Position numbers and translations under genes: made by a program
From: Haloarcula vallismortis ATCC 29715
Lineage (GTDB): Archaea; Halobacteriota; Halobacteria; Halobacteriales; Haloarculaceae
Length of the DNA stretch: 64,000 nt
Reading direction: 5' to 3'
Assembly (NCBI RefSeq): GCF_000337775.1
Contig: NZ_AOLQ01000040.1
Span: forward strand, 1-64,000
Notes under the pieces: model-generated
Seen by the model: the letters and a program-made list of their open reading frames with translations, nothing else
What the model was told of the DNA's origin: nothing
The model's database searches: none
In this document: one piece after another, positions 1 through 64,000 of the stretch
Layout of the letters: each line of letters starts with the position of its first letter
Numbering within the stretch: position 1 is the first letter of the stretch

Positions 1-236
1 ATCGTGCGCTCGGTGAGTGCGATCAGGATGTCGAGGCGGTCGACGACACTCTCAACTCGGTCGACTGACGTCCGTACCTTGTAAGCAGTGTACCCGCCAC
101 GGATGCGGGAGGCGAAGTCCTTTGAGGTGAAGACGTGTCGACCAGCCCGGGAGAGTGCCTGCGCGAAGATCTTCCCGGTGGAGTCGATTCCATCGCCGGC
201 TTCGCCGCCGATGGCCCAGTTCAGGTCCTCTGGCAT
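1..236 (-). CDS. 2-oxoacid:ferredoxin oxidoreductase alpha subunit, N-terminal part (runs off left edge)
   Basis: Only the first 78 codons are in the window. Reading leftward from the ATG at 236 gives a protein starting MPEDLNWAIGGEAGDGI, followed by IFAQALSRAGRHVF and then SRIRGGYTAYKV. This is the gamma-type domain that haloarchaeal pyruvate or 2-oxoglutarate:ferredoxin oxidoreductases carry fused to the front of the alpha subunit. The family decarboxylates 2-oxoacids to acyl-CoA and passes electrons to ferredoxin in the cytoplasm. Which 2-oxoacid is used cannot be told from this fragment. The gene is divergent from the flavin reductase gene at 442, with 205 bases between them. Confidence 0.85.
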   Translation of the reverse strand, partial: MPEDLNWAIGGEAGDGIDSTGKIFAQALSRAGRHVFTSKDFASRIRGGYTAYKVRTSVDRVESVVDRLDILIALTERT

Positions 237-314
237 TATATCCCTCGGGTAGCCAGCGTGGTAGGAAAAGCCTTCCGTAACCGCCCGCGCGCGCACTACT
301 CGCTTTCGAGTGAA

Positions 315-366
315 TTTTCACATAGTTTCGAGCGAAAAACGGCATCATCACTCGTATGTGTGAAAA
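315..366. promoter_or_regulatory. Divergent intergenic region with inverted AT-rich elements
   Basis: Between the oxidoreductase alpha gene (leftward) and the flavin reductase gene (rightward), TTTTCACATA at 315-324 is mirrored by TATGTGTGAAAA at 355-366 (one 2-base insertion). Between them, TTTCGAGCGAAA at 326-337 has inverted arms TTTCG/CGAAA, and a related copy lies just left at 304-314. The arrangement looks like a site for a dimeric regulator, but no binding protein can be assigned. Confidence 0.35.
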
Positions 367-441
367 AACCGGCAACGCGGGCCGGGTAGACTGAAACTCC
401 GCGACCGTAACCCCCTTGCCCAGCCACGGTAACTCTGAGGT

Positions 442-1077
442 ATGGATGAACGAGTCCTCGACGTGGTTGCCGTCCGAGATGCCGGACCGGACACCGTGGC
501 GATTGACTTTGAGACACCAGAGGCCTTCGACGCACAGCCCGGTCAGTTCGTCAAGCTGACACTGACCGTCGATGGAGAGGACATCTCCCGGTTCTACACT
601 ATCTCCTCGCCGACGGTCGACGAGGCGTTCGAGATCACCGTCGGCATCGACCCCGACGGCGAACTGGCACCACATCTCGGCGCGCTCGAAGCGGGCGACG
701 GCGTCCGTATCGCTGGGCCGTTCGGGTCGGACTACTACGAAGGCGAGAGTCGCGTCGTCGTCCTCGCTGGCGGTCCCGGTGTCGGCCCGGCGGTCGGTAT
801 CGCCGAACGTGCACTGGATGACGGCAACGAGGCTGCAGTCGTGTATCAGGACGACGCGCCGGTCCACGAGGACCGACTGGACGCGCTCGCACAGGCCGGG
901 GCGCTCGTCTCAGTCATCGGTGGTGGGGCGTCCCTGACCGAGCCGGTCGCTGATGCCGTCGAGGACGGCGGTCAAGTGTTTATTTACGGCTTCGCGGACT
1001 TCCTAGATGCGGCCACGGAAGCGCTCGAAGCTGCCGGCGTCAGTACCGACGACGCGAAGGTCGAAAACTTCGGATAG
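442..1077 (+). CDS. FNR-family FAD-dependent oxidoreductase
   Basis: This 211-residue protein resembles the ferredoxin-NADP reductase superfamily. Residues 1-100 form a flavin-binding barrel with GQFVKL and the flavin motif RFYTIS. Residues 105-211 form a nucleotide-binding half with VVLAGGPGVGP and a conserved-looking YGFADF segment near the end. There is no fused 2Fe-2S domain, so it needs a separate electron partner, and the substrate is unknown. The ATG at 442 gives a full-length domain start. The neighbouring ferredoxin-dependent oxidoreductase makes a role in ferredoxin or flavodoxin redox exchange plausible, but this is inference. Confidence 0.8.
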   Translation: MDERVLDVVAVRDAGPDTVAIDFETPEAFDAQPGQFVKLTLTVDGEDISRFYTISSPTVDEAFEITVGIDPDGELAPHLGALEAGDGVRIAGPFGSDYYEGESRVVVLAGGPGVGPAVGIAERALDDGNEAAVVYQDDAPVHEDRLDALAQAGALVSVIGGGASLTEPVADAVEDGGQVFIYGFADFLDAATEALEAAGVSTDDAKVENFG

Positions 1078-1149
1078 GTCGGTCGAGGGTCGTTCGAACG
1101 GCGTCTCGCCGGCTGGTAATATCGCCATGACAGACCACTGGGAGCGATG

Positions 1150-2016
1150 CTAGCTTTCGTCACCGGCATCCGAAGCTCGAACAGTCATCACCGGCACCGG
1201 CGAGGTTCGGACCAGTTTTTCCGCGACGCTGCCCAGCAGGTAGCGGTCGATACCAGTGCGGCCGTGGGTCCCGATGACGACGAGGTCAGCATCAGTCTCC
1301 TCGATGGCGTTGAGGATGGCCCGATACGGGACACCATGGGTGATGGCTGTCTCGACGGTCTCAACTCCCAGCTCAGAGAGCCGGTCGGACGCATTCTCTA
1401 CGGCGTCCGTCGCAACCGACTCCAGTTCGTCGATGATAACGCTCGACCCGACATCGATACCGAGTGACCGAGTGTCCACGACCGAAACGAGGTGGACAGT
1501 GGCATCGGTTGTGTTTGCGAGCGCGCCCGCCGGTTCGATAGCCGCCTCTGCCCCGCTACTGCCATCGGTCGGGAGCAGAATGTCGTCAAACGAGACGGGT
1601 CCCGGCTCAGCGTCGGCTCTGACTGAGAGGACTGGCACATCGGCGAGGCGGACGACTTTCTCGGTCACGCTGCCGAGGAGGAACCGACGGACACCAGTCC
1701 GACCGTGGGTTCCCATCACGATGAGGTCGATGTCGTTCGCGTCGCCGTAGTCGAGAACCGCATCGTGGACGACCCCCTCGCGGACCGCGGCGGTGATGGA
1801 CAGACCGTCGGTGTCGACGTGGTCGGCCTGGGACTCGACGAACGCTTCTGCTGGGGAGTCGCCGTCGTAGTCCCAGTCGTCCGTGGGTCCGTGCTCGTCG
1901 ACAACTGAGAGGACGTGGACGGCCGCATCGTGAGTGCGGGCGAGCGTGGCGGCCACTTCGAACGCGCGCTCGGAACCGGGGCTGCCGTCGGTCGGAACGA
2001 GAATGCTGTCGAACAT
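1150..2016 (-). CDS. Tandem universal stress protein (two UspA domains)
   Basis: The 288 residues hold two UspA domains of about 140 residues each. Both start with a strand reading DSILVPTDGS or DDILLPTDGS and both end with the ATP-binding signature GTHGRTG followed by LLGSV. Proteins of this family bind ATP or AMP and are linked to stress survival. The tandem form is common in haloarchaea. The start ATG at 2016 puts MFDSILVPTDGS at the N-terminus, the usual beginning of the fold. It is a single gene, divergent from the regulator at 2143. Confidence 0.93.
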   Translation of the reverse strand: MFDSILVPTDGSPGSERAFEVAATLARTHDAAVHVLSVVDEHGPTDDWDYDGDSPAEAFVESQADHVDTDGLSITAAVREGVVHDAVLDYGDANDIDLIVMGTHGRTGVRRFLLGSVTEKVVRLADVPVLSVRADAEPGPVSFDDILLPTDGSSGAEAAIEPAGALANTTDATVHLVSVVDTRSLGIDVGSSVIIDELESVATDAVENASDRLSELGVETVETAITHGVPYRAILNAIEETDADLVVIGTHGRTGIDRYLLGSVAEKLVRTSPVPVMTVRASDAGDES

Positions 2017-2113
2017 TGGATGTCGCTATTCACTGCCGACAGTGATAAACTATCGTGGCTGAGACAGGAACATCAGGAGAGCCCCACTGCGGCGGTACGA
2101 GAACAGAACAAAG

Positions 2114-2121
2114 CATATAAC
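2114..2121 (+). promoter_or_regulatory. TATA box for the regulator gene at 2143
   Basis: CATATAAC lies about 26 bases upstream of the ATG at 2143. This is the spacing expected if transcription begins at the ATG itself, so the transcript is probably leaderless. This decides in favour of the ATG at 2143 over the in-frame ATG at 2128. Confidence 0.6.
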
Positions 2122-2142
2122 AGTTGGATGCGAACTTTTCCC

Positions 2143-2433
2143 ATGCGCGAGGCAAGTCGGACGACGCGCCAGCGCATCGCTGATCAACTACGCGACGAAG
2201 CGATGGCCGCCGGGACAATCGCGAACGAGTTCGAGATACAGACCAGCGACGCACTCACGCACGTAGAACACATCGCGAAATCCCTAGACTCGACTGACGA
2301 AGAGCTTCTCGTCGCCCCACCGGAATGTGAAGAGTGTGGCTTCACAGACTTCGATGACCTGACCAACCGACCGAGTCGGTGTCCGGAGTGTAAATGTGAG
2401 GCTGTCTCGGAGCCTGCGTACCGAATCAGCTGA
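2143..2433 (+). CDS. Small transcriptional regulator, HTH fused to zinc ribbon (COG3357-like)
   Basis: This 96-residue protein has an N-terminal helical region (residues 1-55), where a short helix-turn-helix is likely. It ends in a zinc ribbon with paired cysteines: CEEC near residue 65 and CPECKC near residue 85. This layout matches the archaeal COG3357 family of predicted regulators. The targets are unknown. A TATA box at 2114-2121 supports a leaderless start at 2143. An upstream in-frame extension is possible but would place the promoter inside the gene. Confidence 0.75.
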   Translation: MREASRTTRQRIADQLRDEAMAAGTIANEFEIQTSDALTHVEHIAKSLDSTDEELLVAPPECEECGFTDFDDLTNRPSRCPECKCEAVSEPAYRIS

Positions 2434-2461
2434 AACGCTCCGCGGCACCGCTGCTGTACGT

Positions 2462-2878
2462 TCAGTTCCCGGAGAAGCCGATGCGACCGCGTGAGGAGAG
2501 GTCGTGGTCGCCGGAAGGGCCCTGATTTTCGAACTCGTAGCGCTCGTCGGTCAGATAGATGTCGCCGTCCTCGGTGGTAATAGCGACTTCCTCCAGAACC
2601 GCCCCCTCGCAGGGGCCGTAGTTACACAGCCCCGAATCGGACTCGAACGTGGCCCCGTGTTTCTCACAGACGAGTTGCCCATTGCGAACCGTTGCTCCAC
2701 TTCCTTTGTCCAGTCGGACATCCGTCCAGTGTGGACAGTAGTTCTCGAACGCGACGACGGCGTCAGATAACTCGACGATAATCGCTTCCTTCGTGTCGAA
2801 CCCGTCGCGAACAGTAAACAGAAATGTTCCGTCATCGGGCACCTCGTCCAGCGCGACGATACGGCTGTCCTCGTCCAT
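2462..2878 (-). CDS. Rieske [2Fe-2S] ferredoxin-like protein
   Basis: The 138-residue protein carries the two Rieske motifs: C-P-H (YCPHW) and C-x2-H (VCEKHGATF). They ligate a 2Fe-2S cluster through two cysteines and two histidines. No signal peptide or membrane helix is present, so this is a soluble cytoplasmic Rieske ferredoxin rather than a cytochrome-bc-type subunit. The ATG at 2878 gives MDEDSRIVALDEV. A TTTTAAA element near 2907-2913 sits about 30 bases upstream, consistent with a leaderless transcript. Likely role: small electron carrier for an oxygenase or reductase; the partner is not identifiable. Confidence 0.87.
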   Translation of the reverse strand: MDEDSRIVALDEVPDDGTFLFTVRDGFDTKEAIIVELSDAVVAFENYCPHWTDVRLDKGSGATVRNGQLVCEKHGATFESDSGLCNYGPCEGAVLEEVAITTEDGDIYLTDERYEFENQGPSGDHDLSSRGRIGFSGN

Positions 2879-2970
2879 ACTACCTGCTTGTAGGGACCTA
2901 AGCCGTTTTAAACCGCCGGTCCCGGCGCTATTCTCGTATCGAGGAGACGAACACCAGGACTGCATCTGCG

Positions 2971-3843
2971 TCAGTAGTGCTGCTGCTCGATTCGCTCGTC
3001 GAACAGCCGCTGGAGGAGTTTCGTCATCGGCCCGCTCCCCACGGAGATGCCGTCGACGGTCTCAATCGGTCGGATTTCCCACGTCGAGTTCGTGAGAAAC
3101 GCCTCGTCGGCGTCGCGCAGGGCATCGAGCGAGTAGTGGCCTGTTTCGACGGGGAACTCTTCGCCTCGGGCGATGTCCATCACGATGTCGCGGGTGACCC
3201 CCGGCAGCAGGTCGAGGTCCGCGCTCGGTGTCCGGAGGCCGTTGTCGGTGACGAAAAAGAGGTTGCTCGTCGCCCCCTCGGCCAGATTGCCGTCCATATC
3301 CCGGATGAGACACTCGTCAGCTGGTTCACCGCCGGCGGCGGCCTTTCGGAGTTCCAGTCGGCCGAGGATGCCGTTGAGGTAATTGTGGGTCTTCGCGTCT
3401 GCCGGGACGGCCTCGCTGGGAATCCGTCGGGTCCGGACCGTCTGGACCGACGCCGGTCCGTCCCAGACGCGTTCGCCCTCTAACCCGCCCCGCGGGAGTT
3501 CCTTGCAGATGACGACGATAGTGGGGTCAACATCGGCTCCCGGCGTGAGCTTTCCGGGCTGGACGCCACGCGTGACAGACAGTCGGACGTAGGCCTCGTC
3601 GAGGTCGTTGGCAGCGAGCGTATCGTCGACGCGCTCCCGGAGGTCATCGGGCACGGCGTCGGCGAAGCCCAGCGTCTCGGCCGTGCGCTGAAGCCGCTCG
3701 CGGTGGGCGTCCCACTGGAACGGTTCGCCCCCGTAGGCCCGGAGTGTTTCAAAGGCCGCGTCGCCGTACATGAACCCGCGGTCGCGCACTGACACCGTCG
3801 CCTCGTCGTCGGGGACGAGCGTTCCGTTTACGTGGTATTGCAT
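2971..3843 (-). CDS. pabC: Class IV aminotransferase, probable aminodeoxychorismate lyase
   Basis: This is a 290-residue fold-type IV PLP enzyme. The expected PLP lysine is K151 in AKTHNYLNG, and the glutamate that pairs with the pyridine nitrogen lies in GNLAEGATSNLFF near residue 189. The family includes PabC (aminodeoxychorismate to 4-aminobenzoate plus pyruvate), branched-chain aminotransferases and D-amino-acid aminotransferases. Placement as third gene after the PabB- and PabA-like genes favours PabC. Its start overlaps the end of pabA by 16 bases, so translation is probably coupled. An IlvE-type activity cannot be excluded from sequence alone. Confidence 0.82.
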   Translation of the reverse strand: MQYHVNGTLVPDDEATVSVRDRGFMYGDAAFETLRAYGGEPFQWDAHRERLQRTAETLGFADAVPDDLRERVDDTLAANDLDEAYVRLSVTRGVQPGKLTPGADVDPTIVVICKELPRGGLEGERVWDGPASVQTVRTRRIPSEAVPADAKTHNYLNGILGRLELRKAAAGGEPADECLIRDMDGNLAEGATSNLFFVTDNGLRTPSADLDLLPGVTRDIVMDIARGEEFPVETGHYSLDALRDADEAFLTNSTWEIRPIETVDGISVGSGPMTKLLQRLFDERIEQQHY

Positions 3844-4541
3844 AGCAAGCAGAAGTTCTCGATCATAGCCTTGCCGTGGTCGGTCAGAATGCTTTCGGGG
3901 TGGAACTGGACGCCGATGTGCGGGCGGTCACTGTGGCGAACGCCCATGACGACCTGCGACTCATCCGTGCCGTCGGCGACGGCAGCGTCGGCTGAATCGG
4001 GTTCCACAGCGGCCCCAGCGTCGTCGCTGACGGTGTACGCTGTCTCGGTCAGCGCGTCAGGGAGGTTCTCGCGGTCGACCGCAAGCGAGTGGTAGCGGCC
4101 GACCTCGAACGGCTCCGGAATGTCTTCGAACACGCCAGTACCGTCGTGAGTAACCGACGAGGACTTGCCGTGGACGACCGCCTCGGCGTGGCCGACAGGT
4201 GCGCCGTTGGCCGCACACAGCGCCTGGTGGCCGAGACAGACTCCCAGCGTGGGGTATTCCAGCTCCTCGAATATCGGAATTGAGACGCCGGCGTCCTCCG
4301 GCGTGCCCGGGCCTGGTGAGACGACGATGCCGTCCGGGTCCAGCTCGCGGATGCCCTCGACATCGATGGCATCGTTGCGCCGGACGACGACGTCGGCTTC
4401 GGTCCCGCCGAGCCGGAGCACCACTTCGCCGACGTACTGGACGAGGTTGTACGCGAAGGAGTCGTAGTTGTCGACGACCAGCACGGTCGGTGCGAGCGAG
4501 TCTCCCGTCGAGCCAGTGCCGCCGCCGTGGGGGTCACTCAT
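3828..4541 (-). CDS. pabA: Glutamine amidotransferase subunit (PabA/TrpG type)
   Basis: This 237-residue class I glutamine amidotransferase supplies ammonia to the chorismate-using partner. The oxyanion strand motif VVSPGPGTPEDAG, the nucleophile-elbow cysteine in GVCLGHQ, and the HPES histidine-glutamate pair near the C-terminus are all visible. Residues 145-180 contain an acidic insertion rich in Asp, Ala and Glu, a typical haloarchaeal addition. The ATG overlaps the stop of the synthase gene by 4 bases. The operon layout (synthase, amidotransferase, class IV aminotransferase) suggests 4-aminobenzoate for folate-type cofactors rather than tryptophan. Confidence 0.88.
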   Translation of the reverse strand: MSDPHGGGTGSTGDSLAPTVLVVDNYDSFAYNLVQYVGEVVLRLGGTEADVVVRRNDAIDVEGIRELDPDGIVVSPGPGTPEDAGVSIPIFEELEYPTLGVCLGHQALCAANGAPVGHAEAVVHGKSSSVTHDGTGVFEDIPEPFEVGRYHSLAVDRENLPDALTETAYTVSDDAGAAVEPDSADAAVADGTDESQVVMGVRHSDRPHIGVQFHPESILTDHGKAMIENFCLLCNTT

Positions 4542-6007
4542 CCGCCGTCCTCCATCGTCAGGTCGAGGCGTCTCCCGAGGGCCTCGTCGACGGCGGTGAC
4601 GAGCGCCCGGCCCTTATCCAGTGTCTCCTGATACTCGCTGTCCGGGTCCGAATCGTGGACGACGCCGGCACCGACACGGAGGTGGTATTCCTCGGCGTAC
4701 CGGACTAAGGTCCTGATGACGATGTTCAACGTCGCGCGGCCGTCGAAGCCGAACAGGCCGATGGAGCCGGTGTACGGTCCCCGTCGCGTGGCTTCGACCT
4801 CATCGATAATCTCCATCGTCCGGGGTTTGGGCGCGCCGGTGATGGTCCCGCCGGGGAACACCGCGGCGATGGCGTCCTCAAGCGTCGCGCCGTCGCGGAG
4901 CTGCCCCTTGACGACCGAGACCAGATGCATCACCTCGGAGTAGCGGTCGACGCGGCGGTAGTCCGACACCTCGACGCTCCCAAATTTGCTCACTTTCCCG
5001 AGGTCGTTGCGCTCCAGATCGACGAGCATCGCGTGTTCGGCCCGCTCCTTCTCGTCGTCACGCAGGTCCGCTTCCAGTTGGTCGTCGGCTTCGGGCGTTT
5101 CGCCCCGCGGGCGGGTGCCGGCGATGGGTTCAGTCTCGATTCGGTCGCCGTCACGGTGCAAGAGCAGTTCCGGACTGGCGCTGACGAGGTCGACGCCGGG
5201 GAACTCAAGTAAGGCGGAGTACGGTGCTGGATTCACGCTCCGAAGCGCGTCGAAGGCCTCGACCGGATGGACCGCTGCGGGGGCACGGAGGCGCTGTGAG
5301 ACGTTCGCCTGAAACGTGTCGCCCTCGCGGATGTACTGCTTGACGGCCCGGACCCGGTCAGCGAATGACTCGCGCGTACAGTCGCTCTCGAAGGTCGCTT
5401 CGTCGGCCTCGACCGGCGGGTCCTCGACACCCGGGTCGCCCTGTACGGCCGCCCGAGCCAGGTCAAGCGCGTGCTGTTTGCCGAACTCGTAGGCCAGTTC
5501 GGCCGTTTCGAAGTCGCCGATTCGCGGGCAGGCTGTCACGCGCAGCGTTACCGACTCACCGCGGGGCTCCTCCCAGGCCGCGAAGCGGTCGTAGCGAGCT
5601 ATCTGGAGGTTCGGGAGCGCGCGGTCGGCGTCGGCGCTGTCGGGCAGTGACTCCAGTTCCCGCGCCACGTCGTACGAAAGCCACCCGACGGCTCCGCAGG
5701 GATACGGCACGCCACAGTCACCGCGGACCAATCGCTCGCCCTCGACAAATTCGGTCAGTGCGGCGAGGGTCCCGCCCGCTCTGGGGCTGACCTCGCGAAA
5801 GTTCGCGGGAGCGGTCCCGAAGTAGCCCCAGCCCGACTGGCCGCCGGTGGTCGCCAGATACACGCCCCCCGTCTCGTCACGCGCCCGACGATAGGCGAGA
5901 AACGGGTCGTCGATATCCACGTGCACCTCGACGGGGACGCGCGCCGCTGCGGGTGCGTCGGCCGCGAGGTCGGTGAACGTAGTCCGGTCGGTTTCGACCG
6001 ATTGCAT
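4538..6007 (-). CDS. pabB: Aminodeoxychorismate/anthranilate synthase component I
   Basis: The 489 residues match the chorismate-binding family. The catalytic core includes PIAGTRPRGET (residues 294-304), HAMLVDLERNDLG and FPGGTITGAPK. The N-terminal half lacks an obvious LLES-type tryptophan-binding motif, which agrees with PabB rather than feedback-controlled TrpE. However, PIAGT with alanine at 296 is the motif usually seen in TrpE, whereas classical PabB has a lysine there. The following PabA and PabC genes are the main reason for the PabB call. A possible TATA element near 6035 would fit a leaderless transcript. Confidence 0.8.
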   Translation of the reverse strand: MQSVETDRTTFTDLAADAPAAARVPVEVHVDIDDPFLAYRRARDETGGVYLATTGGQSGWGYFGTAPANFREVSPRAGGTLAALTEFVEGERLVRGDCGVPYPCGAVGWLSYDVARELESLPDSADADRALPNLQIARYDRFAAWEEPRGESVTLRVTACPRIGDFETAELAYEFGKQHALDLARAAVQGDPGVEDPPVEADEATFESDCTRESFADRVRAVKQYIREGDTFQANVSQRLRAPAAVHPVEAFDALRSVNPAPYSALLEFPGVDLVSASPELLLHRDGDRIETEPIAGTRPRGETPEADDQLEADLRDDEKERAEHAMLVDLERNDLGKVSKFGSVEVSDYRRVDRYSEVMHLVSVVKGQLRDGATLEDAIAAVFPGGTITGAPKPRTMEIIDEVEATRRGPYTGSIGLFGFDGRATLNIVIRTLVRYAEEYHLRVGAGVVHDSDPDSEYQETLDKGRALVTAVDEALGRRLDLTMEDGG

Positions 6008-6072
6008 TACCGAATGAAAGCAGTGCGGCGACTAATTCCCTTGCGGTTCAAAAAGATGGACTGCCAGTTGTC

Positions 6073-6672
6073 TCAGAACTCTTCTGCCCGCTCGATCCAG
6101 CCCGAAACGCGGCTCTCTGAGAGGTCGGTGTCCGCGGCGATGTCCGCTGCGTCCCCAGCGGCGAGTTCGCTGACCGTCTCGATACCGATACCGTCGAGCC
6201 GGTCGGCGTAGGCGGGACCGATACCTTTGATTTCCGTGACAGGGGCGGTGTTTTCCCCGTCGCCGGTCTCAGCTACGTCCTCGTCGTCAGCCTCGGCCGG
6301 TTCCTCGTCAGCGCTGCTCTCCGAGTCGCTGGCTTCGTCGTCGAGCGCTGTGTCTTGCTCGGACTCCGGGGGAGAAGCATCGGTCGCAGATTCTGATTCG
6401 TCGTCGGTGGCGGTCGGTGACGCAGCGGTCTCTGACTCGTCCGTCTGCGTCGATGTTCCACTCCCAGTCCCCGATGCAGTACCGGCCCCGTCCGCAGTAT
6501 CGGATGTGTGGGTCTCGGTAGTCGCGGCAGTGTTCGTCCCCTTCACAGCGTCTTCGTCTTCAGTAGAGGGCTCTCGCTCGACGGTCACGTCCACGTCGCG
6601 ATTCGTTCCCGACGTGGATGACCCAGTCCCGTCAAGCCCAAGGGCGGATTTCAATTTCTGAAGCAGACCCAT
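6073..6672 (-). CDS. Acidic-linker protein with C-terminal helix-hairpin-helix domain
   Basis: This 199-residue protein has three parts. A short N-terminal amphipathic piece (MGLLQKLKSALGL) is followed by a roughly 120-residue linker made almost only of Ser, Thr, Asp, Glu, Ala and Gly. The C-terminal domain (residues 147-199) contains IKGIGPAYADRLDGIGI, a helix-hairpin-helix of the type found in DUF4332 and in DNA-binding or ribosome-associated proteins. The function is unknown. It lies between the pab operon and aroE on the same strand with its own upstream AT-rich element (GATAAATA near 6690). Confidence 0.75.
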   Translation of the reverse strand: MGLLQKLKSALGLDGTGSSTSGTNRDVDVTVEREPSTEDEDAVKGTNTAATTETHTSDTADGAGTASGTGSGTSTQTDESETAASPTATDDESESATDASPPESEQDTALDDEASDSESSADEEPAEADDEDVAETGDGENTAPVTEIKGIGPAYADRLDGIGIETVSELAAGDAADIAADTDLSESRVSGWIERAEEF

Positions 6673-6722
6673 ACATGAACGTATTTATCCCCTACACAAA
6701 TCTCTTGCTGGTGACCGGTCCG

Positions 6723-7520
6723 CTACAGGTGTTCACGCAACTGGCTGTTCATACTATCTACTGGCGCGTCTTGGCCAGTCCAGCGTTCGAACGCTTCGAC
6801 CCCCTGATACAGGAGCATCCACGCGCCGTCAACGGTCGTTGCGCCCGCAGCCGCCGCGTCCTGTAGCAGGCGGGTCTCAATCGGCGTGTACACCGCATCG
6901 AGCACCGCAAGGTCGCCGTGCAACGCGTCGGCGGGAACCGGCGTCTCGTCTTCCTCCATGCCCACGCTCGTACAGTTGACGAGGATGTCGGCGTCCGCGA
7001 GTAGACCGGGAAGCGAATCAAGGCCATGGCCCGTCGCGTCCGGGACCGCATCGGCGAGCGCATGGGCTTTCGATTCGGTCCGGTTTGCGACCTTCACCGA
7101 CAGCCCTTCATCGGCGAGACCGAACGCGACCGCCCGGCCCGCGCCGCCGGCTCCGACGACGACAGCGGTACCCGATAGCGGTACCTCGTGGTGGTTCAGC
7201 GCTCTGACCGCACCGACCGCGTCGGTGTTGTAGCCTGTCGGCGTGTCACCGGTGAAATCGACGGTGTTGACCGCGCCGATGCGCTCGGCGAGCGGCGCGG
7301 GGTTGACGGCGTCTAGCACGTCCTGTTTGAACGGGATTGTGACGTTGAGGCCGCTTATTCCGAGCGTCTCTGCCGCCTCGATGGCCGCAGCACCAGAGTC
7401 CGCTGGTGGTTCGAACGTGACGTAGCGTGCATCAAGTCCCAGTGCCTCGTAGCCCGCCTCGTGCATCGGCGGCGACAGCGAGTGCCCGACCGGGTTTCCG
7501 AGAAGTCCGTAAACGTCCAT
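6723..7520 (-). CDS. aroE: Shikimate dehydrogenase
   Basis: The 265-residue protein catalyses NADP-dependent reduction of 3-dehydroshikimate to shikimate in aromatic biosynthesis. The substrate half begins [17 protein letters not shown] and includes the catalytic lysine in [10 protein letters not shown]. The aspartate motif GYNTDAVG follows. The nucleotide half has GAGGAGRAV and the NRTESKA loop that suits NADP. The ATG at 7520 was chosen because it directly precedes the conserved start; the open frame extends further upstream without homology. The gene is divergent from the exchanger gene at 7628, sharing 107 bases of promoter region. Confidence 0.95.
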
Positions 7521-7627
7521 ACCAACGTCAGCGCGCCCCGGTCGTATCAACGCCACGCTCTGCGGGACACAGCCTCCGGCCGACACTTTCGCAAGCTTTT
7601 CAGCCGGACCCAGCCACACTTCCGACA

Positions 7628-9013
7628 GTGAGTCGTCTACGCCATCCACTGATTCAGGTTGCCGTCGCGCTGGCCCTGACCGTCGGCTGGATTTACCTCT
7701 TTATCACCGGCATCGAAGTCGGGAACGTGACCACCGTCGCGGTCAGTGGGCTCGCCGTTCTCGGGGCGTCGTTCCTGCTGGCCTGGGGCGCTGAAACAGC
7801 CGAGAAAGACGTGCCAAGAGCCTTCGCTATCGCTGTCCTCGCCATTCTCGCCGTTGCTCCCGAGTACGCCGTCGACGCGCTGTACGCCTGGAACGCCGGG
7901 GCGGGTGGCGCGACGACGGAAGCCTGTCGCCAGTTCACGGCGGCAGAAATCGAGTCTGCGACCGGGGGCCTCGCTCGCGCCTGTCACGACGCGAACCTCG
8001 CCATCGCGAACATGACCGGCGCGAACCGTATTCTCATCGGCATCGGCTGGGCCGGCATCGCCGTGTTCACGGTCTGGCGGGCCGCGAAAACGCAAGACCC
8101 CGCAGTCACGAAACGCGACGGCTTCCTGACCGACGCCGTCCAGCTGGACACCGACATCGCGACCGAGATTACCTTCCTCTTTCTGGCGACGATATGGGCG
8201 TTTCTCGTCCCGTTTGGCGGCGGTATCGGTATCCTCGATACGCTGTTTCTGGTCGGCCTGTACGTCGCGTACATCGGTCTCGTGCTCAAGTCCGACATCG
8301 AACACAGCGAGCACACCGTCGGCGTGCCGAAGTACTTCCAGGGGTGGTCGCTGCCGTGGCGGCCGCTCGTTGTCCTGGCGCTGTTTGGCTACTCCGGTGC
8401 GATGATATTCACTGCGGTCGAGCCGTTCGCCCACGGCCTCGAAGAGATCGGTGTCGCCAACGGCGTCCCCGAGTTCTTCATGATTCAGTGGGTCGCCCCG
8501 CTGGCCAGCGAGTCGCCCGAACTCATCGTCGTCGCCGTGCTGGTCAACAAGGCCCGGTCGACAGCCGGATTCAACGCGCTCATCTCCTCGAAACTCAATC
8601 AGTGGACACTTCTCATCGGGACCATCGCAGTGGTGTACTCCATCGCGCTCGGCGGGTACGGCGTCCTGCCGTTCGACGCCAGACAGGGTGCGGAAATCTG
8701 GATTACGGCGGCCCAGTCCTTCTTCGCGCTTGCGATTCTGGTCAACTTCGAGATCAGTATCCGCGAAGCGGTCGGGCTGTTCGCGCTGTTCATTTCGCAG
8801 GTGATTCTGGAGTTCGCTATCATCAGGGACCTCGTCGCCGTGCCGATATCGAGCCACGACCTCCTACTTGCCTACACAGCGCTGTACGTCGTCGCCGGGG
8901 CCGGACTGTTCATCCAGCGCCGCGAGGCGCTGAAACACCTGTTCGGGCTGGCCGGAGACGCCGTCCGGACCGCAATGGGTCATGAACCGGCCAATCTGGA
9001 GAACGCGGACTGA
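7628..9013 (+). CDS. CaCA-family sodium/calcium-type exchanger
   Basis: This 461-residue integral membrane protein has about ten to eleven hydrophobic segments. Two inverted alpha-type repeats are visible: [16 protein letters not shown] near residue 80 and [17 protein letters not shown] near residue 300. Each has the glutamate that binds cations in Na+/Ca2+ exchangers. The first repeat is followed by a roughly 60-residue loop. The start is a GTG at 7628, as the sequence further upstream is not hydrophobic and falls in the divergent promoter. The stop and the next ATG overlap as TGATG, so it is co-transcribed with dtdA. Ion specificity is not readable from sequence. Confidence 0.82.
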
Positions 9014-10368
9014 TGCTTGGAATCGTCGTCTCACATGCTGACGCGGCGTCGACTCATATCGGTGAGCACCTGCGCTCCCTGCGAGACTGGGACACTCGCG
9101 TCGACGAGACGCGGCCCGACGCCGATGGCGGCGGCACAGTGTACCGGACTGACAGCGTGGAACTCCGTGAGTTCGAGGCGCTTCATCTGGACATCGAAAA
9201 CGTCGCGGCGGCGTTCGACGACCCGGACCTGCTGGTGTTCGCTTCGAAACATGCCGGCGAGACGGACGAACTCCTGACGGCACACCACACCGGGAACTTC
9301 GGCGTCGCGGAGTACGGTGGCGAGGACGGTCGGTTCGCCCGCGCCTGCCCCGGCGCACACGAGGCCGTGATTTCGGCGCTCCAGCGCCATGCCCCGCCGG
9401 GCTATGAGGTTGGTATGGAGTGTACCCACCACGGTCCGACGGCGGTCGGCGTTCCGTCGATGTTCGTCGAGGTCGGCAGCGCGGAACCACAGTGGGAGGA
9501 CCCGGACGCCGCCGACGCCGCCGCCAGAGCGATACTGGACCTTGCGGACGAACCGGCCGACAAGCCGCGAGAGAACGGGACGCGCCGCCACCTGCTGGGC
9601 GTCGGCGGCGGCCACTACGCGCCGCGGTTCGAGCGCGTCGTCCGCGAGACGGACTGGGCGGTCGGCCACATCGCCGCTAACTGGTCGCTGGAGGCGCTGG
9701 CGGAGTGGGCCGACAGCGACGAGGAGCGCGACGCCGTTCTCGAACGCGCTTTGGCAGCCAGTGCGGCCGACTACGCCCTCATGGAGGGCGAACGCCCAGA
9801 CCTCCAGGCGGCTATCGAGTCGCTGGGCTACCGTGTCGTCAGTGAGACCTTCGTTCGGGAGACAACCGCTGTCGACCTGGACCTCGTCGAGACGCTGGAA
9901 GACGCTGTCCGGCCGGTCGACGACGGTCTCAGGTTCGGGAAGCTTGCGCCCGGATACGACGGGGAATGGACGATTCTTGACCTGCCGAACGAACTCATCT
10001 CGGACGTGCGCGGGGTCGATAGCGAGGCGCTGCGCGAGACCGTCGAAAATCAGTCCATCGCGTACGCGACCGAACAAAACGGCACCGTCCTCACCGGACC
10101 GATTGTCTGCCCGGCGGAGGCGGACCTGCAAGCGGTCGTCGCCCCGCTCGTCGAAATCCTCGAACGAAGATTCGACAGTGTCGAGTGGACTGCGGACGAA
10201 CTTGTTGCCCGCGAGACAGCGTTCGACCCGGATCTCGCGCGCACAGCCGGCATCCCTGAAGGACCGAAGTTCGGGAAGCTTGCCTCGGGTGAGTCAGTCG
10301 AAATCGATGGAGAAGAGATAGAGCCAGAGCGGTTCCAGCGAGAGCGTATACGTCGATATACGCTGTGA
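9013..10368 (+). CDS. dtdA: D-aminoacyl-tRNA deacylase (archaeal DtdA/GEK1 type)
   Basis: This 451-residue protein belongs to the zinc-dependent archaeal/plant deacylase family that removes D-amino acids from tRNA. Recognisable segments are FASKHAGETDELLTAHHTGN near residue 77, MECTHHGPTAVGVPSMFVE near residue 135, and GVGGGHYAPRF near residue 196. About 150 residues at the C-terminus extend beyond the family core; similar extensions are usual in haloarchaea. It starts inside the stop of the exchanger gene (TGATG), which suggests translational coupling. Confidence 0.93.
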   Translation: MLGIVVSHADAASTHIGEHLRSLRDWDTRVDETRPDADGGGTVYRTDSVELREFEALHLDIENVAAAFDDPDLLVFASKHAGETDELLTAHHTGNFGVAEYGGEDGRFARACPGAHEAVISALQRHAPPGYEVGMECTHHGPTAVGVPSMFVEVGSAEPQWEDPDAADAAARAILDLADEPADKPRENGTRRHLLGVGGGHYAPRFERVVRETDWAVGHIAANWSLEALAEWADSDEERDAVLERALAASAADYALMEGERPDLQAAIESLGYRVVSETFVRETTAVDLDLVETLEDAVRPVDDGLRFGKLAPGYDGEWTILDLPNELISDVRGVDSEALRETVENQSIAYATEQNGTVLTGPIVCPAEADLQAVVAPLVEILERRFDSVEWTADELVARETAFDPDLARTAGIPEGPKFGKLASGESVEIDGEEIEPERFQRERIRRYTL

Positions 10369-10405
10369 ACACTGGCGTGTTAGACGCCGAAACTGGGACT
10401 CAACA

Positions 10406-10425
10406 CGTCAGACAAGCGTCAGACA
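10406..10425 (+). repeat. 9-bp direct repeat CGTCAGACA, 11-bp period, upstream of ftsZ
   Basis: CGTCAGACA occurs at 10406-10414 and again at 10417-10425. The period is 11 bases, close to one helical turn, and the ftsZ1 ATG lies 46 bases downstream. A TATA-like CTAATAACTA follows at about 10437-10446. The position just upstream of the TATA element suits an activator or operator site; no binding protein is known from the sequence. Confidence 0.45.
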
Positions 10426-10471
10426 TAGGGGGAAAACTAATAACTATTCGTCTGCAAGGACGCTTTAAATT

Positions 10472-11632
10472 ATGGATTCGATAATTGACGACGCTATCGA
10501 CGAGGCAGAACAAGACGGGGAGGACGCGGACGGAGGAAATGTCAGCGAGACGTCATCGACACCGTCACAGGACATGTCCACGTCGGGGACAATGTCCGAC
10601 GAGGAACTGGCAAGCGTCGTCAAGGACCTAGAGACGAAGATTACGGTCGTCGGCTGTGGCGGTGCCGGCGGGAACACGGTCACCCGGATGATGGAGGAGG
10701 GCATCCACGGGGCCAAACTCGTCGCCGCAAACACCGACGCACAGCACCTCGCCGACGAGGTGGCTGCCGATACCAAGATTCTCATCGGCCGCAAACGCAC
10801 CGGCGGCCGCGGCGCGGGTTCGGTCCCGAAAATCGGTGAGGAGGCGGCACAGGAAGATATCGAGGATATCCAGCAGTCCATCGACGGCTCGGACATGGTG
10901 TTCGTCACGGCGGGTCTCGGCGGCGGGACCGGAACTGGCGCGGCCCCGGTCGTCGCACAGGCTGCGCAAGAAGCTGGCGCACTCACCATCTCTATCGTCA
11001 CGATTCCGTTTACTGCGGAGGGTGAGCGCCGGCGTGCCAACGCCGACGCCGGCCTCGAACGGCTCCGCTCCGTATCTGACACCGTGATCGTCGTCCCGAA
11101 CGACCGCCTGCTGGACTACGCGCCGTCGATGCCGCTACAGGACGCCTTCAAGATCTGTGACCGCGTCCTCATGCGCTCGGTCAAGGGCATGACTGAACTG
11201 ATCACCAAGCCCGGCCTCGTCAACGTGGACTTCGCTGACGTTCGCACTATCATGGAGAACGGCGGCGTCGCGATGATCGGCCTCGGCGAGTCCGACTCCG
11301 AGAACAAGGCCCAGGACTCCATCCGGTCGGCGCTTCGCTCGCCGCTGCTCGACGTGGAGTTCGACGGCGCGAACTCCGCGCTCGTCAACGTCGTCGGCGG
11401 CCCCGACATGAGCATCGAGGAAGCCGAGGGCGTCGTCGAGGAGATTTACGACCGCATCGACCCCGACGCCCGAATCATTTGGGGTGCGTCGGTCAACAAC
11501 GAGTTCGAGGGCAAGATGGAGACGATGATTGTCGTCACCGGCGTCGAGAGCCCACAGATATACGGACAGAGCGAGGCCGAACAGGAGAAGGCCGCCCAGC
11601 AGCTCGGCGAAGATATCGACTACGTGGACTGA
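10472..11632 (+). CDS. ftsZ1: Cell-division GTPase FtsZ1
   Basis: This 386-residue tubulin-superfamily protein polymerises at midcell. The GTP signature GGGTGTG is at residues 150-156. The N-terminal [10 protein letters not shown] loop and the T7-type loop NVDFADV, which completes the GTPase site of the next subunit, are present. The first 50 residues are an acidic Ser/Thr-rich tail typical of haloarchaeal FtsZ. The C-terminus is short and acidic. Neighbourhood with secE-spt5 fits the FtsZ1 paralogue. Possible promoter elements lie at 10406-10446. Confidence 0.96.
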
Positions 11633-11795
11633 AACAGCCTCGCCGTCTGTTCTTCTGGCTACAGGTACTGGATACCCCGTCATCTATTATTTTGACTACA
11701 AATACCAGTGGATAGCTCTCTTTATTTACACGAATGCTATCATAAATGATATTCTTGCCGAAAGGGGTTTATTCTGAAATTCAGTCTCTACTCAC

Positions 11796-13034
11796 ATGTA
11801 CTCAGATTCGAGGCGTAATGTTCTCAAAAAGTGTTTAGCTGTTGGGAGTTTGGGCCTCTCGTCTGGCTGTCTTGGATCTCTGAGCGGAAGCGGTGACACT
11901 GTGCAGTTTGGTGCACTCCTTCCGCTCAGTGGTGCACTCGCTCCACTCGGGCAACACGGCAAGCGCATGGTCGAGCAGGCTGTGAACGATGTCAACGCTG
12001 GCGGTGGAATCGGCGGTAATAGCGTCGAAGTGACCATCCTCGATACCGAGGCGAGCGCCGAAACTGCTGTCGAACAGTACCGCTCGCTCGCCGACCGTGG
12101 TGTCGTCGGTTTCGTCGGTGGCCTCGTCAGTGACGCGTCGCTCGCGCTCGCGCCGGAGGCTGCCAGCGACGAAATTATGGAGGTCAGCCCCGCCAGTACT
12201 GCCCCGCAGCTATCGACTGCCGGCCGGGCCAACGGGCGGAAGTACTTCGGCCGAACAGTGCCAAGCGACGGGACGCAGGCAGTGGTAATGGCGAAGGCCG
12301 TCGACGACCCGCTCTACATCGACGCGGACTCCGTCGCACTACTGAGTATCGACAACTCCTTCGGGGCCGGACTGGCCGAAGTGCAACGCGACGTATTAGA
12401 CGCCGAGGTCGTCGCCGATATTCGGTACGACCCGTCGTCGGAATCGTTCGACGACACGCTCGCAGACGTGTTCCAGAGCGACCCCGATGCCGTCAGCTTT
12501 ACTAGTGTCTCCGGTCAGGAGCGCGGTATCCTTGATGCGTACAGCCAGTCGGAGTACGACGTTCCATGGGTGTTGTCTGCGGGGATGTTCGGCGGCGACC
12601 TCCCGTCGTATTACGACGGGTTCTACAGCGCGTCGCTGTCATCAGCGCGGACGCAGGCGTACTTCGAGCTTGTCCGCCGACTCTCGGACATCGATGATCC
12701 CAGAGCGTACTCGGTCAACGCCTACGACGCGCTGTTTTTGATGGCGTGTGCCGCCGAGCAGGCCGGTGAAGCCAGCGGGCCGGCGATCGCCGAGACCATT
12801 CAGTCAGTTTCCGGCGGGTCCGGCCACACCGTCTCAGTCGGCGACTTCGGCCGTGTTCGGTCACTTACCGAAGCAGGACGAGCAGTGAATTACCAAGGTG
12901 CGTCTGGAAGCGTCGACCTGACCGGCAATCTCGAGCCGCTGAGTTCGTACCTCATCGAGCGAGTCACTGATGGGTCAGTCGAGTCTCTGGAGCTATTGCA
13001 ACCGCAGTTCTTCAAATCGGGAGGGAACCGATGA
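11796..13034 (+). CDS. Tat-exported binding lipoprotein, Peripla_BP_6 (LivK) type, chemoreceptor partner
   Basis: The 412 residues start with a twin-arginine signal (SRRNVLKK, residues 5-12) and a lipobox ending at C25 (LSSGC). The mature protein is thus likely lipid-anchored outside the membrane. It then follows the LivK fold from [20 protein letters not shown] onward. No permease or ATPase gene is nearby. Instead the stop overlaps the next gene, a chemotaxis transducer, by 4 bases. This matches the known BasB-BasT and CosB-CosT pairs of Halobacterium, where the binding protein presents a ligand to the transducer. The ligand here is unknown; branched-chain amino acids are one possibility. 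Confidence 0.88.
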
Positions 13035-15484
13035 GTTCGCTCCCGAGCCGGATGGTGCAGGCGACGGAGCGCGCGCTCCCAAGCGTCATTCGGCGGCGGT
13101 ACGCGGCGAAGTTCGGTGTGCTGTTGCTCGGCGTGGTCGTCTTGCTCGCACTCGGTGGGGCAGCCATCAACCTCGAGACGGGAGCGCTGGTCGAGTCACA
13201 GACAGAAGAGCAGATCCGCGGTGTTGCGGAGTCCCAATCGAGTTCCGTCTCCACGTGGGTCTCGAACAAGCAGTCGACGGCATCGTTCCTTGCGGCGTCT
13301 ATCGGTGACCGGTCCGAGTCGACTACGGACAGAGAACATCAGCGGTGGCTCGAACAGAAGCTGATTGGGCTCCCGGGAGACGTTCGCGCGCTTCATTACG
13401 TCGACGCCGCTGACGGCACAGTCACTGCCAGCACCGACGACGAACTGAACGGCGTCGCACTGAGCGACGTTGACGACCCGTGGACGGACGCGAGTGGTAC
13501 GGTCGTCTCATCGGGACCGACGAGCACGTCAGAAGCGTACCAGAGCGGTAACGAGTCGGTTATCGCCTTCGTCCAGCCCGTCTCCGGCAGCGACGAATAC
13601 GTCGTGTTGACGGCGTCGCTTGAGGCGCGCTCTCATGAATTTACCTCACCGTTTGCGACCGGCGACGTGAAGGTAGTCGGGTCGGACGGCCAGATCATAC
13701 TCGACAATCGAAAGAGTTCGATTCTCGAACAGTACGCGGCGACCGGGGACGCGACCGACACGAGTGTCGAAGCGGCACTGAACGGCGAGACCGGCTACAA
13801 ATCTGTCTCCGCCAGAACGGGGATGGAAGACGGTCAGTACGTGATGGCGTACACGCCGGTGACCGGCACTGAGTGGGCGCTGCTGTATCACGTGCCCCAG
13901 GACCGCGCGTTCGCACTGCAATCGGCTGTCTCACAAAACATCGTGCTCCTGCTTGCGCTTGCCGTCGGGGCACTGTTCGTCGTCGGTGTGACAATCGGGC
14001 GCGGAACCGCGAACGCGCTCTCCCGCGTGGCCGAAAGCGCCGAGGACATCGCTGCCGGTGACATCAACAGTACGCTCCCGGAGACCACCCGCGTTGACGA
14101 GATGGGACAGCTGTACGACTCATTCGCGTCGATGCAGGCGTACCTGACGACCGCCGCGGATCAGGCCGACGCGCTCGCAGCAAAGCGGTTCGACGACCCG
14201 GCGCTCGACGAGAGCATCCCCGGTGAGTTCGGCGCGGCGCTGGAGGAGATGGGCGAGGATATCCAGACGTTGATTACTGATGTCGAGGCCGCCAGAGACG
14301 AGGCGGAGGCAGCGAAAGAAGACGCTGAGGAGATGGCGTCTGCGCTCGAAGCAAAGGCAGCCGAGTTCAGCGACGTGATGGACCGGTCGGCGGCCGGTGA
14401 TCTCACCCAGCGGATGGCTACCGACAGCGACTACGACGCGATGGTCGATATCGCGGAGAGTTTCAACGAGATGATCGCTGAACTCGAACGGACCGTCAAC
14501 CGCATCGAAGGGTTCGCTGGAACCGTCGACAGTTCGACGGAGACGATTTCGGCGAGCGCACAGGAGGTGCGGTCGGCCAGCGAGTCGGTGAGCGAGTCGG
14601 TGCAACAGATCGCCGAGGGCGCTGACGAGCAAAACAGAAACATCCAGCAGGTGAGCGACGAAATGACCGACCTGTCGGCGACCGTCGAGGAGATTACTTC
14701 GTCAACCGACGAAGTCGCCTCGAAGTCACAACAGGCCGTCAACGACGGCGAGTCCGGCCGCGAATACGCCGAGCAGGCCGCCGCCGAAATCGAGGCGCTC
14801 GAACGGAAATCCACCGAGGCTATCGAACAGGTGGAGTCCCTCGCGGCGGAGATGGAGCGCATCGGCGAAGTCACGACGCTCATCGACGAAATCGCGGAAC
14901 AGACGAACATGCTCGCGCTCAACGCGAACATCGAAGCCGCCCGGGCCGGTGAGGCGGGCGAAGGGTTCGCTGTCGTGGCTCGCGAAATCAAGACGCTCGC
15001 CGAGGAAACGCAGGAAGCGACGACTGACATCGAGTCGATGATCAGCGAGATCCAGTCCCGGACTGACTCGACTGTCGAGGATATGCAGGACATGGGCGAG
15101 AGTGTCGACACCGGGAAAGAGACGGTCGAAAACGCGACCGACGCGCTGACCAGTATCGTCCAGCAGGTCAACGAGGCAAACGACGGCGTGCAGGCTATCA
15201 GCGACGCGACCGACGAACAGGCCGCCTCGATGGAGGAAGTCGTCTCGATGGCTGAGGAGGTCGGCTCGATCAGCGAGGAGACATCCGCCGAGGCAGAGAA
15301 CGTCGCCGCGTCCGCCGAGGAACAGACGGCGTCGATCACGGAGGTCACCGAGAAGATACAGTCGCTCTCCAGTCAGGCGACTGACCTCAAGGACCTCATC
15401 GACCAGTTCGAAACCGGCGATGCCGGTGACGGCAGTGAACTGGGAGCACACGAATCGGGCGGGACTGCGTTGACCGACGACTGA
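13031..15484 (+). CDS. Methyl-accepting transducer (Htr) with extracellular sensor domain
   Basis: The 817 residues are laid out as follows: TM1 at about 25-46, an extracellular Cache-like domain at about 50-295, and TM2 at about 300-322. A HAMP region, a second HAMP-like stretch and the cytoplasmic coiled coil follow. The signalling hairpin tip is plain ([21 protein letters not shown]), followed by [13 protein letters not shown]. Glu/Gln-rich methylation-type heptads flank it. It should couple to CheW/CheA, none of which are in this window. The 4-base overlap with the upstream binding-protein gene implies that the two work as one receptor. Confidence 0.94.
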
Positions 15485-15630
15485 CGAGCAGCTTCGGAAC
15501 GCCAGTGCCGGGCATTGTCCCGTTCGGCCGGCCATTTTTTCAGCCGCGATACCCAGAGCGCGTTGTGAGTGGCGCGAACTCGTCGTCGCGCACCACAATA
15601 TAGAAAAGCCACCAGTGGGTACGACCCGCT

Positions 15631-15810
15631 ATGGACGTTCCATACGATCTCACCTCCTACATCCGCGTACTCAAACTGGCGAGTACGCCGTCGTGGGAGG
15701 AGTTCTCCCAGATCGCGAAGATCGCCGGCGCGGGCATCGCGCTGGTCGGACTGCTCGGGTTCATCATCTTCGCCGTGATGACCTTCGTGCCTGGCAGCAA
15801 GCCGGTGTAA
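15631..15810 (+). CDS. secE: Protein translocase subunit SecE
   Basis: This 59-residue protein has an amphipathic N-terminal helix (YDLTSYIRVLKLASTPSW) and one membrane span (about residues 33-53, GAGIALVGLLGFIIFAVMT). This is the minimal Sec61-gamma/SecE layout. It clamps the SecY channel. Its stop is 4 bases before the ATG of spt5, the usual archaeal pairing. An ATATAG element near 15597-15602 is about 30 bases upstream of the ATG and is a likely TATA box. Confidence 0.93.
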   Translation: MDVPYDLTSYIRVLKLASTPSWEEFSQIAKIAGAGIALVGLLGFIIFAVMTFVPGSKPV

Positions 15811-15814
15811 ACCG

Positions 15815-16252
15815 ATGGGGATCTACGCAGTCAAAACCACGGCCAGCCAGGAACGCACCGTCGCGGACATGATTATCTCCCGCGAGGAAGACGAGATTCA
15901 CGCCGCGCTCGCACCGGACTCGCTGACGAGTTACGTGATGGTCGAAGCCGACGATCACAACGTCTTCGACCGGATTCTCGACGAGATTCCTCACGCCAAC
16001 GGCGTCGTGCAGGGGGAGTCCTCGATGGCGGAGGTCGAGCACTTCCTCTCCCCGAAACCGGACGTGGAAGGCATCGCGGAGGGCGACATCGTCGAACTCA
16101 TTGCTGGCCCGTTCAAAGGCGAGAAGGCACAGGTCCAGCGTATCGACGAGGGCAAAGATCAGGTGACCGTCGAACTGTACGAGGCGACGGTCCCGATTCC
16201 GGTTACCGTGCGCGGTGACCAGATTCGCGTGCTTGACTCCGAAGAGCGGTAG
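15815..16252 (+). CDS. spt5: Transcription elongation factor Spt5 (archaeal NusG)
   Basis: The 145 residues comprise an NGN domain (residues 1-83, beginning MGIYAVKTTASQERTVADM) and a KOW domain (GDIVELIAGPFKGEKAQV, about residues 89-106). The protein binds the RNA polymerase clamp, normally with Spt4, and raises processivity. The length fits archaeal Spt5 and there is no extra KOW repeat. It is co-transcribed with secE directly upstream. Confidence 0.95.
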   Translation: MGIYAVKTTASQERTVADMIISREEDEIHAALAPDSLTSYVMVEADDHNVFDRILDEIPHANGVVQGESSMAEVEHFLSPKPDVEGIAEGDIVELIAGPFKGEKAQVQRIDEGKDQVTVELYEATVPIPVTVRGDQIRVLDSEER

Positions 16253-16399
16253 AGAAGCCCCGGGCCGCGAAACCGTGTGACGCGGTCGGCGAAGCGACTC
16301 TCGTTCACCTCGAACGGGCGGCGACCGAAACTGCAAAGCAGACTTTTCGGGCGAATTGTCTGCGGTCCGTCTCAAAGAGCGACTGCCGCAGTATCGACG

Positions 16400-16699
16400 C
16401 TACGCTTCGCCGCCTTCCAGTCGGTCGATGACTTCGCTCATGTTGGCGGCGGCCTCGACGGACTCCTTTATTTGTTCGCGGCGGCGAACCTCGGCGGCGG
16501 AGGCGTCGTAGGCGCGGACGTACTCCGCGCGGGAGTGCTCGTCGAACGCGTGCTTGATAGCGAAGTAGCCGTCAGGGACGACGGCACCGCAGACCTTGCA
16601 CTCGATACGGTCGTGTTCGACCGACTGATGGATGATGAGCTCCTCAACGCGGTCGAACTGTCTATCGTCCCCTTCGATGTCGCACTCCCAGCGTGGCAT
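16400..16699 (-). CDS. Conserved haloarchaeal protein with one C2H2-type zinc-finger segment (DUF7565-like)
   Basis: This 99-residue protein begins MPRWECDIEG and has a C-x2-C pair (IECKVCGAVV) with two histidines about 12-17 residues later (KHAFDEHSRAEY). That is a classic C2H2 zinc-finger spacing. The rest is a charged helix. I recognise the type as a haloarchaeal conserved family; the function is unknown, and nucleic-acid binding is plausible. The ATG at 16699 was chosen because the finger module starts shortly after; upstream codons look non-coding. Confidence 0.65.
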   Translation of the reverse strand: MPRWECDIEGDDRQFDRVEELIIHQSVEHDRIECKVCGAVVPDGYFAIKHAFDEHSRAEYVRAYDASAAEVRRREQIKESVEAAANMSEVIDRLEGGEA

Positions 16700-16814
16700 T
16701 TGCTCAGTCGCAGGCGACCCGGGGGTAAAAACCTTGGCTGCCACCTGTCAGCAGCCTGTCTCGCAGACTGCCGAAACGGAAACCCCTAATGGCAGTACGG
16801 AGTTAGCGTCGACC

Positions 16815-17576
16815 GTGCAACCCGAGGGGTACGCCGTTGATCTCCACGTGAAAGTGCTCGACGACGGGGTCGTCGAGCGCGCGAAGGCACGTGGCCTCGA
16901 CGCGCTGGTGTATGCGCCGCATTTCACGCGGCTACCGGAGATACGGCGGCAAGCAGAGACGTTTTCCGACGAAGAGCTGACCGTGTTTCCAGCCAGAGAG
17001 ATATTTACTGGGACATGGCAACAGCGCCGGCATGTGCTGGCGCTTGGCCTCGAAGAGCCGGTTCCGGATTTCATTACCTTCGACGGCGCAATGCGTGAAC
17101 TCGACCGCCAAGACGCGGCCGTGCTCGTCCCCCACCCCGGCTTTCTCAACGTCAGTCTCGGGCTGGACGATATCGAAGCCTACGGGGACAGCATCGACGC
17201 GCTGGAAGTGTACAACCCCAAACAGCTGTCCCACCACCGAGACCGCGCGCAGTCGTTCACGTCAGAGACCGGTCACAAGCCGTTCGTCTCATCGTATGCC
17301 CACGTCCGTGGGACCGTCGGCGAGGCGTACGTGACCTTTGCCGAGGCGTTCGACGATGTGGCAGCGCTCAGTACGGCGCTGAAAAGCGACGTGGAACGGT
17401 CGCTGTTCCATCGCGATGGTCTCTCACACGACCTCCGGCGGGCGGTCGAGTGGGCGCATCTGGGGCTGGAAAACACGTGGGGCAAGTTTGACCGGCTGAT
17501 GCTCCAGGGAACCGAGCCGACGCATCCTGACCACGTCGCGTACGACGGGCGGTTCAACGACGTGAAGGTGTACTAA
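16815..17576 (+). CDS. PHP-domain metal-dependent phosphoesterase-like protein
   Basis: The 253 residues resemble the PHP superfamily (trinuclear metal phosphoesterases). DLHVKVLDDG corresponds to the first metal motif, although DLHVK replaces the usual D-x-H-x-H. APHFTRLPEI, FPAREIFTG and VLVPHPGFLN follow. The substitution in the first motif leaves catalytic status uncertain. The start is GTG at 16815, directly before QPEGYAVDLHVK. The stop overlaps the convergent gene's stop by four bases (17573-17576), so the two genes share their 3' ends. Confidence 0.72.
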   Translation: MQPEGYAVDLHVKVLDDGVVERAKARGLDALVYAPHFTRLPEIRRQAETFSDEELTVFPAREIFTGTWQQRRHVLALGLEEPVPDFITFDGAMRELDRQDAAVLVPHPGFLNVSLGLDDIEAYGDSIDALEVYNPKQLSHHRDRAQSFTSETGHKPFVSSYAHVRGTVGEAYVTFAEAFDDVAALSTALKSDVERSLFHRDGLSHDLRRAVEWAHLGLENTWGKFDRLMLQGTEPTHPDHVAYDGRFNDVKVY

Positions 17577-18079
17577 ACCAGAAACGCGCTGTTTTCGACG
17601 ACGAAGGTTCTGACCGTTGGCGGCAGGTACTGCGGGAGGACGTGGACGAGCAGGGCGACCGCGAGCAGTTCGAAGGCGGTAATCACGACGGTAACGGCTT
17701 CGGCGTGGTCGCTGGATGTTGTCACACCCGTCGGTGAGCCATACTCTGTGTCCGAGATAGGGTAAAACAGCGCGATACCCCGGCGGGAGCCGAAGTAGTC
17801 CAGCACGTAATGTGTGAGGACGCCGAGCCACACCCACTGGAGATTACCGCCGTGATACAGTGGGTGCGCCAGAAAAATCACGAGGACCGGGATGTTGTGC
17901 AGCGTCTTGCGGTGCTTGCCGAAGGCAGTGTCGACATCGGGGAACAGTGCGCCCAGAACGAGGGGAAGGAACACTTCCGCGATTGTCGCGAACGTCGTTA
18001 CATCACCAGAAGGGTCGAGGACGTACCCCAGTCCGATGCTCAGGAGGACGGCATTGAGGACGTGCCCACGTTTGTTCAT
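17573..18079 (-). CDS. Membrane-bound metal-dependent hydrolase family protein (DUF457/YdjM)
   Basis: This 168-residue protein has about four hydrophobic segments. The family pattern of histidines and aspartates is present: HVLNAVLLS near the start, ALFPDVDTAFGKHRKTLHN near residue 45, and LTHYVLDYFGSRRG near residue 88. The DUF457/YdjM family contains predicted membrane metal-dependent hydrolases of unknown substrate. It converges tail to tail on the PHP gene. Confidence 0.8.
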   Translation of the reverse strand: MNKRGHVLNAVLLSIGLGYVLDPSGDVTTFATIAEVFLPLVLGALFPDVDTAFGKHRKTLHNIPVLVIFLAHPLYHGGNLQWVWLGVLTHYVLDYFGSRRGIALFYPISDTEYGSPTGVTTSSDHAEAVTVVITAFELLAVALLVHVLPQYLPPTVRTFVVENSAFLV

Positions 18080-18115
18080 CTACCGGACCGTCTGTGTCCC
18101 ACCTAAAAGAGCTTA

Positions 18116-18625
18116 CTACTCCTGTAAGGCGGTTTCCAGGTCTCGGAGTGCCTGTGTCGCGATGCTCGCCTTGATTTCGCGACGGGTGCCGTCGAACTCG
18201 TAGCGGGACACAGTCACGCCGGATTCGTTGGTCCCCCACGGGGCGGCCTCGGCGACGGCGATGTAGACTGTCCCGACAGGCGTCTCCGACGAACCGCCGC
18301 TCGGCCCGGCGACGCCGGTCGTGGCGACGCCCCAGTCGGTTCTGGCCGTATCGCGGACGCCCTGTGCCATTTCGACAGCAACCGGCTCAGAGACCGCGCC
18401 GTGGGCGTCGAGCGATTCCCGCGAAACTGCCAGCAGTTCTCGCTTGGCCTCGTAGGAGTAGGTGACCAGCGAGCGGTCGAAGTAGTCGCTGGAACCGGGT
18501 ATGTCCGTTATCTTCGACCCGACGAGACCGCCGGTACAGGATTCCGCGGTAGCGACCGTGGCATCAGCTTCTCGGAGACGCTTGCCGACGCGCTTCTCGG
18601 CCGGGTCCGCAGTATCGTCTGTCAT
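18116..18625 (-). CDS. pncC: CinA C-terminal domain protein, nicotinamide-nucleotide amidase type
   Basis: The 169 residues are a stand-alone CinA-C domain: TVATAESCTGGLVGSKITDIPGSS is its signature (active-site serine in ESCTGG). VTYSYEAKRELL and GVATTGVAGPSGG follow. PncC-type enzymes deamidate NMN to nicotinate mononucleotide in pyridine-nucleotide recycling. No N-terminal MoCF-like domain is fused. The last 35 residues contain the usual R-x-x-I-x-x-x-x-x-x-x-A helix. Amidase activity is inferred from family membership. Confidence 0.87.
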   Translation of the reverse strand: MTDDTADPAEKRVGKRLREADATVATAESCTGGLVGSKITDIPGSSDYFDRSLVTYSYEAKRELLAVSRESLDAHGAVSEPVAVEMAQGVRDTARTDWGVATTGVAGPSGGSSETPVGTVYIAVAEAAPWGTNESGVTVSRYEFDGTRREIKASIATQALRDLETALQE

Positions 18626-18704
18626 TACCAGTAGTTGTCGTGACAGGCGAATAAACGTTCAGGACGGGGCGAGATACTTTCAGCTCGAAGACATAACTGC
18701 GTGT

Positions 18705-18848
18705 ATGAGCTATCAGACGACGCTTGGCTGGTCACTCCTCACGTCGGGTCTCGTGACGCTGTTCCTCTGGGTCCTGCCCGGCTCGGACCTCCTGTGGGGG
18801 GCACTGTTGCTTGTCCTCGGTGGGCTGACACTGTACGTCCGCCAGTAG
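18705..18848 (+). CDS. Small two-span membrane protein
   Basis: A 47-residue frame (MSYQTTLGWSLLTSGLVTLF...) has two hydrophobic helices, about residues 8-25 and 29-44. They are separated by a short PGSDLLW turn, and the protein ends in basic YVRQ. It lies between pncC (divergent) and the aminotransferase gene, 38 bases upstream of the latter. An AT-rich element, GATACTTT near 18672, lies about 32 bases upstream of the ATG. I recognise no family, and function is unknown. The clean hydrophobicity and position argue that it is real. Confidence 0.6.
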   Translation: MSYQTTLGWSLLTSGLVTLFLWVLPGSDLLWGALLLVLGGLTLYVRQ

Positions 18849-18886
18849 ACAGAAAAACAGACGGGGCCGGCAGCCGGAGGGTCTGT

Positions 18887-20005
18887 ATGGACTACACGGA
18901 ACCCCAGTTCTTCCGGGTCATGCAGTACGCGGCCCGGGCCGACCGGGACGTGGTGGACATGGTGTCGGGCAACCCCGACTGGGACCCGCCCGAGGGGATT
19001 CGGGACGGGCTCAGAGACTACGCCGAGGCCCCGGCGGATGACTACCAGTACCCGCCCAGCGTGGGGATGACGCCCCTTCGCGACGAAATCGCCGCCCGAC
19101 GCGGTGTGGACCGGAACCGAGTACTTGTCACGAACGGTGCGGGTGAGGCGAACCACCTCGCGATGACCGGCGGGCTCCACCGCTTCGACGGCAACGAGAT
19201 TCTCTTGACGGACCCGGTCTACCCCTACTACGCCGGGCGGGCGAACTTCATCGGTGCAGACATCTCCTTCGTCCCGGTCGACGAGGACAACCGACTGGCC
19301 CCCGCGGACGTTCGAGCGGCCGCGAGCGAGGAGACGGCCGTCATCGTCGTCAATTCGCCGAACAACCCCACCGGGGCGGTGTACGACGCAGACGCGATGG
19401 CCGAGTTCGCAGCCATCGCCGAGGAGTACGACGCACTGCTGCTCAGCGACGAAGTGTACGACCACTTCGACTACGCAGGTCGGTTCAGTTCGGCGCTGCG
19501 CGCCGACTCTGACCACGTCGTCGCCACCAACTCCTTTTCGAAGACGATGGCGATCACCGGCTTCCGGGTCGGCTACGCGATTTTCCCGCCAGAGGACGGC
19601 CCGACCGGTGACCTGCTGGAACGGGCTCGAACCCAGCACATGCTCACAAATGTTACCGGGAGTCGGCCGGCACAGTACGCCGTCCTGCGGGCGCTGAAGA
19701 CGACGAGTCCGGACTACTACGCTGCTTGCCGACGCCGCCTCGAAGCCCGCGTCGATGAGTTCTGTGGGGCGCTGGCGGAAGCCGGGGCCGAGTACAACCG
19801 CCCCGACGGCGGCTTCTACGTGATGGCGCGGTTCCCCGACTTCCCGGGGTCGTTCGAGAACGTGTACGAACTCGTGGACGAAGCCGGCGTGGCCGGGATG
19901 CCCGGCGAAGCCTTTGGCGACTCACGGAGCGACTGGATACGGTTCGCGCTCGTGACGCCCAGGGTAGACGAGGCGGCGACGCGGCTGGCGGAGTATTTTG
20001 AGTAA
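18887..20005 (+). CDS. PLP-dependent class I/II aminotransferase
   Basis: The 372-residue protein has the fold-type I features: VSGNPDWDPPEG at the start, TNGAGEANH, NSPNNPTGAVYDADAM, and the Schiff-base lysine in NSFSKTMAITGFRVGYA near residue 218. The C-terminal arginine region (WIRFALVTP) binds the substrate carboxylate. The amino donor and acceptor are not readable. It converges on the methylaspartate cluster; glutamate-related transamination would fit that context, but this is inference. The ATG at 18887 gives MDYTEPQFFRVMQYA; sequence upstream of it overlaps the small membrane protein. Confidence 0.88.
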   Translation: MDYTEPQFFRVMQYAARADRDVVDMVSGNPDWDPPEGIRDGLRDYAEAPADDYQYPPSVGMTPLRDEIAARRGVDRNRVLVTNGAGEANHLAMTGGLHRFDGNEILLTDPVYPYYAGRANFIGADISFVPVDEDNRLAPADVRAAASEETAVIVVNSPNNPTGAVYDADAMAEFAAIAEEYDALLLSDEVYDHFDYAGRFSSALRADSDHVVATNSFSKTMAITGFRVGYAIFPPEDGPTGDLLERARTQHMLTNVTGSRPAQYAVLRALKTTSPDYYAACRRRLEARVDEFCGALAEAGAEYNRPDGGFYVMARFPDFPGSFENVYELVDEAGVAGMPGEAFGDSRSDWIRFALVTPRVDEAATRLAEYFE

Positions 20006-20028
20006 GCAAAAACGGTCGTCGGCGTAGG

Positions 20029-21069
20029 TCAGCCGAAAATCAGGTCCACGTCTCTCGCCCGCGCCAGTAGGTCGTCGGCGTAGTACTCCCCGGTCTGGGC
20101 GGGGTGGGTGTCGTCGATGGCCCGCACCGTTTTGACAGTGTTGGCGAAGTTCTTGTAGGTCGCCTCGTCGACCATCTGGCCGTCGACGACGACCGCGCCG
20201 GTCCCCTCGCGCTTGGCCTCGTTGAACGACTCGATCTTGTGGAGGTCCCGCTCCAGTTCCTCGGTCGTGGGCATATGGATGCGGTTGGCCTGCGTGGTCT
20301 GTTTGGGGTGCAGCGACCACGAGCCGTCGATGCCGATGGTCGCCTCGTGTTCGACCTGGTCGGCGTAGCCCTCGGCGTTGTAGTAGGTGACGCCGGCGCG
20401 CTCGTGGAACAACTGATCGAAGGGGCCGCCGATGGAAACGATGTCGGCCGCGCTCGTCTCGTTCGAGAGCGCTTCGAGCAGGCCATCCCAGCGGGGCCGT
20501 TCGCCGTTGAGCGCGCGGCCGCCGAGTTCGGCGGTGTAGTCCACAGGGCCGAAGACGAGCGCCGACAGCCGCGAATCAGCCGCGAACTGGCAGATTTCAC
20601 GGAGGTCGGAGCGGCCCGGCGCTGTCTCCAGAATGATAGCCATATCCAGCGCGCCCTCGGAGAGCCCGGCGTCCCGTTCAGCGTCGGCGATGACGCCCGC
20701 AGCGTCGCGCACGTCCTCGAGGCGGCCGACCTTCGGGAAGACGAAGCCGTCCAGTTCCTCACCGACCTCATCGGCCAAGCGGGTCACCTGTTCGATGCCG
20801 CGCTCGCGGGCGTCGGCGTCGTCGTAGGCCCACTCGACCCGCGGGAGAATCTCCCCCGCGAACTCGTCGGCGTGGTCGGGGACGTGTTCGATGATGTTGT
20901 CGACGGCCTCGGCTTTCATCGACGGCGCGGTGCCGTCCTCGATGTCGGGGACGAGCCAGTCGGGGGTCTGGAACCCCTCGCTCGTGAGTCCCGAGACGAG
21001 GAACTTCGCGCTGTTGTCGTTCGGTATCGCGGCCGGTGCGGTCTGGAATGTGCGACAGAGTCGTGTCAT
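20029..21069 (-). CDS. citE1: Beta-methylmalyl-CoA lyase (CitE-like, HpcH/HpaI family)
   Basis: This 346-residue protein of the CitE/malyl-CoA lyase family has PDIEDGTAPSMKAEA near residue 40, FVFPKVGRLEDV near residue 110, IILETAPGRSDL and LVFGPVDYTAELGG in the metal and CoA region, and WSLHPKQ near the C-terminus. As the last gene of the methylaspartate cluster it should cleave beta-methylmalyl-CoA to glyoxylate and propionyl-CoA. That is the assigned role of this CitE paralogue in Haloarcula. Its ATG overlaps the stop of the hydratase gene by 4 bases. Confidence 0.9.
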   Translation of the reverse strand: MTRLCRTFQTAPAAIPNDNSAKFLVSGLTSEGFQTPDWLVPDIEDGTAPSMKAEAVDNIIEHVPDHADEFAGEILPRVEWAYDDADARERGIEQVTRLADEVGEELDGFVFPKVGRLEDVRDAAGVIADAERDAGLSEGALDMAIILETAPGRSDLREICQFAADSRLSALVFGPVDYTAELGGRALNGERPRWDGLLEALSNETSAADIVSIGGPFDQLFHERAGVTYYNAEGYADQVEHEATIGIDGSWSLHPKQTTQANRIHMPTTEELERDLHKIESFNEAKREGTGAVVVDGQMVDEATYKNFANTVKTVRAIDDTHPAQTGEYYADDLLARARDVDLIFG

Positions 21070-22142
21070 GTATCTCGCTGAATGAGTGCGGTTCGCCGGC
21101 CAGAGTAGACCGGGGTCTGCTCCTGATTGAACGCGACGTGTTCGAAGGTGACCGCGCCGGCCCGCGATGGCCCGGCGTCGGGGTCACAGTCGAGGACGCG
21201 GGTGAACCCGTAGACGGTGTCACCGAGCGTGACGAAGTCGTGGAACCGCTCGTCGGCGAAGCGGTGCTCGCGGTAGGTCGCCTCGTCCGAGCGGGCGTGT
21301 GCCAGCGCAATCGAGCGGGTCACGTCGCCGTAGGCGACGATGTCGCCCGAGGGCGAGTCAGCCATCTCGTCGCGGTTGTGGTGCTGCCGGGCGGTGTTGA
21401 GCGTCGCCAGCGGGAGGCCCGCGACCAACTGGTCGTCCATCGTCCGCCCGCGTTCGTGGCGGTAGGCGACGGCGGCGTTCTCCTCGCGGGCGGTGTCGAG
21501 CGCCCGCTGGAAGTCCTCGAAGTGTTCTCCCTCGGGTGTGACGAGCGTGTCCGGGAGCGTCGGGTCGCTCTCATCCTGCTCGCCGACCGCGCCGCCGTCA
21601 GTCGCCGCCGGCTCCCGGCGCGGGATCATATTCGTCCGCTGGTAGGAGACCAGTCTCTCGCCGGTTTCGCGGTTCCGGCCCTCTGTCTCCCACGTAACGA
21701 TGCCGTACTTCGGGCGGGACGAGGAGGTCCGGGTGTCGACGACAGTCGAGGTGACCGACAGCGGCGTGCCGGCCGTCGCTGGCTGATAGAACTCCACGTC
21801 GTCCCGGCCGAGGAAGTAGCCCCCCTTCTCTGAGAGGTCCTCAACGGTAATGCCCATCACACAGGCCAGCAGGTAATCGGGGTGAACCGGGCGCTCCTCG
21901 AAACCACGCTCCTGGGCAGTGTCAGCCCGCCAGTACGCCGGGTCGTGGTTGAGCGTCTGGCCCATCCACTGCTCGCTGCCGTGATGGGTGAGTCGGAGGC
22001 CGGGGTCGTGCACGAGTTTGTCGCCCTCCGCGAAGAACTCGAAGAAGTGGCCCTTCTCCCGGGTGTCGGCCCGGTCGAGCAGCCTGTCGAACGTCTCGCC
22101 GTCCGAGAGGTCCAGCGTGTCGGGGTCGGCCCAGTCAGTCAT
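21066..22142 (-). CDS. mch: Mesaconyl-CoA hydratase (MaoC-like double hotdog)
   Basis: The 358-residue protein has two MaoC-like halves. The second half contains the pattern YGDVTRSIALAHARS, and the first has DPAYWRADTAQERGF and HPDYLLACVMGITVEDLS. It hydrates mesaconyl-C1-CoA to beta-methylmalyl-CoA in the methylaspartate cycle. The ATG at 22142 starts MTDWADPDTLDL; the frame upstream lies inside mal and is not coding. It is overlapped by mal at its start (8 bases) and by citE1 at its end (4 bases), so the operon is tightly coupled. Confidence 0.9.
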   Translation of the reverse strand: MTDWADPDTLDLSDGETFDRLLDRADTREKGHFFEFFAEGDKLVHDPGLRLTHHGSEQWMGQTLNHDPAYWRADTAQERGFEERPVHPDYLLACVMGITVEDLSEKGGYFLGRDDVEFYQPATAGTPLSVTSTVVDTRTSSSRPKYGIVTWETEGRNRETGERLVSYQRTNMIPRREPAATDGGAVGEQDESDPTLPDTLVTPEGEHFEDFQRALDTAREENAAVAYRHERGRTMDDQLVAGLPLATLNTARQHHNRDEMADSPSGDIVAYGDVTRSIALAHARSDEATYREHRFADERFHDFVTLGDTVYGFTRVLDCDPDAGPSRAGAVTFEHVAFNQEQTPVYSGRRTALIQRDT

Positions 22143-23403
22143 CGGCCGGCACCTCCCGTGTGGCTGCCCGGCGCGCAAGCGCCCGCCGCATCTCGTTCGT
22201 GACGACCATGAACCCCTCGTCGAAGCCCATGCCCGGTTTCGCCAGCACCTGCGCGGCGTCGGTCGCCAGCGCGACGTGGGCACAGGCCCGCGCCGAGGTC
22301 ACGGTCTCGTTACAGGTCCCGCCGACGTAGGCACGGGTGTCCGTTCCCTCGCAGTACAGTACCGCCTCGGCCGAGCGCTGGATACCGCCGAGGTCCGGCG
22401 TCTTTATCTGGACCAAGTCGGCGGCTTCCGCGTCGACGAACGCCTGCACGTCCTCGAAGGTGTTGCACCACTCGTCGGCGACGATGTCGACCTCGACGCC
22501 GGCATCCGCGAGGCCGTCCCGGAGTTCGGCCATCTCGGTTATCTGCGCCTCGCGGCCGCCGGCGTCCATCGGACCCTCGACCTGGAGGGGGTACGGCGCG
22601 GCGGCCTCCTGCAGGGTCTCGAAGTAGTCGGTCACCTCGGTCCGGTCGTACGGCGGGCCGAACACCTTCCCGAGGATGCCGTACACGTCGACGTGGAAGC
22701 GCGGCGAGTACGGTTCCGGCCCGAGCGCCGTCGCTCGGTCCGAGAGCCACGCGAGATAGTCACGCAAGCCCTCGCCGTTCTCGCCGACCTTCTCGACGCT
22801 GTTGAACAGACCGTGGGGGAGCACCGGAACGCCCTTGATGAGCATCTTCTCGGCGTTGATGCGGCGCTCGTCGCCCGACTGGCCGAACACCGGAATCGGT
22901 GAAGTCGCCGGCTCCGTGTCGTAGGTGTCGGCGAGTACGTCCGTCGGCGTCACGCCTTGCGCCTGCGCGGCGGCGTTCAGCAATGCTTGCGAGACGCCGT
23001 ATCGGACCGCCGTATGGAGTTGGCCACCGCCCGAGCGGTGGGCGTCCATCTCCTCTAGCATTGTCGTGTTGGCCCCGAACTGGGTCGCGTCCTGCCCGCG
23101 GAGGGCGTCGGCGACGGGCCCCTCGACGACGGGGCGGTACTTCTCGGCCCGGAACAGCGGGTCCCGACCGCCAGCGCCGGAGTACTGCACCGCGGCGCAG
23201 TCGCCGGTCGCAATGGAGCCGTCGGCGAGTTCGATCTCCACGATAAGCGCCTCGCCGGCCTCGCGGATGCGGTCAAACCCCTCGGTGACGGGCTGGCCGT
23301 CGTAGGCGAACCCGCTCTGGGTCGCCCCGTCCTTGATGGCCTGCTGGTCGTCGAAGAAGAACCCGGAGAGGCCCGGAACCGTTCGCACGTCCTCAATCCG
23401 CAT
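22135..23403 (-). CDS. mal: Methylaspartate ammonia-lyase
   Basis: The 422-residue enolase-superfamily enzyme removes ammonia from (2S,3S)-3-methylaspartate to give mesaconate. Key pieces are FHVDVYG (metal aspartate), YPLQVEGPMDAGGR, VDIVADEWCNTFED, and the catalytic lysine in VQIKTPDLGGI. GTCNETVTSARACAHVAL matches the family's substrate-binding loop. The length is close to that of the bacterial enzymes. The ATG at 23403 overlaps the end of glmE by 11 bases. Confidence 0.95.
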   Translation of the reverse strand: MRIEDVRTVPGLSGFFFDDQQAIKDGATQSGFAYDGQPVTEGFDRIREAGEALIVEIELADGSIATGDCAAVQYSGAGGRDPLFRAEKYRPVVEGPVADALRGQDATQFGANTTMLEEMDAHRSGGGQLHTAVRYGVSQALLNAAAQAQGVTPTDVLADTYDTEPATSPIPVFGQSGDERRINAEKMLIKGVPVLPHGLFNSVEKVGENGEGLRDYLAWLSDRATALGPEPYSPRFHVDVYGILGKVFGPPYDRTEVTDYFETLQEAAAPYPLQVEGPMDAGGREAQITEMAELRDGLADAGVEVDIVADEWCNTFEDVQAFVDAEAADLVQIKTPDLGGIQRSAEAVLYCEGTDTRAYVGGTCNETVTSARACAHVALATDAAQVLAKPGMGFDEGFMVVTNEMRRALARRAATREVPADD

Positions 23404-24856
23404 CGCTGGCACCCCCTGCGGGGCTGTTGTCGCCGGTCGGACGCCCGATGAGCTTCCCGTCGCTGATGGCGTCCACGTCGTCGGCGACCATCCGGAACGA
23501 CTGGTCGCGGCCCTCGGTCTCGGCCCGTTCGCCCAGCCGCGCGGCGTGAATCTCCTTGATGTCGTCCGGGAGCGCGAGGTCCGCGAACTCGAAGATTCGG
23601 ACCCGGCCGTCGTCGTCTCTGGCCGGCAGCACTGCGCCCTCGGCGGCGTCACTCGGCGCAAAGGGCACGTCCAGCGCGCCGCTGTCGAAGGCGTTGATAA
23701 CCCCCTGTGCCACGTCGCCGTCGCCGGCGTCGTAGATAGCGTCCATCAGCGCCCGCGTCTCTCGCTCGATGAGCGCCTGTTCCTCTTCGATACCACCCAG
23801 ATCGATGTCCTGTTCGATCATCATATCGATAAGCTGTCTCGTCGTTCGCAGTCCGGCCGCGTTGGCCTCTTTCGTCGGCACGCCCTGGAACTCCTGGGCG
23901 GACTTCGTGATGACTTTGTCCGGCTGGGCGACGGCCGCCGTCGCGCCGCCGAGGCTGATGACGCCGTTGGCGCGGGCCTCGTCGGGCGGGAAGCCCCCCA
24001 TCCACTCGTGGAAGACGGTGGTGACAGTCACTTCGTCGCGGAGGTACTCGTTGCCGAGCTTCCGCAGCGCGCGCAGCGCCGCCACGTCCTGCACGAGGTT
24101 CCCGACCTGTCCGTAGCCCAGCGTGAGCGACCGAACGCCCTGCGTCGCGGCTAACTCACCCTCGACAAGCATCACTGCGATGGCGATGCTCGGCGGGACA
24201 AGGGTGCCGGTCAGCGGGCCGAACGGTTCGCGGTTGATGGTGACACCGCGTTCGGTGTAGGCTCCACAGAGCCGGTCGACGAACTGCCAGTGCTCGATGG
24301 TCGTCGCGAGGTCGTGCCGCTTGGTGTACGGAATGTTGTAGGATATCGGCCCGCCCTCGAAGCTCTGGAAGCCGCCGGCGAGCGTGACCATCGCCAGCAG
24401 TCGGGCGTCGGGCGTGCCGTGGCGGACCTCGACCGGCGCGTCGAGCGCCCGGATAAGCCGTCGGCAGTCCTCGACGCCGTGGTTCACTGCGGGGAAGCCG
24501 TTCAGTTCGTTCTCGTCGCTGCCGCGAGAGGCAGCCAGTCCCTCTTCTGCCTTCTCGTACTCGTTGTCACGCGTGTACGAGTCGATAGTCGTCGGCAAGA
24601 GGTCCGCGCCGCCCTCGTCCTGCAGGTACCGCAGCAGGTCGATCTGTTCTTCGAGGCAGGGAACACCCGCCCGCGGCTGGAGGAGTGGCTGGTCAGCCGA
24701 CTCCAGCACCGTGGCGAACTGTTTCGAGGCGGGCAGCGACTCGTGGAAGGCGATGGCCTCCTCGAAATCGACTTCCCGGCCCGTGTGCCAGTTGTCCCTG
24801 AGTTCGTTTGCGATGCGCTGTAGCTGGTCGTCGCTGAGTCGCTCGTCAGTTGGCAT
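23393..24856 (-). CDS. glmE: Glutamate mutase epsilon (catalytic) subunit
   Basis: The 487-residue TIM-barrel subunit of adenosylcobalamin-dependent glutamate mutase, which rearranges L-glutamate to 3-methylaspartate, contains the expected blocks: QPRAGVPCLEEQIDLLRYLQ, AVNHGVEDCRRL, VRHGTPDARLLAM, EGGPISYNIPYTKR and REPFGPLTGTLVPP. A GTG six bases upstream (24862) is in frame but overlaps the stop of glmS, so the ATG at 24856 is preferred; two bases separate it from that stop. The C-terminal 90 residues are acidic, as usual in haloarchaea. Confidence 0.95.
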   Translation of the reverse strand: MPTDERLSDDQLQRIANELRDNWHTGREVDFEEAIAFHESLPASKQFATVLESADQPLLQPRAGVPCLEEQIDLLRYLQDEGGADLLPTTIDSYTRDNEYEKAEEGLAASRGSDENELNGFPAVNHGVEDCRRLIRALDAPVEVRHGTPDARLLAMVTLAGGFQSFEGGPISYNIPYTKRHDLATTIEHWQFVDRLCGAYTERGVTINREPFGPLTGTLVPPSIAIAVMLVEGELAATQGVRSLTLGYGQVGNLVQDVAALRALRKLGNEYLRDEVTVTTVFHEWMGGFPPDEARANGVISLGGATAAVAQPDKVITKSAQEFQGVPTKEANAAGLRTTRQLIDMMIEQDIDLGGIEEEQALIERETRALMDAIYDAGDGDVAQGVINAFDSGALDVPFAPSDAAEGAVLPARDDDGRVRIFEFADLALPDDIKEIHAARLGERAETEGRDQSFRMVADDVDAISDGKLIGRPTGDNSPAGGASDAD

Positions 24857-24858
24857 AG

Positions 24859-25299
24859 TCACCCGTCAACCCTGATCTGCTCCGCCTCTGTTGTCGTCAG
24901 TTGCAGGTCTTCGCGGAGCATCTCGATGGCCTCTTCCGGGTCTGTCTCCGCGTCGAAGACCCGGTCGAAGCCCATCTGCCGGAAGGTTGCCTGCGTCTCC
25001 TCGAAGTCGGACTGGCCGACGGCGAGGTTCCCACCGACGTAAGTGAGCACGTCGAGCCCAGCGTCGTCGAGCTCGTCGTGAAGCCCCTCGCAGTCCTGAC
25101 GGGCGTGCCCGTACAGCGAGGATACGAGTACTGCCTCGGCGTCGTGAGATTTCGCGGCGGAGACGAACTCGTCCTGTGACGTCTGGACGCCGAGGTTGAT
25201 GACCTCGAAGCCAGCGGCCGAGAGCGCCTGCTCTAGAATCGTGATGCCGACGACGTGCGCGTCGGAGCCAATCACGCCGAGGATAACGGTCCGGGGCAT
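24859..25299 (-). CDS. glmS: Glutamate mutase sigma (B12-binding) subunit
   Basis: The 146-residue cobalamin-binding domain has the base-off motif D-x-H-x-x-G (GSDAHVVGITIL, residues 12-23), SSLYGHARQDC in the middle and YVGGNLAVG later. It pairs with GlmE directly downstream. It is the first gene of the leftward operon. The TATA element GGTTTATC (25325-25332, minus strand) sits about 28 bases before the ATG, so the operon transcript is probably leaderless. Activity requires B12, and no B12 riboswitch was recognised upstream. Confidence 0.95.
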   Translation of the reverse strand: MPRTVILGVIGSDAHVVGITILEQALSAAGFEVINLGVQTSQDEFVSAAKSHDAEAVLVSSLYGHARQDCEGLHDELDDAGLDVLTYVGGNLAVGQSDFEETQATFRQMGFDRVFDAETDPEEAIEMLREDLQLTTTEAEQIRVDG

Positions 25300-25420
25300 G
25301 TACTACCCCGTCATCGGCGGGTAGTGATAAACCTAATGGTCTTTCATGATAATATGGCCTTAAGGAATTTATAACGGACGTTCAAGAAGGTTTATGCGGC
25401 CGCCCCGTCGTGATTTTCCC
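25300..25420. promoter_or_regulatory. Divergent promoter region of the methylaspartate cluster
   Basis: This 121-base region drives glmS leftward and mct rightward. The leftward TATA (GGTTTATC, minus strand) is at 25325-25332. The rightward TATA (GTTTATG) is near 25390-25396, about 27 bases before the mct ATG. Between them lies the perfect palindrome CCTTAAGG at 25358-25365 within an AT-rich stretch that also holds AATTTATAAC. A central palindrome between two divergent TATA boxes is a good candidate for one operator controlling both arms. Confidence 0.55.
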
Positions 25421-26611
25421 ATGGGTGCGCTTGACGACTTGCGTGTGCTTGACCTGACACAGGTCCTCGCCGGACCGTACTGTACGATGTTGCTCGCTGA
25501 CATGGGCGCGGACGTGGTAAAGGTCGAACGCCCCGGCGGCGACCTCATCAGGTCGAACCCGCCGTTCGTGAGCGACAGCGACGAGGAAGCCTACGGCGGG
25601 TATTTCCAGAGTGTCAACCGCGGGAAACGCTCGCTCGAACTCGATCTGGGGACCGATGAGGACCGTGAGGCGTTCCTCTCGCTCGTCGAGCGCGCAGACG
25701 TGGTGGTAGAGAACTTCAAGGCCGGCACGATGGAGAAGTTCGACTGCGGCTACGAGACGCTTCGGGAACGCAACCCGGACCTCATCTACTCCTCCATCCG
25801 TGGCTTTGGCGACCCGCGAACGGGTGAGACCCACCGGCAGGGCCAGCCCTCGTTCGACCTCATCGCGCAGGCGCTTGGCGGCGTCATGGAAATCACCGGC
25901 CAGTCGGATGGTCCGCCAACGAAGGTCGGCCCGGGCGTCGGCGACCTCTTTACCGCCGTGTTGAACGCCGTCGGTATCCTCGCGGCCGTGCATCACCGCG
26001 AGCGAACGGGCGAGGGGCAGTACGTCGATACGGCGATGTACGACTCGATGGTGTCGCTGTGCGAGCGGACGGTGTATCAGTACTCCTGTGACGGCGAGTC
26101 GCCGACCCGGCAGGGGAACTCCCATCCGACGCTGTTCCCGTATGACTCCTTCGAGGCCGCCGACGGCCACGTCGTCATTGCGGCGTTCTCCGACGGCCAC
26201 TGGGAGGCGCTATGTGAGGCGATGGAGCGCCCGGACCTCGCTGCGGACTACCCCGACGCCGGCAGCCGGATCGCGAACCGCGAGTCTCTGCGCCGCGAGA
26301 TCGCCGATTGGACCGCGACCATCGACTCTGAGACGCTCCTCGATCTGCTCGAAGGACGCGTGCCGGCCGCCCCCGTCCAGAACACCGCCGACATCTTCGA
26401 GGACCCCCACATCCACGACCGGGAGATGCTCGCCGAGGTGGACCAGCCGGGCGCAGACGACCGGATGACCATCGCCGGGAGTCCAATAAAGATGACCGAG
26501 ACGATGCCCTCTCCCGGTGGTCGCGCGCCGTTGCTAGACGAGCACAGGGCGGAACTGCTCGATGAGGCTGGGGTCGGGACAGAGACTAATCGCGTCGAAG
26601 GCGACGACTAA
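25421..26611 (+). CDS. mct: Succinyl-CoA:mesaconate CoA-transferase (family III)
   Basis: The 396-residue family III CoA-transferase starts MGALDDLRVLDLTQVLAGPY. It contains ADMGADVVKVERPGGD, NRGKRSLELDL, and the catalytic aspartate expected in PSFDLIAQALGG. It activates mesaconate with succinyl-CoA for the hydratase encoded across the divergent promoter. The ATG at 25421 was chosen because the TATA box lies 25-30 bases upstream; an in-frame ATG at 25394 would fall inside that box. Assignment as the mesaconate enzyme rests on cluster context. Confidence 0.9.
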   Translation: MGALDDLRVLDLTQVLAGPYCTMLLADMGADVVKVERPGGDLIRSNPPFVSDSDEEAYGGYFQSVNRGKRSLELDLGTDEDREAFLSLVERADVVVENFKAGTMEKFDCGYETLRERNPDLIYSSIRGFGDPRTGETHRQGQPSFDLIAQALGGVMEITGQSDGPPTKVGPGVGDLFTAVLNAVGILAAVHHRERTGEGQYVDTAMYDSMVSLCERTVYQYSCDGESPTRQGNSHPTLFPYDSFEAADGHVVIAAFSDGHWEALCEAMERPDLAADYPDAGSRIANRESLRREIADWTATIDSETLLDLLEGRVPAAPVQNTADIFEDPHIHDREMLAEVDQPGADDRMTIAGSPIKMTETMPSPGGRAPLLDEHRAELLDEAGVGTETNRVEGDD

Positions 26612-26681
26612 TCGGCAACTGCCGGCAATTTTCACCACATCAGGGCAGGACCATTATCTATCATGAGCCGTAGAATAGGCT

Positions 26682-27122
26682 ATGGTCGAAGTTCCAGATG
26701 CGCTCAGTACATTGTTCAGTGCCCAGATAGAAACGGACGGGGACCGATATGTCGTCGAAATCCCGAAAAGTGAAGTATCCCACGGCGCAGTTTCGCCGGG
26801 CGAGACCTATCGTGTCGGCCTGCTTTCGCAGGTCGACGCCGGCTCGTCGACGGCAGCCCCGACCCAGGCGCCCAAGCAGGATACCGATCCGGGTCGAGTC
26901 GACACCGGCGTCCCGCAACCGCCAGTCGACGAGGGCGAAATCCGAAACGTGACCATCGAATCGCTCGGCGATCAGGGCGACGGCATCGCCAAGGTCGAAC
27001 GCGGGTACGTCGTCATCGTTCCCGACGGCGAACCGGGCGACTCACCGACTGTCGAAATCGAGACTGTACAGGAAAACGTCGCGTTTGCGAGCGTCGTCGA
27101 TAACGACGGCCGGACCGTATAA
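26682..27122 (+). CDS. TRAM-domain RNA-binding protein
   Basis: The 146-residue protein has an N-terminal small domain (residues 1-50), a flexible Ser/Ala/Pro/Gln linker, and a C-terminal TRAM domain (about 84-146) with IESLGDQGDGIAKVERGYVV. TRAM domains bind tRNA or structured RNA, and stand-alone archaeal TRAM proteins have been described as RNA chaperones. An ATTATCTATC element near 26652 is about 28 bases upstream of the ATG. It lies just before tbp on the same strand but is 200 bases away, so it is probably a separate transcript. Confidence 0.87.
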   Translation: MVEVPDALSTLFSAQIETDGDRYVVEIPKSEVSHGAVSPGETYRVGLLSQVDAGSSTAAPTQAPKQDTDPGRVDTGVPQPPVDEGEIRNVTIESLGDQGDGIAKVERGYVVIVPDGEPGDSPTVEIETVQENVAFASVVDNDGRTV

Positions 27123-27286
27123 CGGCGCAGGGTCCTCTTTACTGGCCCCAGTGACCACCAGGCCAGCCCCGAGTGTTGGAACAAACAGTCACAGCAGGGG
27201 CGCTCAACCGACAGACTCCTACTTGAATGGAATCTGTCGGACGTGGTAGAGGTCGAAGAACGACTAGTAATCACAGCATCACAAAC

Positions 27287-27317
27287 GTTTATATGATTTA
27301 AATCCGGTATTTAAAAC
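27287..27317 (+). promoter_or_regulatory. Tandem TATA elements before tbp
   Basis: GTTTATATG at 27287-27295 and GTATTTAAAAC at 27307-27317 both precede the tbp ATG at 27323. The first is spaced for a start site near 27315 and is the better box. The second could bind TBP itself and occlude the start, which would fit self-limitation; this is inference. Confidence 0.5.
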
Positions 27318-27322
27318 ACTAT

Positions 27323-27883
27323 ATGGTCGACCCAAAAGAGAGCATTGACATCGAAAATGTCGTTGCTTCGACCGGAATCGGACAAGAACTCGACCTTGAG
27401 AGCGTCGCGATGGACCTGGAGGGGGCCGACTACGACCCCGAGCAGTTCCCGGGCCTCGTCTATCGGACACAGGACCCTAAATCCGCCGCGCTCATCTTCC
27501 GGTCGGGCAAGATCGTCTGCACGGGTGCGAAATCGACGGACGATGTCCACCAGAGTCTGCGTATCGTCTTCGACAAGCTCCGCGACCTGAACATCCAGGT
27601 CGACGACGACCCAGAAATCGTCGTCCAGAACATCGTCAGCTCCGCGGACCTCGGTAGTTCGCTCAACCTCAACGCCATCGCTATCGGTCTCGGGCTGGAA
27701 AACATCGAATACGAGCCAGAGCAGTTCCCGGGCCTCGTCTACCGACTCGATGAGCCCGACGTGGTCGCGCTACTGTTCGGTTCGGGGAAGCTCGTTGTCA
27801 CCGGTGGCAAGCGAAAGGAGGACGCCGAAGAAGCCGTCGACACCATCGTCGAGCGACTCAGCGACCTCGGTCTGCTGGACTAA
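27323..27883 (+). CDS. tbp: TATA-box-binding protein
   Basis: The 186-residue general transcription factor is a direct repeat of two saddle halves. Each contains PEQFPGLVYR (around residues 40-49 and 131-140), followed by FRSGKIVCTGAKS and FGSGKLVVTGGKR respectively. It recruits TFB and RNA polymerase to promoters. The acidic C-terminus is short. Haloarchaea often have several TBPs; this is one with a complete fold. A stem-loop with a T-run follows at 27897-27930. Confidence 0.97.
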   Translation: MVDPKESIDIENVVASTGIGQELDLESVAMDLEGADYDPEQFPGLVYRTQDPKSAALIFRSGKIVCTGAKSTDDVHQSLRIVFDKLRDLNIQVDDDPEIVVQNIVSSADLGSSLNLNAIAIGLGLENIEYEPEQFPGLVYRLDEPDVVALLFGSGKLVVTGGKRKEDAEEAVDTIVERLSDLGLLD

Positions 27884-27896
27884 CGGCTCGGTAACA

Positions 27897-27930
27897 GTGA
27901 CTGGGCGGCGGTCAGTCACAGCCCGTTTTT
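27897..27930 (+). terminator. Probable terminator after tbp
   Basis: GTGACTG (27897-27903) pairs perfectly with CAGTCAC (27913-27919) around a 9-base GC loop, and TTTTT follows at 27926-27930. It lies 14 bases after the tbp stop. The T-run is the usual archaeal termination signal; the stem is an extra. Confidence 0.5.
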
Positions 27931-28023
27931 CCGTTCACTGCGGTTCCGACGCGATGTACGCTGAGCAACTGCGACGGCGAGGAACCCTGCGGTTCAAATA
28001 CGAAGCCGACTAACCCCGGTTCA

Positions 28024-30471
28024 ATGGCAGACCCTGCCTCGACGGGCACGGAATCCTGGCGCACGTATTTCGGCTTCGACGAGCCGTACGAGAATCAGGC
28101 CGACGCCGTCGAGCGAGCCATCGAGGCGGGCAAGGCCCGCGGCTTTCTTGCGATGGAGGGCCCTTGCGGGACCGGAAAGACGATGGCCGCGCTTACCGCC
28201 GGCGCAACGCTCGTCCGCGATACGGACCTGTACGAACGGATGGTCGTCGTCACGCCGGTCAAACAACAGCTCCAGCAGTTCGTCGACGACCTCCGCGCGC
28301 TCAACGCCGGTATCGAGGAGCCGTTCGATGGTATCTCGCTGGTCGGCAAGCGCGACCTCTGTCCGTACGGCCGCGAGGGTCAGTTCCCGGACGACGTGGG
28401 CACGCACGACCGCTGTGAGGAGCTCAGGGAGGCGACGGCGCGGTTAGTCGAGGACGATGGGCGCTCGGACGGCGCGGCCGTCGCGGACGCCGCAATCGCC
28501 GGTGAAGCCGACGACGACCAGTGGTGGGACCCGCGAAAGGGACAGGACCTCGCCGCGGCTGCACGCCCCGACGCGGCCGAGCAATCGACCCTCGGCGAGG
28601 ACACGCTCCAGACAGCCGGTGCGGCCTCACCGTACAGACAGACTCAGCCGACGGCGCCGGAGTCGATGGCGGAAGGGTCGGACCCGCCGCTGTACTGTCC
28701 GTTCGAGGCGGACTGGTACGCCCGCAACAAGGGTTCGCCCGTCGACTTTTCCGCCGGGGAGAGGCACGTGGTGACGATGGACGACTATCTCCCGGCGGCG
28801 ACGGAGCGCGGGACCTGCCCCCACCGGGTGATGAGCGTCATGTTGAACGAAGCCGACGTTATCGTCGGGAACTACAACCACCTGTTCGACCCCGGCTCTC
28901 GCCCGCTGCTTTCGGACGTGCTCGACGACCAGACGCTCGTCATCGTCGACGAGGCCCATCGGCTGGAAGAACAGGTTCGGGACCTCCTGTCAGACCGCCT
29001 TGGCCGCCAGACCATCGTGCAGGCGCGAAACGACTGTACGACGCTTATCCAGCGCGCCCAGCAGAGCGCGGACCACAAGGCGCAGGTGCGTGAGGTACTG
29101 TCCGCCCGGGAAGTCCCGCTGGACGCGGTCGACCAGGCCAGAAAGTTCTACGACGACCTCGTCCGATGGCTCGACGACCGCATCGAGGGGTTCCTCGACG
29201 CCGAACACGAAGGGTGGCGCGCGGACCCGTCGACCTTGCCGGAACACGACAGGGAGATTCCGCTGCGGGACCCCGACACGGTCGAGCAGGACGAACTGAC
29301 CGAGTGGGCCGAGCGCAAGGGCTACGACGGCTCGCTCTGGCGGTCGCTGTCACAGGTCGGGGTCGCCGTCGAGGACGCAATCGACCAGCTTGGGCTGACA
29401 CGACAGCCGGTGTGTGCCGCCGTCGGCGTGCTGGCCGGGCAGTGGTGGGAGCGCGACCACGCAACGTTCCTCCGGGAGATCGAACTGGAGCACTCGCCGA
29501 ACCACGGCCAGACCCTCGACGCAGACTACCAGGCCGTCTACACGCCGGGCCTGCTGTGCTACAACTGCATGCCAGCGACGGCCCTGCGGAACGTCTTCGA
29601 CGACCTCGGGGGCGGTATCCTGATGAGCGCGACCCTAGAGCCACTTGACGTGTTCACCCGCGTGTCGGGGCTGGATTCGATGGCCGAAACGGGGTCGACG
29701 GCCCCGGACGAGGGGGCCGGCGACGGGCGGCCGGTCCGCACGACCACGTACGACCTGCCGTTCCCGCCCGAGAATCGAGCATCGTACCTCGTCGACGCGA
29801 CGCCGTTTACCGCGCGCAACCGCGGCGACCCCGAGACGATGCGGCCACTGGGCGACAACTGGAACCCGACGCGCGACGAGTATGCACAGGCGCTGCGTGC
29901 GCTGGCCCGCTCGCCGGGCAATGTCATGGTCGCGATGCCGAACTACCGTGAGGCCCGCTGGGCCGGGGCATACCTGCAGGACGCTGTCGACAAGCCGGTG
30001 CTCGTCGACGAATCGTCCAGCAACGAGGAGACCGAACGGCTGAAACGCGAGTTCTTCAGCGGTGACGGGACGGTCATGGTCACGTCGACGCGCGGGACGC
30101 TGACCGAGGGGGTCGACTACGACGGCGAAAAGCTGTCCACCTGTGCGGTCGTCGGTATTCCGCTGGTGAACATTGGGTCGCCTCGCGTCCGGGGCGTTCA
30201 GCGAGCCTACGGCGACGCCTTTGGCGAGGACAACGCCTTCGAGTACGCCCTGACAGTTCCGGCTGTGCGGCGCGCGCGCCAGGCCATCGGTCGCGTCATC
30301 CGCGGCGTCGACGAAGTCGGGGTGCGAGCGCTGGTCGGCCGCCGGTACACGCCGGACGCACGGCATTCAGTGTATCCGTACCTGCCTGTCGACGAGCGCG
30401 AGGAGTTCACCCGGATGACACCCGATTTCCTGGCGAGCCAGCTGGATTCGTTCTGGGCCGACCATCAGTAG
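28024..30471 (+). CDS. XPD/Rad3-DinG-type superfamily 2 DNA helicase with iron-sulphur cysteines
   Basis: The 815-residue protein has Walker A GPCGTGKT at residues 47-54 and the DEAH box at 309-312. Between them are four cysteines in the order of the XPD 4Fe-4S domain: C113 (DLCPYG), C131 (DRCEE), C225 (LYCPFE) and C265 (GTCPHR). A 90-residue low-complexity acidic insertion sits between the second and third. C-terminal motifs include TSTRGTLTEGVDYDG and the arginine-finger-type QAIGRVIRG. It should unwind DNA 5' to 3' in repair. Whether it is XPD or DinG in function cannot be settled here. Confidence 0.9.
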   Translation: MADPASTGTESWRTYFGFDEPYENQADAVERAIEAGKARGFLAMEGPCGTGKTMAALTAGATLVRDTDLYERMVVVTPVKQQLQQFVDDLRALNAGIEEPFDGISLVGKRDLCPYGREGQFPDDVGTHDRCEELREATARLVEDDGRSDGAAVADAAIAGEADDDQWWDPRKGQDLAAAARPDAAEQSTLGEDTLQTAGAASPYRQTQPTAPESMAEGSDPPLYCPFEADWYARNKGSPVDFSAGERHVVTMDDYLPAATERGTCPHRVMSVMLNEADVIVGNYNHLFDPGSRPLLSDVLDDQTLVIVDEAHRLEEQVRDLLSDRLGRQTIVQARNDCTTLIQRAQQSADHKAQVREVLSAREVPLDAVDQARKFYDDLVRWLDDRIEGFLDAEHEGWRADPSTLPEHDREIPLRDPDTVEQDELTEWAERKGYDGSLWRSLSQVGVAVEDAIDQLGLTRQPVCAAVGVLAGQWWERDHATFLREIELEHSPNHGQTLDADYQAVYTPGLLCYNCMPATALRNVFDDLGGGILMSATLEPLDVFTRVSGLDSMAETGSTAPDEGAGDGRPVRTTTYDLPFPPENRASYLVDATPFTARNRGDPETMRPLGDNWNPTRDEYAQALRALARSPGNVMVAMPNYREARWAGAYLQDAVDKPVLVDESSSNEETERLKREFFSGDGTVMVTSTRGTLTEGVDYDGEKLSTCAVVGIPLVNIGSPRVRGVQRAYGDAFGEDNAFEYALTVPAVRRARQAIGRVIRGVDEVGVRALVGRRYTPDARHSVYPYLPVDEREEFTRMTPDFLASQLDSFWADHQ

Positions 30472-30546
30472 CGCCGCCTGTTGATTAACCGGAAGATTTC
30501 GTGGGCAGCGGAAGGCATATACATCATGGAACGAGTGTACCTATAG

Positions 30547-30708
30547 ATGCCCGAGTGTCAGAACTGCGGTGAGTTCGTAACCGAGCAGTACGTACGGGTT
30601 TTTACACCAGAAGCCGTCGAGGGTCACGGTCCTCGGGTCTGTCCGAACTGTGAGGACAAACTCCGTGACGGCGCAGATGTCCGTGAAGCGCGGTCTTCGA
30701 GACAGTAG
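30547..30708 (+). CDS. 53-residue zinc-finger microprotein (DUF7563-like)
   Basis: The frame MPECQNCGEFVTEQYVRVF... holds two C-x2-C pairs (CQNC at residues 4-7 and CPNC at about 32-35) that should bind one zinc ion. The tail is charged. It sits between the helicase and the Get3 gene, 75 bases after the helicase stop. GCATATAC near 30515-30522 gives a TATA element about 28 bases before the ATG. The family is common and conserved in haloarchaea with unknown function. Confidence 0.75.
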   Translation: MPECQNCGEFVTEQYVRVFTPEAVEGHGPRVCPNCEDKLRDGADVREARSSRQ

Positions 30709-30759
30709 GACAACTCCTTTTCGGGAAGTACTCAAGGCCGGACGAGCGTAGCTTCTGGC

Positions 30760-31848
30760 ATGAGCGAACTCGACGTCGAGGCGGTCGACGACATTGACGC
30801 ACCCGCGGGAATCGACGCGGCGGAGTACGTCCTCTACGGCGGGAAAGGCGGCGTCGGCAAGACGACGTGTGCCGCAGCCACAGCGCTGGCCTCCGCGCGC
30901 GACGACACGGCGACACTCGTTGTCTCCACGGACCCCGCCCACTCGCTGTCGGACACGCTGGAGGCGGATATCCCGGCGACGCCGACACGCATCCGCGAGG
31001 ATATCCCGCTGTACGCCGCGGAAATCGACCCGGAGGCCGCTGTCGGTGAGGGCCCGCTTGGCGTCGAGGAAGACGCGCTGGGCGGTGTGGGCGAACTACT
31101 CGGTGGCGACGGGATGTTCGGCGGGGGCGCAGGCGGTGCGGCGGGTGCAGGCCAGGCTGAGGACCCCATCGGCGGCGAGGAGGGCCTGCTCGGCGGGTCG
31201 ATGCCCGGAGCCGACGAGGCCGCGGCGCTCCGGCTCCTGCTGGACTACGTCGACGACGACCGCTTCGACCGCGTCGTCATCGACACCGCCCCGACCGGTC
31301 ACACGCTCCGCTTGCTGGAACTCCCCGAGACGATGGACTCGATGGTCGGGAAGATTCTGCAGCTCCGCGAGCGCTTCTCCGGAATGATGGACAACCTCAC
31401 CGGGATGTTCGGCGACGACCAGAACGTCAACGCCGAGGCCGGTATCGAGGACCTGCAGGAGCTGTCAGACCGGATCGAGCACCTGCGGTCGATCCTGCAG
31501 GACCCACGGAAGACGGACTTCCGCATCGTGATGGTGCCCGAGGAGCTGTCCGTGGTGGAGTCCGAGCGCCTGCTCGCACAACTCGACGAGTTCAACATTC
31601 CCGTCAGTACCGTCGTCGTCAACCGCGTGATGCAGGACCCGAGCGAGGTGCTCGGTGAAGACGTAGACATCGCCGGCCCGAACCACGCCGACTGCGAGTT
31701 CTGCGCCCGACGCTGGCAGGTCCAGCAGGACGCGCTGGCCCGGTCACAGGACATGTTCCGCGGCCACGACGTGCGCCGCGTCCCGCTGTTCGCCGAGGAA
31801 GTGCGCGGCGAGCGATTGCTGTCAGTCGTTGCGGCCTGTCTGGACTGA
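30760..31848 (+). CDS. get3: Get3/ArsA-family ATPase
   Basis: The 362-residue protein has the deviant Walker A KGGVGKTT (residues 29-36), switch I-like STDPAHSLSD and the DTAPTGHTLRLLELP region. A C-x2-C pair at C312/C315 (DCEFC) is used in Get3 for zinc-bridged dimers. Residues 105-150 hold a Gly-rich insert (repeated LGG/FGGG) where tail-anchor-binding Get3 has its hydrophobic TRC40 insert. No arsenic genes are nearby, so tail-anchored membrane protein targeting is likelier than arsenite export. Confidence 0.88.
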   Translation: MSELDVEAVDDIDAPAGIDAAEYVLYGGKGGVGKTTCAAATALASARDDTATLVVSTDPAHSLSDTLEADIPATPTRIREDIPLYAAEIDPEAAVGEGPLGVEEDALGGVGELLGGDGMFGGGAGGAAGAGQAEDPIGGEEGLLGGSMPGADEAAALRLLLDYVDDDRFDRVVIDTAPTGHTLRLLELPETMDSMVGKILQLRERFSGMMDNLTGMFGDDQNVNAEAGIEDLQELSDRIEHLRSILQDPRKTDFRIVMVPEELSVVESERLLAQLDEFNIPVSTVVVNRVMQDPSEVLGEDVDIAGPNHADCEFCARRWQVQQDALARSQDMFRGHDVRRVPLFAEEVRGERLLSVVAACLD

Positions 31849-31867
31849 AATAGGCGGCAGTCGTTGC

Positions 31868-32692
31868 TTAGCTCGTCAGTTTCCGGATGACACCGAATGC
31901 CGCGTCGCGCCACCGCGCCGGCAGGTAGTCGAGCATGAGCAGCAGTTGCGCGCCCTGGCCGACGGGATACCGTGGCTCGGGGTCGCTGGCGTTGGCGGCG
32001 TCGCGGATGGTCAGCGCGACCGTGCCGGGGGTGACCGACAGCGCGTCCTGGATGCCGACGAGACTCGAATCCTCGTGGGCCTGATACAGCCAGTCGTACG
32101 CGCCGGACTTATCCAGATTGTCGATTTCCTCGTCAGCGCGGTCATCGAAATTGGTCTCGACCGGCCCGGGCTCGATGAGTACCACGTCGATACCGAACTC
32201 CTCGACCTCCATCCGGAGCGCGTCGCTGAGCCCCTCCAGAGCGAACTTCGAGGCGGCGTAGCTGCCCTGATTCGGGAACGCGATACGGCCCGCGACGCTT
32301 GAGACGTTGACGATGGTCCCGTTCTCGCGAGCCCGCATGTGCGGGAGCGCTTCGCGGATGAGGCGATGCGGACCGTAGAGGTTGACATCGAACTGCTCGT
32401 GGAGCGCTGCTGTGGATACGTCCTCGACTGCGCCGAACTGCGGATAGCCGGCGTTGTTCACCAGACAGTCGAGCCGACCCTCTGAATCGATGAGCGCCTC
32501 AACGACCCGCTCACACTCCCGCGGATTTGTCACGTCGATTTCGGCAGTCTGACAGCCCTCCTCGCCGAGGTCTTCGATGTCCGATTCCTCGCGGGCGGTC
32601 GCCCAGACAGTCCAGTCGTCGGTCAGGAACGCCTCGGCACTCGCCCGTCCGATACCCGAGGACGCCCCCGTAATCAGCACCGTCTTCGCCAT
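31868..32692 (-). CDS. Short-chain dehydrogenase/reductase
   Basis: The 274-residue protein has the cofactor motif TGASSGIG (residues 8-15), NNAGYPQFG, the serine in NVSSVAGR and the catalytic Y-x3-K in SYAASKFALEGLS. The ATAREESDI segment after strand 2 suggests an NADP preference. The C-terminal region resembles the oxidoreductase subfamily often annotated in haloarchaea without known substrate. The ATG at 32692 directly precedes AKTVLITGAS. Confidence 0.9.
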   Translation of the reverse strand: MAKTVLITGASSGIGRASAEAFLTDDWTVWATAREESDIEDLGEEGCQTAEIDVTNPRECERVVEALIDSEGRLDCLVNNAGYPQFGAVEDVSTAALHEQFDVNLYGPHRLIREALPHMRARENGTIVNVSSVAGRIAFPNQGSYAASKFALEGLSDALRMEVEEFGIDVVLIEPGPVETNFDDRADEEIDNLDKSGAYDWLYQAHEDSSLVGIQDALSVTPGTVALTIRDAANASDPEPRYPVGQGAQLLLMLDYLPARWRDAAFGVIRKLTS

Positions 32693-32734
32693 GTGTTGGC
32701 CAGGAGAACACACCCCGGGAAGTTATACTGTCGG

Positions 32735-33553
32735 TTATTCGGACGGATCACTGCTGGCGGCCTTCGCCTCGTCGGCGTAGCTGTCGGCCAGCCGGGTCGG
32801 CTCGGGGAGCTTGTAGCCGTCGGCGGTGCCTTCGACGAGATCCGCTGCCGTGCTCGCGCTGACGCGGTGGCCGGGGCTGACGATGAGCGGGTTGATGTAC
32901 CGGTTCGGCGAGTCGTACTGACGCGTCTGGACCGCGTGACCGATGACAGTCCCGTTTGGACACGTCTCGACGCTGTCGTCGGCCGCAATCGGAATCCGCG
33001 TGCCTTCCGGGTACGTTTCCTCAAGCGATTGCGCCGGCGTGCCACAGAGGAGGCTCTTGGCGACGCCGACGGCCGGCACGTCCAGCGTGACACCGATGTG
33101 TGTCGCCAGGCCGGCTTCCCGGAAGTGGATTCGCCCGCTGCCGTCGACCAGCACCACGTCTGGGTCGGTCTCCAACTCCGCAAAGGCGGCTAAGATTGCA
33201 CCGCCCTCGCGGAACGATAGCAGGCCGGGAATGTACGGAATTTCGGTTCGTTTGACCGCACTGACCCGCTCGATGACCTCGCCGTTCCGTAGTACGACGA
33301 TAGCCGAGACGGCCCTGTCGTCGACGAACGCCTGGTCGACGCCGGCGACGAGCGGCGGAGCAGTCGTCCTGTCTCCACCAGTCAAAGTCGTCTGGTCGTC
33401 GTCCGGCGTGTCCCCGGCGCGCGCCATCGTGTCGGGTGAAAATCCCAGATCATCGTCGAATCGCGCAGCCTCGGCGATATTGCGTTGCAACGCCTCCATC
33501 TCTGTCTGTGAGAGCGATGGATCAGGGACGAACTCGGGGTGAACCGGCTCCAT
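32735..33553 (-). CDS. nfi: Endonuclease V (deoxyinosine repair)
   Basis: The 272-residue enzyme cuts one phosphodiester 3' of deoxyinosine. Conserved pieces: GVDQAF with D73, the wedge PYIPG (residues 106-110), LLSFREGG with E116, VLVDGSGRIHFREAGLATHIG with D137, and GVAKSLL. The first 60 residues are an acidic extension not needed for the fold. The upstream GTG at 33559 is in frame but overlaps the rhomboid stop; the ATG at 33553 is preferred. Co-transcription with the rhomboid gene is likely, with 2 bases between stop and start. Confidence 0.93.
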   Translation of the reverse strand: MEPVHPEFVPDPSLSQTEMEALQRNIAEAARFDDDLGFSPDTMARAGDTPDDDQTTLTGGDRTTAPPLVAGVDQAFVDDRAVSAIVVLRNGEVIERVSAVKRTEIPYIPGLLSFREGGAILAAFAELETDPDVVLVDGSGRIHFREAGLATHIGVTLDVPAVGVAKSLLCGTPAQSLEETYPEGTRIPIAADDSVETCPNGTVIGHAVQTRQYDSPNRYINPLIVSPGHRVSASTAADLVEGTADGYKLPEPTRLADSYADEAKAASSDPSE

Positions 33554-33555
33554 GG

Positions 33556-34497
33556 TCACGGCCGACGGCGGCCCGGACCGCCGGGACCGCCCGGTCCACC
33601 GGGGCCGCCTGGACCGCCGCCACCGCCGAACTGTATCTGGCCGGGCATACGGGCCTTGCCCTTGATTTTCTGGCCGTACCAGAGCCCGATGACGAGCCCG
33701 ATGAGGTGGGCGAGGTGCGCGATGTTACCGCCGAGCAGGCCGGCCCCCATCGGATTGAGCGACCCGAAGATGCTCAACAGGAAGTAAAAGCCAGTGATCG
33801 CCCATATCGGGACGGGAATCAGGAAGTACAGGTACACGCGGAGGTCAGGCTTCAGGACGGTCAGGAACGCCATGATAGCCAGCGCCGCGCCGCTGGCCCC
33901 AAGGACGCCGGCGGATGTCCCCTGTACGGTCTGGATGGCAATCTGTCCGAGGCCCGCCAGCGCCCCCGAGACGAGGAAGAAGATCGCGAACTTCTTCGAC
34001 CCGATCTGTTGCTCGACGAGCCGGCCGAAGAAGTAGATGATAATCCCGTTGCCGAGGATGTGATAGAACCCGAAGGGAGCGTGTGAGAACACCGAGGTGA
34101 CCCACGTCCAAACGTACTCGGGGTTGTTCGGATGAAGGACGAACAGCGTCTGAAACGCTTCGCTGCCCAGAGAGAGAATGACGACGTGTTCGAGGATGAA
34201 CACGATGCCCATAATCGCCAGGAACAGGTACGTGACGTTGCCCCGGAAGTACGCCAGCGGCCCGCCGGGCCCGGTGTCGACACCGAGTCGGTCGGCGACG
34301 CCGCCGCCAGAGGTCTGGCCGGTGTTTACACTCTCGTCGAACCCGCTGTCGAACACGCCGCCCGGGTCGCTCCAGTTGTCAAGTCCGGGGCAATCGTGGG
34401 CCTCGGGCAGTCTGTGTTCCGCACAGTAGGTCCCGCCACAGTGCCCACACTGGTACGGCATGTTCTCCTGCTTTCCACAGGCATCGCACTCCGACAT
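33556..34497 (-). CDS. Rhomboid intramembrane serine protease with N-terminal AN1 zinc finger
   Basis: The 313 residues start with a complete AN1 finger: C4, C7, C17, C20, C25, H28, H34 and C36 in the canonical spacing. A linker follows, then six or seven membrane spans with the catalytic serine in GASGA (S202) and the histidine in AHLIG (H264). HILGNGI marks the conserved span 2 region. The C-terminus is a run of Pro-Gly-Gly repeats before basic RRRP. This RhoII-like architecture is haloarchaeal. Substrates are membrane proteins, identity unknown. Confidence 0.92.
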   Translation of the reverse strand: MSECDACGKQENMPYQCGHCGGTYCAEHRLPEAHDCPGLDNWSDPGGVFDSGFDESVNTGQTSGGGVADRLGVDTGPGGPLAYFRGNVTYLFLAIMGIVFILEHVVILSLGSEAFQTLFVLHPNNPEYVWTWVTSVFSHAPFGFYHILGNGIIIYFFGRLVEQQIGSKKFAIFFLVSGALAGLGQIAIQTVQGTSAGVLGASGAALAIMAFLTVLKPDLRVYLYFLIPVPIWAITGFYFLLSIFGSLNPMGAGLLGGNIAHLAHLIGLVIGLWYGQKIKGKARMPGQIQFGGGGGPGGPGGPGGPGGPGRRRP

Positions 34498-34628
34498 TAT
34501 CCTATGATAAGAGTGGCCCGTGGAAAGGGATTGTGCTTACAGTGAGCCAGCCACCGGGAGACCGCTATGATACTGCGATGTCTGCGCCGGTAACAACAAA
34601 GAACTGCACGCAGCAGTCACACAGCGAC

Positions 34629-35597
34629 CTACCCGTCGGTATCGGGATTGCTTTTAGCGTCTCGAAGCACGCCTATCCACGCCGGGTCGCCATCGTACTC
34701 AATCGACCCGCCGGACACCTCGATGGTACGCGTCTCACCGTCGGCCTGTTGCCCCTCGAACTCCGAGTGGAACGTATCGAGCTCGTCTGACTCTGCCGTT
34801 CGGAGTGACTCAGGAAGTCTGTCGCCGTCGCCTTCTGCCGTGAGGAGGGACGGGGGTTCGCCGATGAGTTCACTCTGGTCATAGCCGAAAATGTCGGCCA
34901 GCTTCTGGTTCACGTAGACAAACGCCCCGTCCTGGATGATGCAGACGCCCGCGAGCTCCTGTTCGACGAGCCGCTGATACCACGAGAGCGCGTTCCAGAA
35001 CCGCTGTTCGGTTCGGTGTTGCTCGATAGCATTCCCGATTCGGTTGGCGAGGACATCGTACGTATCTGATCGCCCTCCCTTCTGCATATAGTCCGTGACG
35101 CCCGACGCAATTGCCTCGCTGGCGATTTCCTCACTGCCCTTGCCAGTGAACAGAATAAACGGAATGTCCTGATACTGCTCGCGGACGAGTTCCAGAAACT
35201 CCAGCCCGTCGGTGTTTGGCATATCGTAATCACTGACGATACAGTCGACCTGCTCGTTCCGGAGGACCTCAAGCGCGGCGACGGCGCTGGTCTTGGTCAC
35301 GACGTTGAACTCGTCGTTGATGCGCTCGAGATACATCTCGACCAGCTCACCTACCTGTGGATCGTCGTCGACGTGTAACACCGTACACTCCTGTGACTGC
35401 GCCACTTTCGCCAGCGGAATCGGGACCTCTGTCCGCATCTCGTCGCGTCGGTCCACTGATTCGGTCCGGAGAAGCGGTGTGTGTCGCGTCGCCGCGCGTT
35501 GGCTCCCGCTGATGACTGAACTCGACAACTCGACTGTCTTGTCCCCGAGCCGCCATTGCTCCTCAGAAGCCATCTTTTCTCCCTGTGGTGCCGACAA
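34629..35597 (-). CDS. Receiver-PAS response regulator without output domain
   Basis: This 322-residue protein has a poorly conserved N-terminal stretch to about residue 70, then a receiver domain (LHVDDDPQVGELV, phospho-acceptor aspartate in IVSDYDMPNTDG, LFTGKGSEE and the lysine in DYMQKGG). A PAS domain (CIIQDGAFVYVNQKLADIFGY) follows. There is no histidine kinase or DNA-binding part after the PAS, so it probably works by protein contacts or in a phosphorelay. An alternative ATG exists at 35573. It is the gene nearest the AT-rich peptide/CHAT locus. Confidence 0.85.
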   Translation of the reverse strand: MSAPQGEKMASEEQWRLGDKTVELSSSVISGSQRAATRHTPLLRTESVDRRDEMRTEVPIPLAKVAQSQECTVLHVDDDPQVGELVEMYLERINDEFNVVTKTSAVAALEVLRNEQVDCIVSDYDMPNTDGLEFLELVREQYQDIPFILFTGKGSEEIASEAIASGVTDYMQKGGRSDTYDVLANRIGNAIEQHRTEQRFWNALSWYQRLVEQELAGVCIIQDGAFVYVNQKLADIFGYDQSELIGEPPSLLTAEGDGDRLPESLRTAESDELDTFHSEFEGQQADGETRTIEVSGGSIEYDGDPAWIGVLRDAKSNPDTDG

Positions 35598-35981
35598 AGC
35601 CGCCAGCAGGCATCCATTCGGTCAAATTGGTAGCGATTGCCGTATACATCGACCGCCCTGCGTCCGTCCCCCGGAGCGAACCAGCAGGACATATATATTC
35701 TAAACAATTATCGGCTGATTTCCATTTACACATCAATACTAGACCCTGATTATCAATTACATACCTGTCTACTAAACGCTACTGATGGGGGGTATCGCTG
35801 GGTACCTCTCGTGTGTACGCACGTCCTGTGCGTGTGCTTCTGCCCACTAAACACACGTTTCCGTCCTTGTGAGCCTTAGTTTCTAGATTTGACGTTTAAT
35901 TCTATCCTTAATACAATATATTATATGTAGGTACTTTTCAAATAAATTTAATTATCTCCCCACCATCATCGAAATTGTATC
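35598..35981. other. AT-rich gene-free stretch
   Basis: These 384 bases hold no recognised gene. G+C falls sharply (14 of 60 bases at 35881-35940). An inverted repeat ACGCAC-GTCCT-GTGCGT lies at 35817-35833, preceded by GTGT and followed by GTGC. TTTAATTA at 35947-35954 is the likely TATA box for the peptide gene, about 30 bases before its ATG. An 80-codon open frame at 35637-35879 looks like chance: unusual Cys/Tyr/Leu composition and no family resemblance. Confidence 0.5.
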
Positions 35982-36116
35982 ATGTCAGATACCACCATGC
36001 GCGAATACCTCGCAGAGCACCCGAAAATGGCCGGCGCACTGTTCACCCTCCTGATGTTACTATCTCAGGCTGGGACTGTAGCAGCTGCTAACAGTTCAAG
36101 CTATGCCGGTCCGTAG
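35982..36116 (+). CDS. 44-residue hydrophobic peptide with signal-like segment (DUF7503-like)
   Basis: The frame reads MSDTTMREYLAEHPK, then a hydrophobic helix MAGALFTLLMLLSQAG, then VAAANSSSYAGP. This looks like a signal peptide or single membrane span with an AAAN cleavage-like site and a tiny tail of about ten residues. I recognise it as resembling a family of very short haloarchaeal proteins (DUF7503) of unknown function. A TATA-like element lies at 35947-35954. It converges on the CHAT-protein gene, 78 bases stop to stop, within the same AT-rich block. Confidence 0.65.
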   Translation: MSDTTMREYLAEHPKMAGALFTLLMLLSQAGTVAAANSSSYAGP

Positions 36117-36194
36117 AGGCCACATTAAGTAGAGTCAATCAATAGTTTCGTTTCTCAGCAACGATTCATTTGCCCCCATATATGTTTGTTATTT

Positions 36195-38279
36195 TTACAA
36201 TACTTGATCAAGTGATAATGATGTACTCCAATGTAGGCCGTTTTCTGTTCGCACTGGGACTTCCTCCATATTAAGGAATCTCAACAACTCCGACTCAGAA
36301 ACACTAAATTCTCCGATAGTTCCAGAGCTGAGGTATTGCTTATCAATATTCTCGATATATGGTATAATTAAGCTCCCTAGCCCCCTATTATCTGTAGTAT
36401 ATGTTATCATATTTACAGTATACTCATTCCCTTCCGGTTCGATTTTGAGCACATTTGGTATTCCGCTTTCGGCTTGGGCTACAGTAACACTACCATCACC
36501 AACCACAATATACTGCCCCCCGAGGACACTCTCACCGCGTGCGATAGTAAGCGCCGCTCGGAGCGGGAACCCACAGTTCAACAACCGTGCGACCGTCTCA
36601 CCGATGCGAATCGCGCCGTCGTTTAGCACTTCGTTGAGCGTGACGATGCCAGCAATTGCACCTTTTTCGACGAGCGCCAATCCCTGATTGTAGGAGTTAC
36701 AGGCGTTCAGCAGGAACGTGTCGATGCCGACCGAATCAACTGTCGTCACGTCGAGCTTGCCGTCGGAGCAGACGAAGCCATCGTGCTCCGTATGGCCGAT
36801 ATAGTGGAAGAACTCAGCGTCGGTCGTGAGTACGGTCCTGAGTTCTGCCGTCGTCAGGTCGTCGTGGACCGTGACATCGAACGGCAGGTCGTCGCGGCTG
36901 CCGTACACTTCGTCGACGAGTTGTCGTTCCTCGTCCATTCGGGTGTCGTTCTGGACGACGCGAATCGTGATGTCTTCGGCGTTTGTATCGCGGTCGAGTC
37001 GGTGCTCGAACGCCGCTTTGGTCAGCTTACTCGCACCGATGGGGATGCTGTCCCCGATCCAGGCCTGTTCGAGTGAGTCCTCGGCCTGCGGTTCGACGTA
37101 GTCCGTCTCGGTTGGGGCGGTGGCGGCGTCGGAACTCGCGGCGCGGGTGATGACGTCGTCCCTGGTGAACTCGGCTTCTGCCTCCGCCGGAACACTCGCC
37201 TGTTGGAGCCGTTGCTGCTGGTGTGTCCGGACAATAGCGAGGTCGTCAACGACGTAGGGCAGTTGCTCTGCGTTCGTCGGCACCGGGTCGATGTGCGTCG
37301 TCAGCCGCCACTTCGGGATATGGTCCTCGATAACGTCGTACGGGACCTGCAGGTAGGTGGCGACTTGCTCCGCCAGCGGTTGCTGGTACAGCGACTGGAA
37401 ATCGAGGTCGACATACGGTTCGATAGCCGCTCGCTCGTGCAGGTCGATCTGGTGGAACCCCTCGGTGCGTGTGACACAATCGAGGAAGAACAGACGTTTG
37501 AGTGTGCGTCCGACCTCCGACTCGAAGCCGCGTGCGGTGTCGAGCGAGTAAGTAAACCCCGTGTCGGTCGTGAGTCGCGGCGTGGATGCGGGGACGAGCG
37601 AGGCACCGAGGTAATACGAAAGCGGTGCGGCGACGAAGACGGACGCGAGGTCGGGCGGTAGTTCGAGCGTGACACCGGTGTCCGGTCTGTCGATATCCGC
37701 CGGAATGTCGAGACTGTCACCGACCTCAATCGCCGGCGGATGGCCGCGGAGCGTCGGATAGGAGCGCTCGGGGTCGTAGGCCTTGAGCGCCGATCCGAAG
37801 GTCTCGACTGCGGCCATCACGTCTCTCGGGTTCTCGGTCGTCGTAACTGTGGCTGCGGGCCGGTCGTGCTGGGACCGAGCGCCGATGAGCACGTCCGTCG
37901 GGGCGTCGAACTCGATGCGGGTCCGGTCCGAGTCGACGGTGACCTCCATCGCGGTGTCCTCGACTCGCATGTACGTCTTGATCTGTGTCAGCGGATCAAG
38001 CACGTAGTCATCCGCCGGTAGCGTCTCCGATTCGAACTGGGCAACCTCGGCGGCTATCGCTCCGCCGTCGTCGCGGACGTACACCATGACGACCGTCGGA
38101 AGTTCGATAGCGCGGGTGCGCATCCGGACAGCGTCCCCGACCGGATACTGGAACACGTCTGTCGCCGCCTTTTTGCGCCCGATGGGGGCCGGCGTGTGTA
38201 TCCGATAGCGCTGGCGCTCGATCTGATCAATGACCGCGAGCCCGGGTCGGTCGTCCAGCGGTTCGAACGTTAGAGTCAT
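36195..38279 (-). CDS. CHAT-like caspase-family protein
   Basis: The 694-residue protein has a large N-terminal half (residues 1-415) with no domain I recognise, an acidic linker, and a C-terminal caspase/CHAT-like domain from about 425. The catalytic dyad fits H496 in FFHYIGHTEHDG and C527 in LLNACNSYNQG, followed by GAIAGIVTLNEVL. CHAT proteases often act in cell death or defence. The ATG at 38279 (MTLTFEPLDDRPG) is preferred over one 54 bases upstream. The last 110 codons or so are AT-rich, unlike the rest, and end in the AT-rich block that holds the peptide gene. Protease activity is inferred from the dyad only. Confidence 0.78.
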   Translation of the reverse strand: MTLTFEPLDDRPGLAVIDQIERQRYRIHTPAPIGRKKAATDVFQYPVGDAVRMRTRAIELPTVVMVYVRDDGGAIAAEVAQFESETLPADDYVLDPLTQIKTYMRVEDTAMEVTVDSDRTRIEFDAPTDVLIGARSQHDRPAATVTTTENPRDVMAAVETFGSALKAYDPERSYPTLRGHPPAIEVGDSLDIPADIDRPDTGVTLELPPDLASVFVAAPLSYYLGASLVPASTPRLTTDTGFTYSLDTARGFESEVGRTLKRLFFLDCVTRTEGFHQIDLHERAAIEPYVDLDFQSLYQQPLAEQVATYLQVPYDVIEDHIPKWRLTTHIDPVPTNAEQLPYVVDDLAIVRTHQQQRLQQASVPAEAEAEFTRDDVITRAASSDAATAPTETDYVEPQAEDSLEQAWIGDSIPIGASKLTKAAFEHRLDRDTNAEDITIRVVQNDTRMDEERQLVDEVYGSRDDLPFDVTVHDDLTTAELRTVLTTDAEFFHYIGHTEHDGFVCSDGKLDVTTVDSVGIDTFLLNACNSYNQGLALVEKGAIAGIVTLNEVLNDGAIRIGETVARLLNCGFPLRAALTIARGESVLGGQYIVVGDGSVTVAQAESGIPNVLKIEPEGNEYTVNMITYTTDNRGLGSLIIPYIENIDKQYLSSGTIGEFSVSESELLRFLNMEEVPVRTENGLHWSTSLSLDQVL

Positions 38280-38423
38280 ATAATAAACGAGGGGGGCAGT
38301 AGTACTCTCGTACAGTGAGAACGACAGAGACAATCAAAAAGATATCGCCGGCGACGTTCCGCCACAGTCAGGACGGCTTGCTGGGCGAAGCGAGTAAGGG
38401 CCACCCGATCTAATACTGGCGTA

Positions 38424-38876
38424 GTGAAAGAGTTCGAGCGCAAACAGTTGCTGGAGCGCGTCGAACGCGACAGCGCGACCGTCGGCGCGGAGATCCCCGA
38501 CGAGATCACCGTCCAGGGCGAGGAGATCGAACTCCAGTCGTTCGTCTTCGAGATCAAGCGTCGGGACACGGTTCCGCGGGGCGAGCGCGAGCGCGTCGAG
38601 CAGGCGAAAAAGAACCTGCGGCGGGAGCGCCTCCAGCGCAAGCAACGCATCGAGGACAACGAAGTGAGCTACGAGCGCGGCGAGGAGCTGGCCACGGCTA
38701 TCATCGGCATCGACCGGGCGCTCAACGCGCTCGAACAGCTCGGCGCGGCGGACATCGAACAGGAAGCGCAGGCACAGGAGGCAGCCGACAGGAAGCGCTG
38801 GATGAAGTTCCTCCAGAAAGCACTGGGCCACGAGGACGCGGACTCCGGCACGGGTCGTGCCGGGCGGAGCTACTAA
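38424..38876 (+). CDS. Conserved haloarchaeal coiled-coil-type protein (DUF5788-like)
   Basis: This 150-residue protein starts at a GTG. Residues 1-50 contain the strand-rich segment IPDEITVQGEEIELQSFVFE; residues 50-130 are highly charged helix (ERERVEQAKKNLRRERLQRK). I recognise the type as DUF5788, function unknown. The stop is one base before the ATG of polX, so it is very probably in the same operon as polX and the Mut7-C RNase gene. A role alongside DNA repair is inference from this context. Confidence 0.7.
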   Translation: MKEFERKQLLERVERDSATVGAEIPDEITVQGEEIELQSFVFEIKRRDTVPRGERERVEQAKKNLRRERLQRKQRIEDNEVSYERGEELATAIIGIDRALNALEQLGAADIEQEAQAQEAADRKRWMKFLQKALGHEDADSGTGRAGRSY

Positions 38877-38877
38877 C

Positions 38878-40614
38878 ATGAGTCGGAACGACGAAATAGC
38901 GACACTGCTCGAAGAGTTCGCCGACCTGCTGGACGCGAAAGGCGTGGAGTACAAGCCCCGCGCGTACCGCCGGGCGGCCGAGAACATCAGGGCCTTCCCC
39001 GGAGCAATCGAGGGCCTGGCCGCCGAGGGCGAGGACAGCGTCGGCGAGATAGACGGTGTCGGTGACGCCATCTCCGCGAAGGTGATCGAGTACTTCGAGA
39101 CCGGCGAAATCGAGGAGCTGACCGAGCTCCGAGAGGAACTCCCGGTCGAGATGGACGCGCTCACAGCGGTCGAAGGTATCGGTCCGAAATCCGTCGGCTC
39201 GCTGTACGAAGCGCTTGGCATCACCACCCTCAATGAACTAGAAGCGGCCGCCGAGGCCGGCGAGATACAGGAAGTCTCGGGTTTCGGCGCGAAAACGGAG
39301 CAGAACATCCTCGACAACATCGACTTCGCCCGCGAGGCCCACGAGCGGTCGTTGCTGGGCGAGGCCCGTCCGCACGGCGACCGGATTCGGGGCTACATGG
39401 CCGCTGGCGACGCCGTGGCCGAGTGTGCCCTCGGCGGCTCTATCCGCCGCTGGCGACCAACTATCGGCGACGTTGACGTCCTTGTCGGGAGCACCGACCC
39501 CGACGCCGTCGTCCAGCGGTTCGCCGACTGGGACGGGCTCGACCGGGTCATCGAATCCGGCGAGACGAAAGCGAGCGCCTACGCGGACGACGTGCGGGTC
39601 GACCTGCGAATCGTCGACCCCTCGGAGTTCGGCGCGGCGCTGCAGTATTTCACCGGCAGCAAGGACCACAACGTCGCGGTCCGCAACCGCGCCATCGAGC
39701 GGGACCTGAAGGTCAACGAGTACGGCGTCTTCGACGTGGAAGGTGTCGAGGACGACGACCAACGGGCCGGCGAACTGGTGGCCAGCGAGAGCGAGGAAGC
39801 CGTCTACGACGCGCTGGGGATGGAGTGGGTGCCGCCGGAACTCCGCGAGAACCGCGGCGAAGTCGAGGCGGCCGCCGACGGGTCGCTCCCGGACCTGCTG
39901 GCCGAGGGCGAGGTCCGCGGCGACATCCACACTCACACCAACTGGTCCGACGGGGGCAACACTATCGCTGAGATGGTCGAGGGCGCTGCCGCGTTCGGCC
40001 ACGACTACCTCGCTGTCACGGACCACGCGACCGGGCCGGGGATGGTCGGCGGCGTCGGCGTCCCGGACGAGAAGCTCCGCGAGCAGATAGAAGAAGTCGA
40101 GTCGGTCGCAGCGGACGCCGACATCGGCGTGTTCACCGGCGTCGAAGCCAACATCGCCGGGGATGGCAGTGTCTCTGTCGCCGATGACCTGCTAGCGGAA
40201 CTGGACGTGGTCGTCGCCTCGCCACACGCAGCGCTGGACGGCGACGGAACCGACCGACTCGTTGCGGCCGCAGAACATCCCCACGTGAACGTCATCGGGC
40301 ATCCGACGGGGCGCTATCTGAACCGCCGGGAAGGGCTGGATATCGACATCGAGCGTCTCGCAGCAGTTGCCGCCGACAACGAGACAGCGCTCGAAATCAA
40401 CGCCAATCCCGCCCGACTGGATCTCGGCGGCGGGACGGTCAAGCAGGCTGTCGAGTCCGGGGCGACAATCGTCATCAACACGGACGCCCACAGCCCGGGC
40501 AACCTCGAACTGCTCCGCTATGGCGTTCACACAGCGCGGCGGGGGTGGGCCGAGACGGCGGACGTGCTGAACACGCGCGACGCCGAAGGGCTCCGTGAGT
40601 TCCTCGATGCCTGA
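38878..40614 (+). CDS. polX: DNA polymerase X family with PHP domain
   Basis: The 578 residues comprise an N-terminal HhH/8-kDa region with [15 protein letters not shown] (residues 55-69), a second hairpin [13 protein letters not shown], and the nucleotidyltransferase core with [18 protein letters not shown] (D198, D200) and a third aspartate D242 (VRVDLRIV). A C-terminal PHP domain begins at [12 protein letters not shown] (H351, H353). This is the bacterial/archaeal PolX design: gap-filling polymerase with a metal-dependent exonuclease. Its stop overlaps the next ATG by 8 bases. Confidence 0.94.
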
Positions 40615-41071
40615 CGATGAAGCTCCGGAGCGGCTGGTGCTCGACGCGATGCTCGGGAAACTCGCCACCTATCTGCGGATGTGTGGCTACGACACGGCTT
40701 ACGGACTGGACCGGGATGCCGAGGCCGACGACGATATCTTGGAACTGGCCGACAGTGAGGACCGACTGCTGATAACCCGGGACAGGGACCTCGCCGCTCG
40801 CGCGCCGGACAGCGTCCTCCTCAGCAATCGAGAAATCGACGGACAGTTGCGGGAACTCGCTGACGCCGGCTTCCAGCTCTCGCTCGCGCCGGAGCCGGCC
40901 CACTGTGGCGTCTGTAACGGGTCGGTCGAACAGGTCGACTCAGTGGAGCCCACCCCGGAGTACGCGCCGAGTGCGGACGAGGAAGCGGTCTGGCGCTGTA
41001 CCGACTGCGAGCAGCACTTCTGGAAAGGAAGCCACTGGGAATCAGTCGCGGCGACGCTGGAGACTCTCTAA
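40607..41071 (+). CDS. Mut7-C RNase-domain protein with zinc ribbon
   Basis: The 154 residues contain the Mut7-C fold related to PIN nucleases: RLVLDAMLGKLATYLRMCGYDT, then RLLITRDRDLAARA. A C-terminal zinc ribbon has CGVCN (about residues 103-107) and CTDCEQHFW (about 135-143). Predicted RNase activity is from family knowledge. The ATG at 40607 overlaps the polX end by 8 bases, so it closes the three-gene operon. Confidence 0.85.
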   Translation: MPDDEAPERLVLDAMLGKLATYLRMCGYDTAYGLDRDAEADDDILELADSEDRLLITRDRDLAARAPDSVLLSNREIDGQLRELADAGFQLSLAPEPAHCGVCNGSVEQVDSVEPTPEYAPSADEEAVWRCTDCEQHFWKGSHWESVAATLETL

Positions 41072-41094
41072 AGTACAACGATAATCGAGCGGCG

Positions 41095-42114
41095 CTACAG
41101 TTCCTCAGCCACGGCGACGGCCTCGTCGGTCGTCCCCTCTACGACTACGCCCGTCGTGACGTCGCCTTCGGTCCAGTAGACGACAGCCCTGTCGTCACGC
41201 TCGACTGCAGTGGCGTTCTGCCCGTTCACCTGCACCGCCGTCCCGTTCTCCACGTCGTCCAGATAGCTCGACGCGCCGGTCGCGGTCAGGACCGTTACGT
41301 TCTCCCCATTAGCGTCGTACTGCTGGACCACAGCCGTACTCTCGGGCCGGCTGATGTACCGGGCTTCCTCGAAGGTCCCGTTCTCGTATTCGGGCAGGTC
41401 CATATCCGTCGCGGACTGAGCCGCGTCGTAGGAGTCGTACGTTTCGACGGTCGTGACGGCGACCCGGTCAGCCGGCGGATCGAATTGGCTGTCGTCGATG
41501 CTGACGTTGAAGTTCGTCTCCTCGACGATGAGTTCCGTCCGGTTTGTCCCGTCGTCGGTGGTCATCTTGTGGACGCGGTAGTCCTCGGTGTCGACCCACA
41601 GCGTCGTGTTCGGCGCATCGACGCTCTCGTTGGTCGGTTCGAGGTCGAGAACGTACGTCGACTCACCGTTGACCGCCTCAGTCCCGCGGAGCGTCGCAGT
41701 GACGTTCTCCTCGGGAACCGGGTCCGTCGTGTCGTTCATCGCCACGGACTCCGCGGTCAGTTCGCGGGCATACGACTGATTCTCGCCGACTGCCCAGACG
41801 ACGGTCCCGTTCGTCCCCATCTCGTAGGACCGGTTCTCGCTCGTGACGGCAGCCCACGTCTTGTTCGGCTCAGCGGCGGCATATTCGACCGTCGCAGTCT
41901 TCGAATCAGAATTGTTCGCGACGGTCACCGTCGCCGTTCCGGTAATCGTCTCTGCTCCATCGTAGCGCTGCTCGGTCCGGTCCAGCACGTCGTCGCCGGA
42001 CGGCTGCCCCATCTCGCTGAGGCCGGATACGCCAGCGACCGCCCCAGCGGCCAGCAGTCCGATGGTGACAAACACAGCGACGATAGCCAGTCTCCGTCCG
42101 GTATTGGCTGTCAT
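41095..42114 (-). CDS. LolA-like exported protein
   Basis: The 339-residue protein begins with an N-terminal membrane anchor or signal (RRLAIVAVFVTIGLLAAGAVAGV). The rest is a Thr/Asn/Asp-rich beta protein with QRYDGAETITGTATVTV and TTLWVDTEDYRVHKM, features of the LolA/DUF4367-type lipoprotein-sorting fold. Many N-x-S/T sites suggest glycosylation outside the cell. It is divergent from a LolD/MacB-type ABC exporter, so it may be its periplasm-side partner; that link is inferred from position. Confidence 0.75.
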   Translation of the reverse strand: MTANTGRRLAIVAVFVTIGLLAAGAVAGVSGLSEMGQPSGDDVLDRTEQRYDGAETITGTATVTVANNSDSKTATVEYAAAEPNKTWAAVTSENRSYEMGTNGTVVWAVGENQSYARELTAESVAMNDTTDPVPEENVTATLRGTEAVNGESTYVLDLEPTNESVDAPNTTLWVDTEDYRVHKMTTDDGTNRTELIVEETNFNVSIDDSQFDPPADRVAVTTVETYDSYDAAQSATDMDLPEYENGTFEEARYISRPESTAVVQQYDANGENVTVLTATGASSYLDDVENGTAVQVNGQNATAVERDDRAVVYWTEGDVTTGVVVEGTTDEAVAVAEEL

Positions 42115-42230
42115 TGTCCTGCCTTAGGACTGGAGTAGTAAGTGGGTTGCTCCTCTCACACCGAGAAAGACTATCGCCGAGCGTGCCTGCGGTCGAACCC
42201 CTCATTGCCGTCCGGTCCGTATGCGTGGCC

Positions 42231-42938
42231 GTGAGCGAGTCAGCGAACACGACCGTCCGTGTCGACGGCGTCAGCAAGCAGTACGACCTCGGCGGGACGG
42301 TGATGGCGCTCGACGACGTGAGCCTTGACCTTTCAGCGGGGTCGTACACGGCGGTGATGGGGCCGAGCGGCTCCGGAAAGAGCACCCTATTGAACCTCAT
42401 CGGCGGACTGGACACGCCGTCGTCGGGGCGGGTCGTCGTCAACGGACAGGACGTTTCGGCAGCCAGCGAAGCCGAGCGGGCCGACATCCGTGGGACAGAG
42501 GTGGGATTTGTCTTCCAAACGTTCAATCTCATGCCGCGACTGTCCGCAGTGGAGAACGTCGCGCTGCCACTCGTCTTCGACGGCTGGGACCGGGACCGCC
42601 GCCGCGAGCGGGCCGCGTCGCTGCTCTCGGAGGTGGGTCTCGCCGACCGCACCGACCACGTCCCGTCGGAACTCAGTGGCGGCCAGCGCCAGCGGGTCGC
42701 CATCGCCCGAGCGCTGTCGACCGACCCGGCCCTGATTCTCGCCGACGAGCCGACCGGCAACGTCGACACTGATACCGGTGCCCAGATACTGGACCTGTTC
42801 GACGACCTCCACGCGGCCGGCAACACCTTCCTGCTGGTGACCCACGAACGTCACGTCGCCGAGCGGGCCGAGCGCATCGTCCACGTCGAGGACGGCCACA
42901 TCCAGTCCATCGAGGACGTCTCCGGGGGGCAGCACTGA
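42231..42938 (+). CDS. ABC transporter ATP-binding protein (MacB/LolD type)
   Basis: The 235-residue ATPase has Walker A GPSGSGKST, Q-loop VFQTFNLMPRLSAVENV, signature ELSGGQRQRVAIARAL, and Walker B ALILADEPTGNVD. The TFNLMP and TGNVD features are typical of the LolD/MacB/FtsE group, which are mechanical exporters. The start is GTG at 42231; an upstream extension would run through the divergent promoter region. It overlaps the permease ATG in TGATG. Confidence 0.93.
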   Translation: MSESANTTVRVDGVSKQYDLGGTVMALDDVSLDLSAGSYTAVMGPSGSGKSTLLNLIGGLDTPSSGRVVVNGQDVSAASEAERADIRGTEVGFVFQTFNLMPRLSAVENVALPLVFDGWDRDRRRERAASLLSEVGLADRTDHVPSELSGGQRQRVAIARALSTDPALILADEPTGNVDTDTGAQILDLFDDLHAAGNTFLLVTHERHVAERAERIVHVEDGHIQSIEDVSGGQH

Positions 42939-44173
42939 TGGACACCGGCGAGAGCGTGCGCATCACGCTCCGGTCTATCCGGGCCCACAAACTCCGGTCG
43001 GCGCTGACTGTCATCGGCGTCGTCATCGGTATCGCCTCGGTTATCACCTTCGCCACGTTCGGGGCCAGCGTCGAGGCTGAAATCGTCGGCGACATCGAGA
43101 CATCGAACGCGGGCAACATCTACGTCTTCGGGACCCCGGCGGACGACGACGATTTCGACCGGACGCTCCAGCCGGTGTTCACCGAGTACGACATCCAACA
43201 GTTGGAGCGTATTGCGGGCGTAGAGGCGGTGCTCCCGCGGGGTATCGTCCAGACACAATCGATACAGCATGGGGATCAGACACTCGCCAGACAGCAGGTC
43301 ACGGCGACACGGCCGGCCAGCTTCACGCAAAACGTCCTCGTCGAGGGGCGTTCCTTCGAGGCCGACGAGGAAGCCGTCGTCGTCAACGAGCGCATGGCCG
43401 GGTCGTTCTCCGAGAACCTCACGGCTGGTGAACGGCTCACGATGACGATGCCCGACGGGAGCGAGCGCAACGTCACAGTGGTCGGCGTCGTCAACGGGAC
43501 CCGCGGCGAAGTCCCAGTCAGCGAGTTTGCCCGCCAGCCGCGGGTGTACGTCCCCATCGACCCGTTTTACGACTCGGTCGTCGAGAGCCCGTCAGCAGGT
43601 GTGCGACAGCGCGCGTACCCGCAGGTGACGCTCGTCGTCGACCCGCGGGCGATTCCGGAGACACAGTCGGCGATTCAGACGTATCTCTCCGGCGAGTCCG
43701 ACGCGCGGTCGCTGTCGGCCGACGACACGGAACTGGTCGCCCGGTCCGGGAACGACTTCGTCGAGGAGATCAGCGACGTCATCGAGCGCATCACGCGCTT
43801 CGTCACCGGTATCGCCGTCATCGCACTCGTCGTGGGCGCTATCGGCATCGCCAACGTGATGCTCGTCAGCGTCACCGAGCGGACCCGCGAGATTGGCATC
43901 ATGAAAGCAGTCGGGGCGCGTAACCGCGACGTGATGCAGGTGTTCCTCGTCGAGGCCGCGCTGCTCGGGACGCTTGGCTCGCTGCTTGGGGTCCCGCTGG
44001 GACTCCTCGTCGGCTACGGCGCGACTCGGTACGCCGAGGTCACGTTCTCGCTCGCGCCGCTGTGGATGGCGCTTGCGGTCGGCGTTGGCGTGCTTGTCGG
44101 CGTCGTCGCCGGTCTTTACCCGGCGTGGCGAGCCGCGCGGGTCGACCCCATCGACGCGCTCAGATACGAGTGA
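42938..44173 (+). CDS. ABC transporter permease (FtsX/MacB type)
   Basis: The 411-residue permease has TM1 at about residues 20-42 (RSALTVIGVVIGIASVITF), a large extracytoplasmic MacB-PCD domain from about 50 to 270, and three C-terminal spans. The coupling motif TERTREIGIMKAVGARNRDV (about residue 312) is characteristic of FtsX-fold permeases, and YPAWRAARVDPIDALRYE ends the protein. With the ATPase it likely exports or extracts a lipoprotein or peptide; the divergent LolA-like protein is a candidate partner. Confidence 0.93.
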   Translation: MDTGESVRITLRSIRAHKLRSALTVIGVVIGIASVITFATFGASVEAEIVGDIETSNAGNIYVFGTPADDDDFDRTLQPVFTEYDIQQLERIAGVEAVLPRGIVQTQSIQHGDQTLARQQVTATRPASFTQNVLVEGRSFEADEEAVVVNERMAGSFSENLTAGERLTMTMPDGSERNVTVVGVVNGTRGEVPVSEFARQPRVYVPIDPFYDSVVESPSAGVRQRAYPQVTLVVDPRAIPETQSAIQTYLSGESDARSLSADDTELVARSGNDFVEEISDVIERITRFVTGIAVIALVVGAIGIANVMLVSVTERTREIGIMKAVGARNRDVMQVFLVEAALLGTLGSLLGVPLGLLVGYGATRYAEVTFSLAPLWMALAVGVGVLVGVVAGLYPAWRAARVDPIDALRYE

Positions 44174-44225
44174 GCCCTACCCGGATTCAGAACACCGAAA
44201 TACGTGGTCGTCGTACCGACGGGCC

Positions 44226-44705
44226 ATGACCCTCTCGGAGGAGGCCCGCGAACGGCTCGCCGACATCGTCGAGCTCCAGCCGACGAAAAACGGCGAGTTA
44301 CAGGAGCGCTGGGACATGGATAGCGGGAGCGAGGTCCACCAGTACCTCGAATCCGAACTCAAGGAGTACTACTACCGCAACGACAACAGCCTCATCTGTG
44401 CGACGCCGGAGGCGACGACACTCATCGACGGCGAGGACTCGGAACGGATACAGACGGTGACGGTCACCCCGCTCCAGCAGGCCATCGTCGACGTGATCGC
44501 CGGCCCCGACGAGGAGAGCCAGAGTGTCGTGGCCGTGTTACACGCCCTCCGCGAGGTTGGCGAAGACCGTGACACCGACGACGTTCGCTCCGCGCTCCGG
44601 AGCCTTGCAGACAAGGGTATCGTGGAGACAGTCGAGAAGACCGTGCCGACGTTCAGGCTGGCCGTTCCGCGCGACGAACTGGACATCGAGCTATCTGAGG
44701 AGTGA
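44226..44705 (+). CDS. Conserved haloarchaeal protein, possible winged helix (DUF5797-like)
   Basis: This 159-residue acidic protein is divided into an N-terminal helical/HTH-like part (LSEEARERLADIVELQP, then a segment ending LKEYYYRND) and a C-terminal part (residues 80-150) that reads like a winged helix (VRSALRSLADKGIVETVE). I recognise the family name DUF5797 but no function. A transcription-regulator role is plausible. It lies 52 bases after the permease gene on the same strand. Confidence 0.65.
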   Translation: MTLSEEARERLADIVELQPTKNGELQERWDMDSGSEVHQYLESELKEYYYRNDNSLICATPEATTLIDGEDSERIQTVTVTPLQQAIVDVIAGPDEESQSVVAVLHALREVGEDRDTDDVRSALRSLADKGIVETVEKTVPTFRLAVPRDELDIELSEE

Positions 44706-44727
44706 GGGCGGCCCGCAGTACCGTCAG

Positions 44728-45774
44728 TTACTCTGACAGTCCCGGCCGCTGGCGGCGGCGTCGGCGTTCTAACACCCGTTGTATTGCGTTGCCAGGTCCG
44801 CCGTCGAGGGGCCACTCCATCGACCGCCACGCCGGGGGCTCGGGCTCGTAAGACGGGCACTGCCCCCGACACTCCGCCGCTGTCGGCAGACAGTCTTTCG
44901 CCGCGCAGTAGGGATAGACGCCAGTCTCGTCGGCAGTAAGTTGGAAGTGCCTGCAATCGGGACGCATTGTATCCGCATACGCGCGCCACCCGCGAGCGTA
45001 CGCTCGCTCCGCGATGGCGAGTCGGCGCTCTCGCTTCCAGCCGGTGTCCACGTACTCGAACCGCGCCGCGCTGGTGTCGTCGTCCGGCCGGTCGAGAATG
45101 CGCGTTCCGGGCTCGTCGACTGAGAGCGACCGCGGCTGCCAGACCGCTTCGGCCGTCGCCTGCTCGGGGTCGACAGTCAACACGCCGGCGGCCGCGGGCA
45201 GGTCCGCCAGCAGTATCGGCTCGACACGCTCGTCGGTCGCCGCTGTCGCGACCCACACCTCGTCGGCCAGCGACAGGGCGATGTCCCGCTGTAGTTGCGG
45301 GACGAGGTTCCTAGCGGCGCTGGCATTCAGATCTGGTTTGTTCTCGATGGCGATGACTCGCCGGAGCCAGTCCGGATAGGGTCGCACCCGGCGGATTTCG
45401 ATGCGATTGCCCCGCTTTCTGGTTTCGATGGCATCCCGGTCGGCCGCCTCGTGAATCGACTCCCGGACGTACCGCCACGGATAGCCCGGATCGGGCAGCG
45501 CGTCGCGGTAGTAGGTCCAGTCAGCCGGTGCGTTCTGCAGGACGTGCAGAAGGTCGGAGTCGAACGGATCAGCGCCGAACGTCGCCCGCTCACGGAGTCC
45601 GTCGGGGTCACACTCCAGTACAATCGTATCCCAGCGGCGGTGTTTCGTCCCGAACTGTCTGGCGACCAGCACCGCCGCGTCGTCGGCCGGCGACCACGCT
45701 CGTTCGGCCCACTGGCAGACAGACAACTCGAAGGCGAACTCAGAGTCCGGGTCAGCTCCACCGCTCGGTGTCAC
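44728..45774 (-). CDS. Putative PD-(D/E)XK nuclease with iron-staple cysteines (DUF5787-like)
   Basis: The 348-residue protein contains WDTIVLE (D49) and, after a winged-helix-like middle segment (residues 80-130), VIAIENKPD with E144-x-K146. Together these make a credible PD-(D/E)XK active site. One cysteine lies before the core (C20) and a cluster after it: C274, C290, C295, C302, C306. Such a split, one N-terminal plus three or more C-terminal, resembles the 4Fe-4S iron staple of AddB and Cas4 nucleases. I recognise only DUF5787, so the nuclease call is my inference. Confidence 0.55.
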   Translation of the reverse strand: MTPSGGADPDSEFAFELSVCQWAERAWSPADDAAVLVARQFGTKHRRWDTIVLECDPDGLRERATFGADPFDSDLLHVLQNAPADWTYYRDALPDPGYPWRYVRESIHEAADRDAIETRKRGNRIEIRRVRPYPDWLRRVIAIENKPDLNASAARNLVPQLQRDIALSLADEVWVATAATDERVEPILLADLPAAAGVLTVDPEQATAEAVWQPRSLSVDEPGTRILDRPDDDTSAARFEYVDTGWKRERRLAIAERAYARGWRAYADTMRPDCRHFQLTADETGVYPYCAAKDCLPTAAECRGQCPSYEPEPPAWRSMEWPLDGGPGNAIQRVLERRRRRQRPGLSE

Positions 45775-45813
45775 GTCTCTGGAAAAATAGTCGACCGCGT
45801 AAGAACTGATTGG

Positions 45814-46506
45814 TTAGACCGACGTGGTCGGGCCTGTTACCTGCTGTGCGTTCTTGTTCGTCTGGCTTGCAAACGCTGTTCCGAACATACGGAAGACAGC
45901 GACCTGTCCGTAATAGGTGACAAACGGCACGAGGACGAGTCCGATGACAGTAATCGCCAGAATATTGCTGACGATGTTGGTGATGATGCCGACGACAATC
46001 GGCATCAGGACTGCGATGAAGTAATCGCTCGTGAGGACGACGTTTTTCAGCAGTGAGAAGTCGAACGCCGCGCTGAGGCTGCCTTCGACCGCCATATTAG
46101 CAAGCGCTGCTGGGACGATATAGTAAACGAGGAACAGTACTGGAATCAGAAGAAGCATTGTCATGAGTCCGAAGCCGGCGATGATTCCGCCACCAGACTC
46201 ACCAGCAGCGCCACCCAATCCGAGGAGGACGCTGCCAACACCGAAGATAACAGCTATGGGAACGATAGAGTACACGAGACCCACGATACTGAACTTGATT
46301 CCGTCGATGATGAGTTCGCCCCAGTCGTCCCAGGCTGGTGGCTCGGATTCACCCTCAACGGTCGTTCCAATCACACGAAGCAGGTATCCGTTGAACGCGA
46401 ACACCGGAATCAAAAGGAAAAAGAACACCAGCAGTACGCCGCCGATCAACATCTGTGCTATCCAACTGTCGCCTTGCATTGGGTACGATAGTCCGTCTTC
46501 TAACAT
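45814..46506 (-). CDS. DUF4013 multi-span membrane protein
   Basis: This 230-residue protein has about five hydrophobic segments. The family signature is FNGYLLRVIGTTVEGE followed by PPAWDDWGELIIDGIK (about residues 38-72). A Gly-rich loop (AAGESGGGIIAG) precedes TM3. DUF4013 function is unknown. The C-terminus is polar and short. The upstream 100 bases are strongly AT-rich, with TTTAAATA near 46541 as a possible TATA box. Confidence 0.85.
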   Translation of the reverse strand: MLEDGLSYPMQGDSWIAQMLIGGVLLVFFFLLIPVFAFNGYLLRVIGTTVEGESEPPAWDDWGELIIDGIKFSIVGLVYSIVPIAVIFGVGSVLLGLGGAAGESGGGIIAGFGLMTMLLLIPVLFLVYYIVPAALANMAVEGSLSAAFDFSLLKNVVLTSDYFIAVLMPIVVGIITNIVSNILAITVIGLVLVPFVTYYGQVAVFRMFGTAFASQTNKNAQQVTGPTTSV

Positions 46507-46849
46507 TTTGGATGCCTCTTTGCAAAGTGTAATCGTATGCTATTTAAAAATACTGTTAGTATCGGGGTATATATTATTTATAAAATATTCTTCTGGTTCG
46601 TAATTAGTCCAGCAGCGACTAACGTCCCGGAAGTAGTGTTTAGATTACAGCGGTGGTCGCTCGGTCAAAGATTCTATCACTGAACGTGATTCGCTACTGT
46701 CATTTACACCTCATTTTGGGGCTTCTGTGTTCCTCAGATGGCTCTCTGGAGAGATTCCTGATTCGATCAGCAGGTGAGAGCAGAGCTGAAGCTACCCAGA
46801 GCACCGCACCGGGACGCCTGGAATACGGTTGCGTGTCGCCCCTTCTCCC
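46507..46849. other. Gene-free stretch, AT-rich on the left
   Basis: No gene was found in these 343 bases. Bases 46530-46610 are strongly AT-rich (GGTATATATTATTTATAAAA) and contain the promoter of the leftward DUF4013 gene. The right half has normal composition and is the 3' side of the Nudix gene. No stem-loop of note was seen. Confidence 0.5.
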
Positions 46850-47278
46850 TTACCCCTCGTCGTCGCGCTCGTCGAGGAACTCGTGTGCCTGTTCGAGTAT
46901 CTCGCGTGGGCCGTCCTGCGTAACCGTGTTGATGGCCTGCTCGTAGTCGCGCCACTGCAGGTCGCGGTGTTCTGTGGACAGTTCGGCTGACGCTTCGAAC
47001 GATTTCGCGACGAACAGATGGACCGTCTTGTGGATGGTGTTGCCGTTCGCCTCGAACACGTAGTCGTAGTCTTCGCGGAACCCGTCTAAGAGCCGGAAAT
47101 CGCCGATCCCGGCCTCCTCTTTCACTTCGCGTATGGCGGTCTGCTGGAGCTCTTCCTCGCCCTCGACGCCGCCCTTGGGGAACTCCCAATCGCCGGGTCG
47201 GCTCTTGAGCAGGAGGTACTCCCGCCGGCCACGCGTATCGCGAAAGAGGATGGCTCCCGCGCTCGTGGCCTCTATCAT
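46850..47278 (-). CDS. Nudix hydrolase (Ap4A-hydrolase-like)
   Basis: The 142-residue protein has a complete Nudix box at residues 36-58 (GGVEGEEE... then REVKEEAGI), which holds the catalytic metal. It is preceded by DWEFPKG, typical of diadenosine tetraphosphate hydrolases and related MutT proteins. The substrate is thus likely a dinucleoside polyphosphate or a nucleoside triphosphate derivative. It stands alone, with its promoter between it and the divergent uS10-like gene. Confidence 0.92.
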   Translation of the reverse strand: MIEATSAGAILFRDTRGRREYLLLKSRPGDWEFPKGGVEGEEELQQTAIREVKEEAGIGDFRLLDGFREDYDYVFEANGNTIHKTVHLFVAKSFEASAELSTEHRDLQWRDYEQAINTVTQDGPREILEQAHEFLDERDDEG

Positions 47279-47373
47279 TATCGGATTTTATGACACCGCT
47301 ACTTAAGAGAATATCGGAGACACAACGGAAACAGATGGCCTTTTGTCACTCGCGGCTGAGTGTTTGTCTACAG

Positions 47374-47706
47374 ATGCCTTTCGTCACGACGCTTACTTTC
47401 ACCAGTGGGGACCGACACCGCCTCGAGGACATCGTCACAGAGATCAAGCAGAGCGCCGAGCAGAAGGGAGTTGAACTGAAAGGCCCGCACCCAAAGCAAC
47501 CACAGGAGCTGCGGATTCCACAGTCGAAGTCACTGGGGCCAAGCGGCGGCCGCTTCGAGTCCTGGAACCACTCTGTTTACACGCGAACGATAGAGATTGT
47601 CGGATACGAGGAGTTTGCACGGACTGTTACTCAGCGGACCTTCCCGGACGCCATCCACGTCGAGGCCGGCGTCGAACAGCGGACGCAGATCGGCAGCGGA
47701 TCGTAG
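47374..47706 (+). CDS. uS10-like protein
   Basis: The 110 residues match the S10/mL48 fold: TTLTFTSGDRHRLEDIVTEIK, GVELKGPHPKQPQ, and a conserved loop, with VYTRTIEIVG. The usual S10 gene in archaea lies next to tef1a, which is absent here, so this is a paralogue. It may act in transcription antitermination or as a ribosome-associated protein; this is inference. The ATG at 47374 was taken as the start because it precedes PFVTTLTFTSG; an upstream frame is not conserved in appearance. Confidence 0.7.
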   Translation: MPFVTTLTFTSGDRHRLEDIVTEIKQSAEQKGVELKGPHPKQPQELRIPQSKSLGPSGGRFESWNHSVYTRTIEIVGYEEFARTVTQRTFPDAIHVEAGVEQRTQIGSGS

Positions 47707-47761
47707 GGCTGTCGCCCGTTCCTGTGGGTTCTTATAAGTAACTGTAACTCGTTTCGCCGCC

Positions 47762-49033
47762 ATGAGCGAAGCCCGACAGGAGCGGCTCAGGTCCGTCCGA
47801 CGCGACCTGCACAGCTATCCCGAACCCGCATGGCGCGAGTTCTACACCACCAGTCGCATCGTCGACGAAATAGAGCGAATCGGCGTCGACCAGTTGCATC
47901 TCGGTCGGGACGTGCTCGATGGCGAGGCGCGGATGGCAGTCCCCGACGGTGATGAACTCGAGAAGTGGCAACAGAAGGCCCGTGCGGCCGGAGCCCGTGA
48001 GGACGTGCTAGAGGCTGCCGATGGGGGATTCACTGGGGCCCTCGCTGTACTCGAACAGGGCGAAGGCCCGACTGTTGCGCTCCGAGTCGACATCGACGCG
48101 CTCCCGATACGTGAGTCAGACAGCACAGCACACGCCCCGGCGACAGCGGCGTTCCGGTCAACGAACGACGGGTTCATGCACGCCTGCGGGCACGACGCCC
48201 ACGCGACAATCGGTCTCGGCGTGCTGGAAGCAGTGAAGGAGAGCGACTTCGAAGGGACGTTCAAAATCGTCTTCCAGCCCGCTGAAGAGGTCATCGGCGG
48301 CGGAAAGGCCGTCGCGGAGAGTGGCCATCTTGACAACGTGGATCACCTGCTGGCGATACACGTTGGTCTCGACCATCCGACCGGAGAGATCGTCGCTGGC
48401 GTCGGCGGCTTCCTCGCCGTTCGACAGTTCAAAGCGACGTTCACCGGCGAAACGGCCCATGCCGGAGGGCATCCGGCACAGGGACGGGACGCTGTGCAGG
48501 CCCTGGCGACCGCTGTCCAGAACCTTCATGCGATTCGACGGCACGGTGACGGCGCGACGCGTGTCAACGCCGGGGTTGTCGAGGGCGGGACGGCGACGAA
48601 CATCGTCCCCGAAGAAGCGACGCTTGAAGGCGAAGTCCGCGGCGAGACGACCCCACTCAAGGAGTACATGAGCGAGCGGGCGGACACCGTCATGTCGTCC
48701 GCAGCCGAGATGCACGACTGCGAGGTCGCTATAGAGACGACTGCGGAAGCACCGAGCGCGGTCAGCGACGACGCGCTTGCGGGCGTGGTGTACGACGCGG
48801 CAGCATCAGTTTCCGGCGTCACCAGCCGCCTTCGGACCGATGACCTCGGCGGGAGCGAGGACGCGACCTATCTGATGGACCGCGTGCAGGACCACGGCGG
48901 CACGGCGACGTTCGTCGGAATCGGCACCGACCATCCCGGGGGCCACCACACCCCCACGTTCGATGTCGACGAGGACTCGCTGGCCATCGGCGTCGATGTC
49001 GTCAGCGAGGCGATCAGCCAACTGAGCGAGTGA
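47762..49033 (+). CDS. M20 family amidohydrolase (AbgA/HipO-like)
   Basis: The 423-residue metallopeptidase has RRDLHSYPEPAWREF, the metal ligands in LRVDIDALPI and MHACGHDAHATIGLG, the catalytic EE in VFQPAEEVIGGG, and the dimerisation domain with TAHAGGHPAQGRDAV. It hydrolyses an N-acyl or aminobenzoyl amino acid. The insert of about 40 residues before GGFTGALAVL resembles AbgA (p-aminobenzoyl-glutamate hydrolase); note the 4-aminobenzoate operon far upstream. The substrate is not certain. A TATA-like CTTATAAG at 47732-47739 lies about 26 bases before the ATG. Confidence 0.9.
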   Translation: MSEARQERLRSVRRDLHSYPEPAWREFYTTSRIVDEIERIGVDQLHLGRDVLDGEARMAVPDGDELEKWQQKARAAGAREDVLEAADGGFTGALAVLEQGEGPTVALRVDIDALPIRESDSTAHAPATAAFRSTNDGFMHACGHDAHATIGLGVLEAVKESDFEGTFKIVFQPAEEVIGGGKAVAESGHLDNVDHLLAIHVGLDHPTGEIVAGVGGFLAVRQFKATFTGETAHAGGHPAQGRDAVQALATAVQNLHAIRRHGDGATRVNAGVVEGGTATNIVPEEATLEGEVRGETTPLKEYMSERADTVMSSAAEMHDCEVAIETTAEAPSAVSDDALAGVVYDAAASVSGVTSRLRTDDLGGSEDATYLMDRVQDHGGTATFVGIGTDHPGGHHTPTFDVDEDSLAIGVDVVSEAISQLSE

Positions 49034-49038
49034 AGACA

Positions 49039-49494
49039 CTATGGCGCTTCCCAACTGGCGAGCTGAATAGATTTATCGCTGTCCGACGGTTCCCAGTTCA
49101 GCGTGACCGTCGCATCTGAGAGGTCAAGCGAACTCCTTGAAAACGTCACCCGCGATCCGGCTGTGATGTCCGAACCAGCCGCCGGTGCACCCCCGAGACT
49201 CGTGAAGTCGTGCTGTCCGTTGTCGCTTGAGGCCCCGCTAACGGTGATGTACAGATTTCCAGCCTGAACCGAGTCACCGCTCCGGTGTTCAATCGTCAGG
49301 CTGTCGGGACTCCCAGACTCGTACTCGAACGAAAACGCGGCCTGTGGCGCGTTTTCGCCGAGGTTGCCGGACCCGAAATCGAGGAAGAACGTCGCTGCTG
49401 TCGCCGCTAACAGCACTGTTATTGCAACCATCAGTATGACCCCCACAACTGGCGAGACTGCACTGTCGTCGAATTTGAATCTGCGTGCTAGCAT
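49039..49494 (-). CDS. Type IV pilin-like protein (haloarchaeal)
   Basis: This 151-residue protein starts with a class III signal: RRFKFDDSAVSPVVGVILMV, where PibD cuts before the hydrophobic helix. VAITVLLAATAATFFLDFG continues the helix. The rest is a small beta domain rich in Ser, Gly and Asp with TVSGASSDNGQHDF. Haloarchaeal pilins of this type form adhesion pili. It is single; no PilB or PilC genes are nearby. The 3' end is 5 bases from that of the convergent M20 gene. Confidence 0.9.
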   Translation of the reverse strand: MLARRFKFDDSAVSPVVGVILMVAITVLLAATAATFFLDFGSGNLGENAPQAAFSFEYESGSPDSLTIEHRSGDSVQAGNLYITVSGASSDNGQHDFTSLGGAPAAGSDITAGSRVTFSRSSLDLSDATVTLNWEPSDSDKSIQLASWEAP

Positions 49495-49734
49495 GGTTGA
49501 CCCCCACTCGGGTGACGGTCGACACACTGTCTCCGTCTCGGTGACCCCCCGGTCGACCGACCCCAGAGCGACTTCATTTTGATATCATGTTGTCGAATAA
49601 TAAAACTTGTTGTTCAAAAGTATAGTTTATATTATTATTAATTACTATCCAGACCGCACGCAAATCAGACATCTGCCGCTGGTGAGTTCGCGCCAAGCGG
49701 TAGAATCAACCGAAAGACGCAACGAACCGCTGCG

Positions 49735-51153
49735 TCAGTACTTGGGATCTGCGCCAGTGACGTCGTAGATATCGTCCATAATCGAGTCGCGCTCGCGTTG
49801 CCAGGCCTCGAAGCCAGTACGGTCACTGGGGTAGGATTCGTAGTGGTCTAACAACCGGTCGGCGGCCTTCTTCGTCTGGTAGAGGTCTCGGATTGTCCCG
49901 AGGTGGCCGATGCTCTTGACGGCCATCTTGAGTTTGAGTCCGAGCCCGATGCTGGTCGAGCCGCCGTACAGCGCCTCGGCGAGTTTTTCTCCAGGCAGCG
50001 CGGCCAGCAGCGCCATCAGATCATCGACATCGTAGGCAGTGGTGAAGATATTGTACACGTCAAGCGCCGCATACCGGGCCCCGAAGTGGTCCATCACGCG
50101 CTCATTGTACTCCCAGAGCGCGGCTTCGTCGTCCGTCCGGCCGGATTCGATAGCTTCGATGGCCTGTTCAGCGGCGTATGTCCCGGCGTAGGCTGCACCG
50201 GCGATACCGCCGCCGGTCGTCGGATTGACGTGTCCGGCGGCGTCACCGACAGCCATGAATCCGGGCGCGACGGCGGAGTCGTACGGCCGGCGCGTCGGCA
50301 GGGCAGCGCCGAGTTTGTCCTGTACCTCCGCGCCCTCGAACTCGCTTCGGCCCTGAAGATCGCGCTTGAGGTCGTCGACCAGTTCCATCGGCTCCTCGTT
50401 CATCTGGAAGCCGAGGCCGGCGTTGATCTCCGTGTCCGTGCGCGGGAAGTACCAGAGATAGCCAGCGGAGCGCTCGGTCGGTTTGAACACGAGCGCGTCG
50501 TCCCACTCAACCGGTTCGTCGACCTCGATGATCTCCCGGTACGCCGAGCAGAACTGCGAGTACTGGACGTTCGTATCGAAGGTCGCGTCTTCGAGGTCGG
50601 TCTTGTCCTGGAGGATCGACAGCGCACCGGCTCCGTCGATGACGATGTCGCCCTCGTAGGTGACCGGGTCGCCCTTCCGCATGGCTTTCACACCGGTTAC
50701 GCGGCCGCCGTCGTCCTGCAGCACGTCCTGAACGACTGTGTCGTAGTGGAACTCTACGCCGCTGTCGGTTGCACCCTCGATGAGACAGCGACCGTACTCC
50801 CAGCGGTCGATGACGGCGAGTTCGCCCGGGACCGGGATTTCGAGGACGGTGTCCTCCTGTGGGATCTCGAAGCGGCCGTGGTCGACATCCGTGTTGGTAA
50901 AGGCCGGTTCGAGCTGAGACTTCGGAATCGCCTCGGGGAAGTCGCTGGCCCCCTTCAGTGCGTCCCCGCAGGCGATGTGGCCGGCTTCGGTCTCGTCTTT
51001 GCGCTCTACGACGACGACGTCGTAGCCCGCGTCCGCAATTGTCGCGGCGGCGTAGCAGCCGGATGTCCCGGCCCCGACGACGACAACGTCCACGGAAACG
51101 GTCCGTGCCGTCGCCGACGCTCCGCCGGCGTTGCCGTCCTGGTGTGTGGTCAT
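49735..51153 (-). CDS. Geranylgeranyl reductase family FAD oxidoreductase
   Basis: The 472-residue flavoprotein has the FAD motif VVVVGAGTSGCYAAATIADAGYDV shortened here as VVGAGTSG near residue 26, then ACGDALKG, and GDAAGHVNPTTGGGIAGA (near residue 310), which binds the flavin and closes the site. This family saturates geranylgeranyl chains of archaeal ether lipids or related isoprenoids such as menaquinone or retinal side products. The ATG at 51153 precedes TTHQDGNAGG. The divergent 2Fe-2S ferredoxin gene 185 bases away may supply electrons. Confidence 0.88.
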   Translation of the reverse strand: MTTHQDGNAGGASATARTVSVDVVVVGAGTSGCYAAATIADAGYDVVVVERKDETEAGHIACGDALKGASDFPEAIPKSQLEPAFTNTDVDHGRFEIPQEDTVLEIPVPGELAVIDRWEYGRCLIEGATDSGVEFHYDTVVQDVLQDDGGRVTGVKAMRKGDPVTYEGDIVIDGAGALSILQDKTDLEDATFDTNVQYSQFCSAYREIIEVDEPVEWDDALVFKPTERSAGYLWYFPRTDTEINAGLGFQMNEEPMELVDDLKRDLQGRSEFEGAEVQDKLGAALPTRRPYDSAVAPGFMAVGDAAGHVNPTTGGGIAGAAYAGTYAAEQAIEAIESGRTDDEAALWEYNERVMDHFGARYAALDVYNIFTTAYDVDDLMALLAALPGEKLAEALYGGSTSIGLGLKLKMAVKSIGHLGTIRDLYQTKKAADRLLDHYESYPSDRTGFEAWQRERDSIMDDIYDVTGADPKY

Positions 51154-51337
51154 GCACTCTCGTCCTGCCCGGAGAGAGAAAATTATTCCGCTACGGGTTT
51201 CAGCGGACCACTGGAACAATTCTTCGCCGTGAGCGGTCAACTGCAGGTGCTTTGTGTGGCGCCGACGGATAGCAGTCCGTTTCACTCCGGGACAGCGGTG
51301 ATAAAGAGTTTTGCTGGGGGGTATCAAATGGCCGAGC

Positions 51338-51670
51338 ATGACCGAGCACACGGTGACGTTCGTGGGGACGGGCGAGGAAATCACCGTCTCCGAGAAGGAG
51401 ACGATTCTCTCGCGGTGTATCGAGGAGGGTATCGCACAGGAGTACTCCTGTCGCGTGGGGATGTGCCTGGCCTGCTCGGCGGAAATCGTCGAAGGGTCGG
51501 TTACCCAGCCTGCCGCCCGTGGCCTGACCGACCGAGAACGAGAGAACTACGCACTGACTTGCATGGCGCGGCCGCAATCGGACCTGAAACTCGACCGTGG
51601 GAAGTACCCGCCCAGTATTGAAGGCGATGTCAGTCCTGAGGACGGCGACCCCACACCTGCGGACGACTAG
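51338..51670 (+). CDS. Plant-type [2Fe-2S] ferredoxin
   Basis: The 110-residue protein binds a 2Fe-2S cluster with C38, C43, C46 (C-x4-C-x2-C) and C75. The core motif is YSCRVGMCLACSAEIVEG. It lacks the long N-terminal insertion of the main haloarchaeal ferredoxin, so it is a smaller relative. It is divergent from the geranylgeranyl reductase gene, a plausible electron acceptor. GATAAAG near 51300 may be the TATA box. The acidic tail PEDGDPTPADD is usual. Confidence 0.9.
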   Translation: MTEHTVTFVGTGEEITVSEKETILSRCIEEGIAQEYSCRVGMCLACSAEIVEGSVTQPAARGLTDRERENYALTCMARPQSDLKLDRGKYPPSIEGDVSPEDGDPTPADD

Positions 51671-51755
51671 TAGGAACTGAATACTGCTACCATATGGCCT
51701 ACTAGAATGTCTGTAAATACCTTTAACATACGCCTGAGCTATCCCCTGATATAGA

Positions 51756-51768
51756 GCGGTGAAACCGC
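51756..51768 (+). promoter_or_regulatory. Short hairpin upstream of DUF7110 gene
   Basis: GCGGT-GAA-ACCGC forms a five-base-pair stem with a GAA loop, about 15 bases before the TATA-like CATATAAG at 51784-51791. Its role is unclear; it may be an operator half-site pair. Confidence 0.25.
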
Positions 51769-51865
51769 GAATGAAGGACAGGTCATATAAGCAAGTGGCC
51801 CCTAAGGAGTAGTGACTACAGCGTCAGCGGACGGCCTTCGACGACTGATACACGCTTCCCCAACC

Positions 51866-52468
51866 ATGACCAGCCGCGTATACAGACTTCACTCGACACT
51901 TGAACTGCCACTGGAAGACGCATACGATTTCTTCGAGGATCCGGATCTTCCACCTGAAATCGCTGACATCGACATCACCCGTCGAAACAATACGCTCATC
52001 GTCAGCGCCGTCGCCAAAGACGACTCCATGAGCAAGTACACCCCGACGGCCCAGCTCAAGGCGAGCGTCACGGAGAACCGGGTGTACGAGGAGGACCCCG
52101 ACGAGATGGGCCCGCCCGGGGCCGCGAGTACCGGAAGCTCGGGGGGTGGCCCCCAGTGGGGCGCACTCGAAGAGGAAGAGGAAGAGATCGAGTCTGAACT
52201 CGTCGAGTACGCCTGTTTCAAGGGCGACCGCGAGACCGTACTCCAGAATACTGCGCTCCAGTACGCGATGTTTGAGGTCCTGTGTGACATCGCGAAAGTC
52301 GCAGAGAAGGGAACGCTAACGGCAATTGCGGCGGTCGATGAGGAACTCGAAGCTGTCCGCATCGTCGATGGGGAAGAACGACCCGCTGCGATCAACGTTG
52401 CAGAGGAACCCCGTGACGGCGAGGAAGAAGAGGGCGTCAACTGGCGCGACAACGAGTTCATCTCGTAA
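51866..52468 (+). CDS. Conserved haloarchaeal acidic protein (DUF7110-like)
   Basis: The 200-residue protein starts MTSRVYRLHSTLELPLEDAY. A polar, Gly/Ser-rich segment and a run of Glu (ALEEEEEEIESELVEY) separate two alpha-beta parts. Function is unknown; I recognise it only as a conserved haloarchaeal family. There is uncertainty about the start: the TATA-like CATATAAG at 51784-51791 is spaced for an in-frame GTG at 51812, which would add 18 residues, and AAGGAG lies just before that GTG. Confidence 0.6.
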   Translation: MTSRVYRLHSTLELPLEDAYDFFEDPDLPPEIADIDITRRNNTLIVSAVAKDDSMSKYTPTAQLKASVTENRVYEEDPDEMGPPGAASTGSSGGGPQWGALEEEEEEIESELVEYACFKGDRETVLQNTALQYAMFEVLCDIAKVAEKGTLTAIAAVDEELEAVRIVDGEERPAAINVAEEPRDGEEEEGVNWRDNEFIS

Positions 52469-52544
52469 CGCGGCCCTGTGTGGGGTCACGGATTCAATTT
52501 TGCCGAGCCGTAGCTCAACATCGCGTAGTAGACAGTCTATACCG

Positions 52545-53162
52545 CTAAGCTGGCGTGATGCCTGAGAGATCGGCGTCGGTAAATCGTGACGCGATTTCGA
52601 TGGTAAGATTCGCTTCGATGTAGGCCGCAATCACGATGAACACGGCGGCCGTCGCAAGCAGCCACCCGGCTTCCCGAATGTCCTGTCCAGTGACCAGTTC
52701 GTTCGTGTGGCCGCGAATGTACTGAATCGTGCGCCATCCGAACCGGAGTCCAACGGCGGCGACGATGAGCAGCGCAGGGATCTCGATAAGCCCGTGTGGG
52801 ACGATGAGCGCGGCGACCACGACGGGCGACACCTGCTTGAGTGCAATACCCACGACAGCACCGATGAGCACTCCGTTCAAGACGAGTGAGAGAACCGTCA
52901 TCGAACCGAGCGAAATAGCGCCGAGCAACATCACGAGCAACGCACCGAGGTTGTTAATCGTCAGCGAGAGGGTCGTCAACTCGGCCGGCATAAATGGGTT
53001 TTCGCCGGTCGTTCCGGGGTTCTGAAGCCATTCGGCTGGGACCTGGCTGCCGAACCCATATCCGACCAGCGCGCTGGCAAACAGTATCAGCGCGGCTACG
53101 GGGACGTAGCGTAACAGCCAGCGGTGAAAGAGACGGGTCGGGAGGCCTGGGCGGTCGTCCAT
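52545..53162 (-). CDS. SpoIIM family membrane protein
   Basis: The 205-residue protein has five or six membrane spans. The family core is NPFMPAELTTLSLTINNLGA, LNGVLIGAVVG, and the motif VPHGLIEIPALLIVAAVGL. Stage II sporulation M relatives are widespread in archaea, and their function outside spore formers is unknown; a role in membrane remodelling is a guess. The ATG at 53162 begins MDDRPGLPTRLF. Confidence 0.87.
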   Translation of the reverse strand: MDDRPGLPTRLFHRWLLRYVPVAALILFASALVGYGFGSQVPAEWLQNPGTTGENPFMPAELTTLSLTINNLGALLVMLLGAISLGSMTVLSLVLNGVLIGAVVGIALKQVSPVVVAALIVPHGLIEIPALLIVAAVGLRFGWRTIQYIRGHTNELVTGQDIREAGWLLATAAVFIVIAAYIEANLTIEIASRFTDADLSGITPA

Positions 53163-53296
53163 ACCATGGCATTCGCGCCGGGAACAAAAAACCCGAGTGA
53201 CCGTAGACATGCGACCGACAGCCATTTGCCACTATCTCACACACCTGTCGGACATCCAAAAAGTACTTGCCACTCGTAATTATATCTCATTACACT

Positions 53297-54274
53297 ATGT
53301 CCGAATCAGCAGAGTTCCCGGACTATCTGGACGTTGATTACACTGACGGGGAAGGCGAAGACCCCGAAGAGTACCCGACTGTCAACCACAAGATCGAGAA
53401 GGCTATCGAGGTCACGAAGACCGGCCTCGAGGAGTACGAGAACCCTGTCGTGATGTGGACCGGCGGCAAGGACTCGACGCTGACGCTGTACTTCGTCAAA
53501 GAAGTCGCCGAGCGCTTTGACCTCGAAGTTCCGCCGGTCGTGTTCATCGACCACTACCAGCACTTCGACGAACTCATCGACTTCGTCAAGCACTGGGCCG
53601 ACGAGTGGGACCTCGACGTCATCTGGGCCCGTAACGAGGACGTGGGTAACTACGTCGACGAGAACGGGCTGGAACCGGGTGATGATATCCCCGTCGATGA
53701 ACTCTCCGAGCACAATCAGCACCACATCCGGAACATCCTCGAATACGAAGAGGACACGTTCCCGTTCCTGCTCGACACCTACGTCGGCAACCACCTCCTG
53801 AAGACGGTAGCACTCAACGACACTATCGAGGAGCACGACGTCGACGGCATCCTGTCGGGCATCCGCTGGGACGAGCAGGAGTCCCGCGCCGACGAGACGT
53901 TCTTCTCGCCGCGTCACGACCCGGACATCTACCCACCGCACGACCGCATCCAGTCGATCCTTCAGTTCGCGGAAGCCGACGTGTGGGAGGCCTTCTGGAA
54001 CTTCGTGGTCCCGGACACAGTCGAGGGCTACCCGGACGACGGCTACGTCCCGCAGGGCCAAGACGACCTGCCCGAAGGCATCGAGAAGGAAGACGTGCCG
54101 GTCTCGCCGAAGTACTTCGCCGGGTTCCGCTCGCTCGGGAGCGAGGTCAGCACCGACAAGTCCGCCGAAGAGCCTGCCTGGCTGCAGGACATGGCGAACA
54201 CGACCGAGCGCGCTGGCCGCGCCCAGGACAAGGAAGACCTGATGGAGCGCCTGCGCGACCTCGGCTACATGTAA
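53297..54274 (+). CDS. PAPS-reductase/ATP-sulfurylase-like PP-loop protein
   Basis: The 325-residue protein has the PP-loop WTGGKDSTLTL (about residues 54-64), DHYQHFDELIDFV and GIRWDEQESRAD, typical of the phosphoadenosine-phosphosulfate reductase family. It lacks the C-terminal CxxC redox motif of true PAPS reductases, so it may instead act as an adenylyl- or sulfur-transferring enzyme. AATTATATC lies just upstream at 53278-53286. The gene stands alone; no sulfate-assimilation neighbours were seen. Confidence 0.85.
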   Translation: MSESAEFPDYLDVDYTDGEGEDPEEYPTVNHKIEKAIEVTKTGLEEYENPVVMWTGGKDSTLTLYFVKEVAERFDLEVPPVVFIDHYQHFDELIDFVKHWADEWDLDVIWARNEDVGNYVDENGLEPGDDIPVDELSEHNQHHIRNILEYEEDTFPFLLDTYVGNHLLKTVALNDTIEEHDVDGILSGIRWDEQESRADETFFSPRHDPDIYPPHDRIQSILQFAEADVWEAFWNFVVPDTVEGYPDDGYVPQGQDDLPEGIEKEDVPVSPKYFAGFRSLGSEVSTDKSAEEPAWLQDMANTTERAGRAQDKEDLMERLRDLGYM

Positions 54275-54738
54275 GCGGGCACGGAACGGCTTCGAATTCG
54301 TATCGGCGTTTTTCTTCCTGCCCCAGTAGCGATAGTCGCCGTGTAAATGGTAGATAGCGGTCGGATTCGCCTGTCGACCGAGCCGAGCGGCCAGCGGTAG
54401 CGGGTCCCGGAATTCGGGACCTCCACTCGGTGTTGCGTATTGTCCCTCTAACACTTCGACAGGAGTCGATGGAGACTGCGCCGCCAGCACTCCCGGCCAC
54501 AGTGCGGTCGAATACACAGAGCGGACACGGCCGTCGGTGCGTACGCGTCAATGGCTACAGGCGTTGACTGGCATCCGTTACGGGCTCCCGTTCACCCTTG
54601 CTGACTGATGTACGTATCCGTCCCACAGCCCGGTAGATGGCAGTACAGGCCTCGACACTCGTGTAATCCGGCCAAAAAAGTATTATAGACGATTGTCGAG
54701 AAAAGGTTTAGGTACTGTCGAACACTACCAACAAGCGG
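54275..54738. other. Gene-free stretch with one strong hairpin
   Basis: I found no convincing gene in these 464 bases. A perfect stem GGTCCCG/CGGGACC with a five-base loop GAATT lies at 54403-54421. AAAAAAGTATTATAG (54674-54688) and AAAAGGTTTAGG (54702-54713) are likely promoter elements for the zinc-finger gene. A leftward open frame crosses the region (contains HLHGDYRYWG), but it continues antisense into the neighbouring gene and was not accepted. Confidence 0.45.
54403..54421. repeat. Perfect inverted repeat, 7-bp arms
   Basis: GGTCCCG (54403-54409), loop GAATT, CGGGACC (54415-54421). It is 128 bases after the PAPS-reductase-like stop, in the gene-free stretch. It could be an RNA hairpin or a dimer binding site; there is no T-run directly after it, so it is not a clear terminator. 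Confidence 0.4.
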
Positions 54739-54852
54739 ATGAGTTCAGACCAGTACAACTGTCCGAACTGCGGGGCGGAATTGAGCTACCAGACGACAAA
54801 GCACAACGGCTGTTCGAACTGCGGTTTCGTTCCGCCCCACAGTGCCGAGTAA
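54739..54852 (+). CDS. 37-residue zinc-finger microprotein
   Basis: The frame reads MSSDQYNCPNCGAELSY, then QTTKHNG, then CSNCGFVPPHSAE. Two C-x2-C knuckles (CPNC at residues 8-11 and CSNC at 25-28) should bind one zinc. Small single-domain zinc proteins of this size are common in haloarchaea. It lies 121 bases upstream of the MFS gene on the same strand; GGTTTAGG near 54706 may be its TATA box. Confidence 0.7.
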   Translation: MSSDQYNCPNCGAELSYQTTKHNGCSNCGFVPPHSAE

Positions 54853-54973
54853 CGCGGATTGAGACGGGTAAGCGGTCGCTCTGTTCTATTGTCGGTAGTT
54901 GTCGAGCACTACGAGTAGACACCCGTAGTTGGGTCCGACATCTATTTTCCTCGCGTCGGCGTATTCCTCGCCT

Positions 54974-56163
54974 GTGACGGACCGCACAGACCGGGGCGTT
55001 CTCGCGGGCGTTATTTTTGCTGTGTTGCTGGCGCAGGTCTTGCTGTATCCGGGCGTCGACAGACTCGTCCAGACGCTGGGTGCGACGACAGACCTGAACG
55101 CGAGTATGTGGTTTCTCGCCGCTGAGTTCGGGGCGTTCGCGTTTTTGCCGGCGTGTGGGGCGTACTCAGCGACGCCACCGGACGGCGAACCCCGTACATT
55201 GCTGTCGGGGCGGGCGCGGGCGCAGTGCTGTACGCCCTCATCGCGTGGCTCCCCGGTGTTGCCTCGTTCCCGTTTGCCGGCGTGCTGGTCCTGCGAGCGC
55301 TTCAGGGTGGAGCCACCATCGCGGCGTTTTCGCTTTCGATGACGATGCTGATGGATCTGGGCGGCGGCCACGGCAAGAACATGGGGGCGGCGGGTATCGC
55401 AATCGGGAGCGGAACGGCCCTTGGTGCGCCACTTGGCGGCCAACTGTACGAGATTGGGACGACGCTGCCGCTGTACGTGGCGAGCGCGTTGTCGCTCGTC
55501 GTCGCCGTGGCTGCCCTGCTCGTGACCGACCGCGCACCGTCGGGCGGGCGGTCGGGGCTGGCCGCGACCGTCTCCGGGCTCAAACAGCGGCCGACGCTCG
55601 GCGTGCCCTATGCCTTCGGGTTCATCGACCGGCTCACCGCTGGCTTTTTCGCGCTCGTGGGAACCCTGTATTTCAGGGAGACGTTCGAGCTCGGGCCCGG
55701 CGAAACCGGCGTCATGCTGGCGCTGTTTTTCGCGCCGTTCGCCCTGCTACAGTACCCCTTCGGCGTGCTCTCGGACCGTATCGGTCGCACCGCCCCTATC
55801 GTCGCCGGGTCGGTGCTGTACGGCCTCACTGTCATCGGCGTCGGGCAGGCTCCGACGGTCACCATCGCTGGTGCGGGGATGGTGCTGACCGGCGTTATCG
55901 GCGCGCTGATGGCCCCGGCGACGATGGCGCTCGTGTCGGACCTCGCCGGCGAGACGGAGCGCGGGACCGCTATGGCCGGGTTCAACATCTTCGGCAGCGT
56001 TGGCTTCCTCGCCGGGATCCTCGTCGGTGGCACTGTTGCAGGGGCCTTCGGCTATTCGGCGGCGTTCCTCGTCGCCGGCGGAACAGAGGTCGTTCTCGCG
56101 GTGCTCGCGCTGCCCGGGCTGCTACGGCTTGAGAAGCCGACTGAGGATGCCGTCAGGGGCTAG
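54974..56163 (+). pseudogene. MFS transporter interrupted by a frameshift in a T-run
   Basis: The N-terminal part starts at GTG 54974 (TDRTDRGVLAGVIFAVLL, first span) and reads in one frame to about 55140. The rest of the protein, from VWGVLSDATGRRTPYI to the stop at 56163, is in another frame. The break is at TTTTT (55142-55146) in GCG-TTTTT-GCC: six Ts would restore AFFAGVWG and give a single 396-residue, 12-span transporter. Motif A (VLSDATGRRTP, VLSDRIGRTAP) is present in both halves. It may be a true mutation or phase-variable tract, or a sequencing error. The substrate is unknown. Confidence 0.8.
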
Positions 56164-58185
56164 CTACGACGCTTCGCGGACCTCGTCTAGCGCCGCGGGG
56201 TTCTCGATGCTGGACATATCGCCCAGGTCCTCGCCACGGTAGACGCCGGCAATCGCTCGGCGGATTATCTTCCCGCTCTGGGTCTTGGGGAACTCGTCGA
56301 CGAACAGCACCTCGCGAGGTCGGAACGGCTTGCCGAGTTCCTCGCCGACGGCCGCACGGATGTCGTCCCGGAGGTCGTCGCCGGGCTCGTAGCCGGGTTC
56401 AAGCACGGTGTAGAGAACGACGGCAGTACCGGTGGTGTCGTCCGGCGCACCGACGGCGGCGGCCTGATTGACGGCGTCGTGTTCCATCGCCGCCCCCTCG
56501 ACCTCCGCCGGCCCGACCTTCCGCCCGGCGACGTTGAGCACGTCGTCGGCCCGGCCGTGGAGGAACCAGAGGCCGTCCTCGTCTTTCTGCGCCCAGTCGC
56601 CGTGGTCCCACACGTCGTCCCAGGTCGACCAGTACTCGTGCAGGTAGCGTTCGTCGCCGCTCCACAGCGACTTCGTCATCGAGGGACAGGAGTCCCGGGC
56701 GACAAGATAGCCACGCTCGTGCGTGTCGGCGATGGATTCGCCGGCGGCATCGACGATGTCGATATTCATCCCCAGCCCCGGACCGCCCAGCGTGCAGGGC
56801 TTGAGCGACTGCGTCGGCATCGGCATCAGGAAACATCCCATAATCTCGGTCCCGCCGGAGATGTTGATGATGGGACAGTCCTCGTTGCCCACGTTCTCGT
56901 AGAACCACTGCCAGCTCTCGGGGTCCCAGGGTTCGCCAGTCGACCCCAACAGCCGCAGGCTGGAGAGGTCGTGGCCGTCCAGCCACTCGTCGCCTTTCTT
57001 CCGTAGCGCCCGGATCGCGGTCGGCGAGACGCCGAAGGTGGTGAGGTCGTGGCGGTCGATCATCTCCCAGAAGCGATCCGGCTCGGGGTGGTCCGGTGCT
57101 CCCTCGTACATGAAGACAGTCCCGCCGAAGGCGTGGTTGCCGAGCAGCGTCCACGGGCCCATCATCCAGCCGATATCGCTAACCCAGAAGAACCGGTCGC
57201 TTGGCTTGTGGTCGAAGCCGAAGTAAATCTCCTTGGCCGCCTGCATGAGCGCGCCGGCGTGCGTGTGGACGATGCCCTTCGGCTTGCCGGTCGTTCCAGA
57301 GGAGTACAGCAGCATCGACTCCTGATTGCTCGGGAGTTCCTTCGCCGCATACTCGTCGTCAGCGGTCTCGATAGCCTCGTCCCACCACTCGTCGCGACGG
57401 GTCCAGCGGATCGTCTCGTCGGGGTCGTCCGCGATGCCGAGGCGGTCGTAGACCACAGTGTGTTCGACTGGAGTTGTTCCGAGTTCGTCGCCGGCCTGTT
57501 CGATAGCCTCGTCGGCGCTCCCCTTGAGGTGGATTCCCGAGCCCCGGCGGTAAAAGCCGTCGCCGGTAAACAGGACGGAACACTCGGCGTCGGCGATGCG
57601 TGTCGCCGTCGCGTCGACGCCGAACCCGGAAAAGATTGGCACGGCGATTGCGCCGACCTTGAGACAGCCGTACAGTATTGACGCGACTTCGGGAACCATC
57701 GGCATATACAGGCCGACGGTGTCGCCGGTGCCGACGCCGACGGATTCCAGGTAGTTTGCTACCTTGCTGGCCTGCCGATTCAGTTCGTGATACGTGACTT
57801 CCCGCACGTCGCCGGGTTCGCCCTCCCAGATGAGCGCGACTGTGTTTCGGGTCGGGCTGTCCCGCGCTGCGTGGCGGTCCAAGACGTTGTGAGCCGCGTT
57901 GATTGTCCCGCCGGTGTACCAGTCAGTGAACTGTGGCCCCTCGCTGTTGTCTCTGACTTCGTCGTACGTTTCGAAGAACTCGATGTCGAGATACTCCGGA
58001 AGCAGGTCCCAGAACCACTCGACGCCGGAGTCGGGTTCGTCCGGTATGTCTGTGGTCGTTCGCTCGATGAGCTGGTCGTAGTTGTCGATGTCGTATTCCT
58101 GCATGAACTCCCAGACGTTCGTCGATTCGACGAACGCATGGCTCGGTTCGTGGACGATGGAGTCTACGTGGTTTTGTTCGCTCAT
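56164..58185 (-). CDS. AMP-forming acyl-CoA synthetase (acetyl-CoA-synthetase-like)
   Basis: The 673-residue enzyme has P-loop YSSGTTGKPKG (residues 294-304), GWMMGPWTLLG, ISGGTEIMG, and the C-terminal acyl-adenylation lysine in PKTQSGKIIRR. It has an ACS-type N-terminal cap (about 100 residues). It activates a short carboxylic acid with ATP and CoA. Possible substrates are acetate, propionate or acetoacetate. Its stop is one base from that of the convergent MFS gene. The adjacent SDR and Liv-type ABC genes suggest a short-chain acid uptake and use module, which is inference. Confidence 0.9.
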   Translation of the reverse strand: MSEQNHVDSIVHEPSHAFVESTNVWEFMQEYDIDNYDQLIERTTTDIPDEPDSGVEWFWDLLPEYLDIEFFETYDEVRDNSEGPQFTDWYTGGTINAAHNVLDRHAARDSPTRNTVALIWEGEPGDVREVTYHELNRQASKVANYLESVGVGTGDTVGLYMPMVPEVASILYGCLKVGAIAVPIFSGFGVDATATRIADAECSVLFTGDGFYRRGSGIHLKGSADEAIEQAGDELGTTPVEHTVVYDRLGIADDPDETIRWTRRDEWWDEAIETADDEYAAKELPSNQESMLLYSSGTTGKPKGIVHTHAGALMQAAKEIYFGFDHKPSDRFFWVSDIGWMMGPWTLLGNHAFGGTVFMYEGAPDHPEPDRFWEMIDRHDLTTFGVSPTAIRALRKKGDEWLDGHDLSSLRLLGSTGEPWDPESWQWFYENVGNEDCPIINISGGTEIMGCFLMPMPTQSLKPCTLGGPGLGMNIDIVDAAGESIADTHERGYLVARDSCPSMTKSLWSGDERYLHEYWSTWDDVWDHGDWAQKDEDGLWFLHGRADDVLNVAGRKVGPAEVEGAAMEHDAVNQAAAVGAPDDTTGTAVVLYTVLEPGYEPGDDLRDDIRAAVGEELGKPFRPREVLFVDEFPKTQSGKIIRRAIAGVYRGEDLGDMSSIENPAALDEVREAS

Positions 58186-58320
58186 TGCGTCAGTATTCCG
58201 TAGTGTTTGGTCGTCTGGTATAAACTGGTACCGCTGCCCGGCACACGATACCCGTGGGCCGGTCCGGTAGTCCGGTTCCGCACCGCCTGTGTGACACAGG
58301 GGCCGTTCATTTCTGCTGTC

Positions 58321-59190
58321 TCACTCGTACGTTTTTGTCATGCCGCCGTCGAACAGCAGGTCGCCGCCGTTGAGGTGGTCGGCGTGGGTCGAGAAGCCGA
58401 ACACGAAAAGGTTCGCCACGTCGACCGGGTCCATCATCTCCTTGACCCGGGCCTGCCCCAGCATCACGTCGTCGATGACTTCATCGACGCTGATACCCCG
58501 TTGTTCGGCGGTGTCGGGGATCTGGTCGACGACGAGCGGCGTCTTGACGTAGCCCGTACTGATGGAGAACCCACGAAGGCCGTCGCCGCCCTCGGCGGCG
58601 ATAGACTGCGTCAGCCCCCGCAGGCCGAACTTCGAGACGTTGTAGGCCACCTTATCAGAGGTGACGTAGTGGCCGTGGACCGACGCCATGTTGCCGATGG
58701 CCCCCACGCCGTCGTCAGTCCCGCGGATGTGGGGGATGACGCGCTTCGAGAGCGCGAGCGGGGCGCGAAGCATTACGTCGTGCATCTGATCGTACTTCTC
58801 CATCGGGAAGTCTTCGATGGCGTCGATGTGCTGGAGGCCGGCGATGTTGGCGAGGTAGCGAACCGTGCCGTGAGAAGCCGCGGTCTCGACGATGGTCTCG
58901 ATGTCCGCATCATTCGCGAGGTCGCCGGTCACTGTCTCGACGGTCCCGTCGAGGTCGAGGCCCGCCGCCGTGTCCGCGACTTCGGCGAGGCCGTCCGCGT
59001 CGATGTCCGTCGCGACGGCGGTCACCCCGTTGGCGGCCATTGCCAGCGCCGTCGCCCGACCGATGCCAGACCCACCACCGGTCACCAGACAGACGGTGTC
59101 GCTCGTGTAGTGGTCGTCGTCGACGAACAGGATCGAGGACTCGTCGATTGGCTCGACTTCGAGCCGTTCGTGAGAGGTGCTGGATGCCAT
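58321..59190 (-). CDS. SDR, 3-hydroxybutyrate-dehydrogenase-like
   Basis: The 289-residue SDR has GGGSGIG (residues 38-44), the D62 acidic residue after strand 2 (NAD preference), ANIAGLQHIDAIEDFP, the serine in NMASVHG (S170), and YNVSK (Y183-K187). The segments AGLQH and GYVKTPLVVDQIPD resemble bacterial 3-hydroxybutyrate dehydrogenases. It has about 30 extra residues at the N-terminus. The flanking acyl-CoA synthetase gene supports a role in 3-hydroxybutyrate or polyhydroxybutyrate metabolism, not proven. It is divergent from the ABC operon. Confidence 0.82.
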   Translation of the reverse strand: MASSTSHERLEVEPIDESSILFVDDDHYTSDTVCLVTGGGSGIGRATALAMAANGVTAVATDIDADGLAEVADTAAGLDLDGTVETVTGDLANDADIETIVETAASHGTVRYLANIAGLQHIDAIEDFPMEKYDQMHDVMLRAPLALSKRVIPHIRGTDDGVGAIGNMASVHGHYVTSDKVAYNVSKFGLRGLTQSIAAEGGDGLRGFSISTGYVKTPLVVDQIPDTAEQRGISVDEVIDDVMLGQARVKEMMDPVDVANLFVFGFSTHADHLNGGDLLFDGGMTKTYE

Positions 59191-59313
59191 TCAGTCACAC
59201 GTTCTCCAGACACGCCCGAATAGGGGCGGGTTGACATGTATACCCGATTGGCTGCTGCGACGGACCCGCAGTCCGACGCGAGAACGCCGCTCCGCTGTTT
59301 CACCGGCTTCCGT

Positions 59314-59342
59314 GGTTTACGTGTAAACCTCCCGTTATTCGG
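59314..59342. promoter_or_regulatory. Palindrome and adjacent hairpin upstream of the Liv-type operon
   Basis: GGTTTAC-GT-GTAAACC at 59314-59329 is a perfect 7-bp inverted repeat. It is followed by CCCG-TTATT-CGGG at about 59332-59344. It lies between the divergent SDR (start 59190) and the binding-protein gene (start 59438). Such symmetry is typical of a dimeric repressor or activator site that could control both genes. Confidence 0.55.
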
Positions 59343-59437
59343 GGGTTACGTCGGAAGCATCAGCTATCCCTGTGAGCGTGGCACACACCACGTGACCAGA
59401 CAGCCCAGACTCGTCCGGGCGTCGTTGGGACATACCT

Positions 59438-60787
59438 ATGAAACGAACGACAACGGACCATGACAGCGAAGGTATCGGCAGACGACAACTGCTCTCCGCG
59501 GTCGGTGGCTCAGCCGTCGCCGCAGCGCTCGCCGGCTGCTCGACACTGCTAAGCGACGGCGAGGCGGCAGACCAGGGCGGGCAGTCCGGTGGCGGAATTT
59601 CAGACGAACCGATACAGGCCGGGCTGTTGACCTTCACCCGCGGCGCGCCGGGCGTCCTCGGGATTCAGGCACAGCGCGGGGCCGAACTCGCAGTCCAGCG
59701 CATCAACGAAGCGGGCGGTATCGGTGGGCAACGCGAAATCGAACTGGACGTGGTCAACGAGGGGTCGAATCCGCTCGACAGCTACAACCAGTTCATCGAG
59801 GAGGGGAAAGAGGTCACCTTCGGCCCGATTTCCAGCGGTACGCACAGCCAGATCGCTCCGGAGGTCGAGAAAAACGAGGTCATCAACCTCGGGACCGACG
59901 GAACGGTGACGACGCTGTACGAGGAGACTGTCCCCGACCCGACCTACTCCTTCCGCTTCCAGAACTACGACATCATGGAGGTGGTGACGATGGCCCGGGA
60001 AGCCGTCCAGCGGGTCGGCGCGGACAACATCTCGACCGTCGCCGGCGTCAACCCCGGCTACTCCTTCGGCGAGGACGAGATGCGGGTGTTCACGCAGGCC
60101 ATCCAGCAGCTCACTGACGCCGAAATCGTCTACGAGGGGTTCCCGGAACTGGGGGCCAGCGACATGGCGAACCACATCACCTCCATCAACAACGAGGAGC
60201 CGGACGTGACCTTCTCGAGTCTATGGGGCGGCGACGTGACGACGTTCGTCCGGCAGGCCAGCGCGAACAACATGTTCGAGAACACGACGGTGTTCGGGAC
60301 GACGCTGTACAGCGCGGCCGGCGACGTCCCGGCTGATGCGCTGGCCGGGACGGACATCTACTCCGGCTCTCGCAACTACTACTGGGGCCTGCCGGCGCTC
60401 GGGAACTGGCAGCCCGGCCGCGAACTGTTCGACGCCGCGACACAGCAGGAGGGCGTAACGGTCCCGACGGCCCACTACATGAGCGGGTACGGCGCGGTCA
60501 CCGCCTGGGCGACGGCCGTCGAGAAGGCTATCGACCTGCTGGGCACCTACCCCAGTCAGGAGCAGATCGCCCAAGTGCTGGAGGGTCACGGCTTCTTCAC
60601 GCCAGCAGGCTATCACAACATCGCCGAGGACCACCAGGGGGCGTCGAACTCCTTCGCCGGGCAGATGGTGTACGACGACGACCTCGGCGCGGCCAGGCTC
60701 GAGGACGTGAACACCTACCCGGCGACCGAAACCGCGCCGCCGCCAGGCGTCACCGGGAGCGACTGGCTGGACAGCTGGAGCGCCTGA
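59438..60787 (+). CDS. livK: Liv-type ABC substrate-binding lipoprotein
   Basis: The 449-residue protein has a twin-arginine motif GRRQLLS (residues 14-20) and lipobox LAGC with C34, so it should be exported folded and lipid-anchored. The fold is Peripla_BP_6: QAGLLTFTRGAPGVLGIQAQ, ELAVQRINEAGGIGGQ and GPISSGTHSQIAPEVEKNE. It belongs with the two permeases and two ATPases downstream, starting 9 bases later. The ligand may be branched-chain amino acids, amides or short organic acids; the acyl-CoA synthetase next door favours acids. Confidence 0.9.
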   Translation: MKRTTTDHDSEGIGRRQLLSAVGGSAVAAALAGCSTLLSDGEAADQGGQSGGGISDEPIQAGLLTFTRGAPGVLGIQAQRGAELAVQRINEAGGIGGQREIELDVVNEGSNPLDSYNQFIEEGKEVTFGPISSGTHSQIAPEVEKNEVINLGTDGTVTTLYEETVPDPTYSFRFQNYDIMEVVTMAREAVQRVGADNISTVAGVNPGYSFGEDEMRVFTQAIQQLTDAEIVYEGFPELGASDMANHITSINNEEPDVTFSSLWGGDVTTFVRQASANNMFENTTVFGTTLYSAAGDVPADALAGTDIYSGSRNYYWGLPALGNWQPGRELFDAATQQEGVTVPTAHYMSGYGAVTAWATAVEKAIDLLGTYPSQEQIAQVLEGHGFFTPAGYHNIAEDHQGASNSFAGQMVYDDDLGAARLEDVNTYPATETAPPPGVTGSDWLDSWSA

Positions 60788-60796
60788 TACCGAGCC

Positions 60797-61741
60797 ATGG
60801 CAGTCTCAGCTACAGCCGCGCTCGTCCAGACGCTCAACGGCATCCAGTTCGGGTTCATCCTGTTTATGATCGCTTCGGGGCTGACCGTCATTCTGGGGAT
60901 TCTGGATGTCCTGAACCTGGCCCACGGGGAACTGTTCTCACTGGGCGCGTACACCGCTATCGGCGTGTTCGGGTTCATCATCGGCGTCATCGGCCCACCG
61001 GGCGGTGGCGTCGTCGGCACCGTCGTGTTCGTCCTCGCGGTCATCGCCGCCGTCCTCGTCACGGCGGCTATTCTCCTTCCCGTGGGAACCATCTTCGAGG
61101 CGGTGTTCCTCCGGCAGATCTACGACCGCGACCAGGTGTACCAGCTCGTCTTGACCTTCGCTCTCTTGCTCATCCTGCTGGACGTCAAGAAGTTCATCTG
61201 GGGAGACAGCTCGATACGGACCGACGCTGTCTACAGTGCTATCAACACGATCCCGACGAGCGAACTCGTCGGCCTGAACTACCCGACCTACAACGTGTTC
61301 GTCATCCTCGTCGGCTCGGCCGTCGTCGCGGGCCTGTTCTGGTTCTTCGAGCGCACGAAGACCGGGCGCATCATCCGCGCGACGGCCATCGACCGCGAGA
61401 TGGCGACCGCTATCGGCGTCAGCACCGACCGCGTGTTCACGCTTGTGTTCGCACTCGGGGCGTTCCTCGCCGGCTTTGCGGGGGCGATGGCGGTGCCGCC
61501 GACGTCGGCGACGCTGGAGATGGGTACCAATCCGCTGGTGCTCTCCTTCGTCGTCATCGTCATCGGCGGCCTCGGCAGCCTCCGTGGCGCGTTCGTCGGC
61601 GCGCTCTTGGTCGGCGTCATACGGAGCTGGATGATCACGCTGTACCCACCAGGCGAGATTGCGGCCCCCTTCGCAATCATGGCACTCATCCTGCTGGTCA
61701 AGCCTGAAGGCCTGTTCGGAACGTGGGGTGAGACGGCATGA
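60797..61741 (+). CDS. livH: Liv-type ABC permease (LivH)
   Basis: The 314-residue permease has about eight membrane spans. The LivH signature (LNGIQFGFILFMIASGLTVI, then LNLAHGELFSLGAY) is clear at residues 14-52. The coupling loop (TAIDREMATAIGVSTDRVF) is near residue 195, and IGGLGSLRGAFVGALLVG near the end is typical. The stop overlaps the start of the next permease gene (ATGATG). Confidence 0.94.
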   Translation: MAVSATAALVQTLNGIQFGFILFMIASGLTVILGILDVLNLAHGELFSLGAYTAIGVFGFIIGVIGPPGGGVVGTVVFVLAVIAAVLVTAAILLPVGTIFEAVFLRQIYDRDQVYQLVLTFALLLILLDVKKFIWGDSSIRTDAVYSAINTIPTSELVGLNYPTYNVFVILVGSAVVAGLFWFFERTKTGRIIRATAIDREMATAIGVSTDRVFTLVFALGAFLAGFAGAMAVPPTSATLEMGTNPLVLSFVVIVIGGLGSLRGAFVGALLVGVIRSWMITLYPPGEIAAPFAIMALILLVKPEGLFGTWGETA

Positions 61742-62889
61742 TGCCGGAGCGCGTCGACCGCGACGGGACGCCGGCGTATCGCTTCCTCGGGGTTGAAATG
61801 ACCCGTCGGGAGGCTGCCTTCCTCGGCCTCGGGGTCGTGTTCCTGTTCGTCATTCCCGACATCGCGGGCCTCTCCGACAGCCTCCAGCTCAGCGTCATCC
61901 ACCAGGGCCTGCTGTTTGGCTTCGCGGCGGTCGGCCTGAACCTCCTGCTTCGGCACACGAAACTCACGTCGTTCGGCCACGCGGCCTTCTTTGGCACCGG
62001 CGCGTACGCGACCGCAGTCCTCGCACGGTATGCGGGCGTCCAGAGCGTCGGCCTGCTGTTGCTCGGCGCTATCGCGGCAGCGACGGTGATGGCGGCCATC
62101 ATCGGGGCGCTGTCGCTACGACACACGGGGCTGTACTTCGCTCTCCTGACGCTGGCGTTCGGCCAGCTTCTGTATGCCATCGCACTCGGCCAGAGCGCAC
62201 TCGGCGGAAGCGACGGACTGCCGATTCGGCCCGGTCCCGCCAATCAGCCGCTCCTGTTCGGAACCGCGTTCAGCCCGGACGTGTACCAGGTGCTCACCTA
62301 CTACCTGACAGTGGTCGTCATCCTCATCGGCCTGTTTGTGATGTACCGCATCACGCAGTCGCCGTTCCGCAACGCGCTTGACGCCATCGGACAGGAACGG
62401 ACCCGGGCGCGGTTCATCGGCCTGCCGGTCCGCCGCTACGTCTGGGCCGCGTTCGTCATCTCGGGCATCTACGGCGGCGTCGCGGGCGGGCTGTACGCCG
62501 TCGTCCGCCAGTACGTCCGCCCGGAGGGGACGCTGTTTTTCCTCCGGTCGGGCGACATCCTGTTCATGGCGATTCTGGGCGGGTTCCGGACGCTGGTCGG
62601 TCCGCTCATCGGCGGTGTCGTCCTCATTTTCCTGCAGGACGTGGGTCAGGACGTTACTCAGTACTACGAGTTCCTGACTGGCGTAGTGCTCCTGATACTG
62701 GTGTATGGCTTCCCGCGGGGCATCGTCGGGTCACTCCGGTCCGGCGGCATCGTCAACACGCGGCTCGGTGAACTCCGCCGGGAACCGTCCGTCCTGTCGA
62801 CGTGGGGTCGGACCGCCGTGCAGTCGATAGAACGGAAGGTGACAGCGGCGCTGACCAGCCTGCGGATAATCCTCTTTGGAGTCGACTGA
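61738..62889 (+). CDS. livM: Liv-type ABC permease (LivM)
   Basis: The 383-residue permease has about nine spans. It has the LivM features GLNLLLRHTKLTSFGHAAFFG (about residue 65), SLRHTGLYFALLTLAFGQ, ALDAIGQERTRARFIGLPV (coupling loop), and GGFRTLVGPLIGGVVL. Two ATGs sit side by side (61738 and 61741); either start is possible. The C-terminal 60 residues beyond the last span are basic and not seen in all family members. Confidence 0.93.
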   Translation: MMPERVDRDGTPAYRFLGVEMTRREAAFLGLGVVFLFVIPDIAGLSDSLQLSVIHQGLLFGFAAVGLNLLLRHTKLTSFGHAAFFGTGAYATAVLARYAGVQSVGLLLLGAIAAATVMAAIIGALSLRHTGLYFALLTLAFGQLLYAIALGQSALGGSDGLPIRPGPANQPLLFGTAFSPDVYQVLTYYLTVVVILIGLFVMYRITQSPFRNALDAIGQERTRARFIGLPVRRYVWAAFVISGIYGGVAGGLYAVVRQYVRPEGTLFFLRSGDILFMAILGGFRTLVGPLIGGVVLIFLQDVGQDVTQYYEFLTGVVLLILVYGFPRGIVGSLRSGGIVNTRLGELRREPSVLSTWGRTAVQSIERKVTAALTSLRIILFGVD

Positions 62890-62890
62890 T

Positions 62891-63646
62891 ATGCTCGAAG
62901 CACGCAATCTACGGAAGTCCTTCGGTGAACTGGTCGCGACTGACGACATCACGCTTGAGTTCGGCAAAGAGGAGGGCGAACTCGTCTTCATCGTCGGCCC
63001 GAACGGGGCCGGGAAGACGACGTTCATCAACCTCCTGACGGGCTTTCTCTCGCCGGACGAGGGCTCAATCATCCTCGACGGTGACGACATCACCGGGATG
63101 TCGGCAAACGGGCGGGTCGACGCCGGCATCGCCCGGAGCTTCCAGGTCGTCAAGGTGTTCGAGGAGATGACGGTCCGAGAGAACCTTCGGACGGTCGTGC
63201 TGACTGAACAGGGCAAGACGTGGAGCCTCTTCTCGATGGCTGACGGCCACGAAGATGTGGAGGCGCAGGTCGAAGACCTGCTTGAGAAGTTCCGTCTGGA
63301 AGACGCCGCCGACACCGTCGCCGAGGAACTCCCCCACGGCGACCGGAAACTGCTCGACGTGGCGATGTCCTTCGGCCTCGACCCGGATTATCTCCTGCTC
63401 GACGAGCCGACTTCCGGGGTGTCGACCCGCGAAAAGGAGTACGTCATCGAGACGATTGTCGAGGTCGGCCGAGCAGAGGGCGTGACGACAGTGACCATCG
63501 AGCACGACATGGACATCGTCACGGAGTACGCCGACCGCGTCGTCGCCCTCCATCAGGGGGCCGTCCACGGGGTCGGCCCGCCGACGATGCTGGAAACCGA
63601 CGACGAACTCCGGCGGCTCCTCTTGGGGGTGGGCGAAGATGAGTAG
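62891..63646 (+). CDS. livG: Liv-type ABC ATP-binding protein (LivG)
   Basis: The 251-residue ATPase has Walker A VGPNGAGKTTFINLLTG (about residues 35-51). IARSFQVVKVFEEMTVREN contains the Q-loop, and LLLDEPTSGVS is the Walker B and D-loop. The ABC signature is unusual: EELPHGDRKLLDVAM, with PHGD in place of the common LSGGQ-like sequence, as often in LivG. The ATG at 62891 is one base after the livM stop. It overlaps the livF start by 8 bases. Confidence 0.94.
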   Translation: MLEARNLRKSFGELVATDDITLEFGKEEGELVFIVGPNGAGKTTFINLLTGFLSPDEGSIILDGDDITGMSANGRVDAGIARSFQVVKVFEEMTVRENLRTVVLTEQGKTWSLFSMADGHEDVEAQVEDLLEKFRLEDAADTVAEELPHGDRKLLDVAMSFGLDPDYLLLDEPTSGVSTREKEYVIETIVEVGRAEGVTTVTIEHDMDIVTEYADRVVALHQGAVHGVGPPTMLETDDELRRLLLGVGEDE

Positions 63647-64000
63647 CGAGCCGTTGCTGTCCGTTCGCGGCCTCAACGCTGCCGTCGAAGGATTTCAGGT
63701 GACCGAGGACATCGACCTCGACGTGAACGCCGGGGAGGCGGTCGGGCTGGTCGGCCGCAACGGTGCCGGCAAGACCAGCACCTTCCGCGGCATCATGGGT
63801 CTGACGCCGGTCTGGAGCGGCTCAGTCAAATTTCGCGGCGAGGAACTGACCGACATTCGTTCAGAGCTCATTCCAAAGCGGGGCATCGGCTATCAACCGG
63901 AGGACCGGAAACTGTTTACCGGGATGACCGTCGACGAGAACTTCCGGCTCCCCATCTGGACCAGCGGGAAAGCCCGCGGTATCGACGACGAGGACGCGGT
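63639..64000 (+). CDS. livF: Liv-type ABC ATP-binding protein (LivF), 5' part
   Basis: The first 120 residues are visible, and the gene runs off the right edge. It starts MSSEPLLSVRGLNAAVEG and includes Walker A LVGRNGAGKTSTFRG and the Q-loop region IGYQPEDRKLFTGMTVDEN. LivF is the second ATPase of the transporter. The start overlaps the livG end by 8 bases, consistent with one operon. Confidence 0.9.
   Translation, partial: MSSEPLLSVRGLNAAVEGFQVTEDIDLDVNAGEAVGLVGRNGAGKTSTFRGIMGLTPVWSGSVKFRGEELTDIRSELIPKRGIGYQPEDRKLFTGMTVDENFRLPIWTSGKARGIDDEDA

Follow-up and report, generated by a model that had tools for sequence, protein, structure and literature searches.

A polymorphic peptide and a CHAT-like putative protease with co-changing variable ends suggest an undescribed self-recognition or signalling system in haloarchaea

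Pherotype loci such as ComQXP and Agr combine a constant effector with a variable sensor domain and a variable mature peptide, and are exchanged between species as a block. In fungi, het-Q1/het-Q2 gasdermin-protease allorecognition relies on a linked, polymorphic protease and a small membrane-associated partner. The locus described here was found in a 64,000-nucleotide stretch of Haloarcula vallismortis ATCC 29715 (hereafter the window) and consists of a peptide gene and a gene for a putative caspase-like protease. Like ComQXP and Agr, the haloarchaeal pair has constant body parts, variable ends and block exchange; unlike them, it has no processing enzyme or kinase, and a putative protease takes the place of the receptor. 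It differs from het-Q1/het-Q2 in its protein families, and has no known death phenotype. Csx29 (Craspase), SAVED-CHAT and separase-securin share the predicted catalytic fold and the His/Cys dyad, whereas the hypervariable C-domain and the peptide partner are particular to the haloarchaeal pair; a scan of seven neighbours in the window found no CRISPR family, including gRAMP/Cas7-11 of the type III-E Craspase.

In RRNPP systems (Rap-Phr, PlcR-PapR, NprR-NprX), as described in the sections of PMC10075063 used here, a small propeptide resembling a signal peptide is encoded next to its receptor, the ligand is usually formed by the last 4-10 residues, and intragenic propeptide duplications are reported. 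By the same sections, the adjacent propeptide is 10-100 aa long, in line with the 44 aa of the haloarchaeal peptide and its adjacency in 75/80 loci, and the receptor has 250-500 aa with TPR, in contrast to the 694-aa caspase-fold protein, in which Pfam and NCBIfam searches gave no TPR. The haloarchaeal genes are moreover convergent and archaeal, and export and return of the peptide are here a proposal.

The peptide gene and the protease gene

The forward-strand ORF at 35982-36116 encodes a 44-aa peptide matching Pfam DUF7503 (PF24335) with E 1e-22; the score was 79.9 bits against a curated cut-off of 27, and profile positions 1-42 of 42 were covered. An HPK motif is followed by a hydrophobic h-region, QAG, an AxA-type site and a variable tail ending in GP before the stop (NSSSYAGP, 36090-36113, forward strand), which is the proposed ligand. 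Among 127 distinct peptides, [HNR]P[RKQ] was present in 126, a nearly invariant HP[RK] preceding the hydrophobic stretch, and A/V-x-A preceded the tail in 114 by a permissive pattern test. GP ended 114/133 tails and other endings 19/133, while entropy at the five positions preceding GP (2.9-3.4 bits) was among the highest in the peptide. The gene is mostly single-copy and near-universal in the class. Its AT-rich upstream (promoter) region (35898-35957, forward strand; GC 0.17) had a mean pairwise identity of 0.95 among 13 Haloarcula species.

Median dN/dS was 0.16 for 126 pairs of related convergent peptides. The terminal Gly-Pro was encoded by all four Gly and all four Pro codons with three stops in use, which rules out GP as a signal at the DNA level; dN/dS and codon use together identify a conserved protein and rule out a chance ORF. 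For 18 Haloarcula loci, mean dN/dS was 0.065/0.742 in the peptide body (153 pairs) and 0.284/0.684 after QAG (73 equal-length pairs), dS values being rough because saturated dS was entered as 0.

The protease gene (36195-38279, reverse strand, 694 aa) is convergent with the peptide gene at a distance of 78 bp. Pfam and NCBIfam searches with the protein were empty at E 0.1; the gathering score of CHAT domain PF12770 (24 bits) was not reached, the best of 10 relatives scoring 20.4 bits. The AlphaFold model (pLDDT 92.9) matched gingipain (Z 20.5, residues 323-602), SAVED-CHAT (Z 18.6, 432-602) and separase (Z 17.7, 332-601), and the protein is, on this predicted structure, a putative protease with a CHAT-like clan CD fold. 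The PDB entry title of the gingipain R match gives Arg specificity. The catalytic fold, taken as the span of the gingipain alignment, is encoded at 36474-37313 (reverse strand). Within it, the codons of His496 (36792-36794) and Cys527 (36699-36701) were located by reading the codons and by alignment of homologues, and the dyad was kept in 159/159. This set was obtained by dropping proteins with a CHAT score <100, a profile start >110 or a profile end <640, and by reducing the remaining 165 to 159 after removal of duplicates; 69 were taken from loci found through DUF7503, and some species are present twice, as genomes and as named loci. By eye, no signal peptide was seen in the protease. An apparently split CHAT gene in Natrialba was traced to a long linker, since 4/5 loci had one open frame and L087 two overlapping frames.

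Residues 603-694 (36198-36473, reverse strand) form a hypervariable C-terminal domain, the proposed reader of the tail. Gly635 was conserved in 158/158 and Trp684 in 153/157 homologues. The best PDB match of this domain had E 0.33, a poor match that does not establish a new fold. The earlier note, which had described a 44-residue signal-like peptide gene facing a caspase-like protein with an intact His-Cys dyad, was borne out by the PF24335 match with purifying dN/dS, by the predicted fold and by the conserved dyad.

Pairing across haloarchaea

Starting from DUF7503, and retaining the best 80 of 171 relatives, a convergent CHAT gene was found at -17 to 197 bp in 75/80 loci, ruling out random placing of the peptide. 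Of the other five, L084 and L104 lacked CHAT in the DNA examined, the L081 sequence stopped 97 bases past the peptide, L074 had CHAT about 0.7 kb away, and L138 had it upstream on the same strand. Starting from CHAT, DUF7503 was present in 25 of the best 30 matches, with a tail-repeat gene in the same slot in 4 more, and the proximity of a short peptide gene to most CHAT homologues, proposed beforehand as a check, held in both directions. A convergent peptide was also present in 39/40 further CHAT matches chosen for looking unpaired, and at least 76/116 listed peptide places were linked to CHAT, only part of the listed CHAT places having been compared. Over 242 genomes, with at most four protease candidates scored per genome, DUF7503 was found in 204/223 with the protease and 0/19 without it, the latter read by eye from match lists (11 listed as DUF7503-negative, 8 among 18 unlisted negatives). 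A convergent GP-ending ORF accompanied 125/145 CHAT 3' ends, which include loci selected through DUF7503, versus 17/877 other large ORFs. Pairing of peptide and protease exceeds chance.

Twenty diverged full-length CHATs (L142-L172), being the second copy of the genome of origin or from 15 genomes picked as lacking DUF7503, behaved differently. Six had a profile-detected peptide, four another GP-ending small hydrophobic ORF (L144, L146, L162) or a tail repeat (L143), and ten no convincing peptide, so that the pairing rule is good for the main clade but fails for part of the diverged copies. In L158, a GP-ending ORF of 29 aa may be there by chance. At L179 and L046, no convergent peptide accompanies CHAT. 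In the genus g48 (5 genomes), the tail occurs in 4-13 tandem copies without the hydrophobic body, with GP kept.

No neighbour family occurred in more than 17/80 loci, which rules out a conserved third gene. Spare C-domain cassettes were likewise ruled out: C-domain matches listed for 28 genomes all lay within open frames of at least 599 aa, and the two matches in the genome of origin were both inside full CHAT frames. The phage records searched gave no match and the viral contigs searched no confirmed copy, ruling out a phage- or virus-borne system. The protease was found on 25 plasmid records, all of which we take to be from haloarchaeal genera. Against PADLOC defence models, P0001 and P0002 were unmatched at E 1, and three weak matches (14.1-19.5 bits) were obtained among six other proteins. 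Near-universality, mostly single copy and absence from these viral contigs and phage records are compatible with a core function as much as with defence. The open-access literature searched contained no paper on DUF7503, on haloarchaea with a CHAT domain or on Haloferax with a CHAT domain, and the matches listed included none on the peptide-protease pair.

Co-variation of tail and C-domain

Protease identity in 13 closely related Haloarcula species was 87-99% up to residue 600 and then 44-52% in the C-domain. Since the genes are convergent, the variable ends of both lie back to back. Peptide tail, spacer and C-domain (36078-36497) had identities of 0.31-0.68, whereas the flanking protease body had 0.85-0.93 and the promoter and body of the peptide gene 0.90-0.95; this AT-rich block is swapped as a single cassette by recombination. 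The locally AT-rich island noticed earlier was confirmed: GC was 0.51-0.53 at 35-37 kb versus 0.58-0.69 over most of the window, with 0.52 also at 46-47 kb. It is largely due to C-domain coding, the spacer and the region upstream of the peptide; C-domain coding was AT-richer than the remaining gene in 152/159 homologues.

Across many genera (36 disjoint pairs), identity of the C-domain correlated with that of the tail (Spearman 0.69, p 4e-6) and not with that of the remaining protease (-0.09); other CHAT segments gave 0.04-0.24 with the tail. The partial correlation of tail and C-domain given the body was 0.60 (156 pairs), a value reached by 0/2000 within-cluster shuffles. In Haloarcula, C-domain groups agreed with tail types, and the nearest protease body had a different type in 12/18 loci; the L035, L040 and L041 types were only moderately distinct, with 53-62% identity between them. 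Mean C-domain identity was 0.57 at body 0.86 in 31 disjoint pairs with a DUF7503 partner, of which 10 lacked the strong drop, and 0.83 at body 0.90 in 3 disjoint pairs without one. Synonymous divergence in 17 hand-chosen pairs was saturated in the C-domain alone in 8, raised (1.06-1.38) in 3 and near gene level in 6. Some pairs fitted poorly: L042/L037 and L038/L036 (tail 0.75; C-domain 0.35 and 0.38) and L201/L209 (tail 0.38, C-domain 0.68). Identical tails in L071/L065 and L039/L041 went with C-domain identities of 0.65 and 0.69. Residue-level mutual information gave no overall excess for C-domain columns; columns 630-641 repeatedly ranked high, at several tail positions, as a hint only. Of the sensor-effector or kin-recognition pair suggested in the earlier note, the specificity relation is the part to which this co-variation lends support.

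Proposed model and alternatives

We propose, at a probability of about 0.55, a haloarchaeal two-gene module in which a polymorphic peptide ligand and an allele-matched receptor-protease would carry a self or kin signal. The C-domain would bind the tail of the peptide from its own locus, and binding would gate the protease. Matched recognition of tail by C-domain is in itself probable. With its AxA-type site, the peptide body would function as a signal peptide for Sec and set free an 8-9 residue tail, which the CHAT receptor in the cytosol would then read as signalling self or density, by a logic like that of Phr/PapR or the ComX pherotypes; the many specificities would be maintained by negative frequency-dependent selection. 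This export-and-return form is held tentatively, somewhat below even odds. The tail being expected outside and the protease having no visible signal peptide, it requires re-import; the g48 tails carry no export signal, which counts against the model, and the peptide body is more invariant than expected of a generic signal peptide. Tail and C-domain also adjoin on the DNA, so that their co-replacement is expected from linkage alone.

Linkage without recognition is the basis of one alternative, in which the block holding both 3' ends would be prone to recombination and under weak constraint, with tail and C-domain hitch-hiking together. An uninterrupted AT-rich stretch of high divergence and saturated dS, the missing residue-level excess and the ill-fitting pairs are as it predicts, yet the peptide body adjoining the tail is frozen, GP is fixed within the variable block in most peptides, Gly635 and Trp684 are conserved, and the C-domain is not hypervariable in the three pairs lacking a DUF7503 partner; we regard it as unlikely. 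A similarly low probability is given to an enzyme-substrate relation, in which a C-domain exosite would grip the tail and the protease would cut the peptide, for instance at HP[RK], freeing a membrane-active helix as a gasdermin-like death effector. Gingipain and separase, the nearest solved folds, cut after Arg or Lys, the dyad is intact and [HNR]P[RKQ] is almost always present; however, the positive-inside rule also accounts for the basic residue, and g48 proteins retain GP tails with no membrane stretch.

Less probable still are two further readings. Were the tail normally exported, failure of Sec or the membrane could leave it inside to bind the C-domain and fire the protease, variation being driven by viral decoys. 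A highly constant signal-like body fused to a tail, and a protease with no signal peptide seen by eye, are expected of such a sentinel, but the g48 tails, lacking an export signal, should be permanently cytosolic, and viral copies were not found in the collections searched. Neutralization of the protease by the peptide, as in toxin-immunity or toxin-antitoxin pairs, would fit the two-gene locus and the matching alleles. Against it, typical antitoxins lack the constant, signal-like body seen in this peptide, the pair is near-universal in the class, and a partner is missing from several second CHAT copies.

An extension of the proposed module to an archaeal allorecognition or pherotype system is doubtful. 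Here, a heritable and exchangeable identity type would control proteolysis through a C-domain reading the tail of the self-peptide, and the outcome could be growth arrest, death or the accepting of a fusion partner in haloarchaeal mating. If true, Archaea would have a peptide-specificity (pherotype or kin-type) locus in which a matched peptide is read by a caspase-fold protease, and caspase-like proteases would be tied to self-recognition. The module would bear on a possible peptide component in cell-cell recognition during haloarchaeal mating (PMC5496957), on the function of DUF7503 and on the source of an orphan caspase-like activity in Haloferax volcanii, for which the authors, in the part of PMC3615174 used here, call for identification of the protein. 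The control genome of H. volcanii contained DUF7503, and the CHAT family may be the source of that activity, a lead only, which assumes Asp specificity of the family.

A convergent peptide and protease

Both open reading frames proposed in the earlier note were found as described: a 44-residue peptide at 35982-36116 on the forward strand, matching the Pfam family DUF7503 (PF24335), and a 694-residue putative protease at 36195-38279 on the reverse strand, the converging frames being separated by a 78-bp spacer. The best named matches of the peptide (best 80 of 171 relatives) were mostly from Haloarcula species, and on sequence the genome is placed close to Haloarcula. Upstream of the peptide gene, a non-coding segment rich in AT (35898-35957) showed 95% identity across 13 Haloarcula species and was better conserved than the DNA further upstream. 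A rhomboid intramembrane protease fused to an AN1-type zinc finger is encoded at 33556-34497 (reverse strand), and a response regulator with a PAS domain at 34629-35570 (reverse strand), adjoining the peptide promoter. By eye, a response regulator-like frame was also seen beside the pair at loci of genus g48; this neighbour is a possible regulator.

Searches with the 694-residue protein gave nothing in Pfam or NCBIfam at E 0.1, nor in PADLOC at E 1. Some of ten relatives matched the Pfam CHAT model, below the cut-off only (best 20.4 versus 24 bits), and a sequence-profile search of the PDB with the protease returned nothing up to E 10. Annotation in public plasmid records was mostly hypothetical, with CHAT domain-containing and caspase family once each. 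An AlphaFold model, made with 80 family members, reached a mean pLDDT of 92.9; its structural matches, ranked with Foldseek also, were headed by gingipain R (Z 20.5 over residues 323-602), followed by a SAVED-CHAT protein (Z 18.6 over 432-602), separase (Z 17.7), DdvA (16.8) and TPR-CHAT/Csx29 (14.3). As modelled, the protein has a caspase-type protease fold. The His-Cys dyad reported as intact, His496 and Cys527, was present in 159/159 distinct homologues, and the active site is therefore kept. Residues 603-694 (the C-domain), folded alone, gave a predicted structure with pLDDT 85.4 and no useful match in the PDB.

The peptides align as M..YLA.HP[RK]M.GVLFT..LLL[ST]QAG.[VA]AA, followed by a short variable stretch and Gly-Pro, together termed the tail (NSSSYAGP in the window). 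Among 127 distinct peptides, the HP[RK] proline was invariant where aligned, Gln-Ala-Gly was conserved at 77-91% per residue and an A/V-x-A site preceded the tail in 114 (a permissive test, the stretch being rich in alanine). The body resembles a signal peptide in having a basic residue, a short hydrophobic stretch and the A/V-x-A site. Gly-Pro was C-terminal in 114/133 peptides, the other 19 tails being mostly shorter forms such as GNGGSIY, and the five positions ahead of it had an entropy of 2.9-3.4 bits, among the highest in the peptide.

Pairing across the class and its exceptions

DUF7503 was found in 204/242 genomes of the class, usually as one copy, and the protease in 223/242 (1-7 matches each in the protease search); DUF7503 was absent from all 19 genomes that lack the protease (Fisher p 4.5e-18). 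The earlier note had asked whether a short peptide gene lies within 300 bases of most CHAT homologues. In the main clade it does: 75 of 80 named loci, picked by peptide patterns alone, had the protease gene on the opposite strand, its 3' end lying between -17 and 197 bp from the stop of the peptide gene. Starting from the protease, the 30 best hits included 25 with DUF7503 convergent at the 3' end; of the remaining five, four belonged to g48 and had a different small gene in the peptide slot. A convergent peptide was also present in 39 of 40 further hits chosen for seeming unpaired. Orientation was convergent in all of at least 76 pairs matched across genomes (76/76), and in 15/133 pairs the gap was -4, with the two stop codons overlapping. 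Apart from the pair, any one gene family was shared by 17 of the 80 loci at most. Of 196 genomes in a sample of the phylum, 28 matched a C-domain profile; each of these carries the label own or same genus, family or order, and the genomes listed as merely same phylum gave no match. Pairing is the rule of the class, with exceptions.

In five g48 genomes (L054, L057, L059, L061, L143), the slot at the protease 3' end holds a soluble protein of 4, 5, 7, 10 or 13 tandem units (for example TADGNSSGISGPM), with Gly-Pro in every unit, no hydrophobic segment and a repeat number unlike in each genome. At L050 the DUF7503 tail, GNMGVISGP, comes close to a single unit of this kind; what is in common is therefore the tail and not the hydrophobic body. 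For RRNPP propeptides, too, duplication within the gene is reported (PMC10075063).

Pairing weakens with protease divergence. Among 20 diverged full-length proteases, comprising the second copy of the window's own genome and those of 15 genomes picked for lacking DUF7503, 6 had a peptide found by profile, 4 a tail-repeat or other GP-ending hydrophobic frame and 10 no convincing peptide. For the second copy (L142, G000:C65:268294-269958, 33% identity) no convergent peptide was found, its relatives in genus g6 were likewise without one, and the sole disjoint g6 pair had a conserved C-domain (0.83). Twelve CHAT matches in genome G123 (L146, L159, L162, L164, L166-L172) represent an expansion; partner peptides of its diverged proteases are often longer, most of these having HPR, NPR or RPR ahead of the hydrophobic stretch, with Gly-Pro at, or near, the end, and several being signal-like. 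Second CHAT genes in the same orientation, lacking a peptide at their own 3' end, lie ~0.2-1.1 kb from the paired one at L110, L112, L127, L130 and L133 (Natronococcus, Natronorubrum, a Natrialbaceae MAG). At L074:5021-5330, two overlapping frames both match the DUF7503 profile, a CHAT gene lying ~0.7 kb off.

Co-variation of tail and C-domain

Taken in 40-residue steps, the proteases of 13 close Haloarcula species were 87-99% identical up to residue 600 and 44-52% thereafter; with five more distant members added, values were 68-94% before and 41-49% in the C-domain. At the DNA level the divergent island spans 36078-36497, containing peptide tail, spacer and C-domain, and is flanked by the protease body (identity 0.85-0.93) and by peptide body and promoter (0.90-0.95), identity further upstream falling to 0.61-0.80. 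This block forms part of the AT-rich island noticed previously, and in 152/159 homologues the coding sequence of the C-domain had a higher AT content than the remaining gene. Among 17 hand-picked close pairs, synonymous divergence in the C-domain was saturated in 8 (rest of gene 0.07-0.48), raised in 3 (1.06-1.38) and about that of the gene in 6 (0.15-0.77). The block is therefore exchanged through recombination and not by gradual mutation. The C-domain profile revealed no spare fragments of this domain in the genomes surveyed, so the donors were probably other cells.

Within Haloarcula, C-domain groups corresponded to tails: NSSSY[AV]GP (L032, L033), NNNIYIGP (L035, L037, L038), NNSSY[IF]GP (L036, L042, L043), NNSAYPGP (L039, L041), NNSTYIGP (L040, L062) and NNASIAGP (L065, L071), some groups being only moderately apart (53-62%). 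The nearest locus by protease body was of another type in 12/18 cases; by C-domain it was of the same type in 14/18, the remaining four being single types. Across many genera, C-domain and tail identity were correlated in 36 disjoint pairs (Spearman 0.69, p 4e-6) and the protease body was uncorrelated (-0.09); other protease segments gave no correlation with tail identity (0.04-0.24), the segment overlapping the C-domain giving 0.53. Given body identity, the partial correlation was 0.60 (156 pairs), a value reached in 0/2000 within-cluster shuffles (mean 0.27, maximum 0.545); the peptide N-part in place of the tail gave 0.37. The C-domain lay >0.2 under the body in 21/31 disjoint pairs with a partner (means 0.57 versus 0.86) and in 0/3 without DUF7503 (0.83 versus 0.90), of which two were g48 pairs having the repeat gene and one was a g6 pair with nothing.

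Proposed recognition and related systems

On the simplest reading, the C-domain would recognise the tail of its own peptide as lock and key, and this recognition would probably gate the protease. Convergent orientation may have been kept because both specificity ends thereby lie in one short exchangeable block. The main weakness is that linkage alone would likewise let adjacent segments change in step; residue-level coupling was not detectable at an effective 58 sequences, and some pairs fit the matching badly. As to the form of recognition, the tail might be held as an inhibitor or might serve to hold a substrate for cleavage; we tentatively favour a tail that would be exported and would then return as a self or density signal.

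The design of such a recognising pair is in common with the RRNPP quorum-sensing pairs (Rap-Phr, PlcR-PapR, NprR-NprX), but the parts are not, no TPR being found here and the receptor being a protease. The ComX and Agr pherotype loci likewise have the design in common, but not the parts. CRISPR CHAT proteases have the catalytic fold in common with the window protease, but not the partner. A described system joining a caspase-fold protease with an allele-matched peptide was not found in the literature searched; the main text of the mating transcriptome paper PMC7749143 contains neither 'caspase' nor 'CHAT', and the searched passages of the 2025 H. volcanii review PMC12186497 contain no 'caspase' and two 'chat' matches, in author names. 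The proposed function of the pair is an inference.

H. volcanii has strong caspase-like activity, its protein being unidentified at the writing of PMC3615174. The control genome of H. volcanii contains DUF7503, and Haloferax massiliensis (L132) has the pair; the protease family is therefore a candidate source of that activity. The pair is real, class-wide and more structured than was visible from the window.
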